Source: a virus. From it: DNA of 44,794 nucleotides. Location of the stretch: positions 1-44,794 of the IMG/VR virus record IMGVR_UViG_3300005468_000580, one strand, 5' to 3'. Shown one piece after another: positions 1-44,794 of this stretch. The position numbers were made by a program, and so were the translations under genes. Below the pieces are notes generated by a model. It ran no database searches and was not told the DNA's origin. It was given only the letters and a program-made list of their open reading frames with translations. Each line of letters begins with the position of its first letter. The first letter of the stretch is position 1.

Positions 1-204
1 ATGAGGAACAAACCGAAAAAGCGGAGAGCGGAGCGGCCGGGGTCTCAGAACGTCCCGCGGCTGGTGAGGGTCGAGCCCACCATCGACGAGTGGCTCTCGG
101 CGCAGGTCGGAGAGGGGAAGCAGTTCAAATCCGTACCGGCGCTGATCCATGAACTCGTGCGCCAGGCCTGGGCAGGGCACGGGCGAGACCTCAAGGCCGC
201 CTGA
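1..204 (+). CDS. small basic protein, possibly ribbon-helix-helix DNA-binding
   Basis: A 67-residue protein whose ATG is the first base of the window, so a longer N-terminus outside the window cannot be excluded. Residues 1-17 are very basic (RNKPKKRRAER). Residues 20-58 (strand PRLVRVEPT, then two predicted helices around DEWLSAQ and SVPALIHELVRQAW) match the strand-helix-helix order of Arc/CopG-type regulators. That resemblance is inferred from pattern only. It lies 73 bases ahead of the replication-protein gene, in the same direction. Confidence 0.5.
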   Translation: MRNKPKKRRAERPGSQNVPRLVRVEPTIDEWLSAQVGEGKQFKSVPALIHELVRQAWAGHGRDLKAA

Positions 205-277
205 AAATCGAAGCGGCCAACCTTCAGCCGTGCCCGGAGAAGGTTAGCCGCTCAGATCTTGCATCGAGCTTTAACGT

Positions 278-1252
278 ATGACCAAGAAGATAACAGATCA
301 CCCCGAGTCTGTCAAAAATAAACCTCGCCCCACGAGGAAGACCATGCCTCACACTCCCTTGCCTCCGCGCGATCAGCCGAAGCTGCCCTATATTCAGCTC
401 TACCCCGGGGATTGGCTCCTCGATGAGGTCTCGGGCTGCTCGATGGCCGCTCAGGGCCTCTGGCTGCGGATGATGTTTCTGATGCACCGCGCCGAGGAGT
501 ACGGCTATCTGGCGCAGAACGGCAAGCCGATCCCGGATGAGCAAGTGGCCAGGCGCTGCGGCTGCGCGCTTGATGAATACCTTGAACTGCTGGGCGAACT
601 CAAAGAGGCGGGGGTCCCAGCAGAAGCCGAAGACGGGACGATCTTCTCCCGTCGCATGGTCAGAGACGCCCAGGAACGGGCCAGTAACGCTGAACGCCAA
701 CGCCGATGGCGCGAGCGTAACGGCGATGTCACGCCTCCCGTAACGCCGCCGTCACAGCCCGGTCACGGCGAGCGTAACGCCGATGTCACACCCGAGTCAC
801 ACGCCATGGCAATTGCAACTTCACATGCAGATTCATCTTCATCTTCAGAAGGCAGCAGCAGCAGCAATGGCAAAGGGCAGATTGCTTGCTTGCCGGCTGC
901 TGCTGCCCCGGATTATGGTGCCTGGCTCAGGGAGCCGCACGTCTCTGGCCACGATCCCAGTCTGATAGTTGACTACGTGATCGCGACCAAGGCGCACAGC
1001 CACAATCCGCAGGGGCTGGCCAGGAAGCTGCATCGGACGGGGGAGGAGGACGGGCAAATTAGAGAATGGGAGCAGCAGCAAGCAGCAAAGGCAAAGGAGC
1101 CGGAGAGACAGGAGGCCGATCCGGAGGAGATCATTCAGTATGCCGACTGGCTGCTCGCCGATCTGGTGAAGGAAACCCGCGAGCCGCAGGCCTGGGAGCG
1201 GCAAATTATCGACCTGGCCGATGGTTTGAGAGAGAAAGTGAGGGCCGGGTGA
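278..1252 (+). CDS. DUF1376-like phage replication protein
   Basis: A 324-residue protein. Residues 35-130 carry the pattern of DUF1376-like and Lin1244-type N-terminal domains of phage replication-initiation proteins: YIQLYPGDWL, a small-residue stretch ending in GLWLRMMFLMH, then a helix-turn-helix-like part with EQVARRCGC and a DGTIFSRRMV strand. These proteins are thought to bind origin DNA and recruit host replication machinery. The middle is low complexity (serine run at about residues 187-196) and is encoded by a GCA-rich repeat at 851-907; a second copy at 1072-1095 gives a QQQAAKAK stretch. No clear Shine-Dalgarno precedes the ATG at 278; an in-frame ATG at 344 is an alternative start. 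The stop overlaps the next start (TGATG). Confidence 0.75.
   Translation: MTKKITDHPESVKNKPRPTRKTMPHTPLPPRDQPKLPYIQLYPGDWLLDEVSGCSMAAQGLWLRMMFLMHRAEEYGYLAQNGKPIPDEQVARRCGCALDEYLELLGELKEAGVPAEAEDGTIFSRRMVRDAQERASNAERQRRWRERNGDVTPPVTPPSQPGHGERNADVTPESHAMAIATSHADSSSSSEGSSSSNGKGQIACLPAAAAPDYGAWLREPHVSGHDPSLIVDYVIATKAHSHNPQGLARKLHRTGEEDGQIREWEQQQAAKAKEPERQEADPEEIIQYADWLLADLVKETREPQAWERQIIDLADGLREKVRAG
851..907. repeat. GCA-rich dispersed repeat, inverted pair inside a gene
   Basis: This copy contains GGCAGCAGCAGC followed about 30 bases later by GGCTGCTGCTGCC, so one element faces another and the RNA could fold into a hairpin. Related GCA-rich stretches occur at 1072-1095, 3695-3730, 8388-8419, 11288-11306, 17921-17956, 20965-21000, 26749-26771, 27021-27048, 28904-28942, 29497-29520, 35251-35283 and 37681-37707, in both orientations and both inside and between genes. 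Common words are GGCAGCAGCAGCAAGC and GGCAAAGCAGGCAA. Confidence 0.7.
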
Positions 1253-1473
1253 TGAGGTGTCCACGTTGCCGGGGAGTCGCAGATAAAGTCATCGACAGTC
1301 GCTTCCGGCCGCCGGGAAATTATGTTCACCGGCGCCGCATTTGCGCGGCTTGTGGTCATCGCTTCACGACCTATGAATTTTCAGTCGAGCGGCGGCAGGA
1401 CGAGCAGGCGGAGCTTGAGCGGGCGGTCGAAGTTTCGGCCGACAGGATCAGACGCGAAGGAAGAGTGAGATGA
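1252..1473 (+). CDS. stand-alone NrdR-type zinc ribbon protein
   Basis: A 73-residue protein. Residues 1-43 closely follow the zinc ribbon of NrdR, the repressor of ribonucleotide reductase genes: C3-P-R-C6, VIDSR at 13-17, RRR at 27-29, C31-A-A-C34 and RFTTYE at 37-42. NrdR is normally about 150 residues with an ATP-cone after the ribbon. Here only about 30 charged residues follow, so nucleotide sensing is missing. It could compete with host NrdR at its operators or act as a small zinc-ribbon regulator; both are inference. The start is set by the TGATG overlap with the preceding stop. Confidence 0.75.
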   Translation: MRCPRCRGVADKVIDSRFRPPGNYVHRRRICAACGHRFTTYEFSVERRQDEQAELERAVEVSADRIRREGRVR

Positions 1474-1679
1474 AGCGTCAGATCAACCATGCTCAGCGCC
1501 TACAACTGGTCGAACTCTTCTTCGAGTTCGGCAACTACGGGGCGAAACATAGTCAGAGGAATCATAAATTCATCCAACATCTGTTGGTTGCCGGGATCGA
1601 CCGCCGCGCATTCTATCGGCCCACCACAGAGTGTCAGCAGGCAGTGGATAAGGTTCTATCTCAGCGGGAGGCGGCATGA
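1470..1679 (+). CDS. hypothetical early protein
   Basis: A 69-residue protein of unknown function in the run of overlapping early genes (ATGA overlap on both sides). It is rich in aromatic and basic residues (LVELFFEFGNYGAKHSQRNHK), with a RRAFYRP motif near residue 47. I recognise no family. The tight coupling to its neighbours is the main support for it being a gene. Confidence 0.6.
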   Translation: MKRQINHAQRLQLVELFFEFGNYGAKHSQRNHKFIQHLLVAGIDRRAFYRPTTECQQAVDKVLSQREAA

Positions 1680-1897
1680 AGCAGATAGATCTCGAGGCTT
1701 TGGATCAGGTCGCTCTGGAAGCGGCGAAAGTTGGTTGCCGGGCCGTGCTCCTCGATGCTTGCGCGCTGCTCAGTAGCTTGAGATTCAAGAGCGACCCGAT
1801 AGCCCTGGATCTCAAGGAGTCGCTCGCGCCCCTCGTTAAAGAACTCGGGCGGCGGACGAAGCTGTACCAAAAGAGCAATCCAGGAAAGGGGGCGTGA
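1676..1897 (+). CDS. hypothetical early protein, helical
   Basis: A 73-residue, mostly helical protein with no recognised family. Residues 8-30 (LDQVALEAAKVGCRAVLLDAC) would form one amphipathic helix and DLKESLAPLVKELGRRTKLY another. Both ends overlap the neighbouring genes (ATGA and TGATG), so it is translated as part of the same early operon. Confidence 0.6.
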   Translation: MKQIDLEALDQVALEAAKVGCRAVLLDACALLSSLRFKSDPIALDLKESLAPLVKELGRRTKLYQKSNPGKGA

Positions 1898-2166
1898 TGG
1901 TCAATCTCCGATACGAGCGAATACAAGCGCGCGAGCTGCGGCCGGGCGACCTCTTCGCGACGGCGGAGAATCCGGGTAGCTATGCGCTGCGTGACCTGAA
2001 GGTAGTCAACATCGGGCCGCCGCCGGGAGCGCTTGGCTTTGGCGTCTTCCACGTGCGAACGGATGAGCCAATCAGGGATGAGGAGGACGCCGCGGCCACG
2101 GTCTATCGCGTGATCATCGAGGATCTAACAGAGGGCGAGGCGATGGTTGTCAGGGGTGAAGGATGA
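1897..2166 (+). CDS. hypothetical early protein, beta-rich
   Basis: An 89-residue protein starting at the ATG that overlaps the preceding stop (TGATG); a GTG three bases earlier is possible. RELRPGDLFATAE followed by short strands (LKVVNIG, GFGVFHVRTDEP, TVYRVIIEDL) resembles small beta-barrel proteins that many phages carry in early operons. No catalytic motif is visible. Confidence 0.6.
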   Translation: MVNLRYERIQARELRPGDLFATAENPGSYALRDLKVVNIGPPPGALGFGVFHVRTDEPIRDEEDAAATVYRVIIEDLTEGEAMVVRGEG

Positions 2167-2426
2167 AGCTGGGCGAGGTCCTTCGCGATCACAGATTGGC
2201 CCTCGGCCTTTCGTTCCGCGAGATGGCGCCGCGGCTGGGGGTGTCAGCTTCGACGCTGCACCGGATCGAGGAGGGCTACAGCGTGGATGGCAACACCCTG
2301 GCTAGGATTTTGATTTGGCTGATGAGCGAGGAAGGAGAGCAGAGAAATGGGCAAGCCAAAAAAGAAAAACTCGAAGATCCACCAGGCTGTCCGGGAGACC
2401 AGGGAGTATCTGCAACTCAACGGTGA
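2163..2426 (+). CDS. XRE-family helix-turn-helix regulator
   Basis: An 87-residue protein with an XRE/Cro-type helix-turn-helix in residues 1-55: GEVLRDHRLALGLSFREMA, then LGVSASTLHRIEEG as the recognition helix, then a TLARILIWLM packing helix. Such proteins bind operators and control lysis or lysogeny. The last 30 residues (from about residue 60) are low complexity and overlap the start of another reading frame, so the native C-terminus may be shorter. It starts by an ATGA overlap. It is the only XRE-type regulator in the left arm, which makes it a candidate lysogeny or early-gene switch protein. Confidence 0.75.
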   Translation: MKLGEVLRDHRLALGLSFREMAPRLGVSASTLHRIEEGYSVDGNTLARILIWLMSEEGEQRNGQAKKEKLEDPPGCPGDQGVSATQR

Positions 2427-2550
2427 TCCCGACGCCGACGAGGCAGACGCCCTCGATTCGTTGATGGATGAGTGTGGGCGGGACGGCACGGGCAGTTGCA
2501 GTCAAGCAGGAAGCGAATATTGTGAATTCGAATGCCCATTCAGAGATTGA
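2347..2550 (+). CDS. hypothetical protein overlapping the XRE gene
   Basis: A 67-residue protein read in a different frame from the last 80 bases of the XRE gene. GGAGAG lies 8-10 bases ahead of its ATG. The N-terminus is basic (MGKPKKKNSKIHQ), followed by an acidic part (DPDADEADALDSLMDE) and a cysteine cluster at the end (SYCEFEC-like). The family is unknown. The long overlap is unusual here, where other overlaps are 1-4 bases, so either this gene or the tail of the XRE reading frame may be an artefact. Confidence 0.5.
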   Translation: MGKPKKKNSKIHQAVRETREYLQLNGDPDADEADALDSLMDECGRDGTGSCSQAGSEYCEFECPFRD

Positions 2551-2585
2551 GTTTCCCGGCGGCTCATCCCAGGTCGCCGGAAGGG

Positions 2586-2640
2586 CGCTCTATCACTCAA
2601 GGTAGAGCGTCGGGAGGGCGGATATGGCGAGAAGCCCTCC
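2586..2640 (+). other. two consecutive hairpins in a gene gap
   Basis: The gap 2551-2733 holds two perfect inverted repeats: CGCTCTA (2586-2592) with TAGAGCG (2603-2609), and GGAGGGC (2613-2619) with GCCCTCC (2634-2640). Neither is followed directly by a U-run; TTTT appears at about 2652. They could be an RNA-processing or stabilising structure between two early operons, or part of a small structured RNA. No open reading frame in the gap looks convincing. Confidence 0.45.
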
Positions 2641-2733
2641 AAGCAGTGGGGCCTTTTATGGCTGAGAGGCTCCACGGTGGGGGGCGGTGGGGTGAGGACA
2701 CCGGCCCCCAACTAAATCGAAAGGAGCGAGGAG

Positions 2734-3015
2734 ATGGAGATCACGATCAGTAAATACCAACCGACCGCGGACATGGTGGGGTTCTGTTTTGAGGTCGCCG
2801 GAAGGCTTGAGGTCAAAGTCTGTGGACAGGAGGAACTCGTCAACCGGACGATGGAGGCGCTGCTCCAGGGCGTCGTTAAGGGGAGCAGCGCGAGCCACGT
2901 CTTGAATATCAAGGGGCTGGGGGCGGATGAGTCGGCGGCCCTGGCCGAGCAGCTCCGGGTAATTCCGGGCGTCGATCACGTCGAAGTTAGATCAGAGGAG
3001 AGAGAAAATACCTGA
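2734..3015 (+). CDS. hypothetical early protein
   Basis: A 93-residue protein with AAGGAGCGAGGAG before the ATG. An N-terminal strand (EITISKYQPT) is followed by alternating strands and helices (GRLEVKVCGQEELVNRTMEALLQG, ALAEQLRVIPGVDHVEVRSEE). The beta-alpha-beta rhythm resembles a small ferredoxin-like fold, but I can name no family. It begins a new cluster after the hairpin gap. Confidence 0.6.
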   Translation: MEITISKYQPTADMVGFCFEVAGRLEVKVCGQEELVNRTMEALLQGVVKGSSASHVLNIKGLGADESAALAEQLRVIPGVDHVEVRSEERENT

Positions 3016-3019
3016 CGTC

Positions 3020-3379
3020 GTGGTCACGGTTCCCAAAACGTTTCGCTTCGCCGGGCAGGTCGGGCTGGCCGCCTGGGTGGCGGAAGGCGACCTGCCCGGT
3101 GAGGAGTGGTCGGGGAATGATTCGCACTTCTATCTTGGCGGCGGGTCGCCGGACATTCAGCCGGGCGAGCGCGTCTATGTCGTCTGCGAGGGCCGACTCC
3201 GCGGCTACGCGCCCCTGGTGAGAATCGAGCACTTCGGTAGTCGGAGTTATGCGCTGGTCAGGCAAGGCGGCGCGGTGGCCGTCACCATTGATCGGAAGAT
3301 CAGAGGCTTTCAAGGTTTTCGTTATCGGGACTGGGCGCGCGAGGAAGAAAGGCCATTCCCAAACTGGAGGGAGAAATGA
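3020..3379 (+). CDS. hypothetical beta-barrel protein, PUA/ASCH-like pattern
   Basis: A 119-residue protein with a GTG start just after the preceding stop. The order of motifs (LAAWVAEGDLPGE, HFYLGGGSPDIQPGERVYVV, GRLRGYAPLVRIE, a final RGFQGFRYRDW) resembles small phage beta-barrel proteins of PUA/ASCH/EVE type, which bind modified nucleic acid bases or RNA. That assignment is by pattern only. The stop overlaps the next start (ATGA). Confidence 0.55.
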   Translation: MVTVPKTFRFAGQVGLAAWVAEGDLPGEEWSGNDSHFYLGGGSPDIQPGERVYVVCEGRLRGYAPLVRIEHFGSRSYALVRQGGAVAVTIDRKIRGFQGFRYRDWAREEERPFPNWREK

Positions 3380-4521
3380 AAACGACAGTCAGGCTCAGTG
3401 ATGAAGAAGTAGCCACGCGCGGCGCGGAGTTGGCCCGCATGGTGCAGGATCTGGCCGCCCTGGACGAAGAGGAGGAGAAGGCCCGCTCCGACGCCAAGAA
3501 AAAGACTTCGGAGATCAATGACCGGCGCGTCTCGTTGCGGCAGAAGATGCGCCAGCTTTCCCACATGGTCCGCGACCGCGTCGAAGAGCGCGAAGAGAGT
3601 TTGCTCACGATCATGGAGAAGAGAGCGAGCGAGCGGATATCTGGCGAGTCGGGCAAGGCGTCAGATTCAGCGGAAAACGTCAAGCAATTCTTTGGGCAGC
3701 AGCAAGCAGGCAATGGCAAGCAAGCAGCAGGTTCGTTGCCGGCGCCGCTCGCCAGGGCCGTCGAGGCTGCAGGGCGTGGGGAGGTAGTGGGAGAAGAGCC
3801 GCCAGGTCTGCCCCCGGAGACGATTGAGGCGAAGGTGGATGATGAAATTGAAAGAGCTGAGCAAGCCAGAGATGGAGAGGGCGCAGGCGGTGAAGGGCTG
3901 TGTATCTGCGGCCACTCCGAGGCCCAACACTCAGCCGGCGGGCTCTGCGCCGCAGCTTCGGGCGGGGCGCTGTGCGCGTGCGAGGTCTTCGAGGCGGCGC
4001 TGGTCTTTTGCCTCTGCGGTCACGCTCAGACTGGCCATTCGGAGGGTGGTATCTGCTGTGATACAAATTGTCCATGCAATCAGTTCGAGGCCACCAGCCT
4101 GGGGCCTTCACCGTCAGTCTCGCCAGAAGTAGAGATGCCGGCAGCCTCGACAGATCAGGCGAGTGCGGATCCGGATTGGGAAGGCAAAAGGTGCGAACAC
4201 TGCGGCAGGATAGACGGCGGTCACTCTTCAATCTGTCCTCTTCGGGTAGATCAGATCAGCCTTGAGGATTACGAAGCCTTCGCCCGCTCGCAAAATCTGC
4301 GGAACCCGAAGAGCTGGGCGCGCAGGCTCTGGATCTCGTGCGAGCGCGATGGCGAGGTGAAAGCTTGGATGGCGAGTCTCAATGTCCCGCCTGAGCCACT
4401 GAAGAAGAAGCGGCCACGCAAGGTTGACACCACAGCGCCGGTCGAGAAGTCGATCAAAGACCGAGACGTGATCTTGGCGGGGAAGAAGCGCGGGAAGAAA
4501 GGAGCGAAGGCCAATGCCTGA
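3376..4521 (+). CDS. coiled-coil protein with repeated Cys/His zinc modules
   Basis: A 381-residue protein. Residues 1-90 form a highly charged coiled coil whose start (VRLSDEEVATRGAELARM) is common in phage proteins of unknown role. Residues 105-120 come from a GCA-rich repeat (QQQAGNGKQAAG). Two tandem modules of the form C-x-C-G-H-x4-H-x5-C ... C-x-C-x2-F-E lie at about 176-206 and 211-238, and a third variant (CEHCGRIDGGHSSIC) at 273-287, so two or three zinc sites are likely. The C-terminus is lysine-rich. The role is unknown; nucleic-acid or protein binding is an inference. Confidence 0.65.
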   Translation: MKTTVRLSDEEVATRGAELARMVQDLAALDEEEEKARSDAKKKTSEINDRRVSLRQKMRQLSHMVRDRVEEREESLLTIMEKRASERISGESGKASDSAENVKQFFGQQQAGNGKQAAGSLPAPLARAVEAAGRGEVVGEEPPGLPPETIEAKVDDEIERAEQARDGEGAGGEGLCICGHSEAQHSAGGLCAAASGGALCACEVFEAALVFCLCGHAQTGHSEGGICCDTNCPCNQFEATSLGPSPSVSPEVEMPAASTDQASADPDWEGKRCEHCGRIDGGHSSICPLRVDQISLEDYEAFARSQNLRNPKSWARRLWISCERDGEVKAWMASLNVPPEPLKKKRPRKVDTTAPVEKSIKDRDVILAGKKRGKKGAKANA

Positions 4522-4846
4522 TCAAGCCGAATTCACACCGGGCCCCTGGCACGTAGTTGACCGCGTCAACGTCCAAAGCGGCCCCATCGGTTTCCTGGCT
4601 TATGTCTCGACAGCCGGCGCCCGAGGTCGCACCATTGAAGAAGCCGAGGCCAACGCCCAGTTGATCGCTGCCGCGCCCGATCTGCTCGCGGCGTGTGAAG
4701 CACTGATCTCAGCGCTTGAAACCGCGATCAGAGATTTTCGCGCGGTCGGCATGCACCAGGTCCCAGCCGAGAAGCAGGCGCTCGCCCTCGGGCGTGCCAC
4801 CATCGCTAAAGCTCTCGGAAAGGAGCGCGACAATGCTGCAAGCTAG
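4514..4846 (+). CDS. conserved phage hypothetical protein (AAPDLL family)
   Basis: A 110-residue protein with the familiar phage pattern TPGPWHV near the start and ANAQLIAAAPDLLAACEALI in the middle, followed by a helical tail. The family is very common in phage early regions but has no assigned function. It overlaps both neighbours. The gene at 39393-39641 in the right arm carries a related LLEAAPDLLDALELF stretch, so the two may be distant relatives. Confidence 0.75.
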   Translation: MPDQAEFTPGPWHVVDRVNVQSGPIGFLAYVSTAGARGRTIEEAEANAQLIAAAPDLLAACEALISALETAIRDFRAVGMHQVPAEKQALALGRATIAKALGKERDNAAS

Positions 4847-5477
4847 CTTTCAGGTCGTGGAGCGCTGGCCGCAGGAGCCGACCAGGTCAAGAGAGAAGTC
4901 GCTCTTCAAATCCAGCTACACGCAGACGCTGGACCTCTTGGAACGCGAGCTTTTCATCATCAACGCGAAAGAGGTGGTGATCAGGCTCTGGCTCACGCCG
5001 CGCGAGATCCGCAACGACGGGCTACCGCGTGCCGACGCCAGACCATCACAGCCCGGTGTGATCCTGGAATTTACGACCAGACACGGGCGCATCACCATGC
5101 CGTGTGACACGTTCACCACCTGGCAGGACAACCTCCGCGCGCTGGCCTTGAGTTTGGAGGCGCTGCGCAAGGTGGACCGCTACGGCTGCTCCAAGAAGGG
5201 ACAGCAGTACACGGGCTGGAAGCAGCTCGGAGCCGGCGAGCGGATGCCGGCATTCGCAACGGTGGAGTCGGCCGCTGAGTACATTGCTTCCGGGGCCGGA
5301 GAAGGACAGTCACCGGATCTGATCATGAGATACACGTCGGAGTTCAAGTCAGCATACAAGCGGGCAGCCGTCGCGGTTCATCCGGACACACACCCAGGAG
5401 ACGAGTTAGCACGTGAGGCCTGGGACCAACTCCAGGACGCGGCGGCGATCCTCAAGAAACATCACGGATTGAAGTGA
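4833..5477 (+). CDS. phage protein with C-terminal J domain
   Basis: A 214-residue protein. The last 55 residues read as a J domain: EFKSAYKRAAVAVHPDTHPGD, with the HPD tripeptide at 183-185, followed by a helix containing AWDQLQDAAAIL. J domains stimulate the ATPase of DnaK-type chaperones, so the protein may direct host DnaK to a phage target. The first 150 residues (RLWLTPREIRNDG, GVILEFTTRHGRI) have no recognised family and could be the substrate-binding part. The ATG at 4833 follows GGAGCG and overlaps the previous gene by 14 bases. Confidence 0.7.
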   Translation: MLQASFQVVERWPQEPTRSREKSLFKSSYTQTLDLLERELFIINAKEVVIRLWLTPREIRNDGLPRADARPSQPGVILEFTTRHGRITMPCDTFTTWQDNLRALALSLEALRKVDRYGCSKKGQQYTGWKQLGAGERMPAFATVESAAEYIASGAGEGQSPDLIMRYTSEFKSAYKRAAVAVHPDTHPGDELAREAWDQLQDAAAILKKHHGLK

Positions 5478-5487
5478 GGGGAATTCG

Positions 5488-5685
5488 ATGCCTGAAGAGA
5501 AAAAGGAGCGAAGGGTGATGCCACGCAAAGCAAAGCAAAGTGAGCCAGCGGAAGATCCCGTCGCGCGGGCCGAGCGGGAGATCGAGGCCATGAAGAGGAT
5601 CGTAGCCGCGCTCAAGCCGCTCACACCTGAAAAGCGTGAGCGAGTGCTGAAGGCGGCGGCCATTCTGCTCGACATTTCGCAGTGA
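5488..5685 (+). CDS. hypothetical charged helical protein
   Basis: A 65-residue protein with GTGAGGGGAATTCG before the ATG. It is lysine/arginine-rich at the start (PEEKKERRVMPRKAKQ) and then forms a helix (AREAEREIEAMKRIVAALKPL-like, ending in ERVLKAAAILLDI). The function is unknown. Confidence 0.6.
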   Translation: MPEEKKERRVMPRKAKQSEPAEDPVARAEREIEAMKRIVAALKPLTPEKRERVLKAAAILLDISQ

Positions 5686-5692
5686 GGGAGTG

Positions 5693-5965
5693 ATGTGGAT
5701 TCTCGCCAATGAACAAGAGCCGGGAAGATGTCGGGCCTGTCATCAACCGATAGTGTGGGTGATTACCGAAAGAGCGGCTAAAGCACCGATGGATGAGGTG
5801 GTGATTCTCGAACGGGCGCAGCGGCCATTCGGCGGCACGCTCAGGATGATGCAACTCGTGGATGCCACCAGAAGCCATTTTGCGACTTGTCCGATGGCCG
5901 AGCGGTTCAAGAAGAAGAAAGCGCAACCCACCGGATGCGGCCAAGGGTGCGCGGGGGAGGAGTGA
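5693..5965 (+). CDS. hypothetical protein with zinc-binding residues
   Basis: A 90-residue protein; the ATG lies eight bases after the previous stop behind GAGGGAG. A CRACHQPIVWVITE motif at residues 12-25 and a later HFATCPMAERF supply the cysteines and histidine of a small zinc finger. A C-terminal GCGQGC adds more. Such proteins are common in phage early regions and their roles are unknown. The stop overlaps the next start (TGATG). Confidence 0.65.
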   Translation: MWILANEQEPGRCRACHQPIVWVITERAAKAPMDEVVILERAQRPFGGTLRMMQLVDATRSHFATCPMAERFKKKKAQPTGCGQGCAGEE

Positions 5966-6216
5966 TGGGACTGAGAAAATTCAAGCGGATGATCAAGTAT
6001 GAAGGGCCGGTTTACGGCGACTTCGAGTCCACCATGCGGCAATGCTTCGAGAAGGTGTTGGCTCAGGCTATAGCTCAGATGCAGGAACTCAATGCCGCCG
6101 TCGATCCGCGCCCATTCACTGCGTGGGGAGAGATGCAGGCGCCTAACGGCCAGAGGTTCAAGCTCTCCATTGAGTGCAGTCCGCCGACGCTGCCGATGAA
6201 CCCGGACAATAATTGA
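5965..6216 (+). CDS. hypothetical early protein
   Basis: An 83-residue protein starting at the TGATG overlap. It begins basic (GLRKFKRMIKYEG) and continues with a helix (MRQCFEKVLAQAIAQMQEL). A short beta part follows (RPFTAWGEMQAPNGQRFKLSI). No family is recognised. Confidence 0.6.
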   Translation: MGLRKFKRMIKYEGPVYGDFESTMRQCFEKVLAQAIAQMQELNAAVDPRPFTAWGEMQAPNGQRFKLSIECSPPTLPMNPDNN

Positions 6217-6464
6217 TGTTCACATCTTGCCCCAGTAGTCGAGGAGCCATGAGTTTTGAAGTCGTCGAAGAGACTAAGACCGTCGAACTCGCTGTCATCG
6301 AGGACGTGCGCACGATTCTCACCAGCGCCCGCTTCCCAACTGTCGTCTTCACCGGCGATCTGCACGAGATGGCCGCGCAGGCACGCGCACGGACCGATGA
6401 GCAAATTGATCGGGCGCTGAGGATCCTTGATCAGATAGTGAGAGTGGAAAGCGAGGGAAGATGA
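6216..6464 (+). CDS. hypothetical early protein
   Basis: An 82-residue protein. The start was chosen from the TGATG overlap with the previous stop; an internal ATG at 6249 has GAGGAG only two bases ahead, which is too close. The core (VIEDVRTILTSARFPTVVF) is followed by a helical tail with DEQIDRALRILDQIV. The function is unknown. Confidence 0.55.
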   Translation: MFTSCPSSRGAMSFEVVEETKTVELAVIEDVRTILTSARFPTVVFTGDLHEMAAQARARTDEQIDRALRILDQIVRVESEGR

Positions 6465-6712
6465 GCAGCGATTATTTAGCCAACTGCATTGACCGGATTC
6501 TGAGGGCCGAGTGCGGCCCGACTGAGGAATACCGGAGGTGCTGCGATCTGGCCGGGGTGATCAGGCTGGCAAACGATCTCGGACCCAATGCCGCGCACCG
6601 ACGCTTGATGGAACTCGTCAATTTAGCCGAGGCGGGAGAATATCGAGGGGCGAAGCCGGAGGCCGCGGCCCACGTCATCATTGGCGAGGTCGCCGACGGG
6701 AGAAAGCGATGA
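6461..6712 (+). CDS. hypothetical early protein
   Basis: An 83-residue helical protein joined to both neighbours by ATGA overlaps. It has three cysteines in its first half (LANCIDRIL, ECGPTEEYRRCC) and a repetitive alanine/arginine-rich helix after that. No family is recognised. Confidence 0.6.
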   Translation: MSSDYLANCIDRILRAECGPTEEYRRCCDLAGVIRLANDLGPNAAHRRLMELVNLAEAGEYRGAKPEAAAHVIIGEVADGRKR

Positions 6713-6912
6713 GAGAGCCAACCACGCGCGCCGAGTGGCAAGACGCGGTAGACGCGGCGCACGCGCTGCTACTGCTTGATGACGCCAAACTCTATGGCCT
6801 CCTGACCGGCGGGCCAAGGGTGGACCGTGAGCGCTGCCGCTGGACGCTGGAACGCGGAGCAGAGCAGGGAATCAGGCCGCGGATCGACCAGCTCACGAGG
6901 GAGATCGGATGA
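6709..6912 (+). CDS. hypothetical early protein
   Basis: A 67-residue protein, mostly helical (AEWQDAVDAAHALLLLDDAKLYGLL), followed by a GPRVDRERCRWTLERG stretch. It is coupled on both sides by ATGA overlaps. The role is unknown. Confidence 0.6.
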   Translation: MREPTTRAEWQDAVDAAHALLLLDDAKLYGLLTGGPRVDRERCRWTLERGAEQGIRPRIDQLTREIG

Positions 6913-7217
6913 GCGTTCTGCTCGCACAATGCTTGTGCCCATCTCGCCACTGCATCATGGCAGCCGCGTCAGAGCAGATGAGCGCCGCGGAACTGGAGTC
7001 CCACCTCCGGCAGAGGGTCAAGGAATTCATTCCCGCCGTCGGCAATCCGTGGTGCAGGATCTGCCGCGCCCCACAGGTGACCTGGCGCTATGAAGTCGGG
7101 GCGACCAAATTCCAGACCTTGGAGGAGGCGCTACCACATCTCCGGGCCGAGCAGGCCAAGCAAGCTGCTACCCTCGCTATGATTGACGAGCGGCGCCGGC
7201 AGGCACGGAACAATTGA
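6909..7217 (+). CDS. hypothetical protein with Cys pairs
   Basis: A 102-residue protein. N-terminal CLCPSRHC and a later PWCRICRAPQ provide two cysteine clusters that could bind zinc. A long charged helix closes the protein (LPHLRAEQAKQAATLAMIDE). It belongs to the same overlapping early operon. The function is unknown. Confidence 0.6.
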   Translation: MSVLLAQCLCPSRHCIMAAASEQMSAAELESHLRQRVKEFIPAVGNPWCRICRAPQVTWRYEVGATKFQTLEEALPHLRAEQAKQAATLAMIDERRRQARNN

Positions 7218-7228
7218 AGGAGAGAAGG

Positions 7229-7495
7229 ATGAGTTGCAAGCTCGAAGAGATCCAGGAAGCTCACGATATTTTACATGCGGTCATCACTGGCGAGGTCGAG
7301 ATCGGCGCCGACGAGGAGACTATCAAGGCCTGGCACGCCGCCCACGATGCGCTTTGCTTTGTGCTCAATCATCCAGGCGGAGAAACGTTCAAGAAGAATA
7401 TCCGGCGGATCAAAGCTGGGGCCGCCCGTCGCGGATTCGTCCTGAAGAAAGCGCCGCATCCATTCGTCGGAGAGCCGCCAGAGACGATTCATTGA
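7229..7495 (+). CDS. hypothetical early protein
   Basis: An 88-residue protein with AAGGAGAGAAGG directly before the ATG, which favours this start over an upstream TTG. The N-terminal half is helical (KLEEIQEAHDILHAVI). The C-terminus is basic with prolines (RRGFVLKKAPHPFVGEPPE). No family is recognised. Confidence 0.6.
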   Translation: MSCKLEEIQEAHDILHAVITGEVEIGADEETIKAWHAAHDALCFVLNHPGGETFKKNIRRIKAGAARRGFVLKKAPHPFVGEPPETIH

Positions 7496-7497
7496 GC

Positions 7498-7749
7498 ATG
7501 GACATTGACCGCCACAGCAAAAAGGGTTGGATCGGCTTTCACTTCACGCCGGAGGACTATCGCAAGTGTTCTCCGCGACAGCTCGAGGATTTTCGCAGCG
7601 AACTCAAGGACAGATTGCCGCGCGAGGCGTGGAATTACAACGGAGAGACTGCCTGGTGGTCGGTGCGGCGCGAGTACGAATACATCTTCGATTCCGTCCG
7701 CGAAAAATACCTCAAGGACGGGCGGCAGAGGGGCCTCTTCGAGAGCTGA
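7498..7749 (+). CDS. hypothetical early protein
   Basis: An 83-residue protein starting two bases after the preceding stop. It is rich in aromatic residues (GWIGFHFTPEDY, AWNYNGETAWWSVRREYEYIF), which suggests a compact soluble domain or a protein-interaction module. It is the last gene of the first early operon; the repeat-hairpin region begins a few bases later. Confidence 0.6.
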   Translation: MDIDRHSKKGWIGFHFTPEDYRKCSPRQLEDFRSELKDRLPREAWNYNGETAWWSVRREYEYIFDSVREKYLKDGRQRGLFES

Positions 7750-7752
7750 GCA

Positions 7753-7857
7753 AGTGAAAAGTGCTTCCGGCAGTTGAAAGTGAAAAGTGCTGAGTTGAAA
7801 GCCGGACCCACTTTCGACTTTCTACTTTTCACTCAGCACTGTTTCTCAGCACTGCGG
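7753..7857. repeat. GTGCTGAGT hairpin repeat, likely terminator
   Basis: Words such as AAAGTGCTGAGTTGAAAG on one side meet CTTTCTACTTTTCACTCAGCACT on the other, so the transcript can fold into a long hairpin. Related elements occur at 11306-11373, 12517-12594, 15268-15345, 19240-19326, 19978-20070 and 26920-26996. Every copy sits at a gene end, which fits a bidirectional terminator or RNA-stability element. No copy is followed by a long U-run outside the repeat itself. Confidence 0.75.
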
Positions 7858-7884
7858 CACTGATTTGATAAGTTCGGGCGCGCT

Positions 7885-8130
7885 ATGGTGTCGGAGCAAA
7901 TCTCCGAACGGGTACGTAGCACCTGTAGAAACACGCGCCCGGAAATCTTCGCCCCGCGGATGGCGCGCAGGGAGATCCTGCGTCGGGCTAAGGGACGGAA
8001 AGAGCCTCATGAAACAAAGCGGGGCGAAGTACCTAAAACAACAGTCGAATTCATTGATGCGCACATCGGGGCGGATTTTGTAAAGTTTACGATCGGCGGC
8101 CACGCCGGAATCGAAGAGGCTCACCGGTAG
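7885..8130 (+). CDS. doubtful hypothetical protein
   Basis: This 81-residue reading frame is the best candidate in the gap 7750-8172. It has no clear Shine-Dalgarno and an unremarkable, arginine-rich start (VSEQISERVRSTCRNTRPE); the second half (VEFIDAHIGADFVKFTIGG) looks more protein-like. Within the same stretch, GTAAAGTTTAC (8080-8090) is an 11-base palindrome and TTGATG (8054-8059) a possible -35, so part of the gap may be regulatory DNA for the next operon. Confidence 0.3.
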   Translation: MVSEQISERVRSTCRNTRPEIFAPRMARREILRRAKGRKEPHETKRGEVPKTTVEFIDAHIGADFVKFTIGGHAGIEEAHR

Positions 8131-8172
8131 ACCACGCCGGAGATGGCGTGCGGCGCCGGCAAGAGGTGAGGG

Positions 8173-8388
8173 ATGGGCAACTATTGGCAAGGTGATCTAG
8201 ATGCCGCGCTCGATGACGAGGCGGACTATCTCGATGAGGTCGAGGAGCGCAACCGCGAAGAGGAATACTGGACGTGTGTCTTTCCTGATCGGTGCCTCTG
8301 TCCTCACGGGTTCCATTCACGAGACGAATGCTTCACAGCGGAGATGGCCGAGGAGTGGGCGAGAGAGCAAACAAGCAAAGAGCGATAG
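8173..8388 (+). CDS. hypothetical acidic protein with Cys/His motif
   Basis: A 71-residue protein with AAGAGGTGAGGG before the ATG. It is acidic at the N-terminus (DLDAALDDEADYLDEVEE). The middle has CVFPDRCLCPHGFHSRDEC, which could coordinate zinc. The function is unknown. The GCA-rich repeat at 8388-8419 follows the stop directly. Confidence 0.6.
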   Translation: MGNYWQGDLDAALDDEADYLDEVEERNREEEYWTCVFPDRCLCPHGFHSRDECFTAEMAEEWAREQTSKER

Positions 8389-8419
8389 GCAGCAGCAGCA
8401 AGCAGGCAAAGCAGGCAAT
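8388..8419 (+). repeat. GCA-rich dispersed repeat, intergenic copy
   Basis: This copy lies between two genes and contains GGCAGCAGCAGCAAGCAG followed by GCAAAGCAGGCAA. It is one of the cleanest copies of the family described at 851-907 and sits outside any coding sequence. Confidence 0.65.
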
Positions 8420-8430
8420 GAGGTTATGAG

Positions 8431-8661
8431 ATGAGCGATGAGCCGCTGATCCCACCGGAAGTGACGATGCAGATGCTTTCAGATGCCGGCCTCAATCCGT
8501 TCACTGTCAAGCTTCTGATCGAGTCATATCTGAGATTCACCAGGGAGCCAAAGCCGGTCAGCTTTAGGCTCTGGGGCGTGGCCTTTGCGATGGAACTGGT
8601 CGAGCCGAAGGAAGTTCCCGAAGAGCTCAAGGGAGAGGTCGTCAGGAAACTAGAGGGGTGA
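8431..8661 (+). CDS. hypothetical protein ahead of the adenine methyltransferase
   Basis: A 76-residue protein of unknown family with a helical centre (MQMLSDAGLNPFTVKLLIESYL) and a FRLWGVAFAMELVE strand-helix part. Its stop overlaps the GTG start of the DNA methyltransferase gene by the sequence GTGA, so the two are probably co-translated. Confidence 0.6.
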   Translation: MSDEPLIPPEVTMQMLSDAGLNPFTVKLLIESYLRFTREPKPVSFRLWGVAFAMELVEPKEVPEELKGEVVRKLEG

Positions 8662-9428
8662 GCCGGATAGTGAGAGGCGAGTCATACAATGGCGGCAAAG
8701 GTGGAATGGGGGTCTATCACACGATCATCAACCAGATCCCGCCTCAGCATCGCTTCATCAGTGCCTTCGGCGGAAGGTGCGCGATCACGCGCCACAAGCG
8801 GCCGGCGGCGGAAACCTGGCTGATCGAAAAGGACCTGCAGACTCTCCGGTTGTGGCGAGGCGATGAAATCCCAAACCTGAAGCTCGTCCACGGTGATGCG
8901 CTGGTGCTGCTCCCACAACTCGCCGCTCTGGATCTCCTCGCCAAAGATGGCGATGGTGGACCAACTTTCATTTATCTGGATCCCCCCTATCTGAAATCCA
9001 CGAGGCGCCATCCGGAGCGGGACTACTATCAGCACGAACTGACCGAAGCCGAGCACGTCCGCTTGCTCGAAATCATCCGAGGGCTGCCCTGCCCAGTGGC
9101 AATCAGCGGCTACCATTCACCGCTCTACGCTGAAGCGCTCAAAGACTGGCGCGCGATCCACTTCTCAACCACCGTGAGGGGCGGAGGGACAGCCACCGAA
9201 TGGTTGTGGATGAATTACCCTCAGCCGCCAGTCTTGCACGACGACCGTTATCTCGACTTCGGGAAAGGGTGGAAAGAAAGAGACCGCATCAAGAAAAAAA
9301 TCAACCGGCTGATGGTCAAGTGGCGAGAACTGCCTCCGCCCGAAAGACGCAAGCTCATCGCCGCGGCCCTCGCTGAATTCGGAGAGGCTGCCGACGGCGA
9401 TCACCTGGCCGGAGATAAAGAGGGGTGA
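8658..9428 (+). CDS. D12-class adenine-N6 DNA methyltransferase
   Basis: A 256-residue enzyme expected to transfer a methyl group from S-adenosylmethionine to adenine N6. The cofactor motif is the variant FGGRCAIT at 37-44, followed by an acidic EKD at 57-59. The catalytic DPPY motif is at 108-111 in FIYLDPPYL. SGYHS (150-154) and EWLWMNYP (181-188) match later conserved blocks of the Dam/D12 class. The last 50 residues are charged. It starts with GTG overlapping the preceding stop. It has no neighbouring endonuclease, so it is an orphan that probably protects phage DNA or modulates gene expression. Confidence 0.85.
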   Translation: MSRIVRGESYNGGKGGMGVYHTIINQIPPQHRFISAFGGRCAITRHKRPAAETWLIEKDLQTLRLWRGDEIPNLKLVHGDALVLLPQLAALDLLAKDGDGGPTFIYLDPPYLKSTRRHPERDYYQHELTEAEHVRLLEIIRGLPCPVAISGYHSPLYAEALKDWRAIHFSTTVRGGGTATEWLWMNYPQPPVLHDDRYLDFGKGWKERDRIKKKINRLMVKWRELPPPERRKLIAAALAEFGEAADGDHLAGDKEG

Positions 9429-9463
9429 TCACCACTCGCCGAATTTGGAGAGGATTAAAACTG

Positions 9464-9571
9464 ATGAGCGAGCGCGGATTCAATTGGACCATCGGCTGTC
9501 TGTCGGTCCCGATGATCCTGCTACTATTCTGGCTAGCTAAGCATGTTCACATTTCGATCTCATGGCGATAG
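9464..9571 (+). CDS. small single-span membrane protein
   Basis: A 35-codon reading frame preceded by GGAGAGGA (9447-9454) at nine bases from the ATG, one of the better ribosome-binding sites in this arm. The product starts MSERGFNWT, has a hydrophobic stretch (CLSVPMILLLFWLA, residues 12-25) and ends with KHVHISISWR. It is probably a small inner-membrane protein. Nothing else convincing is seen between here and 9689. Confidence 0.5.
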   Translation: MSERGFNWTIGCLSVPMILLLFWLAKHVHISISWR

Positions 9572-9689
9572 CACGTCTTTGCACGGATGGCACGTCCACC
9601 CGGGCGGCCCCAGTCGTCTCTGACGAGGTACGATCGCGTGTGACTGAGCTCAAGCCCAGCTAGCCTGGTCAATCACAGATAGAGAATCG

Positions 9690-9917
9690 ATGATGAGCTT
9701 TGGAATTATTTGCAGACAGAAATCCGAGTGCGATCAGGATGCGGCTTTTCGCTTCACCTGGCCAGGTAAAGACGAGTCGTTTATCTGCGAGCGACACGGC
9801 AGACGAATGGTCGAGATAGCTCAGGCGATGGGATTACACATCCAATTGATCCCGCTGACTGACCAGGATCACAGCGGGCCGGAAGGGATGAAATCCCCAG
9901 CCGAGCAAAGAAAGTGA
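9690..9917 (+). CDS. conserved phage zinc-binding protein
   Basis: A 75-residue protein with a C-x5-C pair at 8-14, FTWPGKDESFICERH at 22-36 and HIQLIPL near residue 50. This Cys...WPG...C-x2-H arrangement is typical of a small phage family, presumably one zinc site, with no assigned role. Its stop overlaps the cytosine methyltransferase start (GTGA). The ATG is doubled, so the start may be three bases later. Confidence 0.65.
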   Translation: MMSFGIICRQKSECDQDAAFRFTWPGKDESFICERHGRRMVEIAQAMGLHIQLIPLTDQDHSGPEGMKSPAEQRK

Positions 9918-10891
9918 ATCTGATCCTCTCCATTTTTCCAGGAATCGACCTCTTGGGCCGGGGATTTGAGGCTGAAGGCTTCTCAGTCGTCCGCGGGCCA
10001 GACCTGTTATGGGGCGGCGACATTGAGACCTTTCACGTCCCTTGTGGCCGCTTCGATGGGGTGATCGGGGGCTCACCCTGTGCCGACTTCAGCTCAGCGC
10101 GCCGTGACCCGCCGTCGGGTCACAGTCTCCGGATGCTCACAGAATTCTGCCGCGTCGTCGAGGAGGCCCAGCCCTCATGGTTTCTTTTGGAGAACGTCCC
10201 CCGCGTCCCCGACATCGCCGTCCCCGGCTACCACGTGCAACGCTTCGATCTGAATGCGCGCGAGTGCGGCGCTGCGCAGTCACGGCTTCGGCACTTCCAA
10301 TTCGGCAGCCGTGACAGCCAGGTGCTCGTGATCCCTCGAGGAGTCCCGGCGGTCGCCGAGTCACAGCCGATCTGCCTGGCTAGAGAAGGTGAAAGGAAGA
10401 ATCGCCGCTCATTCGCTGATTTCTGCGAACTCCAGGGGCTGCCACGTGGGTTCACGCTTCCCGGCCTCTCCATCGCCGCCAAATACGCCGCGGTGGGCAA
10501 TGGGGTCCCGATCCCCGTCGCGCGTGTGATCGCCCAGGCGATCCTGGCCGCTGCGCCGTCACACTCGGTCAGGCTCTGCATCTGCAACTGTGGACGGGTT
10601 GTGACCGGATGGCAAGTCTCGGCCACGCCGGCTTGCCGAAAGAGGTTGGAGCGGAGGCGGAAGCAGCCAAGGCTGACTGTGACAGGACCTGGCTCGGCGA
10701 CCAGCGCCGACGCACATTTCCATGACGCCGCGTTGCCGGCGCCGCTCGCCACTTCCGGCGATGGGGGATCACCGGGAAATCTTGAGCATCGCGCCTTGGG
10801 CTTCCGAGTGATGGGCGAGATGTGCCACGAAAGCAGATTCAGCGACGAGCTGCGGGCGCTGCTCGCGGGAGAGGCGCCAGTTGGAGGCTAA
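9914..10891 (+). CDS. C5-cytosine DNA methyltransferase with C-terminal zinc finger
   Basis: A 325-residue enzyme predicted to methylate cytosine C5. Motif I is the variant LSIFPGIDLLGRGFE; motif IV is GGSPC (52-56) with the catalytic Cys56; motif VI is LENVP (92-96); motif VIII/IX lies around GAAQSRLRHF; motif X is AVGNGVPIPVA (193-203). After the catalytic domain, LCICNCGRVV and ATPACRKRLERRR (221-249) form a Cys-rich basic finger of a type often fused to phage methyltransferases, and the last 70 residues are low complexity. No partner endonuclease is near. Start GTG overlaps the preceding stop. Confidence 0.85.
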   Translation: MNLILSIFPGIDLLGRGFEAEGFSVVRGPDLLWGGDIETFHVPCGRFDGVIGGSPCADFSSARRDPPSGHSLRMLTEFCRVVEEAQPSWFLLENVPRVPDIAVPGYHVQRFDLNARECGAAQSRLRHFQFGSRDSQVLVIPRGVPAVAESQPICLAREGERKNRRSFADFCELQGLPRGFTLPGLSIAAKYAAVGNGVPIPVARVIAQAILAAAPSHSVRLCICNCGRVVTGWQVSATPACRKRLERRRKQPRLTVTGPGSATSADAHFHDAALPAPLATSGDGGSPGNLEHRALGFRVMGEMCHESRFSDELRALLAGEAPVGG

Positions 10892-10894
10892 CCC

Positions 10895-11101
10895 ATGGAA
10901 TCGAAATGCAATTCATGCACCGAACTGCTCAGGTGCCAGAAGAGCAGTCCGCCCATTTATTTCCCCCAATACCCGGAGTGGTATCGAACAGGAGGGCAAT
11001 GCCCGGAATGTGGCGCCGGGTATGAAGGCCAGTTCGGGACGCTGGACCCAATTAAAGTTCCAGTGGAAGCTCTCGATCTTCAGGCGCCGCCGCGAAAGTA
11101 A
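10895..11101 (+). CDS. zinc-ribbon protein
   Basis: A 68-residue protein with GGAGGC before the ATG. Cysteines come in KCNSCTELLRC near the start and CPECGAGYEG at about 36-45, forming a likely zinc ribbon. A YFPQYPEWY aromatic stretch lies between. It is the last plus-strand gene of the left arm; the gap up to 11353 holds no convincing gene, although a 33-codon frame at 11230-11331 reads into the repeats. Confidence 0.65.
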   Translation: MESKCNSCTELLRCQKSSPPIYFPQYPEWYRTGGQCPECGAGYEGQFGTLDPIKVPVEALDLQAPPRK

Positions 11102-11287
11102 CCACGACACGCCCCGCCAGAAGTAAAGAGGTCTGATCGGGCCGGGACGGGAGCCGGCATACACCACCTCCGGTTGCCAGCCAGTCCCTACCCCGGCCCG
11201 GCCGAGGTGGCAGGATTTGCATCCTCACCATGTATAGTCGCAAAATCGCGGGGAAAATCGGCCAGGGAGAGCGAATAATTTTCAGTT

Positions 11288-11373
11288 GGCAGCAGCAGCA
11301 AAAGCAGTTGAAAGCAGAAAGTGCTGAGTGAAGAACACTTTCTACTTTTCAACTCAGCACTCAGCACTGATTT
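11288..11373. repeat. converging-operon hairpin (GCA repeat plus GTGCTGAGT repeat)
   Basis: The left arm and the minus-strand late module converge here. A GCA-rich repeat (11288-11306) leads into an inverted repeat in which GAAAGTGCTGAGT pairs with ACTTTC and CAACTCAGCACT. The stop codon and last four residues (SAEC) of the minus-strand gene at 11354 lie inside the repeat. A bidirectional terminator is the likely role. Confidence 0.65.
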
Positions 11374-11566
11374 CCCGCTCCAAAGCTTCGAGCAGACACC
11401 GGCGCGCCACCATCCGCTTCTGCTCGGCCGAGAGAGAGGCGAGTTTCGCCCTACATCCACCAACCAGCACCACGATCTCGCGCAGTCGGTCGGCATCAAT
11501 CCCGTGATCACGCGCATCGCGCATGACCTTCATCGAGAGCAGGGTATCTTCCGGATCACAGGTCAT
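11354..11566 (-). CDS. hypothetical late protein
   Basis: A 70-residue helical protein starting from the ATGA overlap with the fibre gene upstream (a second in-frame ATG 12 bases earlier is possible). It has an acidic start (TCDPEDTLL), a basic RDARDHGIDADRLREIVVLVG helix and a Cys in GGCRAKLASL. It is the last gene of the late module and its C-terminus is encoded by the terminator-like repeat. The function is unknown. Confidence 0.6.
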   Translation of the reverse strand: MTCDPEDTLLSMKVMRDARDHGIDADRLREIVVLVGGCRAKLASLSAEQKRMVARRCLLEALEREISAEC

Positions 11567-12501
11567 GGTCCCATCCATTGCATCGCGAATTCAGGGGATT
11601 TATTGCCGGTCGCGGTGACACTCAGCAACCCGCCCGAATTCTGGTAGGCCTGCAACTCGACGTAATCCCCGGCATTGAGGTAGTAGAGCGTCGAGACGGA
11701 GAGAATGTCGGCTGAGCCGGCGGCATTCAGCGCCCCCTGCTGAGCGATCACGGTCGCGCCATTGAGCAGGACTCCTAGATAGCGGACACCGGCGGCGTTC
11801 CCGGCAAAACGGATGTGCCCGGTGATCGGGTAAATACCCGCGCGAGCAGCAGTGAGCCGGCTGGTCAGCGAGCTAGTTGAATGGAGATTGCCCCGGTCAT
11901 ACCGTTCACTATCGAACGTCAGCACCGTGAACGAATCATTGTTGATCGAGAGGTCAGCCGAGTTGTACACCCGGACCCCATCCATCTGAGGGAGATCAGC
12001 TTGAGCCAGGGCTCTGAAGGTGGGCGAGGCAGCGCCGCCCGAGCTCGGGCCGGCCAGGACGGTGCCCGCGCTCTGGCTCGCAAGCGTTCCGGTGAGTGTC
12101 CCGGTGGTTGTCACCGGCGAGCCGGAGACGGTGAAGATCGAGGGGAGCGATAGGCCGACCGAAGTCACGCCCGCATTCGTGAGCGTGATGGATGAGCCCA
12201 GTGAAACACTGCCTCCGCCGGAGAGCCCGCTGCCAGCCGTCACCGTCACCGAGGAGTTAGCCAGCATCGTGTTGGTCACGGTGCCTGTGTCTGTGGTCTG
12301 CACGCAAGTCGCACAGGCCGTCGAGGAGACGGTCACCACGCCTTCCGAGTGACTCAGGCTTCCATTCGGAAACTTCAACCAGCGCACGCTCGCGACATCA
12401 GGCGAGCCATCCGGCTCACTGATGCGCAAAGGTACATCGACTTGGACGGCAGCCGCTGCCACACAGCAGAGCGTCAGCAACACGAGCAGCCATCTTTTCA
12501 T
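11563..12501 (-). CDS. secreted fibre-like protein with C1q/TNF-like C-terminal domain
   Basis: A 312-residue protein starting at MKRWLLVL, with GAGAGGTGAACAA before the ATG. Residues 1-19 form a signal peptide (KRWLLVLLTLCCVAAAA). A FPNGSL...GVVTV motif matches the protein at 17117. The middle is a glycine/threonine/serine repeat region typical of tail-fibre shafts (VTAGSGLSGGGSVSLGS). The last 130 residues, with FTVLTFDSERYD, AGIYPITGHIRF, VLLNGAT and LNAGDYVELQAYQ, follow the jelly-roll pattern of C1q/TNF-like domains found at the tips of fibres. A signal peptide on a virion protein is unusual. Confidence 0.7.
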   Translation of the reverse strand: MKRWLLVLLTLCCVAAAAVQVDVPLRISEPDGSPDVASVRWLKFPNGSLSHSEGVVTVSSTACATCVQTTDTGTVTNTMLANSSVTVTAGSGLSGGGSVSLGSSITLTNAGVTSVGLSLPSIFTVSGSPVTTTGTLTGTLASQSAGTVLAGPSSGGAASPTFRALAQADLPQMDGVRVYNSADLSINNDSFTVLTFDSERYDRGNLHSTSSLTSRLTAARAGIYPITGHIRFAGNAAGVRYLGVLLNGATVIAQQGALNAAGSADILSVSTLYYLNAGDYVELQAYQNSGGLLSVTATGNKSPEFAMQWMGP

Positions 12502-12516
12502 TTGTTCACCTCTCAA

Positions 12517-12594
12517 ATCAGTGCTCAGTAAAAAGTGCTGAGTTAAAAGTCCGAGTTACTTTCAACTTCCAACACAGCACTCAGCACTGATTCT
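12517..12594. repeat. GTGCTGAGT hairpin repeat
   Basis: This copy separates two late genes. AATCAGTGCTCAGT and AAAGTGCTGAGTT face AACTTCC and CAGCACTCAGCACTGATT, giving a hairpin with AATCAGTGCT/AGCACTGATT at its base. The stop codon of the gene at 12594 lies at its edge. Confidence 0.7.
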
Positions 12595-13940
12595 TAGTAG
12601 TTTCGCTTCATGACCCAATTCCGAAAGAAGCTAAAGTTGATGTAGTTGAAGCCCACCCCACCCACCCGGTAGCCGCCCACTCCAACCCGCAGGTCCTGAG
12701 TCAGATCAAGCAGCGTCAGGTTGGCCGGCTGAGCCAATTCCACCCATTCCGAGTCATCGACCGGGTCAGAGGTTGAGGCCGAGTAGTAACAATAGAAGGT
12801 CGTGGAGGTCCGCCGGATGCGCAGATATGAGGCGTTCGGTCCGGCCGCGCCGAGGTTCTGCGTGTTATTGCCATACTGGTCGATCCTGGCGGTCTGGAGC
12901 GTCCCATTGCCATAGAGCGTCACCCAGACGCCCAGATTATCCACCAGATCGGAGCCGAACTTGCGCGCCCCCAGCAACCCATAGTAGGTGACCCCGGCCC
13001 CGCCCACCGGGACCGAGACCTTGCACCAGATGTCGAAGTCATTCCCACGCGGCCCGCCTGGGAGCGTCTGATAGAGCCAGGCTGAAGCGCCGGCCACCGT
13101 CGTCGGGTTCGGGTCGCACCTCATCAGACCAGCGCCGGCCGGGTTATTGGCGAAGAATGGCCCCGAGTAGCTCCAGAACGTCTCCGGGCCGGCCTGGTAA
13201 TCGAACTCATCCGGCAGCGGCGGCAGAATCTCGCTGCACAGGCAAACTTGAGCATCCGAGGCCGGGATCATCTGCTGGACCAGAAAATAGCGGGTCGTGC
13301 CGGCAGGCTTGAGGATGTCGCCGCGGCCCACATCGGCCGCGGCTGGGACCCTGATCCGCGCCGCGATCCCGACCGACTTATTCGCCGTCGGGAAGATCGT
13401 CAAGGGGCTCGCGCCCGGGCTGCTCACCTCGAGCCAGATCGATGAAATCGTGGTCGCGCTATAACCACCATACCGATAGAGCAGCGCCGAAGCATATGGC
13501 ACGCCCCAGGGACCGACGAGCTGGGTGAACTCCAGATAGTTTCCATTGTTCAGGATCATCGAGATATCCCAGCGCCGGCGGCCCAGATACTCGAAAGAGG
13601 TTTGCATGGTCGCATGCAGTCCGGTGAAAGTGCCGCCCGAGCAAGTCAGGGTGATCCCGGTGTGAGCGGCCAGGAACGCCTGATAGAGCGCGTACATCGC
13701 ATCCCGGCCCGGCGTGTGAACGGTGCCATTCGGATTCTTCGCGGTGTCTGAGAACCACAATTGCCCGCTGATCTTGAAGCGAGGGGTATAGGTCCCATCC
13801 GCCTGGAGGTAGACAGAGCGCTCGATCTTCAAGGTTCCTCCGCGCCGTGTGTCGGGGCGCAGCACAAAGCCCACCGCCACGCCGCCGTTCACGCCCGCGT
13901 GCTGCAAAGTGAAATCGCAATCCAGTCCGACTGTCGGCAT
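12594..13940 (-). CDS. large structural protein, probable minor tail/adhesin with lectin-like part
   Basis: A 448-residue protein. I chose the ATG at 13940 (MPTVGLDC); the open frame extends 20 codons upstream, but that part is the translated heptamer repeat (LPTAYCLLPT). Residues 1-200 are beta-rich and resemble phage tail-tip or minor tail proteins (RFKISGQLWFSD, GRRRWDISMILNNG). From about 235 a second beta-rich domain (FDIWCKVSVP, LGVWVTLYGNGTLQTARID, SYLRIRRTSTTFYCYYS) has the rhythm of concanavalin/lamin-G-like lectin folds. Receptor binding or a structural role is inferred. Confidence 0.65.
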   Translation of the reverse strand: MPTVGLDCDFTLQHAGVNGGVAVGFVLRPDTRRGGTLKIERSVYLQADGTYTPRFKISGQLWFSDTAKNPNGTVHTPGRDAMYALYQAFLAAHTGITLTCSGGTFTGLHATMQTSFEYLGRRRWDISMILNNGNYLEFTQLVGPWGVPYASALLYRYGGYSATTISSIWLEVSSPGASPLTIFPTANKSVGIAARIRVPAAADVGRGDILKPAGTTRYFLVQQMIPASDAQVCLCSEILPPLPDEFDYQAGPETFWSYSGPFFANNPAGAGLMRCDPNPTTVAGASAWLYQTLPGGPRGNDFDIWCKVSVPVGGAGVTYYGLLGARKFGSDLVDNLGVWVTLYGNGTLQTARIDQYGNNTQNLGAAGPNASYLRIRRTSTTFYCYYSASTSDPVDDSEWVELAQPANLTLLDLTQDLRVGVGGYRVGGVGFNYINFSFFRNWVMKRNY

Positions 13941-13944
13941 GCTA

Positions 13945-14034
<90 letters not shown>

Positions 14035-14035
14035 G

Positions 14036-14737
14036 ATGAGCTTGATGATCTCCATCCTGACCTCTCCCCGGCCCGCGGGGCTGAGCTATCTCGGCCCAAC
14101 GCTTGAGGCGCTCACCCCGCAATTGCGCCCCGAGACGGCGCCGCTCGTCTTTGCCAACGGCTACCGGCCGGAGATTCCAGCCGCCTGGACGCTGGGGACC
14201 GCTCACCCTGAACCGCTCGGCACCCGCCGGATGATGTGGGAGATTCTGCGCGTCTTCGTCCACTCGAAACTCGACCGGCTGCTCTATTGCGAGGACGATA
14301 TCCTGCCGTGCCAAAACCTGATCTCGCTCTGCCACCGGTTGGATCTGCCGGACACCTGGCCAGTGGTGAGCTTCTTCGATCCTCGCATCCCACTCTCGGC
14401 CGCGCCGCGCCTGATCCGGCTGCCCATGAAGTTCTTTATTTACACTCAAGCCTGTCTGCTGCCTCGCCGCACGGCGCTCGAGCTGGCCGGCGCCGACTTC
14501 TCACCCCATCGCAAGTGGGGGAAGCATCGCGGCGATCTTTTTCTGCGCCATCATCTACTCGCGCTCGGCTACCGGGAGTACGGCCTGACCGATCCCCAGC
14601 TCATCCGCCACCAGGGAGAGACTTCCGCCATCACTCAAGGCCCCAGTCCGGCCCGGCATAATCCCGCCTTCGCCGGGGCCGATTTCAACGCGCTCCAGTT
14701 CCTGGATTGCCGGCCCGCGATAGAGCGAGCCAAGTGA
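14036..14737 (+). CDS. glycosyltransferase-like protein, opposite to the late module
   Basis: A 233-residue protein on the plus strand inside the minus-strand late block. It begins MSLMISILTSPRPAG, has RLLYCEDDILPCQN at about 81-94 where the acidic CEDD resembles the metal-binding motif of glycosyltransferases, and a PVVSFFDPRIPL stretch. The family is not certain. It could decorate host or virion surfaces or modified DNA. Its last 183 bases overlap, in antisense, the end of the phosphoribosyltransferase gene. As a separate cassette in a late operon it looks like a later insertion (moron). Confidence 0.6.
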   Translation: MSLMISILTSPRPAGLSYLGPTLEALTPQLRPETAPLVFANGYRPEIPAAWTLGTAHPEPLGTRRMMWEILRVFVHSKLDRLLYCEDDILPCQNLISLCHRLDLPDTWPVVSFFDPRIPLSAAPRLIRLPMKFFIYTQACLLPRRTALELAGADFSPHRKWGKHRGDLFLRHHLLALGYREYGLTDPQLIRHQGETSAITQGPSPARHNPAFAGADFNALQFLDCRPAIERAK

Positions 14738-15268
14738 GAGGGCCTCCAGGTTCAGCCGCCTGAGCCGCCTCGCCTGCGTCATGCGCTTCCACCCGAAACG
14801 AAACATCACGAGCAAGCCAGTTGGATTGAAACCTTCAGACCTCAGAGCAGCAACGGCGGCGGCGGCAGTGTGGCCGCCGGAGAGCAAGTCATCGACCAGC
14901 CAGACCGGTCTCGCGGGATCCAGCGAGCCCTCGATCAGCTTCCGGTAGCCATAAGCTTTCCGCTCGGGTCGGACGAGCCCGCCGGTCAACTCGCCGGCCG
15001 AGAGCAGGGCGGAGATGAGAAAGAACGAGCCGTAGCCGTAGCCGGCGACCTGTCTGACTCCGCGCTCAGCGAGCAGTCGGGCCATTTCCGCCGCCACAGG
15101 GCGCAGCAATTCGGAGCGTGAGAGTGGGATTCTCAGATCCATCGCCCAGGGCGAGACGCGGCCGGAGGCACGGACATATTCACGCTCCGAGCGGGGGATG
15201 AATCCCAGGCGAGCGATCCGCCGAAGCGTCGGGCCGAGGGCCAGGTTGTCAGGTTCGACGATAAGCAT
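14555..15268 (-). CDS. orotate-PRT-like phosphoribosyltransferase
   Basis: A 237-residue protein. VWLVDDLLSGGHTA at 122-135 is the PRPP-binding loop of type I phosphoribosyltransferases, and RPERKAYGY at 100-108 followed by GSLDPARP resembles the orotate phosphoribosyltransferase catalytic region. The enzyme would join a base to PRPP. The last 60 residues (from LYRGPAIQE) lie antisense to the glycosyltransferase gene and may be a non-conserved extension. There is no other nucleotide-salvage gene nearby; possible roles are nucleotide supply or base metabolism for DNA modification. Confidence 0.7.
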   Translation of the reverse strand: MLIVEPDNLALGPTLRRIARLGFIPRSEREYVRASGRVSPWAMDLRIPLSRSELLRPVAAEMARLLAERGVRQVAGYGYGSFFLISALLSAGELTGGLVRPERKAYGYRKLIEGSLDPARPVWLVDDLLSGGHTAAAAVAALRSEGFNPTGLLVMFRFGWKRMTQARRLRRLNLEALSLGSLYRGPAIQELERVEIGPGEGGIMPGRTGALSDGGSLSLVADELGIGQAVLPVAERE

Positions 15269-15345
15269 TCAAAAGTTGAAAGTGCTGAGTTGAAAGTGCT
15301 GAGTAGAAAGTAGGACTCAGCACTTTCAACTCAGCACTTGCTCCT
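15268..15345. repeat. GTGCTGAGT hairpin repeat
   Basis: Two direct copies of GTTGAAAGTGCTGAGT followed by GAAAGTAGG meet ACTCAGCACTTTCAACTCAGCACTT, forming a long stem. It lies between the acidic late protein and the phosphoribosyltransferase. Confidence 0.7.
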
Positions 15346-15648
15346 TCACTCGGGGTCGCCATAGTAGTAATAGCTGGAGTCTCCTCCACCGCCATCGCCG
15401 CCGCCATCGCCCCCATCTCCATCTCCATCCCCGTCATCGTCGTCATCATCGTCGCCATCATCATCCTCTCCGTCATCCTTCTCCATCTGCTCGATCCGGC
15501 AATGGCATTTGCCGCCGCTCAGACAGTCCGGGTTGGGCGCGCCCGGCAACTCCTCCTCCATCTCTGACTCGGCTCCGTCCCAGCTTGCGCACACGGGGCA
15601 ACTCTTGCCGCCGCCGGTGCGATAGGTGTAGACCGTGATCATCGCCAT
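15346..15648 (-). CDS. small late protein with Cys cluster and Asp/Gly tail
   Basis: A 100-residue protein. Residues 1-50 have the CPVCASWDG ... PDCLSGGKCHCR pattern, seen at the ends of phage minor head proteins and probably a zinc site. From about residue 57 it is almost only Asp and Gly (GEDDDGDDDDDDDGDG followed by glycine-rich sequence) and ends SSYYYYGDPE. The acidic tail could bind cations or act as a DNA mimic. The ATG overlaps the previous stop (TAATG). Confidence 0.6.
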   Translation of the reverse strand: MAMITVYTYRTGGGKSCPVCASWDGAESEMEEELPGAPNPDCLSGGKCHCRIEQMEKDDGEDDDGDDDDDDDGDGDGDGGDGGGDGGGGDSSYYYYGDPE

Positions 15649-16292
15649 TATTGAAAGACCAACGAGGCGCTGAATTCGACCCAGGGCACGAGCTGCGTCG
15701 CCTCGACCTCGTCTTCAGGTAAATCCGCCGTGCCAGAGGGGGCGCCAATCTCGATCATCTCGCGATGAAGGCCCGCGCTGTCGTGTCCGACTTCGACAAC
15801 CAGCACGTCCCCAGCCTGACACACGACCGGCGTGAGGGCGTCGCCATCGGCAAAGGTTTTGTTCCGCAGCGAGGCCGCGTAGGTCGTCGCCGGGCCATAT
15901 TGACCGACCGCGAGCAGCGTTCCTCTGACGATCGTCCCATCGCCGGAGAGGACACGGGCGCCTTGTTGCGAGGTCGGTGAGCCAGTGATGAACCGCGTCC
16001 GCATTTGAAGCTTGATCGTCCCCGAGATGGTTTGCGCGGCGAGCGGGGCGCTAATGGCTTGCAGGTGGCAGCGCGGCGTGACCCCGACCTGACCAGGCAG
16101 CAAGCTCGTAAAACCTTCTCCGCCGCTTTTAGCCGAGAGCAGCGAGCGGCGAATGAGGTTGAGAAAACTGGCCCATCCGGCATCGACCGCGGGCGAGATC
16201 CCCGGCGTCCCGGTGTCGCTGAAGTAAAGTCTGGTCGGCGCGGCCGGCGCAGAGGGCGATGATTTTCCGGCGCCGAGTAAGGGAAGCGACAT
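15648..16292 (-). CDS. structural protein, probably jelly-roll
   Basis: A 214-residue protein with GGAGGTGTAG before the ATG. It has the tone of virion structural proteins: small residues, many beta strands (ISGTIKLQMRTRFITGSP, GTIVRGTLLAVGQYG, GDVLVVEVGHDSAG) and few charges. Its position between connector-type genes and fibre genes fits a tail or neck component. No named family is recognised. Confidence 0.6.
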   Translation of the reverse strand: MSLPLLGAGKSSPSAPAAPTRLYFSDTGTPGISPAVDAGWASFLNLIRRSLLSAKSGGEGFTSLLPGQVGVTPRCHLQAISAPLAAQTISGTIKLQMRTRFITGSPTSQQGARVLSGDGTIVRGTLLAVGQYGPATTYAASLRNKTFADGDALTPVVCQAGDVLVVEVGHDSAGLHREMIEIGAPSGTADLPEDEVEATQLVPWVEFSASLVFQ

Positions 16293-16303
16293 CTACACCT
16301 CCA

Positions 16304-16672
16304 CTATATTTCGACGTAGACCAGGCCGCCTGAAAAAGGCCCGGTCGATGAAGCGTTCATGTTCAGCAACTCCCCGACCACGGTCTCAAACCACCCCACC
16401 GGATTGAAGGGCAGCACAAAGCCGCCATTCGCGGCCAACTGAATCTTGTTGGTCGAGCCCCCAAAGATGACCGTGCCGCCGGCGGTCGATTCGAAGTAGA
16501 TGTTGCCGGCGGCCCCGGCCAGGATGAACAAGGCGAGGACGCGAATCTTTTTGCCGCTCACTAATCCAACCAGGGTGTTGTTGCCACTCGTCGCCGCGGC
16601 GATGGCGGCGAACTTCGGAATCACCGGATGGCCGTTAGCGTCGACCAGGACGTGGGCGTGTTGGTTGACCAT
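16304..16672 (-). CDS. small structural beta protein
   Basis: A 122-residue protein; the ATG follows GGAGGAGGTGAG, which decides the start over an upstream in-frame one. HVLVDANGHPVIPKFAA is followed by a beta-sandwich pattern (VSGKKIRVLALFILAGAAGNIYFES, GGTVIFGG). Comparable proteins sit beside head-tail genes in many phages, so a decoration or neck role is inferred. Confidence 0.6.
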   Translation of the reverse strand: MVNQHAHVLVDANGHPVIPKFAAIAAATSGNNTLVGLVSGKKIRVLALFILAGAAGNIYFESTAGGTVIFGGSTNKIQLAANGGFVLPFNPVGWFETVVGELLNMNASSTGPFSGGLVYVEI

Positions 16673-16673
16673 C

Positions 16674-17084
16674 TCACCTCCTCCTTGGATCATTCGGATT
16701 GACAGCACCAGGGTTGTCCATCATCCCGACTTTGAAGTATTGATCCGGCCGGTCAGTGTCTGAGTCGATGGCGTCATTGTCCGAAGCGGAGATGCCGCCG
16801 GCGTAAGGCTGAGCCGCGCTGATCTGCCCGCGCTGCCGCAGATCTTTCGCCAGGCCCAGGTAGCGTTTGGCGATCTCGCCGCTCCCGTCATCCGAAAAAG
16901 TGTTCTGCCGGGCGGCGATGGACTCACAGCACCGCGCAGCAGCGAACTCGACGCGCGGTTCAAGCGAGAGCGCCGCCGTCACTTCTTCATTGCTTAGAAT
17001 CTGATGGCCGGTGTCGACGTCACCGATGAAGAACCGGACTTTGTCGCGGTCAGTTAGGAGGGAAGTGTCATAAGACCAGCTCAT
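16674..17084 (-). CDS. head-tail connector protein, gp6-like
   Basis: A 136-residue protein beginning MSWSYDTSLLTDRDKVRFFIGD, followed by ILSNEEVTAAL and a helix with AAARCCESIAAR. This matches the gp6/gp15-type connectors that form a ring under the portal. It is shortly downstream of the capsid gene, as is usual. The C-terminus (PDQYFKVGMMDNPG) is short and disordered. Confidence 0.7.
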   Translation of the reverse strand: MSWSYDTSLLTDRDKVRFFIGDVDTGHQILSNEEVTAALSLEPRVEFAAARCCESIAARQNTFSDDGSGEIAKRYLGLAKDLRQRGQISAAQPYAGGISASDNDAIDSDTDRPDQYFKVGMMDNPGAVNPNDPRRR

Positions 17085-17116
17085 CCACGCTTTGCTCCTG
17101 GCGCGCGCGCAGCGCG

Positions 17117-17968
17117 CTATTGCGCCGCCGGCTGGATCATCTGGAAGTTGGTCCCGTCGTAGACGGCGACCACGATGGAGCCAGCTTTGATGAAGTTGTC
17201 CGCCGGGTCTGTGCTCACGCCGCGCTTGAGGGCTTTGGCCCCCAGGCCATTGACGTTGACGGTGCAGGCGCCGGTATTCGCCGTGTTGGCCTTGAAGGTG
17301 ACCATCATGCCGGTGGTGTAGGCCGTCGCCGCCGGGCTCAAGGTGGCCACGTAGTCATCAGTCGAGCCGGCATCAGTGAAGTAGTTGAGCGTGGCGGTGG
17401 TGATCCCGCCGCTGTTATTGATCGAGGTGCTACTGGCCGCTCCGAGCGTTGGAGTCACCAGCGTCGGCGAAGTGGAAAAGACGAGATTGTTTGTGCCCGT
17501 GGCTCCAGCGCTGGTCACGCCTTCAAGCAGCAGATGCCCGGTGACCGCCAGCGCATTGCTGCCCAGCGTCGCGCCTCCAAGCGCCAGCGATGTGCCGGTA
17601 GCAGCGCCCAAAACAGGCGTCACCAGAGTCGGCGAAGTCGAGAAGACGAGGTTAGTCGACGTCGTACCCGTCGCACCCGCAACAGTGTAGCCGGTGATGT
17701 TGTTGAAGGCCGTGATCCCGGCTGAAGAAGCATTCGTCCCGCCATTGGCCACCGGCAGCGTGCCGGTGATCCCGCCGACCGGATAGGCAACGGTGACCAC
17801 GCCATTAACATCACCAGTCAGCGAGCCATTCGGGAAGCGCAAGCCCCGCGGCACGCGATAGGTCGGCACGCCATCCTGCTCTTGGATAATAAACGCGGTC
17901 TGATAGCTCCAACCGATTGAGGCCAGCAGCAGCAAGGCAAGCAAGGTTGCAGCAATCTTTCTCTTCAT
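17117..17968 (-). CDS. secreted fibre-like protein with repeated shaft module
   Basis: A 283-residue protein. Residues 1-22 form a signal peptide (KRKIAATLLALLLLASIGW), encoded partly by a GCA-rich repeat. RFPNGSL...GVVTV is shared with the protein at 11563. The centre holds fibre-type repeats of the form NLVFSTSPTLVTPxLGAA, twice in full. The last 83 residues are nearly the same as the end of the protein at 19328 (GACTVNVNGLGAKALKRG, IVVAVYDGTNFQMIQPAAQ), so the two share a structural module. It is probably a fibre or surface protein; the signal peptide suggests export. Confidence 0.65.
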   Translation of the reverse strand: MKRKIAATLLALLLLASIGWSYQTAFIIQEQDGVPTYRVPRGLRFPNGSLTGDVNGVVTVAYPVGGITGTLPVANGGTNASSAGITAFNNITGYTVAGATGTTSTNLVFSTSPTLVTPVLGAATGTSLALGGATLGSNALAVTGHLLLEGVTSAGATGTNNLVFSTSPTLVTPTLGAASSTSINNSGGITTATLNYFTDAGSTDDYVATLSPAATAYTTGMMVTFKANTANTGACTVNVNGLGAKALKRGVSTDPADNFIKAGSIVVAVYDGTNFQMIQPAAQ

Positions 17969-18186
17969 GACGTCTCTTTCCTTTTCTTCTTGGCAGCCAC
18001 GGCCGCGCTCTTCACTTCCGGCGATGCTGGAGCAACAGCAGCGGGCGATTCTTTTCGCGCTTCGAGAAAGCCGCCCCGCAGCAGCGGCTGGAGGATGCGA
18101 TCAGGCCACTCGGCGGCCTCGGGCACCGGAGCGCCAGCAGGTCTCACCTCATCGCCGACTTTGATCTGTCTTTTCGCCAGGTACAT
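17965..18186 (-). CDS. small head-region protein
   Basis: A 73-residue protein starting at MYLAKRQIKVGDEV behind GAGGAAGTG; a longer frame upstream is translated repeat and is rejected. The C-terminus is alanine/lysine-rich (AAVAAKKKRKETS). Its place directly after the capsid gene, with an ATGA overlap onto the fibre gene, suggests a head-completion or decoration role, but no family is recognised. Confidence 0.55.
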   Translation of the reverse strand: MYLAKRQIKVGDEVRPAGAPVPEAAEWPDRILQPLLRGGFLEARKESPAAVAPASPEVKSAAVAAKKKRKETS

Positions 18187-18194
18187 CACTTCCT

Positions 18195-18235
18195 CATTCT
18201 GCCTACTACCTACCGCCCTCTGCCTACTGCTTAAG
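18195..18235. repeat. heptamer repeat array
   Basis: Degenerate CTGCCTACTACCTACCGCC copies end at the stop codon of the capsid gene. It belongs to the family at 13945-14034. Confidence 0.6.
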
Positions 18236-19220
18236 CGATACACTGATCGAAGAATTGCCCCATATCGCTCGCCACCACCTTATGGTCGAAGCCAGTCTCA
18301 CCTTCGATCCGGTAGCTCTTGATCCTCTGCTCCCACCACTTGGTGACCCGGTAGCCGTCTTCGCCGCCATACAACCCGGTCCAGAGAAAGGTGTAGCCGG
18401 CCGAGGGCATCAGGATCGACGGCGCCGGATTGGCGTAAGCCAGCAGCGCCCCTTTGCCAAAGATGAAATCGACCACGGCCGTCGCACCCTTGGCCGCCGT
18501 GTTAACAACCGCTCCCGGGATCAGGACTTTGTTCACGCCGAATAATGCCGCGACGGCTTGCGGAGTGACGATGGCCGGGGCGCCGGGCGTCCCGTTGTAC
18601 TTGATGCGATCAATGATCAACGCGTGATCCTCGAGCACGCGCCAGACGCGAGGGCTGGGGATGAAGACGTTGGGCTTATAGCCGGTCACGCTCATGATCT
18701 GGAGGCAGCGGTCCTTGACGATCGAGATCGGATCGCTCGATGCCTGATCCCACTGCACAAACTGATTCGCACCCGGGCCGCTGGAGACGCCCGTCTGATC
18801 GGTGTTGCCCCAGATCGAGGTACCAAAGAATTGCGACGCCCACTTCCTCTCACGGCGCAGCAGGATCTTCTGTCCCACAAAGGCCGTCGAGTCGCGATCC
18901 AGGTCAATCGGGTTGTCCTGGTTCTGCAGGTCCTGTTCGGACACATCCTTATGGATGGCGTAAGGATCGCAATAGTAGTTGGGTGTGTTGTCCACGTCCC
19001 AGCCGCTGCCCGCGCTTTCAGTGCCAGGCGCTCTGACCTCCGCCTCATCCCGGAACCAATCATCTTTCCCGTACTTGAAGTACCGGTCCGATTGCTTCGC
19101 GACCGGCACAATGGGAAAGACCTGGTGCGCGATGAAGTTTTCCGCAGCCTGCATATACGCCACCAGGATGTTCGTCAAAGGCGCGTTTACATGAATGTCA
19201 CTCCGAGTTGGACCAGGCAT
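18231..19220 (-). CDS. major capsid protein
   Basis: A 329-residue protein. ILVAYMQAAENFIAHQVFPIVPV near the N-terminus, FRDEAEVRAPGTESAGSGWDV (E-loop-like region) and the central VFIPSPRVWRVLEDH / LFGVNKVLIPGAV segments follow the pattern of HK97-fold capsid proteins of the gpE type, which form the icosahedral shell. Position supports this: it follows scaffold and decoration genes and precedes the connector. The N-terminus is not extended by a scaffold domain, in line with a separate scaffold gene. Confidence 0.85.
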   Translation of the reverse strand: MPGPTRSDIHVNAPLTNILVAYMQAAENFIAHQVFPIVPVAKQSDRYFKYGKDDWFRDEAEVRAPGTESAGSGWDVDNTPNYYCDPYAIHKDVSEQDLQNQDNPIDLDRDSTAFVGQKILLRRERKWASQFFGTSIWGNTDQTGVSSGPGANQFVQWDQASSDPISIVKDRCLQIMSVTGYKPNVFIPSPRVWRVLEDHALIIDRIKYNGTPGAPAIVTPQAVAALFGVNKVLIPGAVVNTAAKGATAVVDFIFGKGALLAYANPAPSILMPSAGYTFLWTGLYGGEDGYRVTKWWEQRIKSYRIEGETGFDHKVVASDMGQFFDQCIA

Positions 19221-19239
19221 ACTCTCTCACTCACTTTCG

Positions 19240-19326
19240 TTCGTTCACAGTGCTGAGTCAAAAGTGCTGAGTAGAAAGTCGAGACCGAGAGCCACTCAGC
19301 ACTTTTGACTTTCAACTTTCGACTGC
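19240..19326. repeat. GTGCTGAGT hairpin repeat
   Basis: CAGTGCTGAGTCAAAAGTGCTGAGT faces ACTCAGCACTTTTGACTTTC, with a short GC-rich loop around 19285. It lies between the decoration and capsid genes and may set their relative transcript levels. Confidence 0.7.
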
Positions 19327-19327
19327 C

Positions 19328-19960
19328 CTATTGCGCGGCGGGTTGGATCATTTGAAAATTCGTGCCGTCATAGACGGCGACGACGATAGATCCAACCTTG
19401 ATGAAGTTGTCGCCGGGGTCGGTGCTCACCCCGCGCTTGAGGGCTTTGGCGCCGAGGCCGTTGACGTTGACGGTGCACGCCCCGGTGTTGGCGGTGGCGG
19501 CTTTGAAGGTGACCGTCATGCCGGTGTAGTAAGCCGGGGGCGCCGGCGCGAGCGTGATCACGTAGTCGTCGGTCGAGGCGGTATCTGCCGCATAGAGGCC
19601 GTCATGGTTGCGCGGCGAAAGGAAGATCGGCCGATTCTCGCCCGACACGCCGCCCATCAGGCACTTGCCGACCACCGCCCCTGTGCCATCAGCGGCCACG
19701 AATTTGCCGCTGGAGTTGACCATCACGTTCCCACCGGAGGCGACGGTACCGCCGAGCTGCCCGAGGCTGATCCCCTGGAACATCAACTCAGCGTCGCGAC
19801 CGGATTCAGGTTTGTTCTGGAGGATGGCTGGAGCATCGGCGCCGGCTCCGGCCAGCGCCGCCTTGCTGTTGCTATCGACCGCGATGGCGTAATACTGCTT
19901 CGCCGAGAGGTCACTCGCCGCCACGAGCGTAATTGGTAGAATCGGAACTTCACCAGGCAT
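19328..19960 (-). CDS. decoration protein fused to a fibre-type module
   Basis: A 210-residue protein. Residues 1-115 have the pattern of small capsid-decoration or DUF2190-like proteins (ITLVAASDLSAKQYYAI, ILQNKPESGRDAELMFQG, GGTVASGGNVMV). Residues 128-210 are the module also found at the C-terminus of the fibre-like protein at 17117. The fusion puts a fibre-type module on what should be a capsid-surface protein, next to the capsid gene. Confidence 0.6.
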   Translation of the reverse strand: MPGEVPILPITLVAASDLSAKQYYAIAVDSNSKAALAGAGADAPAILQNKPESGRDAELMFQGISLGQLGGTVASGGNVMVNSSGKFVAADGTGAVVGKCLMGGVSGENRPIFLSPRNHDGLYAADTASTDDYVITLAPAPPAYYTGMTVTFKAATANTGACTVNVNGLGAKALKRGVSTDPGDNFIKVGSIVVAVYDGTNFQMIQPAAQ

Positions 19961-19977
19961 AGTTCATTCACTCCGTT

Positions 19978-20070
19978 CATTCAGTGCTGAGTTGAAAGTG
20001 CTAAGTTGAAAGTCAGGCCCGCTGGCCACTCAGCACTTTCCACTTTCAACTTTCCACTGCTTTTCAACTG
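19978..20070. repeat. GTGCTGAGT hairpin repeat
   Basis: CAGTGCTGAGTTGAAAGTGCT faces CACTCAGCACTTTCCACTTTC, with GGCCCGCTGGCC as a palindromic loop. The stop of the scaffold gene lies at its right end. Confidence 0.7.
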
Positions 20071-20819
20071 ACCGCGCGGCGAGCCTCGTCCTGCTCGCGC
20101 TCATACTGCGCATAGAGCTGCTTACCTTCGGCAGTCTTAAGCACCCGGTCGATGGCTTGCTGCTTGGTCAGGCCGTCCGTGCTCTTCTGGACCAGGCCGT
20201 CCGCCAGCTTCTCGATGGCCTCAAAGGCATCGCCGCCGCCGCCCACGACGCCGATGCGTCCGAATTCACCCAGCAAAGCGGATTGGCGCGCGATTTCGTT
20301 GGCGGCTTTGAGCACGGTTTCGAGTTTCGTGAAGGTCTCAGGCTGGAGTTTCTCGGCAGCTTCTTTGAGCACGGGGCCAAAATCAGCGGCCGTGGTCGGC
20401 AGATCCGCGTAGGCCGCGGCTTTGGCGATCCATTCGCGCGTGACTCGCTGCTCACGCTCTTCAGCCAGGTTCTTCTCGATCAGCTCACGCTTCTCCTGTT
20501 CGACCTTGATCACGCCCTCCAACTTGGCTCGCTCATCGCGCTCAGCCTTGAGGACCTCCTCAAAGTCGGAAGGCAAGGGCTTGGTCTTGGTCCCCATCTG
20601 AAATGAGGCCTTGACAATGGGGACAAGCTCCTCCGGCAGCTTGTCGTAATCGGGCGTGCCATCGGCTTTCAGCACCAGCTCATAGCTCGGCATCTCATCC
20701 TCGCTTTCGATATGTGGAGTTTCGTCGTCGGCTTTTTTAATCAGGAAGACTCTACGGATAGCAGGCCGAGGCACTAAGGAGACTTCAGCAGGCAGCAGGT
20801 TGGAAAGCCGATTGGGCAA
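20064..20819 (-). CDS. capsid scaffold protein (C-terminal half of an XkdF-type protein)
   Basis: A 251-residue protein with a long charged coiled-coil centre (about 85-125, EEVLKAERDERAKLEGVIKV), as expected for a scaffold that guides capsid assembly and is then removed. The N-terminus LLPAEVSLVPRPAIRRVFLI matches the EVSLVDRPA segment that in XkdF-type proteins follows the protease domain, so protease and scaffold are separate genes here. The start shown is TTG, with no ATG or GTG upstream in frame; the ATG of MPSYELVLKAD (residue 43) is an alternative. A terminator/antiterminator-like structure lies 15 bases upstream. Confidence 0.7.
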   Translation of the reverse strand: MPNRLSNLLPAEVSLVPRPAIRRVFLIKKADDETPHIESEDEMPSYELVLKADGTPDYDKLPEELVPIVKASFQMGTKTKPLPSDFEEVLKAERDERAKLEGVIKVEQEKRELIEKNLAEEREQRVTREWIAKAAAYADLPTTAADFGPVLKEAAEKLQPETFTKLETVLKAANEIARQSALLGEFGRIGVVGGGGDAFEAIEKLADGLVQKSTDGLTKQQAIDRVLKTAEGKQLYAQYEREQDEARRAVS

Positions 20820-20834
20820 CGCGCTCCACCAAGA

Positions 20835-20896
20835 CTGCGAGGGGGAGAAATAGAAAAGGCAGCCACCTTCCCCCTCGCAGGAAAAGATGGCTGCCT
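20835..20896 (-). promoter_or_regulatory. interleaved inverted repeats: attenuator or pseudoknot before the scaffold gene
   Basis: On the minus strand the order is AGGCAGCCA (20896-20888), CTGCGAGGGGGA (20880-20869), TGGCTGCCT (20865-20857), TCCCCCTCGCAG (20846-20835). The first and third pair over 9 bases and run straight into TTTCTATTTC, as an intrinsic terminator. The second and fourth pair over 12 bases and would destroy the first hairpin, as an antiterminator. Both together would form an H-type pseudoknot. It sits just ahead of the scaffold start and could set how much scaffold is made relative to protease. Confidence 0.65.
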
Positions 20897-20998
20897 CTAC
20901 TAATCTCTCCGGCAGCTTAGAGCCGGTATGCGTCTTTCAACCGGGCAATCCTACCATAGAATGGGCGGCAGCAGCAAAGGCAAAAGCAAAGCAAGCAA

Positions 20999-21202
20999 CT
21001 ACCTGGGTAGCTCACTCTTCGATTCGGACCGAAACAACACCGTCCGCGGCTTCCCCGTCCGCTCATTGAGTTGGACGATGACTGTCACACAGCGCAAGCC
21101 CGCGGTCGCATCGATCTCGGCCGAGCGCCGCCCGAGCTCCGCCGTGATCGCCTCAGTGATAATGCCGGTCAGGCTTATTCCATTGCCGCTCTGACTACTC
21201 AC
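20999..21202 (-). CDS. small hypothetical gene between protease and scaffold
   Basis: A 67-residue protein with a GTG start that overlaps the protease stop (GTGA) and GGGAGGTGA about ten bases upstream. It opens with MSSQSGNGISLTGIITEAITAEL and continues with AGLRCVTVIVQLNERTG, a plausible alpha/beta domain. The family is unknown. A GCA-rich repeat (20965-21000) follows its stop. Confidence 0.55.
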   Translation of the reverse strand: MSSQSGNGISLTGIITEAITAELGRRSAEIDATAGLRCVTVIVQLNERTGKPRTVLFRSESKSELPR

Positions 21203-24200
21203 GCTGCTATCACCTCCCGCACGCCCGTCCCTCCAACTGAAAAGCCGGTGTATTCGCCGCGCTCGACTTTCTGCCATAACACGGGGTCGGAGACATGAAC
21301 ACCCATCACCCATGAGCCCTTAATCACCTTCTGTCTGCCATACGGGCCATCGACCTCGAAATCACAAGGGGCGATGAAGTTTTCGATGACTTCGACGGCG
21401 GCTGGCCCGGGGTTGAACTTACCGTGGTAGTCCTTCACCACCCGGGCAGTCGACAGGTAGTAATGGCACGCTTTCTCAATCTCATCGGCGCTGATCAGGT
21501 CGTCCTGCGTGTCCAAGGTGTCAGGCTCAAGCACTACCGAATAGACGATCTGCCGCGCTCGATCCATCTTCAGAATCGTGGTCGCCCCGTCGCCCAGTCG
21601 CCCCGTCTCCCCGTCGCCCTTCTTCACCTTCTTCTTCCGCCCGCCCTGCGCCGGGAAGTCCGAGAGGGTCAGCCCCGGATCGCCGTGTGTCAGGTAGCCG
21701 TAAGCCCCGACCCCGCCCATCGCCTCGCCATAATCAGCCGGAATCGGCGACATCACCAGCCGGCAGGTACAGCGGTTCTTGCCATAGTCGTTGGCGTAAC
21801 ACAGAGACTGCGGAGCCTTGAGCTGCCGGGGGTGCTCGCCGGCTTTGGTGATCTCTTGCCGGTAGCTCATGATCTGGCAGAAGGGGCAAGGCTTGGTCGA
21901 GGGAACATCGATCTCCCACAGCCAGTAGTCGCCGGCGGCCTCGCCACTATCGTCGAGCTCGGCCGGGGCTTCCTCCACAGGGTCGGCTTTGAAGACCTGC
22001 TCACCCATCAGCGGAAAGACCACGCGCGAGTCATTGACCCAGAGCGCGATGTCTCCCAGTTCAAACTCCAACTCGGGGAATTCCAGGTCCCACTGGGCCG
22101 GGTCCTGGCCGGGCTCAAGGTAGGCGAGCGTGACATGCGGCTGAAAGCCATGCTCGCTCGGACTCTTGAGACCGGCGCCCCACTGGAGAGAGCCAGCCAG
22201 ATAATCCTGGAAGCGCGAGAGACCGGGTACATCGAGCGTCAGATAGAGCACGCGCTCCTGATCCTCAGCCGTCTCTCCCGTCTCTTCAACGCCCGAGTCC
22301 TCACCATCTGCATCGAGGTCAGACGTCGCGCCAAACACACCATAGCCTGAGATGTGGGCCTTGAGCGGGGCATACCCGCGCGCCACATCCCAGAGAGCGT
22401 CCACGAGCTTGCGCTGCAGTTCGCCGTTGTCCCAGACGGCCGAGAGGTCGCCGAGGTAGACGAGCGTCAGGTGCAGGTCCTCGGGCTTCTCGCCGCCGGT
22501 GATGGCTACCGCGTCGGCCATATCACGCGGAATCGACAAACAGATCGCCACGCTCTTTTCGCCGAGGTCCCACTTAGAGACGTCGATGAAGTCGGCCGAC
22601 TTGCGGATCTTGGCCGGGAGCGGGTAAAAGAGCCAGAACCAGCTCCCAGGTCGATAGTCCTTGTGCAGTCTACCGCCTTTCCAGTTAGGATCCACCTGCA
22701 CCCATCGCCCTTCATCCGCTTTGATGTTTGGTGGCGGGCCTTCAGGCGGAGTCTTGGAGGGGGGCGCTACCCAATCGCCGGTCTCCGCCGAGCGCTTGAG
22801 ATTGCCTGAGCGCTCTTCAGGCGGTGTCGCCTTTTTCCTCCGCCCCTTTTTCTTCGGCTCAACTTTGTGCCAGTTCCCATTCGCATCTTTGACATGGACT
22901 GTCGGTCTGGACTGGCCGCCGCCTGAGCCTTCAGAGAACTTTCCATCGGGCCCATGATTGTGGTTGTATTTCTCCAGCCATTCTCTGAGCGCCCCATCGC
23001 TTTTCCTCACCGGGGCTGGCGTCGGGTGGGGCGAGGGTGTCGGTGGATGCTTGGGGCTGCGGGCGTTCACAGTATCCATCAACGATGGGGCTGTCAGGAG
23101 GGGCGCACCCGGTTCCTGAGAACGCGGCGCACGTTTCCCCCCGCCGCGAAAGTCATAGTAGGTCGCCACACCGTTATCGCTGGCATTAGTGAGCGTGTGC
23201 GGCTTGGGGGGAAAGACCCAGAAGCCATCCGAGCCATAGACGATGATCGACTGATCAGGCTTGGCAAATGGGTTCTGCCTTTGAGGGGATCCGGCCAGGG
23301 CCTGAGAGGCGAGGACGCCGGCGCCCGCCCCAGCCCCGGTTGCGCCCACCTTCCCGGCTGCGGTTATCCCATACAGCAGATCGCTGAACAGGGCCCCTTG
23401 CTCGGCCGTCCTGACAGCCTGCATCGCCAGCGCATCGACGCCGGGGACGGCCCGAATCAGATTGGGGTTGATGAAACTGCCGGCCGCTCCGCCAGCGATG
23501 GCGCCAGCCGCAATCGGCCCGAGGTCAGTCACGATGTCATGACCCTCCCAAGACTTCCGATGTTCCCAGGCGTTGCCCAGTTTGCGCTGGAGGTTGGCGA
23601 TCTGTTCTGCTTCCTGTCGAGTATGCGCCAGGTGCTTGGACTCAGCCGCCCCCTGACCATTGGGCACGCTGGCCGCCAATTTCCGCTGCGCATCAGTCGC
23701 CGGCGGACGGGTCAGAACCGCCGCGCGTCCACCCGGCACCGGGCGCAAATCTTTGCCCTGCTGTGCTGGGCTACCACCTTCACCACTGGCAAAGCGGCCG
23801 CGCTCATCATGCTGATGGTTGTACTTTTGGATCATCTCACGCCGCGCTGTTTCACGCTCCAGCAGGCGGCGCGCACGCGCCTGAAGTGTCGCCTTCAATT
23901 CATCGCCCAGGTTGCTCTGCAGGATGCGAGCGATAGCGTTGCGCAGGTGCGGGAGGTCGAGCTTCCCTTCGGCGTCACGGACAGGGAAGTGACGCAAGCT
24001 GCGTGGAGTGGTCTTGTGCTCTTCGTCTTTTTCGCCGCCCGGCTCGAGGTACAAAAAGCACGAATCATTCAAATCATTCTGATAAGCGGTGGACCACTCA
24101 GCTTTCTCGACCTTGCGCGGCTCCCATCCCTGGAGGAATGGCTTCTTGCGCTTCCAGGTGCCGTCCGGCTGCTGCTCCCAGTCTCGGAGGCTGTCGACGT

Positions 24201-26907
24201 GGACCCATCCGCCATCCGACGTCTGCCGGTAGTTGAGCGCGTCGAGTCCGCCAGCCCCAGGGTTCTCGTTGTAGACCGTCGGGCCGTAAGGTTTGACGAG
24301 CTCCCGCCCCGCATAGTTATAGAACTTGGGATCCTGGTCCGAGTCGAAGAGACCGGAGCCGTCCAAGGGCGGGAAACTCCAGTAGCCATCTTTCCCAAAG
24401 ACGACGATCTCTTTATCTCCCGCCGGCCCGGCATTCTCAAACGGCGGCTTGACGAACTCTTTAAGCGCCCCTTCGAGTCCCTCACCGCGCGCCACCGCCT
24501 GGCCCATCTCCACCACGGGGCCGATCACCGCTTGCCTCAGGGCCTTCGCCGTTTGGAGTTTCCGGCCCCGTGCCTCTTGCGCGAGCTTGATCGCCTCCTG
24601 ACGGTTGGCGGCGACTTTATCCACCTGATAGATGTTCTTCCCGGCGCCGGCCGCCTGGCGACGCTCGGCTTCGGTCGGCCCCTTCGGCTTGGGCTTCATC
24701 GCTGGCAAATCGCCGCCGCCCTGACCTTCACTGAAGCGCCCATCAGAGCCGTGGTTGTGGTTGAACTTTTCGAGCCAATCAGCGGATTTTTTAATGGTTT
24801 GAGCCTGCCGCAGTCTTTCAGTCCGCTCAATACGGCGCGCTGCGGCCGAGGCCGAAATCACATTCGAGGGGTGAAAGTCTTTCCCCTCGATGGCCTGCCT
24901 GATCGTGTCGGCCGCTTCTTTGTCACCGACCTTCTCGGCTCGATTGAGCCAGTGTTCAGCATTCGAGGCCGTCACTTTGCTGTGGCCATTTTTGGCCTCG
25001 CTCGCTGAAATTGCTTGATCGATCTCATCATGCGAGAAGTGCCAGGCCTGGTCCGGGTTTTTGTCGGAGTCGGGACCGTAGACGACGATCCCGTCATGGT
25101 CATCTTTGAGTTGCCCGTTGCGGGCGGCGGCGATGGCCTCGCGTTTGGCCTGCTCTTCAGTCTTCGCCGATTTGCTCTCAACCACCAGATTGCCCTGGGC
25201 ATCGGACTGAGAGGCCCGCTCCCGCTCGCTCTCAGTCATTAAATGAGAGCGGGCCTCTCGGCTACCTCCACCACTTTGTCCCCCGCCCGAGCCACCTTCG
25301 CCTTCAGCGAATCGACCACGCTCATCATGGTTGTGGTTATATTTTTCGAGCCACAAACGGGTCTGAGAGCTTAATGCCTGCGTTCCCGGACGGGTGGCAA
25401 ACCCATTGAACTTCTCCAACCACAATCTGGCCCCAGGAGAAAGAGCCAAACCCATACTTTCGCTTTCCACCTTTCGTCCTTCGACTGCCTTATAGACCGA
25501 CCGCTTGATGGCCTGCTCCATCGCCGAGACGCTGTAGACCGTGAACTGTTTGCCACTCGACTTCGACGGCGGATGAAAGACGATCACCGGCTTGTTGCGG
25601 TCGCCTGTTTTGTAGTGTTCCAGCGCCGCCCCGAATGCATCTTGCCCAGACTGATGGTAGCCCGGCGCCTTGTCGTATTTCGGCCCAGCGGCACGCTGTC
25701 GCTCCATCTCGGCATTCGCATCCGAGCGCCGCGCCGCTTCCCGCGCAAGTTCGGCGCGCGTAAAGTAGTGATAGGTGTCATCCGGGTTATTGACCAGGAT
25801 GCCGCGGTCCTCCGCCTTCATCTGTCCGGAGTTATAGTGCCGCATCGCCAGCTTGAGGGCTTGCTCAGGGTCTTTCAGCGTCTTGGCCTGGACGACGTGA
25901 TCACCCTCGTGCATGGCTGCTTCACTCTTCCCACGCTGCCGCGACTGGCCGCCTGCGCCGCCTTCGCCAGCCGCGAAGAGCCCCAATTCATCGTGATTGT
26001 GGTTGAACTTCTCGATGAAATCGAAAAGATCCCCGTCGGCGCCCTCGTCAAATCCGTCGAGTTCGGCCGATTTCTTGACGTGCGGGGTGAACTCGGGCTC
26101 ATCCGATCCAGGATGAGCCACCCAGTCGCCGCCCTCTGAAGGCACGATGACGCGGCCGTGTAATCCCTGCTGCCGGGCGTCATCGACGTGGCGGCGGGCC
26201 TCATCTTTAGTTTTGCCCCTGGCTCCGCGCGGCTTGGGCTGCTTCTCTTTCTTCTCTTTTTTGGGCTTGATCTGTTTGTCGTGGGGCATCTTGTCATCGC
26301 CCGTGCTCCCACCGCCGCCGCTACCGCTCCCACCACTGCCTCCACCGGTTCCCCCACGACCGGCGCCTGAAGAGCCGGGGGAGCCGGATGAGCCCTTGCC
26401 ACCGCCGATATTGATCGTCGTGCCTTTGTTGTCCTTCTTTTTGCCCCCACCTTTGCCGCCGCCGCCGCCGCCCCCACCACCTTTAGCGCCACCACCGCCG
26501 CGGCCGGACATCTTCTTCTCTTTCTTCCGCTCGGCCTTTTTGTCCGGGCCGGTCTCGCCGCTCGAATTATTTTCCCGACCTTTGGGCAGGCCGCCGAGGA
26601 TCTCCAGCCCGCCCTCGCCGCTCCCGAGCTGAATGCGCTTGCCGCCCACGGTCGCCGAGCCGTCGGCGCCGATCAAGACGTGCGTGCCGTCAATCGTCAC
26701 CCAGTGGCTGCCGTCAGCTTTCTCGACAGTATCTTCAGTATCATTGTAGGCAGCAGCAGGCAAAGCAGCAGTATCTCGCCATCTCGCCATCCCACCGGAG
26801 ACGGGCAATGCTTCGCTGTGTGCCTGCTCCCACAACCAGTCAGGTACGTAATCGCGCAGCTTCTCCATCATCGCCTGGAGATATTCAATCGTCTTCTTCT
26901 TACCCAT
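21199..26907 (-). CDS. giant capsid polyprotein: N-H-N-H modules, 2H phosphoesterase, XkdF protease
   Basis: A 1902-residue protein starting at MGKKKTIEYLQ behind GGAGGCGAAG. Order: an N-terminal domain (1-95); a glycine/lysine-rich linker (about 105-235); five modules, each starting with a motif like NHNHDERGRFAEGEGG (about 302, 524, 716, 1030, 1314), four of them also with an IVVYGxDGxW-like stretch (607, 834, 1221; weaker at 370); a 2H phosphoesterase/LigT-like domain (about 1452-1635) with H1479-L-T1481 and H1591-V-T1593; a CPFC...C...CTC zinc motif (1674-1715); and an XkdF-type prohead protease (about 1781-1902, VYSVVLEPDTLDTQDDLISA, YTGFSVGG). It is probably cleaved during capsid maturation, and the modules may be packed inside the head and injected. 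Confidence 0.8.
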   Translation of the reverse strand: MGKKKTIEYLQAMMEKLRDYVPDWLWEQAHSEALPVSGGMARWRDTAALPAAAYNDTEDTVEKADGSHWVTIDGTHVLIGADGSATVGGKRIQLGSGEGGLEILGGLPKGRENNSSGETGPDKKAERKKEKKMSGRGGGGAKGGGGGGGGGKGGGKKKDNKGTTINIGGGKGSSGSPGSSGAGRGGTGGGSGGSGSGGGGSTGDDKMPHDKQIKPKKEKKEKQPKPRGARGKTKDEARRHVDDARQQGLHGRVIVPSEGGDWVAHPGSDEPEFTPHVKKSAELDGFDEGADGDLFDFIEKFNHNHDELGLFAAGEGGAGGQSRQRGKSEAAMHEGDHVVQAKTLKDPEQALKLAMRHYNSGQMKAEDRGILVNNPDDTYHYFTRAELAREAARRSDANAEMERQRAAGPKYDKAPGYHQSGQDAFGAALEHYKTGDRNKPVIVFHPPSKSSGKQFTVYSVSAMEQAIKRSVYKAVEGRKVESESMGLALSPGARLWLEKFNGFATRPGTQALSSQTRLWLEKYNHNHDERGRFAEGEGGSGGGQSGGGSREARSHLMTESERERASQSDAQGNLVVESKSAKTEEQAKREAIAAARNGQLKDDHDGIVVYGPDSDKNPDQAWHFSHDEIDQAISASEAKNGHSKVTASNAEHWLNRAEKVGDKEAADTIRQAIEGKDFHPSNVISASAAARRIERTERLRQAQTIKKSADWLEKFNHNHGSDGRFSEGQGGGDLPAMKPKPKGPTEAERRQAAGAGKNIYQVDKVAANRQEAIKLAQEARGRKLQTAKALRQAVIGPVVEMGQAVARGEGLEGALKEFVKPPFENAGPAGDKEIVVFGKDGYWSFPPLDGSGLFDSDQDPKFYNYAGRELVKPYGPTVYNENPGAGGLDALNYRQTSDGGWVHVDSLRDWEQQPDGTWKRKKPFLQGWEPRKVEKAEWSTAYQNDLNDSCFLYLEPGGEKDEEHKTTPRSLRHFPVRDAEGKLDLPHLRNAIARILQSNLGDELKATLQARARRLLERETARREMIQKYNHQHDERGRFASGEGGSPAQQGKDLRPVPGGRAAVLTRPPATDAQRKLAASVPNGQGAAESKHLAHTRQEAEQIANLQRKLGNAWEHRKSWEGHDIVTDLGPIAAGAIAGGAAGSFINPNLIRAVPGVDALAMQAVRTAEQGALFSDLLYGITAAGKVGATGAGAGAGVLASQALAGSPQRQNPFAKPDQSIIVYGSDGFWVFPPKPHTLTNASDNGVATYYDFRGGGKRAPRSQEPGAPLLTAPSLMDTVNARSPKHPPTPSPHPTPAPVRKSDGALREWLEKYNHNHGPDGKFSEGSGGGQSRPTVHVKDANGNWHKVEPKKKGRRKKATPPEERSGNLKRSAETGDWVAPPSKTPPEGPPPNIKADEGRWVQVDPNWKGGRLHKDYRPGSWFWLFYPLPAKIRKSADFIDVSKWDLGEKSVAICLSIPRDMADAVAITGGEKPEDLHLTLVYLGDLSAVWDNGELQRKLVDALWDVARGYAPLKAHISGYGVFGATSDLDADGEDSGVEETGETAEDQERVLYLTLDVPGLSRFQDYLAGSLQWGAGLKSPSEHGFQPHVTLAYLEPGQDPAQWDLEFPELEFELGDIALWVNDSRVVFPLMGEQVFKADPVEEAPAELDDSGEAAGDYWLWEIDVPSTKPCPFCQIMSYRQEITKAGEHPRQLKAPQSLCYANDYGKNRCTCRLVMSPIPADYGEAMGGVGAYGYLTHGDPGLTLSDFPAQGGRKKKVKKGDGETGRLGDGATTILKMDRARQIVYSVVLEPDTLDTQDDLISADEIEKACHYYLSTARVVKDYHGKFNPGPAAVEVIENFIAPCDFEVDGPYGRQKVIKGSWVMGVHVSDPVLWQKVERGEYTGFSVGGTGVREVIAA

Positions 26908-26919
26908 CTTCGCCTCCGA

Positions 26920-26996
26920 GCAGTTGAAAGTGCTGAGTGCTGAGTGAAAAGTCAGACCCACTTTCGACTTTCCACTTTTTACTCAGCACTCTCGAA
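26920..26996. repeat. GTGCTGAGT hairpin repeat
   Basis: CAGTTGAAAGTGCTGAGTGCTGAGTGAAAAG faces CTTTCCACTTTTTACTCAGCACT. It lies between portal and polyprotein genes, and the last residues of the portal (ESAE) are encoded inside it. Confidence 0.7.
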
Positions 26997-28418
26997 TGGC
27001 AGCCACAAACCAGAGTCGGATTGCCTTGCTTTTGCTATTGCTGCTGCCTTCAGATTTTTGCTCTTCGCCCCCTCGCCCCCTCTCCCCCTCGCTCCATCTC
27101 CCCCTCCCCCAGTCGCCCCATCCGGCTTAGGGGTCTGTGCGTCGCCCTCTTTGAATGGCATCTTCGCCAGGCCACGCAGGAACTGCTCAGTCAGAAAGTC
27201 AGGGGTGATGAAGCCGGCGCCCGAGGTGTAGGAGAGGAACAGGCCTAGCTCCTGAAGGTCCACCCGATCCACGCGACCAGGAACGAGCGAGCAGCGGCCA
27301 GTCATCCCATTCCGGCGCAGCAGCGGCGGCACGGCGTCCTTGTTGAGCACGGCCGCATCCATCTGGAGCCAGGCATCGATGCCTAACTCGAACATATTCG
27401 TTTGATCGTTCGAGAGGGCGTAGCTGCCTGTGCCACCACGCCCGCCATGCCCGAGCATGATCCAACTGGCGAGAGCGACTGAGAGAATCTCACGACTCAA
27501 GCGGTCGAGGATCGGCGAGGCATCCATCGGCCGGCCTCCGCCGCTAGAGAGAAGCGAGAAATTAAACTTCTTCTGGCCACCATCGGTGTACGCCAGGGGC
27601 CAGACAATCCCTTCGCGACTATCCCTGCGCACGCCTGTCGCGATCTTCTTGTAGACTTCGAGCGTTGCTTTATCGTCGGCCGAGGCTTTTGGGTCGAGTA
27701 ACTCCGGAGGCACCTCAGCCATCGGCACCCCACCCATCCAGCGCTCATAGCCGATGCCTTCCAACTCTTCGATGCGCTTCTTGAAGAGCCACGGCCGATA
27801 GGCATTCCGCAGGATGCTCCGGCCCTCCGGATTGTTCTTATAGGTCGAGGTCCGGAAGAGTAGCGACTGAGAGAGGGGAATCGTGGCGCGGGTGCGGCCC
27901 GATGAGGCGTAGGGGTTCCACTGCTCCATCGCCACCACTTCGTCTTCGTTGTCGTCGAACTTCCATTCCCACAATGTGTCTTGCCCGCGGATCGGGAGTT
28001 TCTTCCACCCATAGAGGCCGTCAGAGAACTTACTCGCGAGCGCCGGGTTGCGGTTGTCGCCAGCGCGCTGCTTGTAGCAGATCTCATGCAGCGACCAGCC
28101 ATAGCGCAGCTTTGATGATGCCTCACTGATGAAGTCCGGCCACGAGTGGGACATATCCCCTATACAACTGGTGACGAAATCAGCCGCCTTCTTGTCTTCA
28201 GTGAACGACTCGCTTTCAGGTTTGGCCTGCCACGTCACACGACGCGTGAACATGTCGATGACGAAGAGGAGCGCTCCGATGGTCGGATCGTTATCCGACA
28301 TCTCGCGATAGATCTTGACGCCGCGCCGGCCCTGAAGCTGAGGCAGGAACTCCTCGCCCAGCCAGCCGCCATAGCGCTGCAAGCCAGTCGAGCCTAATTC
28401 CTGGGGGATAGGTGGCAT
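26979..28418 (-). CDS. portal protein
   Basis: A 479-residue protein. IYREMSDNDPTIGALLFVIDMFTRRVTW and the later FLSYTSGAGFITPD follow the DUF935/gp6-type portal family; long helices with AYRPWLFKKRIEELEGIGYERW fit the portal stem. Twelve copies would form the dodecameric ring through which terminase packs DNA. The C-terminus is low complexity (GGGGDGARGRGGEG, then a GCA-repeat-encoded KAAAIAKARQ) and ends inside a GTGCTGAGT repeat. It stands upstream of the polyprotein and downstream of the terminase genes, as usual. Confidence 0.85.
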   Translation of the reverse strand: MPPIPQELGSTGLQRYGGWLGEEFLPQLQGRRGVKIYREMSDNDPTIGALLFVIDMFTRRVTWQAKPESESFTEDKKAADFVTSCIGDMSHSWPDFISEASSKLRYGWSLHEICYKQRAGDNRNPALASKFSDGLYGWKKLPIRGQDTLWEWKFDDNEDEVVAMEQWNPYASSGRTRATIPLSQSLLFRTSTYKNNPEGRSILRNAYRPWLFKKRIEELEGIGYERWMGGVPMAEVPPELLDPKASADDKATLEVYKKIATGVRRDSREGIVWPLAYTDGGQKKFNFSLLSSGGGRPMDASPILDRLSREILSVALASWIMLGHGGRGGTGSYALSNDQTNMFELGIDAWLQMDAAVLNKDAVPPLLRRNGMTGRCSLVPGRVDRVDLQELGLFLSYTSGAGFITPDFLTEQFLRGLAKMPFKEGDAQTPKPDGATGGGGDGARGRGGEGAKSKNLKAAAIAKARQSDSGLWLPFESAE

Positions 28419-28440
28419 CAGGTTCTTTACTCAGCTCCGA

Positions 28441-28959
28441 TTACTTCCCACCGTGGTGAAGCTTTCGCCAGATCCATGGCGCCGTGGGATTAGCCTCCGC
28501 CCACAAGCCCAGCTTCGCCGCTTTGGCTTCAGCTTCGAGCTTCGCAATCTCGGGCGCCCGCGCCCGCGGCCGGTAGTACCAGGCCAGGCCGGCTTTGACG
28601 AGTTCAGCCGAGACACTCTTGCCGGAGCCAGTAACAACCTCAGCTACCGTCCGCCCATAGATGTCTTTGCCCCTGGCCTTGATCTGGACGTCCTGGCCCA
28701 TCACCAGTTGCTGCGTCAGGGCCGTCGCTTCGGCATTGAAAGGCTGATCGCCTCTCCTCTCCGGGCAGTCCACGCCATAGAGGCGGATGTGCTCGGAGTG
28801 GCCGTGGTGAGTAACCACGATCGTATCGCCGTCGATGACTCTTTCGACCGGCGCCGTGAATTCAGAGTGAGCCGGTTTAGTTACTTGAGCAAAACAAACA
28901 GATGGCAGCAGTAGCAGCAGGCAAGCAAGCAAAGCAGGCAATCTTCGTTTCATAGTCAT
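28441..28959 (-). CDS. secreted staphylococcal-nuclease-like protein
   Basis: A 172-residue protein with a signal peptide at about 1-24 (KRRLPALLACLLLLLPSVCF) whose core is encoded by a GCA-rich repeat. The mature part is an SNase domain: VIDGDTIVV at 43-51, HIRLYGVDCPE at about 57-67 with its conserved Arg, YGRTVAEV with the second Arg, and LVKAGLAWYY. SNase enzymes cut DNA and RNA with calcium. Secretion by a lysogen would place it outside the cytoplasm, where it could degrade extracellular DNA or competing phage DNA. GGAGACCTCGACT precedes the ATG. Confidence 0.85.
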   Translation of the reverse strand: MTMKRRLPALLACLLLLLPSVCFAQVTKPAHSEFTAPVERVIDGDTIVVTHHGHSEHIRLYGVDCPERRGDQPFNAEATALTQQLVMGQDVQIKARGKDIYGRTVAEVVTGSGKSVSAELVKAGLAWYYRPRARAPEIAKLEAEAKAAKLGLWAEANPTAPWIWRKLHHGGK

Positions 28960-28980
28960 AGTCGAGGTCTCCTTGTTTAG

Positions 28981-29211
28981 TTATTCAGCTTTCGTAAAAT
29001 CAACGTAGTACTCAGCGCCAAGCTCGAATTGCGACGCAGCTTCAGCGTTGACCATGCCGAGAGTGATCGAGCCGCACGGCGTGAAGGCCCAGAACTGTTT
29101 GTTCTCGTCGCTGCCTGAAGTCACGGGCGAGAGCTTGATCGTTTGTAACTCTTTCTCACTGTACTTCGTCCGTTCGATGGCATCGACTTTGAATTTAGCT
29201 TTGACTGACAT
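28981..29211 (-). CDS. conserved small phage protein
   Basis: A 76-residue protein with GGGGAGGTAATCA before the ATG. It begins MSVKAKFKVDAIERTKYSEKEL and has TIKLSPVTSGSDENKQFWAF, a pattern I recognise from many phages near packaging genes, with no known function. It is compact and beta-rich. Confidence 0.7.
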   Translation of the reverse strand: MSVKAKFKVDAIERTKYSEKELQTIKLSPVTSGSDENKQFWAFTPCGSITLGMVNAEAASQFELGAEYYVDFTKAE

Positions 29212-29264
29212 TGATTACCTCCCCTGGTTAGTTACTTCCCTAACTTGACTCTCTACCACCGTGA

Positions 29265-29543
29265 TCAATCGATCACACACGGCGGATGACACAAACAAAA
29301 CTTCTCGTGACACCAGGCCTGACATTCGGCCTTGCCACCCGGCGCAGGTGCACGCCGACCTTCATCGTTACACTCACGCTTGCATTTGCAGTTCACCTCT
29401 TGGCCTTTCGGCCGCGTGCTACAAGCGTGCTCTGGCGGATCATCCTGTACAGCCAGCTTCACGTGACAGCAAGCATGCGCCTCCGGCCTTGGGACAGGCA
29501 GCAGCAACAAGCACAGCAGGGGAATCCAAATCAGGTACTTCAT
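29265..29543 (-). CDS. secreted Cys-rich small protein
   Basis: A 92-residue protein starting at MKYLIWIP; a GTG 12 bases upstream is a poorer start. A hydrophobic core at about residues 3-15 (YLIWIPLLCLLLLP, partly GCA-repeat-encoded) and an AHA cleavage-type site make a signal peptide. The mature part has 11 cysteines (ACCH, HACST, NCKCKREC, ECQAWC, FCLCHPPC), so disulphides or metal binding are likely in an extracytoplasmic setting. No family is recognised. It lies between TerL and the nuclease gene in the late module. Confidence 0.6.
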   Translation of the reverse strand: MKYLIWIPLLCLLLLPVPRPEAHACCHVKLAVQDDPPEHACSTRPKGQEVNCKCKRECNDEGRRAPAPGGKAECQAWCHEKFCLCHPPCVID

Positions 29544-29551
29544 CACCAACC

Positions 29552-30937
29552 TCACTCACTTTCTTCAAGCGGCACTGACTGCGGAGCCGCGTGGCCGCTG
29601 TACAAATCACCGAGCATTAACTCAGTCAGGGCATAGACCAGCGCATCCATCCGATCCGGGCTATCAGTCGCCCCAGGCACCCACGTGCACATCTGGTCTT
29701 CGAGCTGCGGGAAGATGCCGACGTGATGCATTCTCCCCTGTTCGTAGAGGGCGGCCACCGGCTCGGCTCTGGTCTGCTTACCCTGCCGCGCGTGGACGCC
29801 TTTGAAAGCTACTCGTTCATCCTTCGTGTGGATCGTGTGCTTGACGAGGTCCCCGCCGTCGTTGACCTCGGCGACCACGCGATCAGCCCGGTGACCGCGA
29901 TACCCTTCGACAACTGCTTTAGCCCACCGATCAGGCGAACCTTTGAGCGAGAGATCAGCCAGCACGTAGCCGTGTCTCACCCCGCCCACGCTCCCAATCC
30001 CGGCCACAACGATCCCGGTCTCACTCCGCTTGCTCGCCTCACGCGGCCCCGGATCAACGCCTACAACCAGCCTGGTGAGCGGTGGCACGTCCACCCCGCG
30101 CACGACATGCTCATCGATCAGCGTGTGAGTCCACAGCGCCCCCTCAACATCCTGGAGCAGCTCGCCGTGAATCTCCTGCCGCCCGAGCCGCGTCCCCTCA
30201 TAATCCTGGAGAATCTTCCTGACGAAGGAGGGCGCGAGGTTGGCCACGTTTTCATAGAGCGAGCCGCGCGTAATCACGGTCGAGGCGTCGGCAATCAACT
30301 CTCGCAGCCAGTCAAGCGGCCTGGGCGTGGTGCTCATCACGCACTGCGGATCAGTCCCGAGCCTTAATCCGAACTGGAGGTTGTCCCAGGTCTCCTTGGC
30401 CGCATGCCAGGCCGCCGGCTCATCACCCCACGCTCCGTCGTGCTGCGGCCCTCTCAGTTGATCGGGCTCATCGCTCGTGTAGAGCGTCGCGATTGCGCCG
30501 TTCGGCCAGACCAGGCGCCGCTTGCTCACGATCAGCCGCGGCTGAAGCCAGGGCGGCGAGATCTTGAGGATTCCGCTCTCACCCTCGATCATCACGTCGC
30601 GGACATCGGCGGCCGTCCGACCGACGAGCGCCAGGCGTCCGCAGCGCCCGCTCTCGACCTGCGCTCTGACCCACTCGGCGCCGATCCGGGTCTTGCCGAA
30701 TCCACGGCCCGACTGAACAAGCCAGGTCGACCAGTTGCCCGCCGGCACGCCCTGCCCTCTCCACAGCCGCTGCTCCCTGTCCTCGCACCACGCCGGCCGG
30801 GCCCAGAACTGCCAATCGTATTCGAGTTCAAATATCTCTTCGTGAGTTAGCTCGGAGAGCAGCGCGTCCCGCTCGTCGGCGCTCATCAAGCTCAGCAATC
30901 CGGCGGGCGACTCTCTCTCTCGCTCCAAGGATTTCAA
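29552..30937 (-). CDS. large terminase subunit
   Basis: A 461-residue packaging ATPase-nuclease. The N-terminal YDWQFWARP is typical. Walker A is SGRGFGKTR (76-84). Walker B with catalytic Glu is GAWGDEPAAW (168-177). The C-terminal nuclease has VGVDPG (Asp295), VVAEVNDGGD and a final SPDRMDALVYALTEL. It cuts concatemers and drives DNA into the head with the small subunit and portal. It starts inside the end of the small-subunit gene; a second ATG (residue 18) would shorten the overlap. Confidence 0.9.
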   Translation of the reverse strand: MKSLERERESPAGLLSLMSADERDALLSELTHEEIFELEYDWQFWARPAWCEDREQRLWRGQGVPAGNWSTWLVQSGRGFGKTRIGAEWVRAQVESGRCGRLALVGRTAADVRDVMIEGESGILKISPPWLQPRLIVSKRRLVWPNGAIATLYTSDEPDQLRGPQHDGAWGDEPAAWHAAKETWDNLQFGLRLGTDPQCVMSTTPRPLDWLRELIADASTVITRGSLYENVANLAPSFVRKILQDYEGTRLGRQEIHGELLQDVEGALWTHTLIDEHVVRGVDVPPLTRLVVGVDPGPREASKRSETGIVVAGIGSVGGVRHGYVLADLSLKGSPDRWAKAVVEGYRGHRADRVVAEVNDGGDLVKHTIHTKDERVAFKGVHARQGKQTRAEPVAALYEQGRMHHVGIFPQLEDQMCTWVPGATDSPDRMDALVYALTELMLGDLYSGHAAPQSVPLEESE

Positions 30938-31265
30938 TCGGACCGCCGTCCTTCCCGGTCACTTCCGCCCTGATCTTGAGCGCGCCCGCGACCTCATAGA
31001 GCAGCCGCGCCGCGCTGATGTTCCCGCGCTCGGCTTGAAAGATCACTGCCGCAGTCACGCCCGGCAGGTGACGCGAGATCGCCTCCGTGTGCAGCTCCGA
31101 CCAGGCGGCGCGGAAGTGCGCGTCCTGCATCCAGCGGTAGAAGGCTGCGCGGGACACGCCTGCCTTCTGGCAGATCGCCGTCACGCTCCGCCGCAGCCCC
31201 GAGTTGAGCGCTTCGTCGAATAACTTCGCCTGATCCGCAGTCGGTGTCCACTTATTTGGCCTCAC
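30828..31265 (-). CDS. small terminase subunit
   Basis: A 145-residue protein with a GTG start. An N-terminal helix-turn-helix (VTAICQKAGVSRAAFYRWMQD) recognises packaging-site DNA; the centre has helical stretches typical of the oligomeric core, followed by ALKIRAEVTGKDGGPIEI, common before terminase C-termini. It overlaps the large-subunit gene by 110 bases. Confidence 0.85.
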   Translation of the reverse strand: MRPNKWTPTADQAKLFDEALNSGLRRSVTAICQKAGVSRAAFYRWMQDAHFRAAWSELHTEAISRHLPGVTAAVIFQAERGNISAARLLYEVAGALKIRAEVTGKDGGPIEILGARERVARRIAELDERRRAGRAALRANSRRDI

Positions 31266-31641
31266 GTCCGATAACCTTAACTAATTACGCCTTCAGGACT
31301 TAAATCTCGCCTCCAGGCGCTGAAAAAGAGACGAAATGAGACAAAAACAGGGAGCAATCGATGAAAAAAGGAGGGAAATCCCTGCAAATGAGGGAAAAAG
31401 ACCGCAAAATGAGCAAATTTAGCCGTCTGACGGCAGTTTGAAAAATTATTACGGATACTGGTGCCCGGGCTGGGAGCAGAAGATTTGATCAAATATTTCA
31501 TTTCGGCTTCAAGCTCCAGATTCCGCTTCAACTTCAATCACTCCAATCAGTTGCAGGTATGTCTGGGGCGGGGGCTAAATTCAGCCGAGTGAGCGACCGG
31601 GGGTAGTTGGAATCAGGCCGAAAGGGCAAAAGGTTTCGGTC
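31266..31641. other. 376-base AT-richer gap with palindromes
   Basis: No minus-strand gene is convincing. Contents seen: CGCCTCCAGGCG (31308-31319, short palindrome), GCCGTC-T-GACGGC (31422-31434, a 13-base palindrome, operator-like) and a 26-codon plus-strand frame starting at about 31361 behind AGGGAG (KKGGKSLQMREKDRKMSKF). The stretch is lower in GC than its surroundings. Since it separates the terminase operon from the membrane-protein cassette upstream on the same strand, it probably holds the late promoter. Confidence 0.5.
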
Positions 31642-31749
31642 TCAGATACGCCGCGACAATGTGCGACGGTGGCTGAAGCGACGGCGCCAGCGCCAACGCT
31701 CGAGCATTTCATCGAGGATCGCGATTGAGAGCTTCAAGTAATGTTTCAC
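31642..31749 (-). CDS. very small basic amphipathic protein
   Basis: A 35-codon frame whose GTG start overlaps the previous stop (GTGA). The product starts MKHYLKLSIAILDEMLERW and ends in a run of arginine and tryptophan (RWRRRFSHRRTLSRRI). The amphipathic, Arg-rich tail would bind membrane or nucleic acid. Its support is the coupling to the preceding small gene. Confidence 0.4.
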   Translation of the reverse strand: MKHYLKLSIAILDEMLERWRWRRRFSHRRTLSRRI

Positions 31750-31871
31750 TTCAGGATCAGCTCATCCAGCCACGCGCCAGCAAAGAGGCCCAAGAACAAG
31801 CCCGCCAAAAACACCAGCACCAAAAGCTCAGCCAGGACAGTGCCACGGCCTCTCAGCCAACGGAGCAACAC
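31746..31871 (-). CDS. small single-span membrane protein
   Basis: A 41-codon frame starting with GTG behind GGGAGGTGGCCC (Shine-Dalgarno GGAGG, six bases). The product is LLRWLRGRGTV, then a hydrophobic segment (AELLVLVFLAGLFLGLFAGAW), then LDELILK. It could be a holin, a holin partner or another small lysis membrane protein. Confidence 0.45.
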   Translation of the reverse strand: MLLRWLRGRGTVLAELLVLVFLAGLFLGLFAGAWLDELILK

Positions 31872-31905
31872 GGGCCACCTCCCACGGGGAAAGAGACAGC
31901 ACTGA

Positions 31906-32046
31906 TTATTTTCCGAGCGGCAGGGCGCGCAGCAGCTCGATCACGCACAAAAAGAGCACCGCCACCCAGCACGGGCACTTGCCCAGGGCGGTCAGCACGG
32001 TGCAGGTAAAAGCCGCCAGGGCTAAGAGAAGAAAAACCGTCAACAT
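31906..32046 (-). CDS. small membrane protein with two hydrophobic segments
   Basis: A 46-codon frame with GAGGTG before the ATG. The product starts MLTVFLLLALAAFTCTVLTAL, has GKCPC as a turn and a second hydrophobic part (WVAVLFLCVIELLRAL). Two spans with a short turn and a tiny tail resemble small class II holins. It lies 17 bases after the larger membrane protein gene at 32063. Confidence 0.5.
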   Translation of the reverse strand: MLTVFLLLALAAFTCTVLTALGKCPCWVAVLFLCVIELLRALPLGK

Positions 32047-32062
32047 AGCCACACCTCGAAAA

Positions 32063-32365
32063 TCATCTGGTCCCAGCTTGATCGCCGCCGATCCCGCCCG
32101 TGCGCTGATGGTTCGTGCGGCCGAAATAGAAGCCGATGACGATTGAGACCACGTTGGTCATAAATAAGAACGCCATGAGCCGATTGGCCGGGTCCTTGAC
32201 CGTGATCCATAACGCGCCACCCAAGGTCGACCAGACGACGGTCAGTGCGATCAATGCCTGAGTCACCTCCCAGATGATGTTGATCCGGCGCTGGCTGGCC
32301 GACCTGGTCTGTTGCTCGGCAGTCGTTGTCGGCGGCAGGGCGCCAGACGGTCCTTCTGCAGACAT
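32063..32365 (-). CDS. membrane protein with two transmembrane segments, possible holin
   Basis: A 100-residue protein starting at MSAEGPSGALPP; the frame is open further upstream but that part looks non-native. TM1 is about IIWEVTQALIALTVVWSTLGGALWI and TM2 LMAFLFMTNVVSIVIGFYFG, with a short charged loop between and a hydrophilic end. Similar two-span proteins often stand in phage lysis cassettes. No endolysin gene is recognised beside it. Confidence 0.6.
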   Translation of the reverse strand: MSAEGPSGALPPTTTAEQQTRSASQRRINIIWEVTQALIALTVVWSTLGGALWITVKDPANRLMAFLFMTNVVSIVIGFYFGRTNHQRTGGIGGDQAGTR

Positions 32366-32448
32366 AGAAGTGTCGAAGCTACAGGAGGGTCGGATGGCCG
32401 GCGACACCCAAGCACGACGCGACCGCCACGATGCCACCGTGCCAGTGG

Positions 32449-32655
32449 TTAGGAGGCCGGCGTATTAGCAGTGATCGCCGCAGCCAGGGCGTCATCATCC
32501 GCCCTTAAGGAATCAGCCAGCGCTTGCAAAGCTACCGGATCATTCTTCGAGGCTTCGATCTTGGCAGCCAGGCCTTGAATCAGGATGATCGCCGAGCCGC
32601 TGATGGTTTTGTTCGCTTCGATTTGTTTGGTCAGGGCATCAACTTCCTTCGACAT
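32449..32655 (-). CDS. small conserved phage coiled-coil protein
   Basis: A 68-residue protein with the recognisable pattern MSKEVDALTKQIEANKTI, GSAIILIQGLAAKIEAS and LADSLRADDDALAAAI. Proteins like this are widespread in tailed phages, usually near lysis or tail genes, with no known function. GAAGGAG-type sequence precedes the ATG. Confidence 0.7.
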   Translation of the reverse strand: MSKEVDALTKQIEANKTISGSAIILIQGLAAKIEASKNDPVALQALADSLRADDDALAAAITANTPAS

Positions 32656-32667
32656 GACATTGCTCCT

Positions 32668-32850
32668 TCAGGTTTGTGCGGACGGCTCGTGAGCCTGGAC
32701 TACCGCGGCCAACGAGTCGTCTGCGGTTTTCAGTTCCGAGACCACCTCGGTGACGGCCTGCTTCAAGTCAAGGTGACGTTCAAGTAGCCTGATCAGCTCA
32801 GTCAGGCCATGAATGTGCAAATGGACCTCGATCGTTTTGGTCTGGCACAT
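32668..32850 (-). CDS. small protein related to its neighbour
   Basis: A 60-residue protein. The N-terminus is distinct (KTIEVHLHIHGLTELIRLLE), but the end (VVSELKTADDSLAAVVQA) echoes the LADSLRADDDALAAAI stretch of the next gene at 32449, suggesting a related coiled-coil partner. The function is unknown. Confidence 0.55.
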   Translation of the reverse strand: MCQTKTIEVHLHIHGLTELIRLLERHLDLKQAVTEVVSELKTADDSLAAVVQAHEPSAQT

Positions 32851-32863
32851 CAGCTCGCCTCTC

Positions 32864-33079
32864 CTACTCTCTGATCAGCCCATCGATCACCACATCCACT
32901 TCTTTCAAGACCGCCAGCAATCTCGGATTGCTCGCAATCTTCGGCGCCAGCAGCGAGAGCAGCCCGGGCAAGATGGGCAGAAAGACCGTCTCGAAGAAGG
33001 TCAACAAAAAGCCGGAGATCTGCGGCTGCTGTAGATGCGTCGAAACTTCAGGCCGTGAAGCCAACTGCGGATTACTCAT
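32864..33079 (-). CDS. small hydrophobic protein
   Basis: A 71-residue protein; GAAGGAGATTGAC before the ATG decides the start. It has one hydrophobic stretch (FLLTFFETVFLPILPGLLSLLAP) between a polar start (SNPQLASRPEVSTHLQQP) and a charged end (LKEVDVVIDGLIRE). It is the first gene of the lysis or membrane cassette. Confidence 0.6.
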   Translation of the reverse strand: MSNPQLASRPEVSTHLQQPQISGFLLTFFETVFLPILPGLLSLLAPKIASNPRLLAVLKEVDVVIDGLIRE

Positions 33080-33116
33080 GTCAATCTCCTTCGCTCCGCT
33101 GCGGAGCTTGAATCTC

Positions 33117-33136
33117 AAATTTCAGATCTGAAATTT
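33117..33136. repeat. 20-base perfect palindrome
   Basis: AAATTTCAGATCTGAAATTT reads the same on both strands. It lies just upstream of the 32864 gene, close to its start, and could be an operator or a repeat-family core. No second exact copy is apparent to me in this window. Confidence 0.6.
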
Positions 33137-33274
33137 CAAATTCAGTGCTGCTCAAGCGGCACTGAGAGTGAGTGCCGGCCGCCCCAGAGAGCCCCCAATC
33201 ATCACCAGCTCGCCTTGACTAGACCTCGCACGCAACGGGCTGGCGATGTCCCCACAAGCAACCGGCACAGCAGA

Positions 33275-33376
33275 GAGTAGGCAGTAGGCGGTAGGCAGTA
33301 AGCAGTTCCCGCGCCCTCGCGCTGACTCAAGATCTCCGATTGCAACCACTGCCTACTGCCATCTGGCTACTGCTTA
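33275..33376. repeat. heptamer repeat array with inverted partner
   Basis: Heptamers GTAGGCA run from about 33280, with a facing set (ACTGCCTACTGCC) at 33345-33360, giving a large imperfect inverted repeat around a GC-rich loop. It belongs to the family at 13945-14034. No gene lies in the gap 33080-33473 apart from regulatory repeats. Confidence 0.65.
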
Positions 33377-33392
33377 GCCAAAAAGCAAAACA

Positions 33393-33430
33393 CCCTGCTG
33401 GGGAGTGAAGCACGAGGCTTACCAGCAGGG
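33393..33430 (-). terminator. intrinsic terminator on the minus strand
   Basis: CCCTGCTGG (33393-33401) pairs with CCAGCAGGG (33422-33430). Read on the minus strand, the second arm is followed by TGTTTTGCTTTTT, a U-rich tract. It would end transcription of the small gene at 33474 and of anything upstream of it, including the DpdA-like gene. Confidence 0.65.
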
Positions 33431-33473
33431 CGCAGGAGCGCGGCACGAATTTTAAGGAGCGAATCTCAAGGCT

Positions 33474-33692
33474 TCACTCGCTCGATGGAACTATATCACA
33501 GCAACGCTGCGATTCAAGTAGTCTGACCACCACCTCCAGCGAGAGGGCATTGGTGTGAGTCGCGCCGTGATGGCGCGAACTGATCAGTAGTGCGCCAGCC
33601 TGCGCCCGGGCAAATGGCAGGTCGCAGCAAGAGCAGATCAAGGCGAGAGTATGACCGCGCTGTTCGACACGTAGAGAAGGGAGATCACCCAT
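33474..33692 (-). CDS. small conserved phage protein with Cys/His pattern
   Basis: A 72-residue protein. LRVEQRGHTLALICSCCDLPFA followed by GALLISSRHHGATHTNALSLE resembles a small phage family with a two-cysteine site and a conserved SRHHG-H-N-x-LSL stretch, probably a zinc ribbon. The function is unknown. ATG chosen; a TTG three bases upstream is possible. An intrinsic terminator follows. Confidence 0.55.
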   Translation of the reverse strand: MGDLPSLRVEQRGHTLALICSCCDLPFARAQAGALLISSRHHGATHTNALSLEVVVRLLESQRCCDIVPSSE

Positions 33693-33854
33693 CAATCACC
33701 AGGCTAAATCGGAGGGCACACGGGCAGGAGGTCGGATCGGGGGGTCACCAGGGGTGCCAGGCTGACCGTCCGTGGGAGAGCGGCCAGCCCGGCCCGCTAA
33801 TACGCTCTTCTGTCCTCACCCCAGAAGAGCACTTTGCCCCACGCAATAATAACA

Positions 33855-33895
33855 CGCTGAGTCAAGCAGTAAGCAGATGGCAGATGGCAGTTTTA
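33855..33895. repeat. heptamer-type repeat array
   Basis: GCAGTAAGCAGATGGCAGATGGCAG-like copies on one side of a small frame at 33904-34002. The facing block is at 34015-34050. Between 33693 and here, GCTCTTCTG (33804-33812) pairs with CAGAAGAGC (33822-33830) without a U-run; nothing else is seen. Confidence 0.5.
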
Positions 33896-33903
33896 TTCGT
33901 CGG

Positions 33904-34002
33904 TTACTCGTCGGTCAGGAGCAAATAGAGACCGGTGCGCAGCAGCCAGGCGAGAGCAGCAAGGTAGAGACCGTCAGAGATCTCGAGGGGAGGGATCAGC
34001 AC
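33904..34002 (-). CDS. possible 32-residue membrane peptide
   Basis: A small frame starting with GTG: LIPPLEISDGLYLAALAWLL, then RTGLYLLLTDE. The hydrophobic run is plausible for a membrane peptide. No strong ribosome-binding site is seen, and it lies between two heptamer repeat blocks, so it may be chance. Confidence 0.3.
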   Translation of the reverse strand: MLIPPLEISDGLYLAALAWLLRTGLYLLLTDE

Positions 34003-34014
34003 GCGAGGAGTCTA

Positions 34015-34050
34015 CCACTGCCTACTGCTTACTGCCTACCGCCTACTGTT
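34015..34050. repeat. heptamer-type repeat array
   Basis: CCACTGCCTACTGCTTACTGCC-like copies facing the block at 33855-33895. Confidence 0.5.
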
Positions 34051-34058
34051 ACAAATGA

Positions 34059-34091
34059 AATCGGGAGCAGCCCTGATAACTACTCCCGATT
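34059..34091. other. hairpin AATCGGGAG/CTCCCGATT
   Basis: AATCGGGAG (34059-34067) pairs with CTCCCGATT (34083-34091) over a 15-base loop. No U-run follows on either strand. The stretch from here to 34240 holds no gene. Confidence 0.5.
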
Positions 34092-34245
34092 CCGCTCGTC
34101 CGCTGTTTCCAATCACACTCAACAATAGGAGAAAGCCAGACCCCGGGAAAGGTGGTCCGACAGTTGAGACGCAGTATACACCCTCAGTGGCAAAGATCCG
34201 GGAAATATTTCCGCAGGTAAGTTTCACGGGTCTGCTGTTTCCAGG

Positions 34246-34311
34246 CAGGGCTGATCTGGCGGTGCGCCGGCGCAAAACTCTTTGCGCCGGCGCACCGCCA
34301 GATCAGCCCTG
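34246..34311. repeat. 31-bp perfect inverted repeat at the end of the DpdA-like gene
   Basis: Arms 34246-34276 and 34281-34311 are perfectly complementary with only ACTC between them. They are very GC-rich (GCGCCGGCGC near the tip). Weaker complementarity continues outward on both sides. The stop codon of the DpdA-like gene (34303-34305) is inside the right arm. No U-tract follows, so this is not a standard terminator; it can extrude as a cruciform and looks like an inverted duplication or a site for a DNA-binding protein. Confidence 0.75.
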
Positions 34312-35319
34312 AACAGGGGAAACACGAGGCCCGGTGAAATCTCCGACGGGATCGCGATACCAGGGAGAGGAGCGGAGGCGCGAGAGGTGAGACACCCACC
34401 AGGCGACATTATCGCGCCAATAGCCTGATGGCGCACGCACGCCTGCCTTCTTCGAATCGCCGCGGCTGCAAGCCAGGACAGGAGCGCTGGAATCGGTCGA
34501 GACGAGCAAGCCATAATTGTCCGCCAGGTAGAGCAGCGCGCCCAGGGCCGGTTCAAAAAGTACGCCAAAGATGTGCACCCGCGTCAATCCAGCGGCGCTG
34601 ATCCGCGGCAGGATGCGCCGGAGAGTCTCCACGAAGACCGGCATCCAGGTCGTGAAGCGGCCAAGGATGCACCAGCCACCCAGGCCGATCACGTCATCCG
34701 GCCTCGCCACCTTGAGCACCTCGACGACACAATCCTCATATTGGCTGGCGTCCACGCCCTGGCAGGCGAGGACCAATTGCCTGGGCGACAAGCGAGGCCG
34801 CTGCCTGGCCAGGTAGCGCGCCGCGGCGACTGTCTCGCTCACTGCCCGTTCGGCCTCCAGGCGTGTCCAACGCCGCTTCAGGCGCTCGCCACCGATCCAC
34901 ACCTCGTCAATCAGCAGGTCGTAGCTGACCAGCAGATCAGCACGCACACTCGCCCCCCAGCGATCACTCGCTGTCCGCTCCCAGGCGAGTTGCCGCCCCA
35001 GGGCAGACTCAGGGGTCAGACGCTCGTCGGGTGAGTCACTGAAAGCGCCGGAGTCGAGCAAGATGGATAACTGATGGGGATCATCTGGCTGAGCTTGAGG
35101 GCGCAGGGCGGCAGAGAAACAGCGGTCGCCGGTCAAGGTGTCGCGCTCACCCTGGATCGTCCACTGATGGCCGCCAGTGTAAAGACGAATGGCCGGAGTC
35201 GGGCAATGAATCACCCTGACAAGATAGCACAGGGAAGTAGTCCGCTGGCTGTGCTTGCCTGCCTGCTTTTGCTGCTGCTGCCGAAGGGTTTTCGTTTCAT
35301 CAAAACCAAACCGTCCCAC
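34303..35319 (-). CDS. dpdA: DpdA/TGT-like deazaguanine base-exchange enzyme
   Basis: A 338-residue frame. By comparison with tRNA-guanine transglycosylases and DpdA, LLDSGAF (87-93, Asp89) corresponds to the LTDSGGF active site, CQGVD (186-190) to the IVQGG region, IGLGGWCILGR (211-221) to the Q-loop, HIFGV (249-253) to the LMGVG region and STDSSAP (274-280, Asp276) to the region of the nucleophilic Asp. DpdA proteins insert a 7-deazaguanine into DNA in place of guanine, which blocks restriction. No preQ0 synthesis genes are seen here. The first 35 residues are partly translated GCA repeat (RQQQQKQAGK); the true start may be the GTG at 35214. The symbol is by family resemblance. Confidence 0.7.
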   Translation of the reverse strand: MGRFGFDETKTLRQQQQKQAGKHSQRTTSLCYLVRVIHCPTPAIRLYTGGHQWTIQGERDTLTGDRCFSAALRPQAQPDDPHQLSILLDSGAFSDSPDERLTPESALGRQLAWERTASDRWGASVRADLLVSYDLLIDEVWIGGERLKRRWTRLEAERAVSETVAAARYLARQRPRLSPRQLVLACQGVDASQYEDCVVEVLKVARPDDVIGLGGWCILGRFTTWMPVFVETLRRILPRISAAGLTRVHIFGVLFEPALGALLYLADNYGLLVSTDSSAPVLACSRGDSKKAGVRAPSGYWRDNVAWWVSHLSRLRSSPWYRDPVGDFTGPRVSPVQG

Positions 35320-35873
35320 TCTGGCGCGTCGCCTTCCTACCGGCTTGAGGCACTCAGGTTTCTTTCGAAACCGGAGCGCGCGGCAATTGTCCGCAGCTTC
35401 TGATTCCTTCTGAATCGCTTTGATTCCTGCTGAACAAAAAGAGCAAAAGCGTGCGGCTCACGTTGAAAGACTGACGCTACCGCGATGTGCGGTTGGCCAA
35501 CTCGGCTCCGCGACATTTTAAAGAGTCTATTCATGATCAGCCCGGGCATTTCACGCGGCGCGAATCAAGCGGCTGGATGCATCCGGTTCTGTTGAGGGGG
35601 GTGGGGCGGCAATTTGTCGCACGCACCTGATCGCTCTCACGCTGCTTTATCGGCGGGTTGGTGCTCCGGCGGCGATTAGTCGGGGCGGGTTGATCGGGCG
35701 CGGTTTCGGTCTGCCGGCTCTGCGGGCGGGCCACATCATCGGCGACCACCTCTCTCTATCGCCGGCACCTGGTGGGGGCGCAGCCCTCTCCCGCGCCGGC
35801 GTCGGGCGGCGTGCGCCCTCTCCGGTCTCTTCACCTTTTTTGATATTTATTTTCTGGCACGCCAAATGCCCTC
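35320..35873. other. 554-base gap with short direct repeats
   Basis: No convincing gene. TGATTCCTTCTGAA (35401-35414) and TGATTCCTGCTGAA (35421-35434) are 14-base direct repeats with one mismatch, 20 bases apart. The part from 35580 to 35850 is very GC-rich, and the end becomes AT-rich just before the promoter. It may be control DNA for the divergent DpdA-like and right-arm transcripts, or a candidate origin region. Confidence 0.4.
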
Positions 35874-35901
35874 TTGACTTAGTAATATTATCTGATATTA
35901 T
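35874..35901 (+). promoter_or_regulatory. strong sigma70-like promoter with overlapping palindrome
   Basis: TTGACT (35874-35879) and TATTAT (35896-35901), separated by 16 bases in an AT-rich stretch. ATATTATC-T-GATATTAT, covering the -10, is a palindrome with one mismatch and could be an operator. It drives the right arm starting at 35951. Confidence 0.7.
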
Positions 35902-35950
35902 ATACACACACTGAATATTGATTGATAGCTCATCAACAGAGGAGGCTTAT

Positions 35951-36424
35951 ATGATCAGACTTTCGATTTCGACTTTTGCGAACGCTCTGCGGAAGGCATT
36001 GGACGTGCGGCCGGCCGTGCGCTCGCTCGGTGGGTCGTGCTATGTGGTGGCTCGCTCCGATGGTGGCGAGGCTCAGGTCTCGTTCACATTACGCGACGGC
36101 GATTGGTGGGTGTCGTGCTCGTGTCCGGCCGGTGCGCCGTGTGTGGGCTCGCGGCGTTCTCCAGCGCCGTGCTACCACGCCGGGGCCGCGGCGGCGGTGG
36201 GTGGGTTCCTCTCGGTGCTCTGTCCGGTCGACGCGCTGCGGTGGTTAGCGGGCTTGCCTTCGGCGGCGGGGGTGGGCTTTGCGGTGGGGGCTGCGGCCTC
36301 CACCCCGGCACCACGGCTGCGGCCCGCGCTGGCGCTGATCAGTGATCGCGAGCGGGCAGGTTTGCTCGCGCACGTGCGGCTGATGGGGCGGCGCCACCTC
36401 GGCGCGGAGAGGAGGGCGGCGTGA
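35951..36424 (+). CDS. SWIM zinc-finger protein
   Basis: A 157-residue protein; AGAGGAGGCTTAT before the ATG decides the start over an upstream in-frame codon. A SWIM-type motif is clear: WWVSCSCPAG (Cys56, Cys58) and later APCYHAGAA (Cys74, His76). SWIM domains bind zinc and mediate DNA or protein contacts. The N-terminus (MIRLSISTFANALRKAL) is amphipathic, and the C-terminal half is alanine/glycine-rich. As the first gene behind a strong promoter, it is probably made early and in quantity. Confidence 0.7.
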   Translation: MIRLSISTFANALRKALDVRPAVRSLGGSCYVVARSDGGEAQVSFTLRDGDWWVSCSCPAGAPCVGSRRSPAPCYHAGAAAAVGGFLSVLCPVDALRWLAGLPSAAGVGFAVGAAASTPAPRLRPALALISDRERAGLLAHVRLMGRRHLGAERRAA

Positions 36425-36612
36425 TGGAATCACCGAACAAGAAATATGCCATCCCCCTGATGGGGAGAAACCAGAACCCGAACCCATTACCAAATTTGCA
36501 TCTCTGCGCGGCGTGTGGAGAGGAATTCGACCTCGCCCAAACCGGCATCTCGATCAATCCGGACGAGGCGATCTGTGACGACTGCGTGGATGATGGCAAT
36601 TTCCCTGAATAA
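36424..36612 (+). CDS. small zinc-ribbon protein
   Basis: A 62-residue protein with CAACGEEFDLAQT and ICDDCVDDG, a two-pair zinc site. The ATG overlaps the preceding stop (TGATG). The function is unknown. Confidence 0.65.
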   Translation: MESPNKKYAIPLMGRNQNPNPLPNLHLCAACGEEFDLAQTGISINPDEAICDDCVDDGNFPE

Positions 36613-36696
36613 CTCGATCACGGTTTGCCCCGCGCGGCCTGCTCCACTGTGGCGGTTGGGGTGGGTCGCGGGGGCCATCAACCAGGAGGCTCAAAA

Positions 36697-36879
36697 ATGG
36701 ACGCAAAACAATTGCAACAACTGGTAGCGCAGGCGGAGCAACAGATCGAATGGGCGGACGCGACGTCAGATTTCGGGCCGCTCCTGATCGCGGTCTCGCT
36801 CCAGAATGACGTGCTGGAGGCGCTCACGGCCGAGCTCGCGCGGATCGAAGAGGCCAACCGCGAGGAGGTAGCAGCATGA
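36697..36879 (+). CDS. small helical protein
   Basis: A 60-residue protein starting at MDAKQLQQL behind CATCAACCAGGAGGCTC; an upstream in-frame start lacks this. It is almost all helical (LQQLVAQAEQQIEWA, EALTAELARIEEANRE) and likely dimeric. It is coupled to the HNH gene by an ATGA overlap. Confidence 0.6.
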   Translation: MDAKQLQQLVAQAEQQIEWADATSDFGPLLIAVSLQNDVLEALTAELARIEEANREEVAA

Positions 36880-37121
36880 CGTGCCACTTCTGCGGCCGGC
36901 CGGTCCGCCGCTCACAACTCAACCAGCACCACACGACCCCGCGCAGTGAAGGCGGGCAGGAGGTTCAGCCGGCGCATGCAGGCTGCCACGTCCGCCATCA
37001 CAGCCAGCGCGGGGATTTCAAGCGCTGGGGCCAGCTGGGCGGGCTCAAGACGGCCTGCCTGGGTGTGTGGCAACTCAATCTCAAATACGGGGCGATGGCC
37101 CCGCCCTGCAGGATGGTCTAA
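36876..37121 (+). CDS. HNH-endonuclease-like protein
   Basis: An 81-residue protein. CHFCGRPVRRSQLNQHHTTP and the following GGQEVQPAHAGCHVRHH give the Cys-x2-Cys, HH and Cys-x3-HH layout of small phage HNH proteins. HNH enzymes nick or cut DNA and often work with terminase, but this gene is far from the packaging genes. The C-terminus from about residue 58 looks non-conserved. Confidence 0.7.
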   Translation: MTCHFCGRPVRRSQLNQHHTTPRSEGGQEVQPAHAGCHVRHHSQRGDFKRWGQLGGLKTACLGVWQLNLKYGAMAPPCRMV

Positions 37122-37213
37122 AGCCGAAACGCGGGAGCCTTCCCGCGTCGCGCCGAGATGAGCGCCGGCGCCCGATGATGGCAAGCTCGACAATCCAATC
37201 ACAGGAGAAAACC

Positions 37214-37561
37214 ATGAAAGCGAAAGTCATTCTGATCAGTTTCACACTCGCGGTAGTTTTCGCGCTTCCTCTGACCGCGCAGGCCGGCGACGACAAAGAG
37301 GTACAGGCTTGTATCGCCGAACGGCTGGCCAACTCAAAGAGCCTGGCCGGGCAAAAAATCACGGTGGTAGTTAAGGACAACGTGCCGACGCTCAGCGGCC
37401 AGGTCGAAGACAGCAGGCAGAAAGGCACAGCGACGCGCATCGCGCACAGCAAGGTGTGTGGCGCCGAGAAGCCGGTGAATCAGATCAAGGCCAAGGTCTC
37501 GCGACCATTCGGCCAGAAGGACAAGTCGAAGAAGGTGGCCAAGCCGGAGGAGGCCGGGTAG
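37214..37561 (+). CDS. secreted BON-domain protein
   Basis: A 115-residue protein. CAGGAGAAAACC precedes the ATG. Residues 1-23 form a signal peptide (KAKVILISFTLAVVFALPL, then AQA). The mature part is a BON domain: VQACIAERLANSKSL, KITVVVKDNVPTLSGQVED and a second helix. BON domains bind phospholipids and act at envelope membranes. In a lysogen it could alter the cell surface. Confidence 0.7.
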   Translation: MKAKVILISFTLAVVFALPLTAQAGDDKEVQACIAERLANSKSLAGQKITVVVKDNVPTLSGQVEDSRQKGTATRIAHSKVCGAEKPVNQIKAKVSRPFGQKDKSKKVAKPEEAG

Positions 37562-37668
37562 TAAGTCGGCGGCTTGTGGGGCCGGCGGCGGGCGCTCTGA
37601 CGGGAAGACTGTGGAAGGTCGAGCGGGAGAGCGTGGGTCCGCCGCCGGCCTCGCCCAAGGAGGACGAG

Positions 37669-38091
37669 ATGAAGCGACAAGCAACAGCAGAGCAGAAAGC
37701 AGCAGCCGAGGCCAGGCGCGAGAGGTTCCGCGCCATCGTCAGGGCCGTGGCCGCGATGAGCGATGAGCAGCGCGCAGCGATCGTCGAACGCATCGGCGCC
37801 GTCCCGACGTGCGAGGGCCGGGTGCTCAGCGTCTTCAATTCGTGCTTGATCTTGACGCAGCATCCGCAGGCCTCGATGGTGGGCGGGTTCCGCCAGTGGC
37901 TCGACAAGGGGCGCGCAGTGAAGAAGGGCGAGCACAGTTTGATGATTTGGATTCCGAAGAAGGGCAAAGAGAGCGAGTCAACAGAGCCGAAGCCGAACGC
38001 GGACAAAGAGGAGATGGCTTTCTTTATGGGGACGGTCTTCGACATCAGCCAGACCATCGAGGTTGAGACTAGTAGGCAGGAGGCGGCATGA
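37669..38091 (+). CDS. ArdC-like antirestriction/ssDNA-binding protein
   Basis: A 140-residue protein; AAGGAGGACGAG before the ATG decides the start. RVLSVFNSCLILTQHP, GGFRQWLDKGRAVKKGEH, LMIWIPKKGK and a final GTVFDISQT follow the N-terminal domain of ArdC, which protects incoming plasmid or phage DNA from restriction and binds single-stranded DNA. The ArdC C-terminal metalloprotease domain is absent, so this is an isolated N-terminal domain. Confidence 0.7.
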   Translation: MKRQATAEQKAAAEARRERFRAIVRAVAAMSDEQRAAIVERIGAVPTCEGRVLSVFNSCLILTQHPQASMVGGFRQWLDKGRAVKKGEHSLMIWIPKKGKESESTEPKPNADKEEMAFFMGTVFDISQTIEVETSRQEAA

Positions 38092-38360
38092 ACATCAAGC
38101 CAACGATTAAAGGAGTAGGCGAACGCCGCTCAGATCGCGAGATCAGGGGGGAGATCGAGATGTGGCTGAGGTTGTGGGCGGCACATTGGGACAATCGGCT
38201 CAAGCATGAGGCCAAAGGGGAACAGATCAGCGCCGACATTGAGCGAGTGGCCGCGCTCCAGTGTCAGGAGCGCGTTAACGCGCTGCGCTGGGTGCAAGGG
38301 CGAGTGGTCGAGTGGCCAACCTACGATCAGGTCAAGCAGGCAATTAAGGAGGGGGCATGA
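38088..38360 (+). CDS. hypothetical protein
   Basis: A 90-residue protein coupled to the ArdC-like gene and to the next gene by ATGA overlaps. It has a helical centre (EIRGEIEMWLRLWAAHWDNRL, residues around 20-40) rich in tryptophan. No family is recognised. Confidence 0.6.
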   Translation: MNIKPTIKGVGERRSDREIRGEIEMWLRLWAAHWDNRLKHEAKGEQISADIERVAALQCQERVNALRWVQGRVVEWPTYDQVKQAIKEGA

Positions 38361-38743
38361 GGCGAGCAATCATTTTATCCGTAGCCAGTTTGTTACTTAT
38401 GTTACTCGCGCCGGCGGAAGGGCTCGCGCAAAACTACTGCCTGATGGACTCAAAGCATCCCGGCGTGCTTGAGATCACCGCGGCGGGCAAGTCAAATTAC
38501 CTCCCCTGCACGGAGCACGATAGGCCAGAGATGGAGGCCTCCGGCAAGCTGCGAGTGATCGCGAAAAACCTGCTCGGCTTCGAGGCGGTAGGTACCAACC
38601 ATCAGCCCGCGATCCGCGCGCGCATCGACCTGAGAAGCGGATCCGGCAGCGCCGTGATCGTCGAGGTCGGCCGAATCGTGCGACTCAAAGGGGATTTCGT
38701 GCGCTTCAGCCCAAAGACCGGCTGCGTGTGCGCGGGGAGGTAA
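38357..38743 (+). CDS. secreted hypothetical protein
   Basis: A 128-residue protein with a signal peptide at 1-25 (RRAIILSVASLLLMLLAP, then AQ). Two cysteine pairs lie in the mature part (YCLMD, LPCTE and GCVC near the end), and the centre is beta-rich. It is unknown and could be extracytoplasmic or a lipoprotein-like envelope protein. It is coupled to the preceding gene by ATGA. Confidence 0.6.
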   Translation: MRRAIILSVASLLLMLLAPAEGLAQNYCLMDSKHPGVLEITAAGKSNYLPCTEHDRPEMEASGKLRVIAKNLLGFEAVGTNHQPAIRARIDLRSGSGSAVIVEVGRIVRLKGDFVRFSPKTGCVCAGR

Positions 38744-38747
38744 GGCC

Positions 38748-38969
38748 GTGATAGATTTGAGCAAGCCGGTGACGCGGAAGACCCGCGCCACGATCTTCGA
38801 GCGGTCAAAGCAGCGCGAGGTGATCATCACGCTTGAGCCGCCGAGCTTGATCGGCTTCCGGCTCAAAGGCACACGGCGCACTTATTACCTCGAAGCCGCA
38901 GCCTGCTATCAACTCGCGGTCAAGGCTACAGTGAGAGCAGGGCAGCGCGAGAGGAGAAAGAAGAAATGA
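38748..38969 (+). CDS. hypothetical basic protein
   Basis: A 73-residue protein with a GTG start. VTRKTRATIFERSKQREVIITL leads into PPSLIGFRLKGTRRTYYLE; the lysine/arginine-rich end (RERRKKK) suggests nucleic-acid binding. Similar short proteins occur in phage early regions. Confidence 0.6.
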   Translation: MIDLSKPVTRKTRATIFERSKQREVIITLEPPSLIGFRLKGTRRTYYLEAAACYQLAVKATVRAGQRERRKKK

Positions 38970-39172
38970 TGAACAGCACGCAAGCATTTATCGAAACGAA
39001 GGACGGCCGCACCTCGCTCGTCGTCTGGTGCGAGAAGTTCCGGGTGTGGCTCGTCATCGGCTTGCTCAATCAGGGCGAGGCTATCGAGCAACACGCTCTG
39101 GCTGGCAGCGCCGCCTCGATAGAACAGGCGATGGCCGCGGCCGAGAGCTTCATCAAGCGGAGGGTGCGGTGA
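38966..39172 (+). CDS. hypothetical protein
   Basis: A 68-residue protein coupled by ATGA to its upstream neighbour. It has a short beta part (GRTSLVVWCEKFRVWLVIGLL) and a helix (SIEQAMAAAESFIKRR). No family is recognised. Confidence 0.55.
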   Translation: MMNSTQAFIETKDGRTSLVVWCEKFRVWLVIGLLNQGEAIEQHALAGSAASIEQAMAAAESFIKRRVR

Positions 39173-39396
39173 GCGGGATCTTGATTGCGCTCGCGCTGAT
39201 TGGCTTCCGCGGATGGATGGCCGCGGGGCGCCGGCGCCCTCGCCATTTGCGGCGAGGCTGGAGCGAAACATTGAAGTGGGCCAGGTGGATGGGGCCAGGT
39301 TATGCGATTTGGTTTTGGTGGCAGCCTTACCGGGCAGTACTTCATCGCCGGAAGTGGCGAGGGCGCCGGCGGCGAGACGTGAAAGGAGAGCCATGA
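39169..39396 (+). CDS. small basic membrane-associated protein
   Basis: A 75-residue protein starting with GTG that overlaps the previous stop. A hydrophobic N-terminus (SGILIALALIGF) is followed by strongly basic sequence with tryptophans (RRGWSETLKWARWMGPGY, WFWWQPYRAVLHRRKW). It is probably membrane-attached. The function is unknown. Confidence 0.55.
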   Translation: MSGILIALALIGFRGWMAAGRRRPRHLRRGWSETLKWARWMGPGYAIWFWWQPYRAVLHRRKWRGRRRRDVKGEP

Positions 39397-39641
39397 GAAA
39401 AGCAGGAATCGAGGTCAACGGGTTCAAAGTGTTTTTAGGCGTGCAGACCGGACAAACGCCGGAAAACTGGGAGGCGACATATCGCTTGTTGGAAGCGGCG
39501 CCCGATCTGCTCGATGCGCTGGAGCTATTTGTGCGCTGGACCGAGCGCGAATATCCGACCTGGGATTTGCCGGAGCAGGCGGAGTTGGCCGGGATCGTGC
39601 AGGGCGCGATGGATGCGCTGGCCAAAGCGAGGGGGGAGTAA
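39393..39641 (+). CDS. conserved phage protein with AAPDLL motif
   Basis: An 82-residue protein with AAGGAGAGCC before the ATG. YRLLEAAPDLLDALELFVRW is the motif of the widespread family also seen at 4514-4846, and GFKVFLGVQTG precedes it. No function is assigned. Confidence 0.65.
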   Translation: MRKAGIEVNGFKVFLGVQTGQTPENWEATYRLLEAAPDLLDALELFVRWTEREYPTWDLPEQAELAGIVQGAMDALAKARGE

Positions 39642-39784
39642 TGACTGAGGTTTTGCCACACCTTCCGGTCCGAGTCCTAACCCATTTTTCTGGGGCGTTG
39701 ATTGTCAATAAAAAAGCCGCCGCAGGCATCTACTCAAGAAGTCCCCCCTTCCTTATTCCGCTTTGTGGCTGCGAAAGGAGAGCG

Positions 39785-39961
39785 ATGGGTAAATTTCAAC
39801 TCGTCGGGGTCAGGATCCTGCACGAGCATGAGTGTCCACAGTGCGGCCGGTCGTGGTCGCACACGCAGGCGGGCTGCAGTCGCGGCCCGTACCGATTGAT
39901 CTGTGAACGCTGCTGGCACAATCAGCAGCAGGAGGTGAAAGCAAATGGAATCAGCAGGTGA
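39785..39961 (+). CDS. zinc-ribbon protein
   Basis: A 58-residue protein; AAAGGAGAGC before this ATG decides the start over an in-frame ATG at 39641 that overlaps the previous stop but gives an odd N-terminus. ECPQCGRSWSHTQAGC and ICERCWH provide the zinc ligands. The 143 bases before it hold no convincing gene. Confidence 0.55.
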   Translation: MGKFQLVGVRILHEHECPQCGRSWSHTQAGCSRGPYRLICERCWHNQQQEVKANGISR

Positions 39962-40358
39962 GCTGTACGAGAAAATCCGGGCGGCCAAGGACCAGGGGCC
40001 GCCAGATGACAACCTCAGTCACTATCCGGGGCTGATCGAAGCCGCGGCGATGGAGGTGCTGAGAGAAGCCCGCCAGATTCAGGACCTCAAAGAACAAGCG
40101 GGCGTGATTGAGGACGACACCGCCGCCGCAGTGATCACCGCAACGAGCGAGCAGGGGAAGCCGCTGTATTCGAACGAGCAGGCTCGAGGGATTGCAATCC
40201 GCGAGCAGTTGCGCCAGAGCGCGCAGTTTTCAGCTTTGCAGGAAGAGCTCAGAGACGCTGAGCTGCGGAGGGCGGCGGCCGGGGCAAGGCTGGAGCGGTT
40301 GAGAGGTGAATTCAAAATCGCGCTGCTGGAGCGTGAGGCGGAGATCGCGGCGGCCTGA
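39945..40358 (+). CDS. coiled-coil protein
   Basis: A 137-residue protein; GGAGGTGAAAGCAA precedes the ATG. The second half is a long charged helix (EELRDAELRRAAAGARLERL). Its N-terminus lies in the last 17 bases of the previous gene. The function is unknown. A terminator-like hairpin follows the stop. Confidence 0.6.
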   Translation: MESAGELYEKIRAAKDQGPPDDNLSHYPGLIEAAAMEVLREARQIQDLKEQAGVIEDDTAAAVITATSEQGKPLYSNEQARGIAIREQLRQSAQFSALQEELRDAELRRAAAGARLERLRGEFKIALLEREAEIAAA

Positions 40359-40365
40359 AAAGCGA

Positions 40366-40393
40366 TGAGCCCGGGGGCTCATTCCCGGGCTCA
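40366..40393 (+). terminator. GC-rich hairpin after the coiled-coil gene
   Basis: TGAGCCCGGG (40366-40375) pairs with CCCGGGCTCA (40384-40393) over an eight-base loop. No U-run follows, so it may be a weak or Rho-assisted terminator. A 9-codon frame (MEAYSDKEV, 40405-40434) then overlaps the ribosome-binding site of the next gene. Confidence 0.5.
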
Positions 40394-40435
40394 AGCTCAT
40401 CAACATGGAAGCCTACTCCGATAAGGAGGTTTGAC

Positions 40436-40669
40436 TTGCCGGTTGATGGCAATCTATCACAGCGGAGGCAGCCAGTGGAAGAGCAGATATTTTTAAGTGT
40501 GAGAGAGTGCGCGGAGCTGCTGCGCCTGCAGCCGCGCACCATCTACGAGCTGATTGAAAAGAAACTCATTCCCGTCTGCCCGCGGCCGTTGGGGACGGGG
40601 CGGATCAGATTCGAGCGCGAGAAGGTGATCGCGTGGGCAAAAGGAGGAGAGCAAGATGCGCATACCTAA
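40436..40669 (+). CDS. excisionase/AlpA-like winged-helix protein
   Basis: A 77-residue protein with a perfect AAGGAGGT (40423-40430) five bases ahead of a TTG start. FLSVRECAELLRLQPRTIYELIEKK is the winged-helix recognition region and GRIRFEREKVIAWAK the wing and last helix, as in AlpA/Xis and MerR-like excisionases. It may set the direction of integrase or control late genes. A short leader frame (40405-40434) overlaps its ribosome-binding site and could couple its translation. Confidence 0.75.
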   Translation: MPVDGNLSQRRQPVEEQIFLSVRECAELLRLQPRTIYELIEKKLIPVCPRPLGTGRIRFEREKVIAWAKGGEQDAHT

Positions 40670-40922
40670 AAAGCGAGAAGGCCAGGTCCGAGAGCTCCGC
40701 GACCGGCTTGAGGTAACACTCAAGATCAACTGCGGCAAGCAGGGCGGCTCGGGCTGCGAGCGATGGGAAGAGAGCGAAAACGACAACCTGGAGAGCGTAG
40801 CCGATAAATTCTATGACCGCGGCTGGAGGGTCAAGAAGGTCGTCGATCCACCGGGCTTCAAGCCGGGCACATACTACCTGGCAGTTTGCCCCAACTGTGC
40901 GGGCAGCAGTCGGCAGCCGTAA
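40656..40922 (+). CDS. hypothetical protein
   Basis: An 88-residue protein overlapping the excisionase-like gene by 14 bases. LKINCGKQGGSGCERWEE, a long charged helix and the late YYLAVCPNCAG give two cysteine clusters. No family is recognised. Confidence 0.55.
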   Translation: MRIPKKREGQVRELRDRLEVTLKINCGKQGGSGCERWEESENDNLESVADKFYDRGWRVKKVVDPPGFKPGTYYLAVCPNCAGSSRQP

Positions 40923-40995
40923 ATTTTTCAGGCTCAGTTCACCCAGTGCCGGACTGAAAGAGTAGTCTGCGCTGGCTTACAACGGCGGCCGGCGG

Positions 40996-41021
40996 TAGAA
41001 TGCCGGCAAGATCAACCAGGA
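40996..41021 (+). promoter_or_regulatory. putative -10 and conserved ATCAAC leader
   Basis: TAGAAT (40996-41001) followed by GATCAACCAGGAG, ahead of the gene at 41030. The same ATCAAC-purine-GGAG leader precedes 35951, 36697, 41983 and 43742. A good -35 is not clear. Confidence 0.45.
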
Positions 41022-41029
41022 GAATCAAC

Positions 41030-41305
41030 ATGGAAATTTGCATCACCTACACTCGCGCCGATCAAAAAGCGGATGAAGGGATATCATCAAACTGCCTGCA
41101 ATATGGAGATCGGCTGACCATGCTCACGGTGTGCGAGGGGATCCTACAGCACCCAGACTACAAAGCCGAATTCAAAGCGGAGTGCGTCTCCGGGCGGTGG
41201 TCAGGAGTCGAAATCTGGGAGTTCAGGGCGCCGGCGGAAAAATGGCAGGAAGCCTCTCGCGATCCACGTTTTGAAATCCAATTCCCGGCGATGGAGCGAA
41301 TGTAA
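41030..41305 (+). CDS. hypothetical protein
   Basis: A 91-residue protein starting at MEICITYTRADQ behind the conserved leader. It has a beta-alpha pattern (RLTMLTVCEGILQHPDYK, GVEIWEFRAP) and a polar end. No family is recognised. Its stop overlaps the next start (TAATG). Confidence 0.6.
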   Translation: MEICITYTRADQKADEGISSNCLQYGDRLTMLTVCEGILQHPDYKAEFKAECVSGRWSGVEIWEFRAPAEKWQEASRDPRFEIQFPAMERM

Positions 41306-41634
41306 TGGAGTGCCAATCATGGGCTGCCCGCCTGGACCGCCTGCTCGCGCTCATCGAGGAGGTGAAGCGGCGCCCGGCGCAACTGCCGGAGCACATCTAC
41401 CAGAAACTGGGATGTGGCCGCTCGCTCTTCTTCGAGTATCGGAATTTCTTGCGCGATCAGGTGGGCTTTGAATTTGAATATGATCGCCGGCTCGGCCGCT
41501 ACGTGGTGGGCCGGGACCCTTACCAGCCAGGCCGGGGACTATCGCCACGCGAAACCTATGCTCTTTTGATCTGCGCGGCGGAGGATACACTAGCGCTGAG
41601 AGCGGCGCGAAAATTGATCAGGAGGCAAGGATGA
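41305..41634 (+). CDS. winged-helix regulator, WYL/DeoR-like N-terminal part
   Basis: A 109-residue protein. LDRLLALIEEVKRRPAQLP, then IYQKLGCGRSLFFEYRNFLR, then FEFEYDRRLGRYVVGRDPY and LSPRETYALLICAAE follow the winged-helix and linker of WYL/DeoR-type regulators, without the ligand-binding domain. It probably binds operators in the right arm. The function is otherwise unknown. Confidence 0.6.
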   Translation: MECQSWAARLDRLLALIEEVKRRPAQLPEHIYQKLGCGRSLFFEYRNFLRDQVGFEFEYDRRLGRYVVGRDPYQPGRGLSPRETYALLICAAEDTLALRAARKLIRRQG

Positions 41635-41933
41635 TGGCGCGACCGCCGAAATACAAATCAGAGGAGGAGCGGCGCGAGGCACAGCGCCTGCAAAAGCGCC
41701 GCTCCGCGCAGATCCTCCGGCGGGAGCGGGCCGGCCTCGACCCGGCCACACCCACTTCCGAGTTGACCTCAGGCGAGCGGGCTACGCGCGGCAAGCTCAC
41801 CCATAAGCAGGTGGCCGAGATTCGCAGGCTGCATGAGGCCGAGGGTTGGACTCTGGCCACGCTCGCGCGGCAGTTCGAGGTAAGCGAGAGAAGCATCTCC
41901 GCGATTCTGCGCGGGGAGAGTTGGAAGGAGTGA
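41631..41933 (+). CDS. basic helix-turn-helix protein
   Basis: A 100-residue protein. The N-terminal half is very basic (KYKSEEERREAQRLQKRRSA); the C-terminal half has a Hin-like helix-turn-helix (KLTHKQVAEIRRLHEAEG, LARQFEVSERSISAILRG). Binding of operator or recombination-site DNA is likely. Two adjacent ATG codons follow AGGAGGCAAGG. Confidence 0.65.
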   Translation: MMARPPKYKSEEERREAQRLQKRRSAQILRRERAGLDPATPTSELTSGERATRGKLTHKQVAEIRRLHEAEGWTLATLARQFEVSERSISAILRGESWKE

Positions 41934-41947
41934 GCAGGTAGGAGAGG

Positions 41948-41978
41948 TATAATGTCGGCAACATCAACAGAGGAGGCT
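41948..41978 (+). promoter_or_regulatory. TATAAT -10 and CATCAACAGAGGAGGCT leader
   Basis: TATAAT (41948-41953) ahead of CATCAACAGAGGAGGCT (41962-41978). The second part is identical over 17 bases to 35931-35947 ahead of the SWIM gene. A clear -35 is missing. Confidence 0.55.
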
Positions 41979-41982
41979 CAAT

Positions 41983-42261
41983 ATGGCAACGTACCTAGTA
42001 CTCAGACACGGCTCGAACGGAGCCAATCAACCAGGGACCCAGACCATGGCGGTGTGCTTCGTCGAACTCGAAGCAGACGACGAGGAAGCCGCGCGCAAGC
42101 TGGTCTTGAAAAAAATCACAGTCTACCACAATCAACACCTCGAAGTGCTCGCCGAGGACGAGGTCGACAACGACGACTGGAACAACGCCGTCGAGGACGA
42201 CCTGCCGACCTACACGCCGGCCAAGGGCAAGTTACGGCCGGCTCAGGCAACCGAGGTTTAG
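41983..42261 (+). CDS. hypothetical acidic protein
   Basis: A 92-residue protein behind the conserved leader. TYLVLRHGSNGANQPGTQTMA and a later acidic EDEVDNDDWNNAVEDDLP stretch stand out. No family is recognised. Confidence 0.6.
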   Translation: MATYLVLRHGSNGANQPGTQTMAVCFVELEADDEEAARKLVLKKITVYHNQHLEVLAEDEVDNDDWNNAVEDDLPTYTPAKGKLRPAQATEV

Positions 42262-42576
42262 GTGCGTAGGCAACACCCGAAGGCGGGGCCGGGTGAGGGC
42301 CGGCCCCGCGTCAAAGGCCATATCGACACGCACCGGCTCGCCCTCACGCGTCGCATTGCCGAGTTGCCGATCCTCTTGATGCAGGGGCCACGCTCGCAGA
42401 TCGAATTGGCGCGCCTCTACGAAGTCAGCCAAAAGACGATCTGGCGCGACATCAAGGTGCTCAGCGCTTACTGGCCAATCCACCGTCTGATGCGTGGGCC
42501 GGTTTTGTGGTACGAGCTGGCTCCCGATGCCAGACCGCTGCTGCCGCGGATCGGGCAGCGGCAGGCGAAGGAGTGA
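42262..42576 (+). CDS. winged-helix DNA-binding protein
   Basis: A 104-residue protein with a GTG start directly after the previous stop. ARLYEVSQKTIWRDIKVLSA is the recognition helix of a DeoR/WYL-type winged helix, and PILLMQGPRSQIEL the helix before it. It lacks a sensor domain. With 41305 and 41631 it makes three DNA-binding proteins in about 1.3 kb. Confidence 0.65.
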   Translation: MRRQHPKAGPGEGRPRVKGHIDTHRLALTRRIAELPILLMQGPRSQIELARLYEVSQKTIWRDIKVLSAYWPIHRLMRGPVLWYELAPDARPLLPRIGQRQAKE

Positions 42577-42707
42577 AAATTTTCAGGCGCCTGCGGCGCG
42601 GATGGTGCGCTATCGCGCGCCGTCCACAGCGGGAGACGAAAACGCGCAGCGCCCAACAAAGTCGAGCGTCCGCCGGCGAAAGACCGGCGGCGCGGGTGAG
42701 GGAGTAG
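42573..42707 (+). CDS. small arginine-rich protein
   Basis: A 44-codon frame whose GTG overlaps the previous stop (GTGA). The product is nearly all basic (KIFRRLRRGWCAIARRPQRE, then SRASAGERPAARVRE). Coupling supports it, but the sequence around it is GC-rich and the frame may be chance. Confidence 0.35.
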   Translation: MKIFRRLRRGWCAIARRPQRETKTRSAQQSRASAGERPAARVRE

Positions 42708-42814
42708 GATACGAGGCGACCAGGCATCTGCGGATTCGCGGCAGCGTGAGGAGGTTCATCCCGTCGGCGAATCTGCCGGCGCCGCACGCCACATCAGCAA
42801 GAGGAGGGATCGAG

Positions 42815-43015
42815 ATGGAGATGTTACGTCTGCCGCCAAACACGCGGGTCAGGATCGCAAATCCTAACCATCCCTACTACGGCCGCTCCGGCTGGGCCAG
42901 GAACGAGCGCGTCGAGATGGGGCAACTCGTCTATGAAGTTTGGGTCGATGGGAACCCCTTCCCATCCAGCGCCCTGCGCGAGCAACTGGAAGTGATCGAA
43001 AAAAAAGAGGAGTGA
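42815..43015 (+). CDS. hypothetical protein
   Basis: A 66-residue protein starting at MEMLRLPPNT behind GAGGAGGGATCGAG. RVRIANPNHPYYGRSGWARN and LVYEVWVDGNPF form a small beta domain reminiscent of SH3-like barrels. No function is known. Confidence 0.6.
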   Translation: MEMLRLPPNTRVRIANPNHPYYGRSGWARNERVEMGQLVYEVWVDGNPFPSSALREQLEVIEKKEE

Positions 43016-43021
43016 GGGCAG

Positions 43022-43249
43022 ATGGCTAAAATAGACGCTACCTTCATGGAGCAGGAAGCAGCCCGGCGCCGCAGAGAGCAAGGGTTGCCCGATCCGCCTA
43101 CACACTGCACCAAGTGTGGCCAGGAGCCGCCAGCGGATGAGATTCTCTACTCCCATCCAAACGTGTGCGGAGGCCAGCCGCTCTGTGCCGCCTGCTACGT
43201 GGACGTCCACTTCACGCGCCGACCTTCCACCGAAAAAGCAAAGGAGTAA
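43022..43249 (+). CDS. zinc-ribbon protein
   Basis: A 75-residue protein. HCTKCGQEPPADE and LCAACYVDVHF give a C-x2-C, C-x2-C ribbon after a charged N-terminal helix (EQEAARRRREQG). The function is unknown. Confidence 0.6.
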   Translation: MAKIDATFMEQEAARRRREQGLPDPPTHCTKCGQEPPADEILYSHPNVCGGQPLCAACYVDVHFTRRPSTEKAKE

Positions 43250-43255
43250 TCTCGC

Positions 43256-43618
43256 ATGGAATCACAGGTCGACTGTCCGAGGTGCGGGGGCGAGCAAGCA
43301 GCCGCCCTAACTGTGGAGGGGTACTTTAGCTGCGCTGAGTGTGGCTACGATTTCACAGTCAAAGAGGGGCGAACGCAGATGGACGGGAATAAGCAGAGGA
43401 TCATCGCCCAGGTCGAAGCTATCGCCGACCAGGCCAGAGAAGATAGCAGGCCGCACACTTCAGCCATCCTCCGCCTGGTCTGTGCGATCCTCTCGGCCGA
43501 CCTCGAAGAGGCGCTCTACCAGCGCTTGAAAGGATTGGTCTCTGAGGCGATCAGCGATGAACGGGCGGGCGTCGGGTTAGACCGGGCCGTCAAAGGGATC
43601 AATCAGCAAGAGGAGTGA
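43256..43618 (+). CDS. zinc-ribbon protein with helical C-terminal domain
   Basis: A 120-residue protein. CPRCGGEQAAALTVEGYFSC and AECGYDF form an N-terminal ribbon; an internal methionine (MDGNKQRII) begins a helical part (RLVCAILSADLEEALYQRL). A shorter product from the internal start is possible. The function is unknown. Confidence 0.6.
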   Translation: MESQVDCPRCGGEQAAALTVEGYFSCAECGYDFTVKEGRTQMDGNKQRIIAQVEAIADQAREDSRPHTSAILRLVCAILSADLEEALYQRLKGLVSEAISDERAGVGLDRAVKGINQQEE

Positions 43619-43650
43619 TTCGATCACTACCAGCCCTCTTGATCGGCCGG

Positions 43651-43706
43651 CCTCGCCTTTTCCGGCGAGGGCCCAAGGTGTAAACTGCCCCCAACTCTCC
43701 GGGGGC
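43651..43706 (+). terminator. two hairpins between the zinc-ribbon and integrase genes
   Basis: CCTCGCC (43651-43657) pairs with GGCGAGG (43664-43670); GCCCCC (43687-43692) pairs with GGGGGC (43701-43706). Neither has a clear U-run. They separate the integrase from the upstream operon, and a CATCAACAAAGGAG leader (43719-43732) follows. Confidence 0.45.
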
Positions 43707-43741
43707 TGCAATCCCACACATCAACAAAGGAGAGCATCAAC

Positions 43742-44794
43742 ATGGGAACTTACAAACGCAACAAACGATGGTATTACGATTTCATGCTGCGCCGCGTGCG
43801 CTACCGCAGCGTGGTGCCCGAGGCACGCACCAAGGCCCAGGCTGAAAGGGTAGAGACTCAAGCCAGGCAGGAGGTCTTTGAAGGGAAGTATGGCGGGCAC
43901 AAGGCACCCACCCTCGCCAGCTTCATCGAGGAGGTGTATCTGCCTTGGGCGAAGGCTAACAAGCGGTCATACCTCAACGATGAAACACACTGTCGGGCAA
44001 TCGTTGGGGCGATGGGGCGTCTGCCTCTTGACCAGGTCACCCCATGGCACGTCGAGAAGTTCCGGCGCGAAAGACTTCAGACCCTCACCCGCCGAGGCGG
44101 CCAGCGCTCGCCCACGACAGTGAACCTGGAGGTGGCCACGCTGTGCCGGATTTTCAGTCTGGCAAAGGAGTACGGCAACCCTTGTCGCTCACTCAAGCGC
44201 TTGCGCCAGCCCTCACACCGGGAGCGTTACTTAACAATCGAGGAGGAGCAACAATTAATGGGGGTCCTCACCGGTCACCTGGCCTATCTGCGGCCGATCA
44301 TTTTGATCGCCATCAATACGGGGATGCGGCGCGGGGAGATCTACGGCCTGGAGTGGGAGCGCGTTGACTTCTCGCGCGACCTGATCCGGGTGACCCGCAC
44401 CAAGACGGACCGGGACCGCGTCATCCCGATCAATCCGGTGGTCAGAGAGGTACTCGATCCTCTCTGGAATCGGCGAGGTGGGCCCTGGGTCTTCGCCGAT
44501 CCGCGCGACGACCTCAAGCCCCGCTCTCCTGATTGGCGCCACTTCCGAGAGGCATGGGCGCGAGCCGGCCTGACAGACTTTCACTTTCACGACCTGCGCC
44601 ACACCGCCGGAACCCGCATGGGTGACGCGGGGGTGAATCTCAAAACGATCGCTGAGGTGCTCGGGCATAGTAGGGTTGAGCAGAGCGCCCGCTACACCCA
44701 CGCCACGGACGAGGCCAAGCGGAGGGCGGTCGAGGCTCTTGGCAGCTATGGTCAGGGGCAGGTCATTGAACTGGAAAGGAGGAAACAGTCATGA
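43742..44794 (+). CDS. tyrosine recombinase (phage integrase)
   Basis: A 350-residue complete integrase. The N-terminal part (GTYKRNKRWYYDFMLRRVRY) resembles the arm-binding domain; the SAM-like core-binding domain is at about 55-155; the catalytic domain follows. Active-site residues: TGMRRGE with Arg196, HDLRH with His283 and Arg286, LGHS with His309, and Tyr318 in ARYTH. It integrates the element at an attachment site, probably just right of this window, as it ends at the last base. It stands apart behind its own leader and hairpins. Confidence 0.9.
   Translation: MGTYKRNKRWYYDFMLRRVRYRSVVPEARTKAQAERVETQARQEVFEGKYGGHKAPTLASFIEEVYLPWAKANKRSYLNDETHCRAIVGAMGRLPLDQVTPWHVEKFRRERLQTLTRRGGQRSPTTVNLEVATLCRIFSLAKEYGNPCRSLKRLRQPSHRERYLTIEEEQQLMGVLTGHLAYLRPIILIAINTGMRRGEIYGLEWERVDFSRDLIRVTRTKTDRDRVIPINPVVREVLDPLWNRRGGPWVFADPRDDLKPRSPDWRHFREAWARAGLTDFHFHDLRHTAGTRMGDAGVNLKTIAEVLGHSRVEQSARYTHATDEAKRRAVEALGSYGQGQVIELERRKQS

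Follow-up and report, generated by a model that had tools for sequence, protein, structure and literature searches.

The described enzymes closest to the protein analysed here are the DpdA proteins of the phage 9g and Rosebush type and of bacterial dpd islands (PDB 7ui4), the bacterial tRNA-guanine transglycosylases (TGTs; PF01702), and DpdA2 of Vibrio phage nt-1. The mechanism of TGT and DpdA is established and provides the template for the roles of D89 and D276 proposed below. DpdA genes in phages without preQ0 synthesis genes were the largest group, with 76 phages, in a survey from 2019 (PMC6884629). Mass spectrometry of two such singleton-DpdA phages found Orion to be unmodified and 7-11 to contain trace dADG (PMC6884629). 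MED16, also a singleton-DpdA phage, carries dADG and is a precedent for host-derived modification (PMC8306585). A transglycosylase without preQ0 genes is therefore a known phage arrangement, and the idea put forward in the original prediction, that the present gene represents a compact, possibly new form of DNA hypermodification, is not borne out as a novelty.

The gene is located in a 44,794-nucleotide viral record that also encodes a terminase, a portal protein, and an integrase (IMG/VR IMGVR_UViG_3300005468_000580; hereafter the window). With a probability of about 0.6, its product is a TIM-barrel base exchanger that belongs to a new TGT/DpdA subfamily nearest to phage DpdA and replaces guanine in the DNA of the phage by a 7-deazaguanine that the host makes. 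This reading draws on the fold, the profile comparison, the order of the motifs, the absence of a zinc motif, the DNA-modification context, QueC and canonical TGT in four genomes that carry the gene, and the singleton-DpdA precedent; the unmodified DNA of one singleton-DpdA phage and the mere trace in the other count against it (PMC6884629). The gene resembles those of Orion, 7-11, and MED16 in occurring without preQ0 synthesis genes, but theirs fall in recognised DpdA/TGT clusters, whereas the present one has no match among the PHROG queuine tRNA-ribosyltransferase families. The new elements are the subfamily as such, the lack of a counterpart in those family libraries and phage records that were searched, the fusion of one member to Mom and a C5 methyltransferase, and the coexistence with a second transglycosylase.

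Gene extent and conservation

The 338-residue open reading frame at 34303-35319 (-) was confirmed in the window and is a real, conserved gene, beyond chance. A protein from another viral contig is 58% identical to its product over 290 residues (first scan), and 24 alignment columns are invariant across 20 family members. Two close pairs of near-identical relatives have dN/dS ratios of 0.05 and 0.15, respectively, which indicates purifying selection. The original prediction of a frame with TGT/DpdA-type motifs is thus borne out by the window and by the relatives, but the predicted coordinates probably include an untranslated segment (Table 1). The first approximately 35 residues have pLDDT values below 50 and are not common to the relatives; therefore, the GTG codon at 35214 is probably the true start.

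The inverted repeat that spans the stop codon is possibly a terminator or processing hairpin, and no exact copy of it was found elsewhere in the IMG/VR viral contigs. The stretch that separates the gene from the packaging genes contains, at positions 33267-34049, dispersed CTACTGCCTACTGC-type repeats, both direct and inverted, which may help in host identification.

Table 1. Positions of the DpdA-like gene, its motifs, and associated features in the window and in related contigs.
Feature	Position	Strand	Remarks
DpdA-like transglycosylase gene, likely true extent	34303..35214	-	GTG start at 35214, 303 aa; relatives begin nearby
In-frame upstream extension, probably not translated	35215..35319	-	pLDDT < 50, unconserved
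LLDSGAFSD; D89 corresponds to TGT/DpdA DSG(G/A)F	35035..35061	-	D, S, A invariant (20 members)
SYDLLIDE; D134 aligns with TGT base-recognition Asp region (FDEC)	34903..34926	-	conservation and TGT profile alignment
QGV, TGT-type	34753..34761	-	Q, G invariant; aligned to TGT QGG, DpdA HxG
GLGGWCILG, GG substrate loop	34660..34686	-	GGWC invariant; aligned to DpdA LGG
HIFG, corresponds to DpdA-specific His196 (HGFG)	34564..34575	-	H, G invariant; HxxG spacing as in phage DpdA
STDS; D276 presumed catalytic nucleophile (DpdA SxDSS)	34489..34500	-	S, T, D invariant; aligned to DpdA DSS
Perfect 31-bp inverted repeat (loop of 4 nt) spanning the stop codon	34246..34311	.	-81.6 kcal/mol, z -12.9
D12-class adenine DNA methyltransferase	8658..9428	+	PF02086
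C5-cytosine DNA methyltransferase	9914..10891	+	PF00145, E 5e-21
DpdA-like, Mom (PF25680, E 5e-12), and C5 methyltransferase (E 4e-29) in one 1056-residue ORF	L020:7650-10820		
1339-residue protein with C5 methyltransferase, Dam, ParB-like, and D12 methyltransferase parts, directly before DpdA-like gene	L018:2626-6645		
Second, different DpdA-like gene in complete preQ0/archaeosine cluster	L053:7549-8352 (contig G010)		

Fold and profile comparison

The predicted structure of the trimmed protein has a mean pLDDT of 91.4 and a pTM of 0.90. In a Foldseek search of the PDB with this model, DpdA 7ui4 ranks first (E 2.3e-7, probability 1.00, TM 0.46/0.35) and TGT 3bll second (E 1e-5), and the same two entries are on top for an earlier model of the full frame. 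The next matches are aldolases and epimerases (E 5e-5 to 1e-3), as would be expected of an unrelated TIM-barrel enzyme that is TGT-like in its general fold only. Such an enzyme is very improbable, because DpdA and TGT rank above all other entries in both PDB searches and the profile match aligns all catalytic motifs in order, with controls near zero; this candidate was rejected on the profile and motif evidence. The matches in a library of viral folds are phage transglycosylases, including the enzyme of Achromobacter phage Motura and the nt-1 protein R9TGF0, the latter without implying identity with DpdA2. The Motura enzyme was assigned to a deazaguanine DNA system in a published survey (PMC7824862). 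The TM-scores of the fold matches are modest (0.35-0.55), indicating a distant relation, which counts against the main reading. Therefore, sequence profiles were also compared.

The family profile matches those of 11 phage DpdAs with a probability of 94% (E ~1e-7, score 61-62), and the alignment covers the DSGAFS, QG/HxG, LGG, HxFG, and SxDSS motifs in order. Nine bacterial TGTs score 34-54, varying with trimming, and the reversed and 40 shuffled controls reach at most 23.5. An HMM search with the DpdA profile A3, run without a positive control, gave no match in the window or the contigs. The zinc-binding CxCxxC motif, present in 9/9 TGTs, was found in 0/19 family members and 0/11 phage DpdAs. 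The fold ranking, profile scores, and absence of the zinc motif make membership of the gene product in the TGT/DpdA superfamily well supported. They also support its placement on a separate branch, nearer to DpdA than to TGT, that keeps the TGT-type QG. The profile and structure comparisons that the original prediction had proposed as checks agree with its assignment to the DpdA type rather than to TGT: phage DpdAs score above TGTs, and 7ui4 precedes 3bll, the aldolases, and the epimerases.

Catalytic motifs and proposed mechanism

The near-invariant signature of the family consists of DSGAFSD, YDxLIDE, QGV, GLGGWC, HxFG, and STD. In the numbering of the 338-residue frame, the motifs are LLDSGAFSD (87-95), ACQGV (185-189), IGLGGWCILG (211-220), VHIFGV (248-253), and VSTDSSAP (273-280). 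The LTDSGGF-like, QGG-like, and nucleophile regions named in the original prediction are present, but its GGxxxG motif is actually GLGGWCILG. The presumed catalytic aspartate pair D89 and D276 is invariant in 20 members and aligned to phage DpdA motifs; the phage counterpart of DSGAFSD reads DSGAFSA. H249, also invariant, is the counterpart of the DpdA-specific histidine (position 196 in 9g).

The family shares with DpdA the fold, the DSGAFS, GG, HxxG, and SxDS motifs in order, the absence of the zinc motif, and the phage setting. In contrast to DpdA, it may escape sequence searches with DpdA, has QGV instead of HxG, and contains the additional conserved YDLLIDE, RRW, and GGWC; the gene in the window also has no adjoining preQ0 genes. 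The TGT-type QGV counts against the main reading. Similarities to bacterial TGT include the TIM barrel and the DSG, base-recognition D, QG, and GG motifs; however, there is no PF01702 match and no zinc motif, and HxFG and STDS replace MGVG and DxFDC. Like DpdA2, the family is a divergent viral group with a TGT fold that is found by profile or fold only, but the HGFG histidine, which is missing in DpdA2 (PMC6884629), is kept in all of its members.

It is possible that the protein is a phage tRNA-guanine transglycosylase, which would insert a queuosine precursor into the anticodons of host or phage tRNAs and thereby tune translation. TGT is the second-best fold match, and QGV together with the TPExAxxQ and A..AVxETxxAA helices aligns with TGT. 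Nevertheless, this function is quite unlikely, and less likely than a DNA substrate: the zinc site is absent, HxFG and SxDS are of the DpdA type, the carrier genomes already have TGT, relatives of the gene adjoin or are fused to those of DNA-modifying enzymes, and zero tRNA genes were found in the window.

DNA is the probable substrate in view of the motifs of DpdA type, the lack of a zinc site, and the DNA-modification context. In the preferred mechanism of guanine exchange in DNA, the enzyme would bind phage DNA, and D276 would attack the glycosidic carbon of the target guanine, which would leave via a covalent enzyme-DNA intermediate. The bond would then be restored to a base of the 7-deazaguanine type, namely preQ0 or one of its derivatives, from the queuosine pathway of the host. 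The alignment suggests D89, D134, Q187, and the GLGGW loop as the elements that would bind this base, with D89 acting as an acid/base or base-recognition residue. The resulting phage DNA may be resistant to restriction. The least certain part of the mechanism is which base enters the DNA; the supply of this base by the host and the anti-restriction role are likewise putative.

Distribution of the family

Searches of Pfam, PHROGs, NCBIfam, and PDB sequences with the single sequence found nothing significant. The window protein and two divergent relatives have no match in 50,697 phage records, and the Pfam TGT family (PF01702) matches neither the window nor any family member. One relative weakly matches the PHROG queuine tRNA-ribosyltransferase families (E 0.0076). 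In uncultivated viral contigs, a two-sequence profile identified 12 loci and a 12-sequence profile 23. A collection of bacterial genomes yielded two matches, both in Chloroflexota (a Chloroheliaceae MAG and Tengunoibacter tsumagoiensis), and the gene is present in 3/301 Chloroflexota genomes, Tengunoibacter again among them. The family thus spans about 23-25 uncultivated-phage contigs and four Chloroflexota genomes. A plasmid search with one family member found no match. With this family, the known range of phage enzymes that rewrite DNA bases would extend to a group that is missing from the libraries searched (annotated phages, Pfam, and NCBIfam).

The family occurs in phages of Chloroflexota-type hosts and, by protein similarity, of cyanobacteria. 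The terminase of the window is closest to that of a Microcystis phage (56%) and to those of phages of several phyla. Assignment of a host by the integrase failed, as the best Chloroflexota match has 34% identity.

DNA-modification genes near the family

The two DNA methyltransferases of the window are encoded ~24-25 kb from the DpdA-like gene. Many phages encode DNA methyltransferases, and this commonness weighs against the main reading. Apart from D12 methyltransferases and a single replication-region gene in common, no conservation of gene order with the window was found. In one relative, the DpdA-like, Mom, and C5 methyltransferase parts form a single protein (L020), which hints at combined DNA modification within one protein. 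The contig is from an isolate genome, with plasmid matches mainly in Nostoc; among the plasmid matches listed for the fusion, only the methyltransferase or Mom parts aligned. Mom-like proteins are encoded on the L016 and L017 contigs, the latter also with a D12 methyltransferase. A PAPS-reductase-like gene adjoins the DpdA-like gene in L014 and L015 and is ~0.8 kb away in L027. A short DpdA-like remnant lies between an ASCH-like region and methyltransferase-like sequence in one open reading frame (L025:7038-10103).

Precursor supply and a second transglycosylase

As originally predicted, the window lacks preQ0 genes: QueC and QueD were not detected by HMM search, and FolE and QueE are absent as judged from the list of open reading frames alone. 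QueC is absent from 23/24 viral contigs including the window, and QueD from 23/24. QueC and canonical TGT are present in 4/4 genomes carrying the gene; therefore, a host-supplied precursor, as had been proposed, is possible in those genomes.

Of the 24 viral contigs, the only one with QueC and QueD is G010 (177 kb), which carries family member L012. Its cluster comprises QueD, QueE, FolE, a glutamine-amidotransferase-QueC fusion, and a different DpdA-like protein, resembling a Flavobacterium phage protein annotated as DNA guanine transglycosylase. Therefore, a dedicated preQ0-cluster transglycosylase and the present family coexist on one contig. This counts against the main reading, in that it argues against a plain preQ0 inserter and makes a different substrate conceivable. 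In a phage with two different transglycosylase-type genes, base and site specificity become testable.

The protein might instead be a DNA base exchanger whose incoming base has an origin other than preQ0 or undergoes further hypermodification; its partners would be enzymes such as Mom-like acyltransferases or PAPS-reductase-like proteins. The separate DpdA of the G010 cluster, the L020 fusion, and the PAPS-reductase-like genes at L014, L015, and L027 are in line with such an exchange. It is unlikely, however, because the family keeps the base-pocket residues known from 7-deazaguanine enzymes (D89, D134, Q187, GG), many phages carry PAPS-reductase-like genes, these occur beside the gene in only 3/~20 loci, and the fusion was seen once only. 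A further, also rather doubtful proposal is a distinct family of DNA guanine exchangers, separate from DpdA and DpdA2, that would use a base other than preQ0/archaeosine or perform one stage of a multi-enzyme hypermodification together with Mom-type acyltransferases and C5 methyltransferases. If so, one large phage would encode such an exchanger alongside a true preQ0 inserter.

Other genes of the window

Two overlapping convergent open reading frames at 14036-14737 (+) and 14555-15268 (-), with no Pfam or PHROG match, read as glycosyltransferase-like and phosphoribosyltransferase-like, respectively. A staphylococcal-nuclease-like protein is encoded at 28441-28959 (-), and the open reading frame at 37456-38091 (+) contains the N-terminal domain of the anti-restriction factor ArdC.
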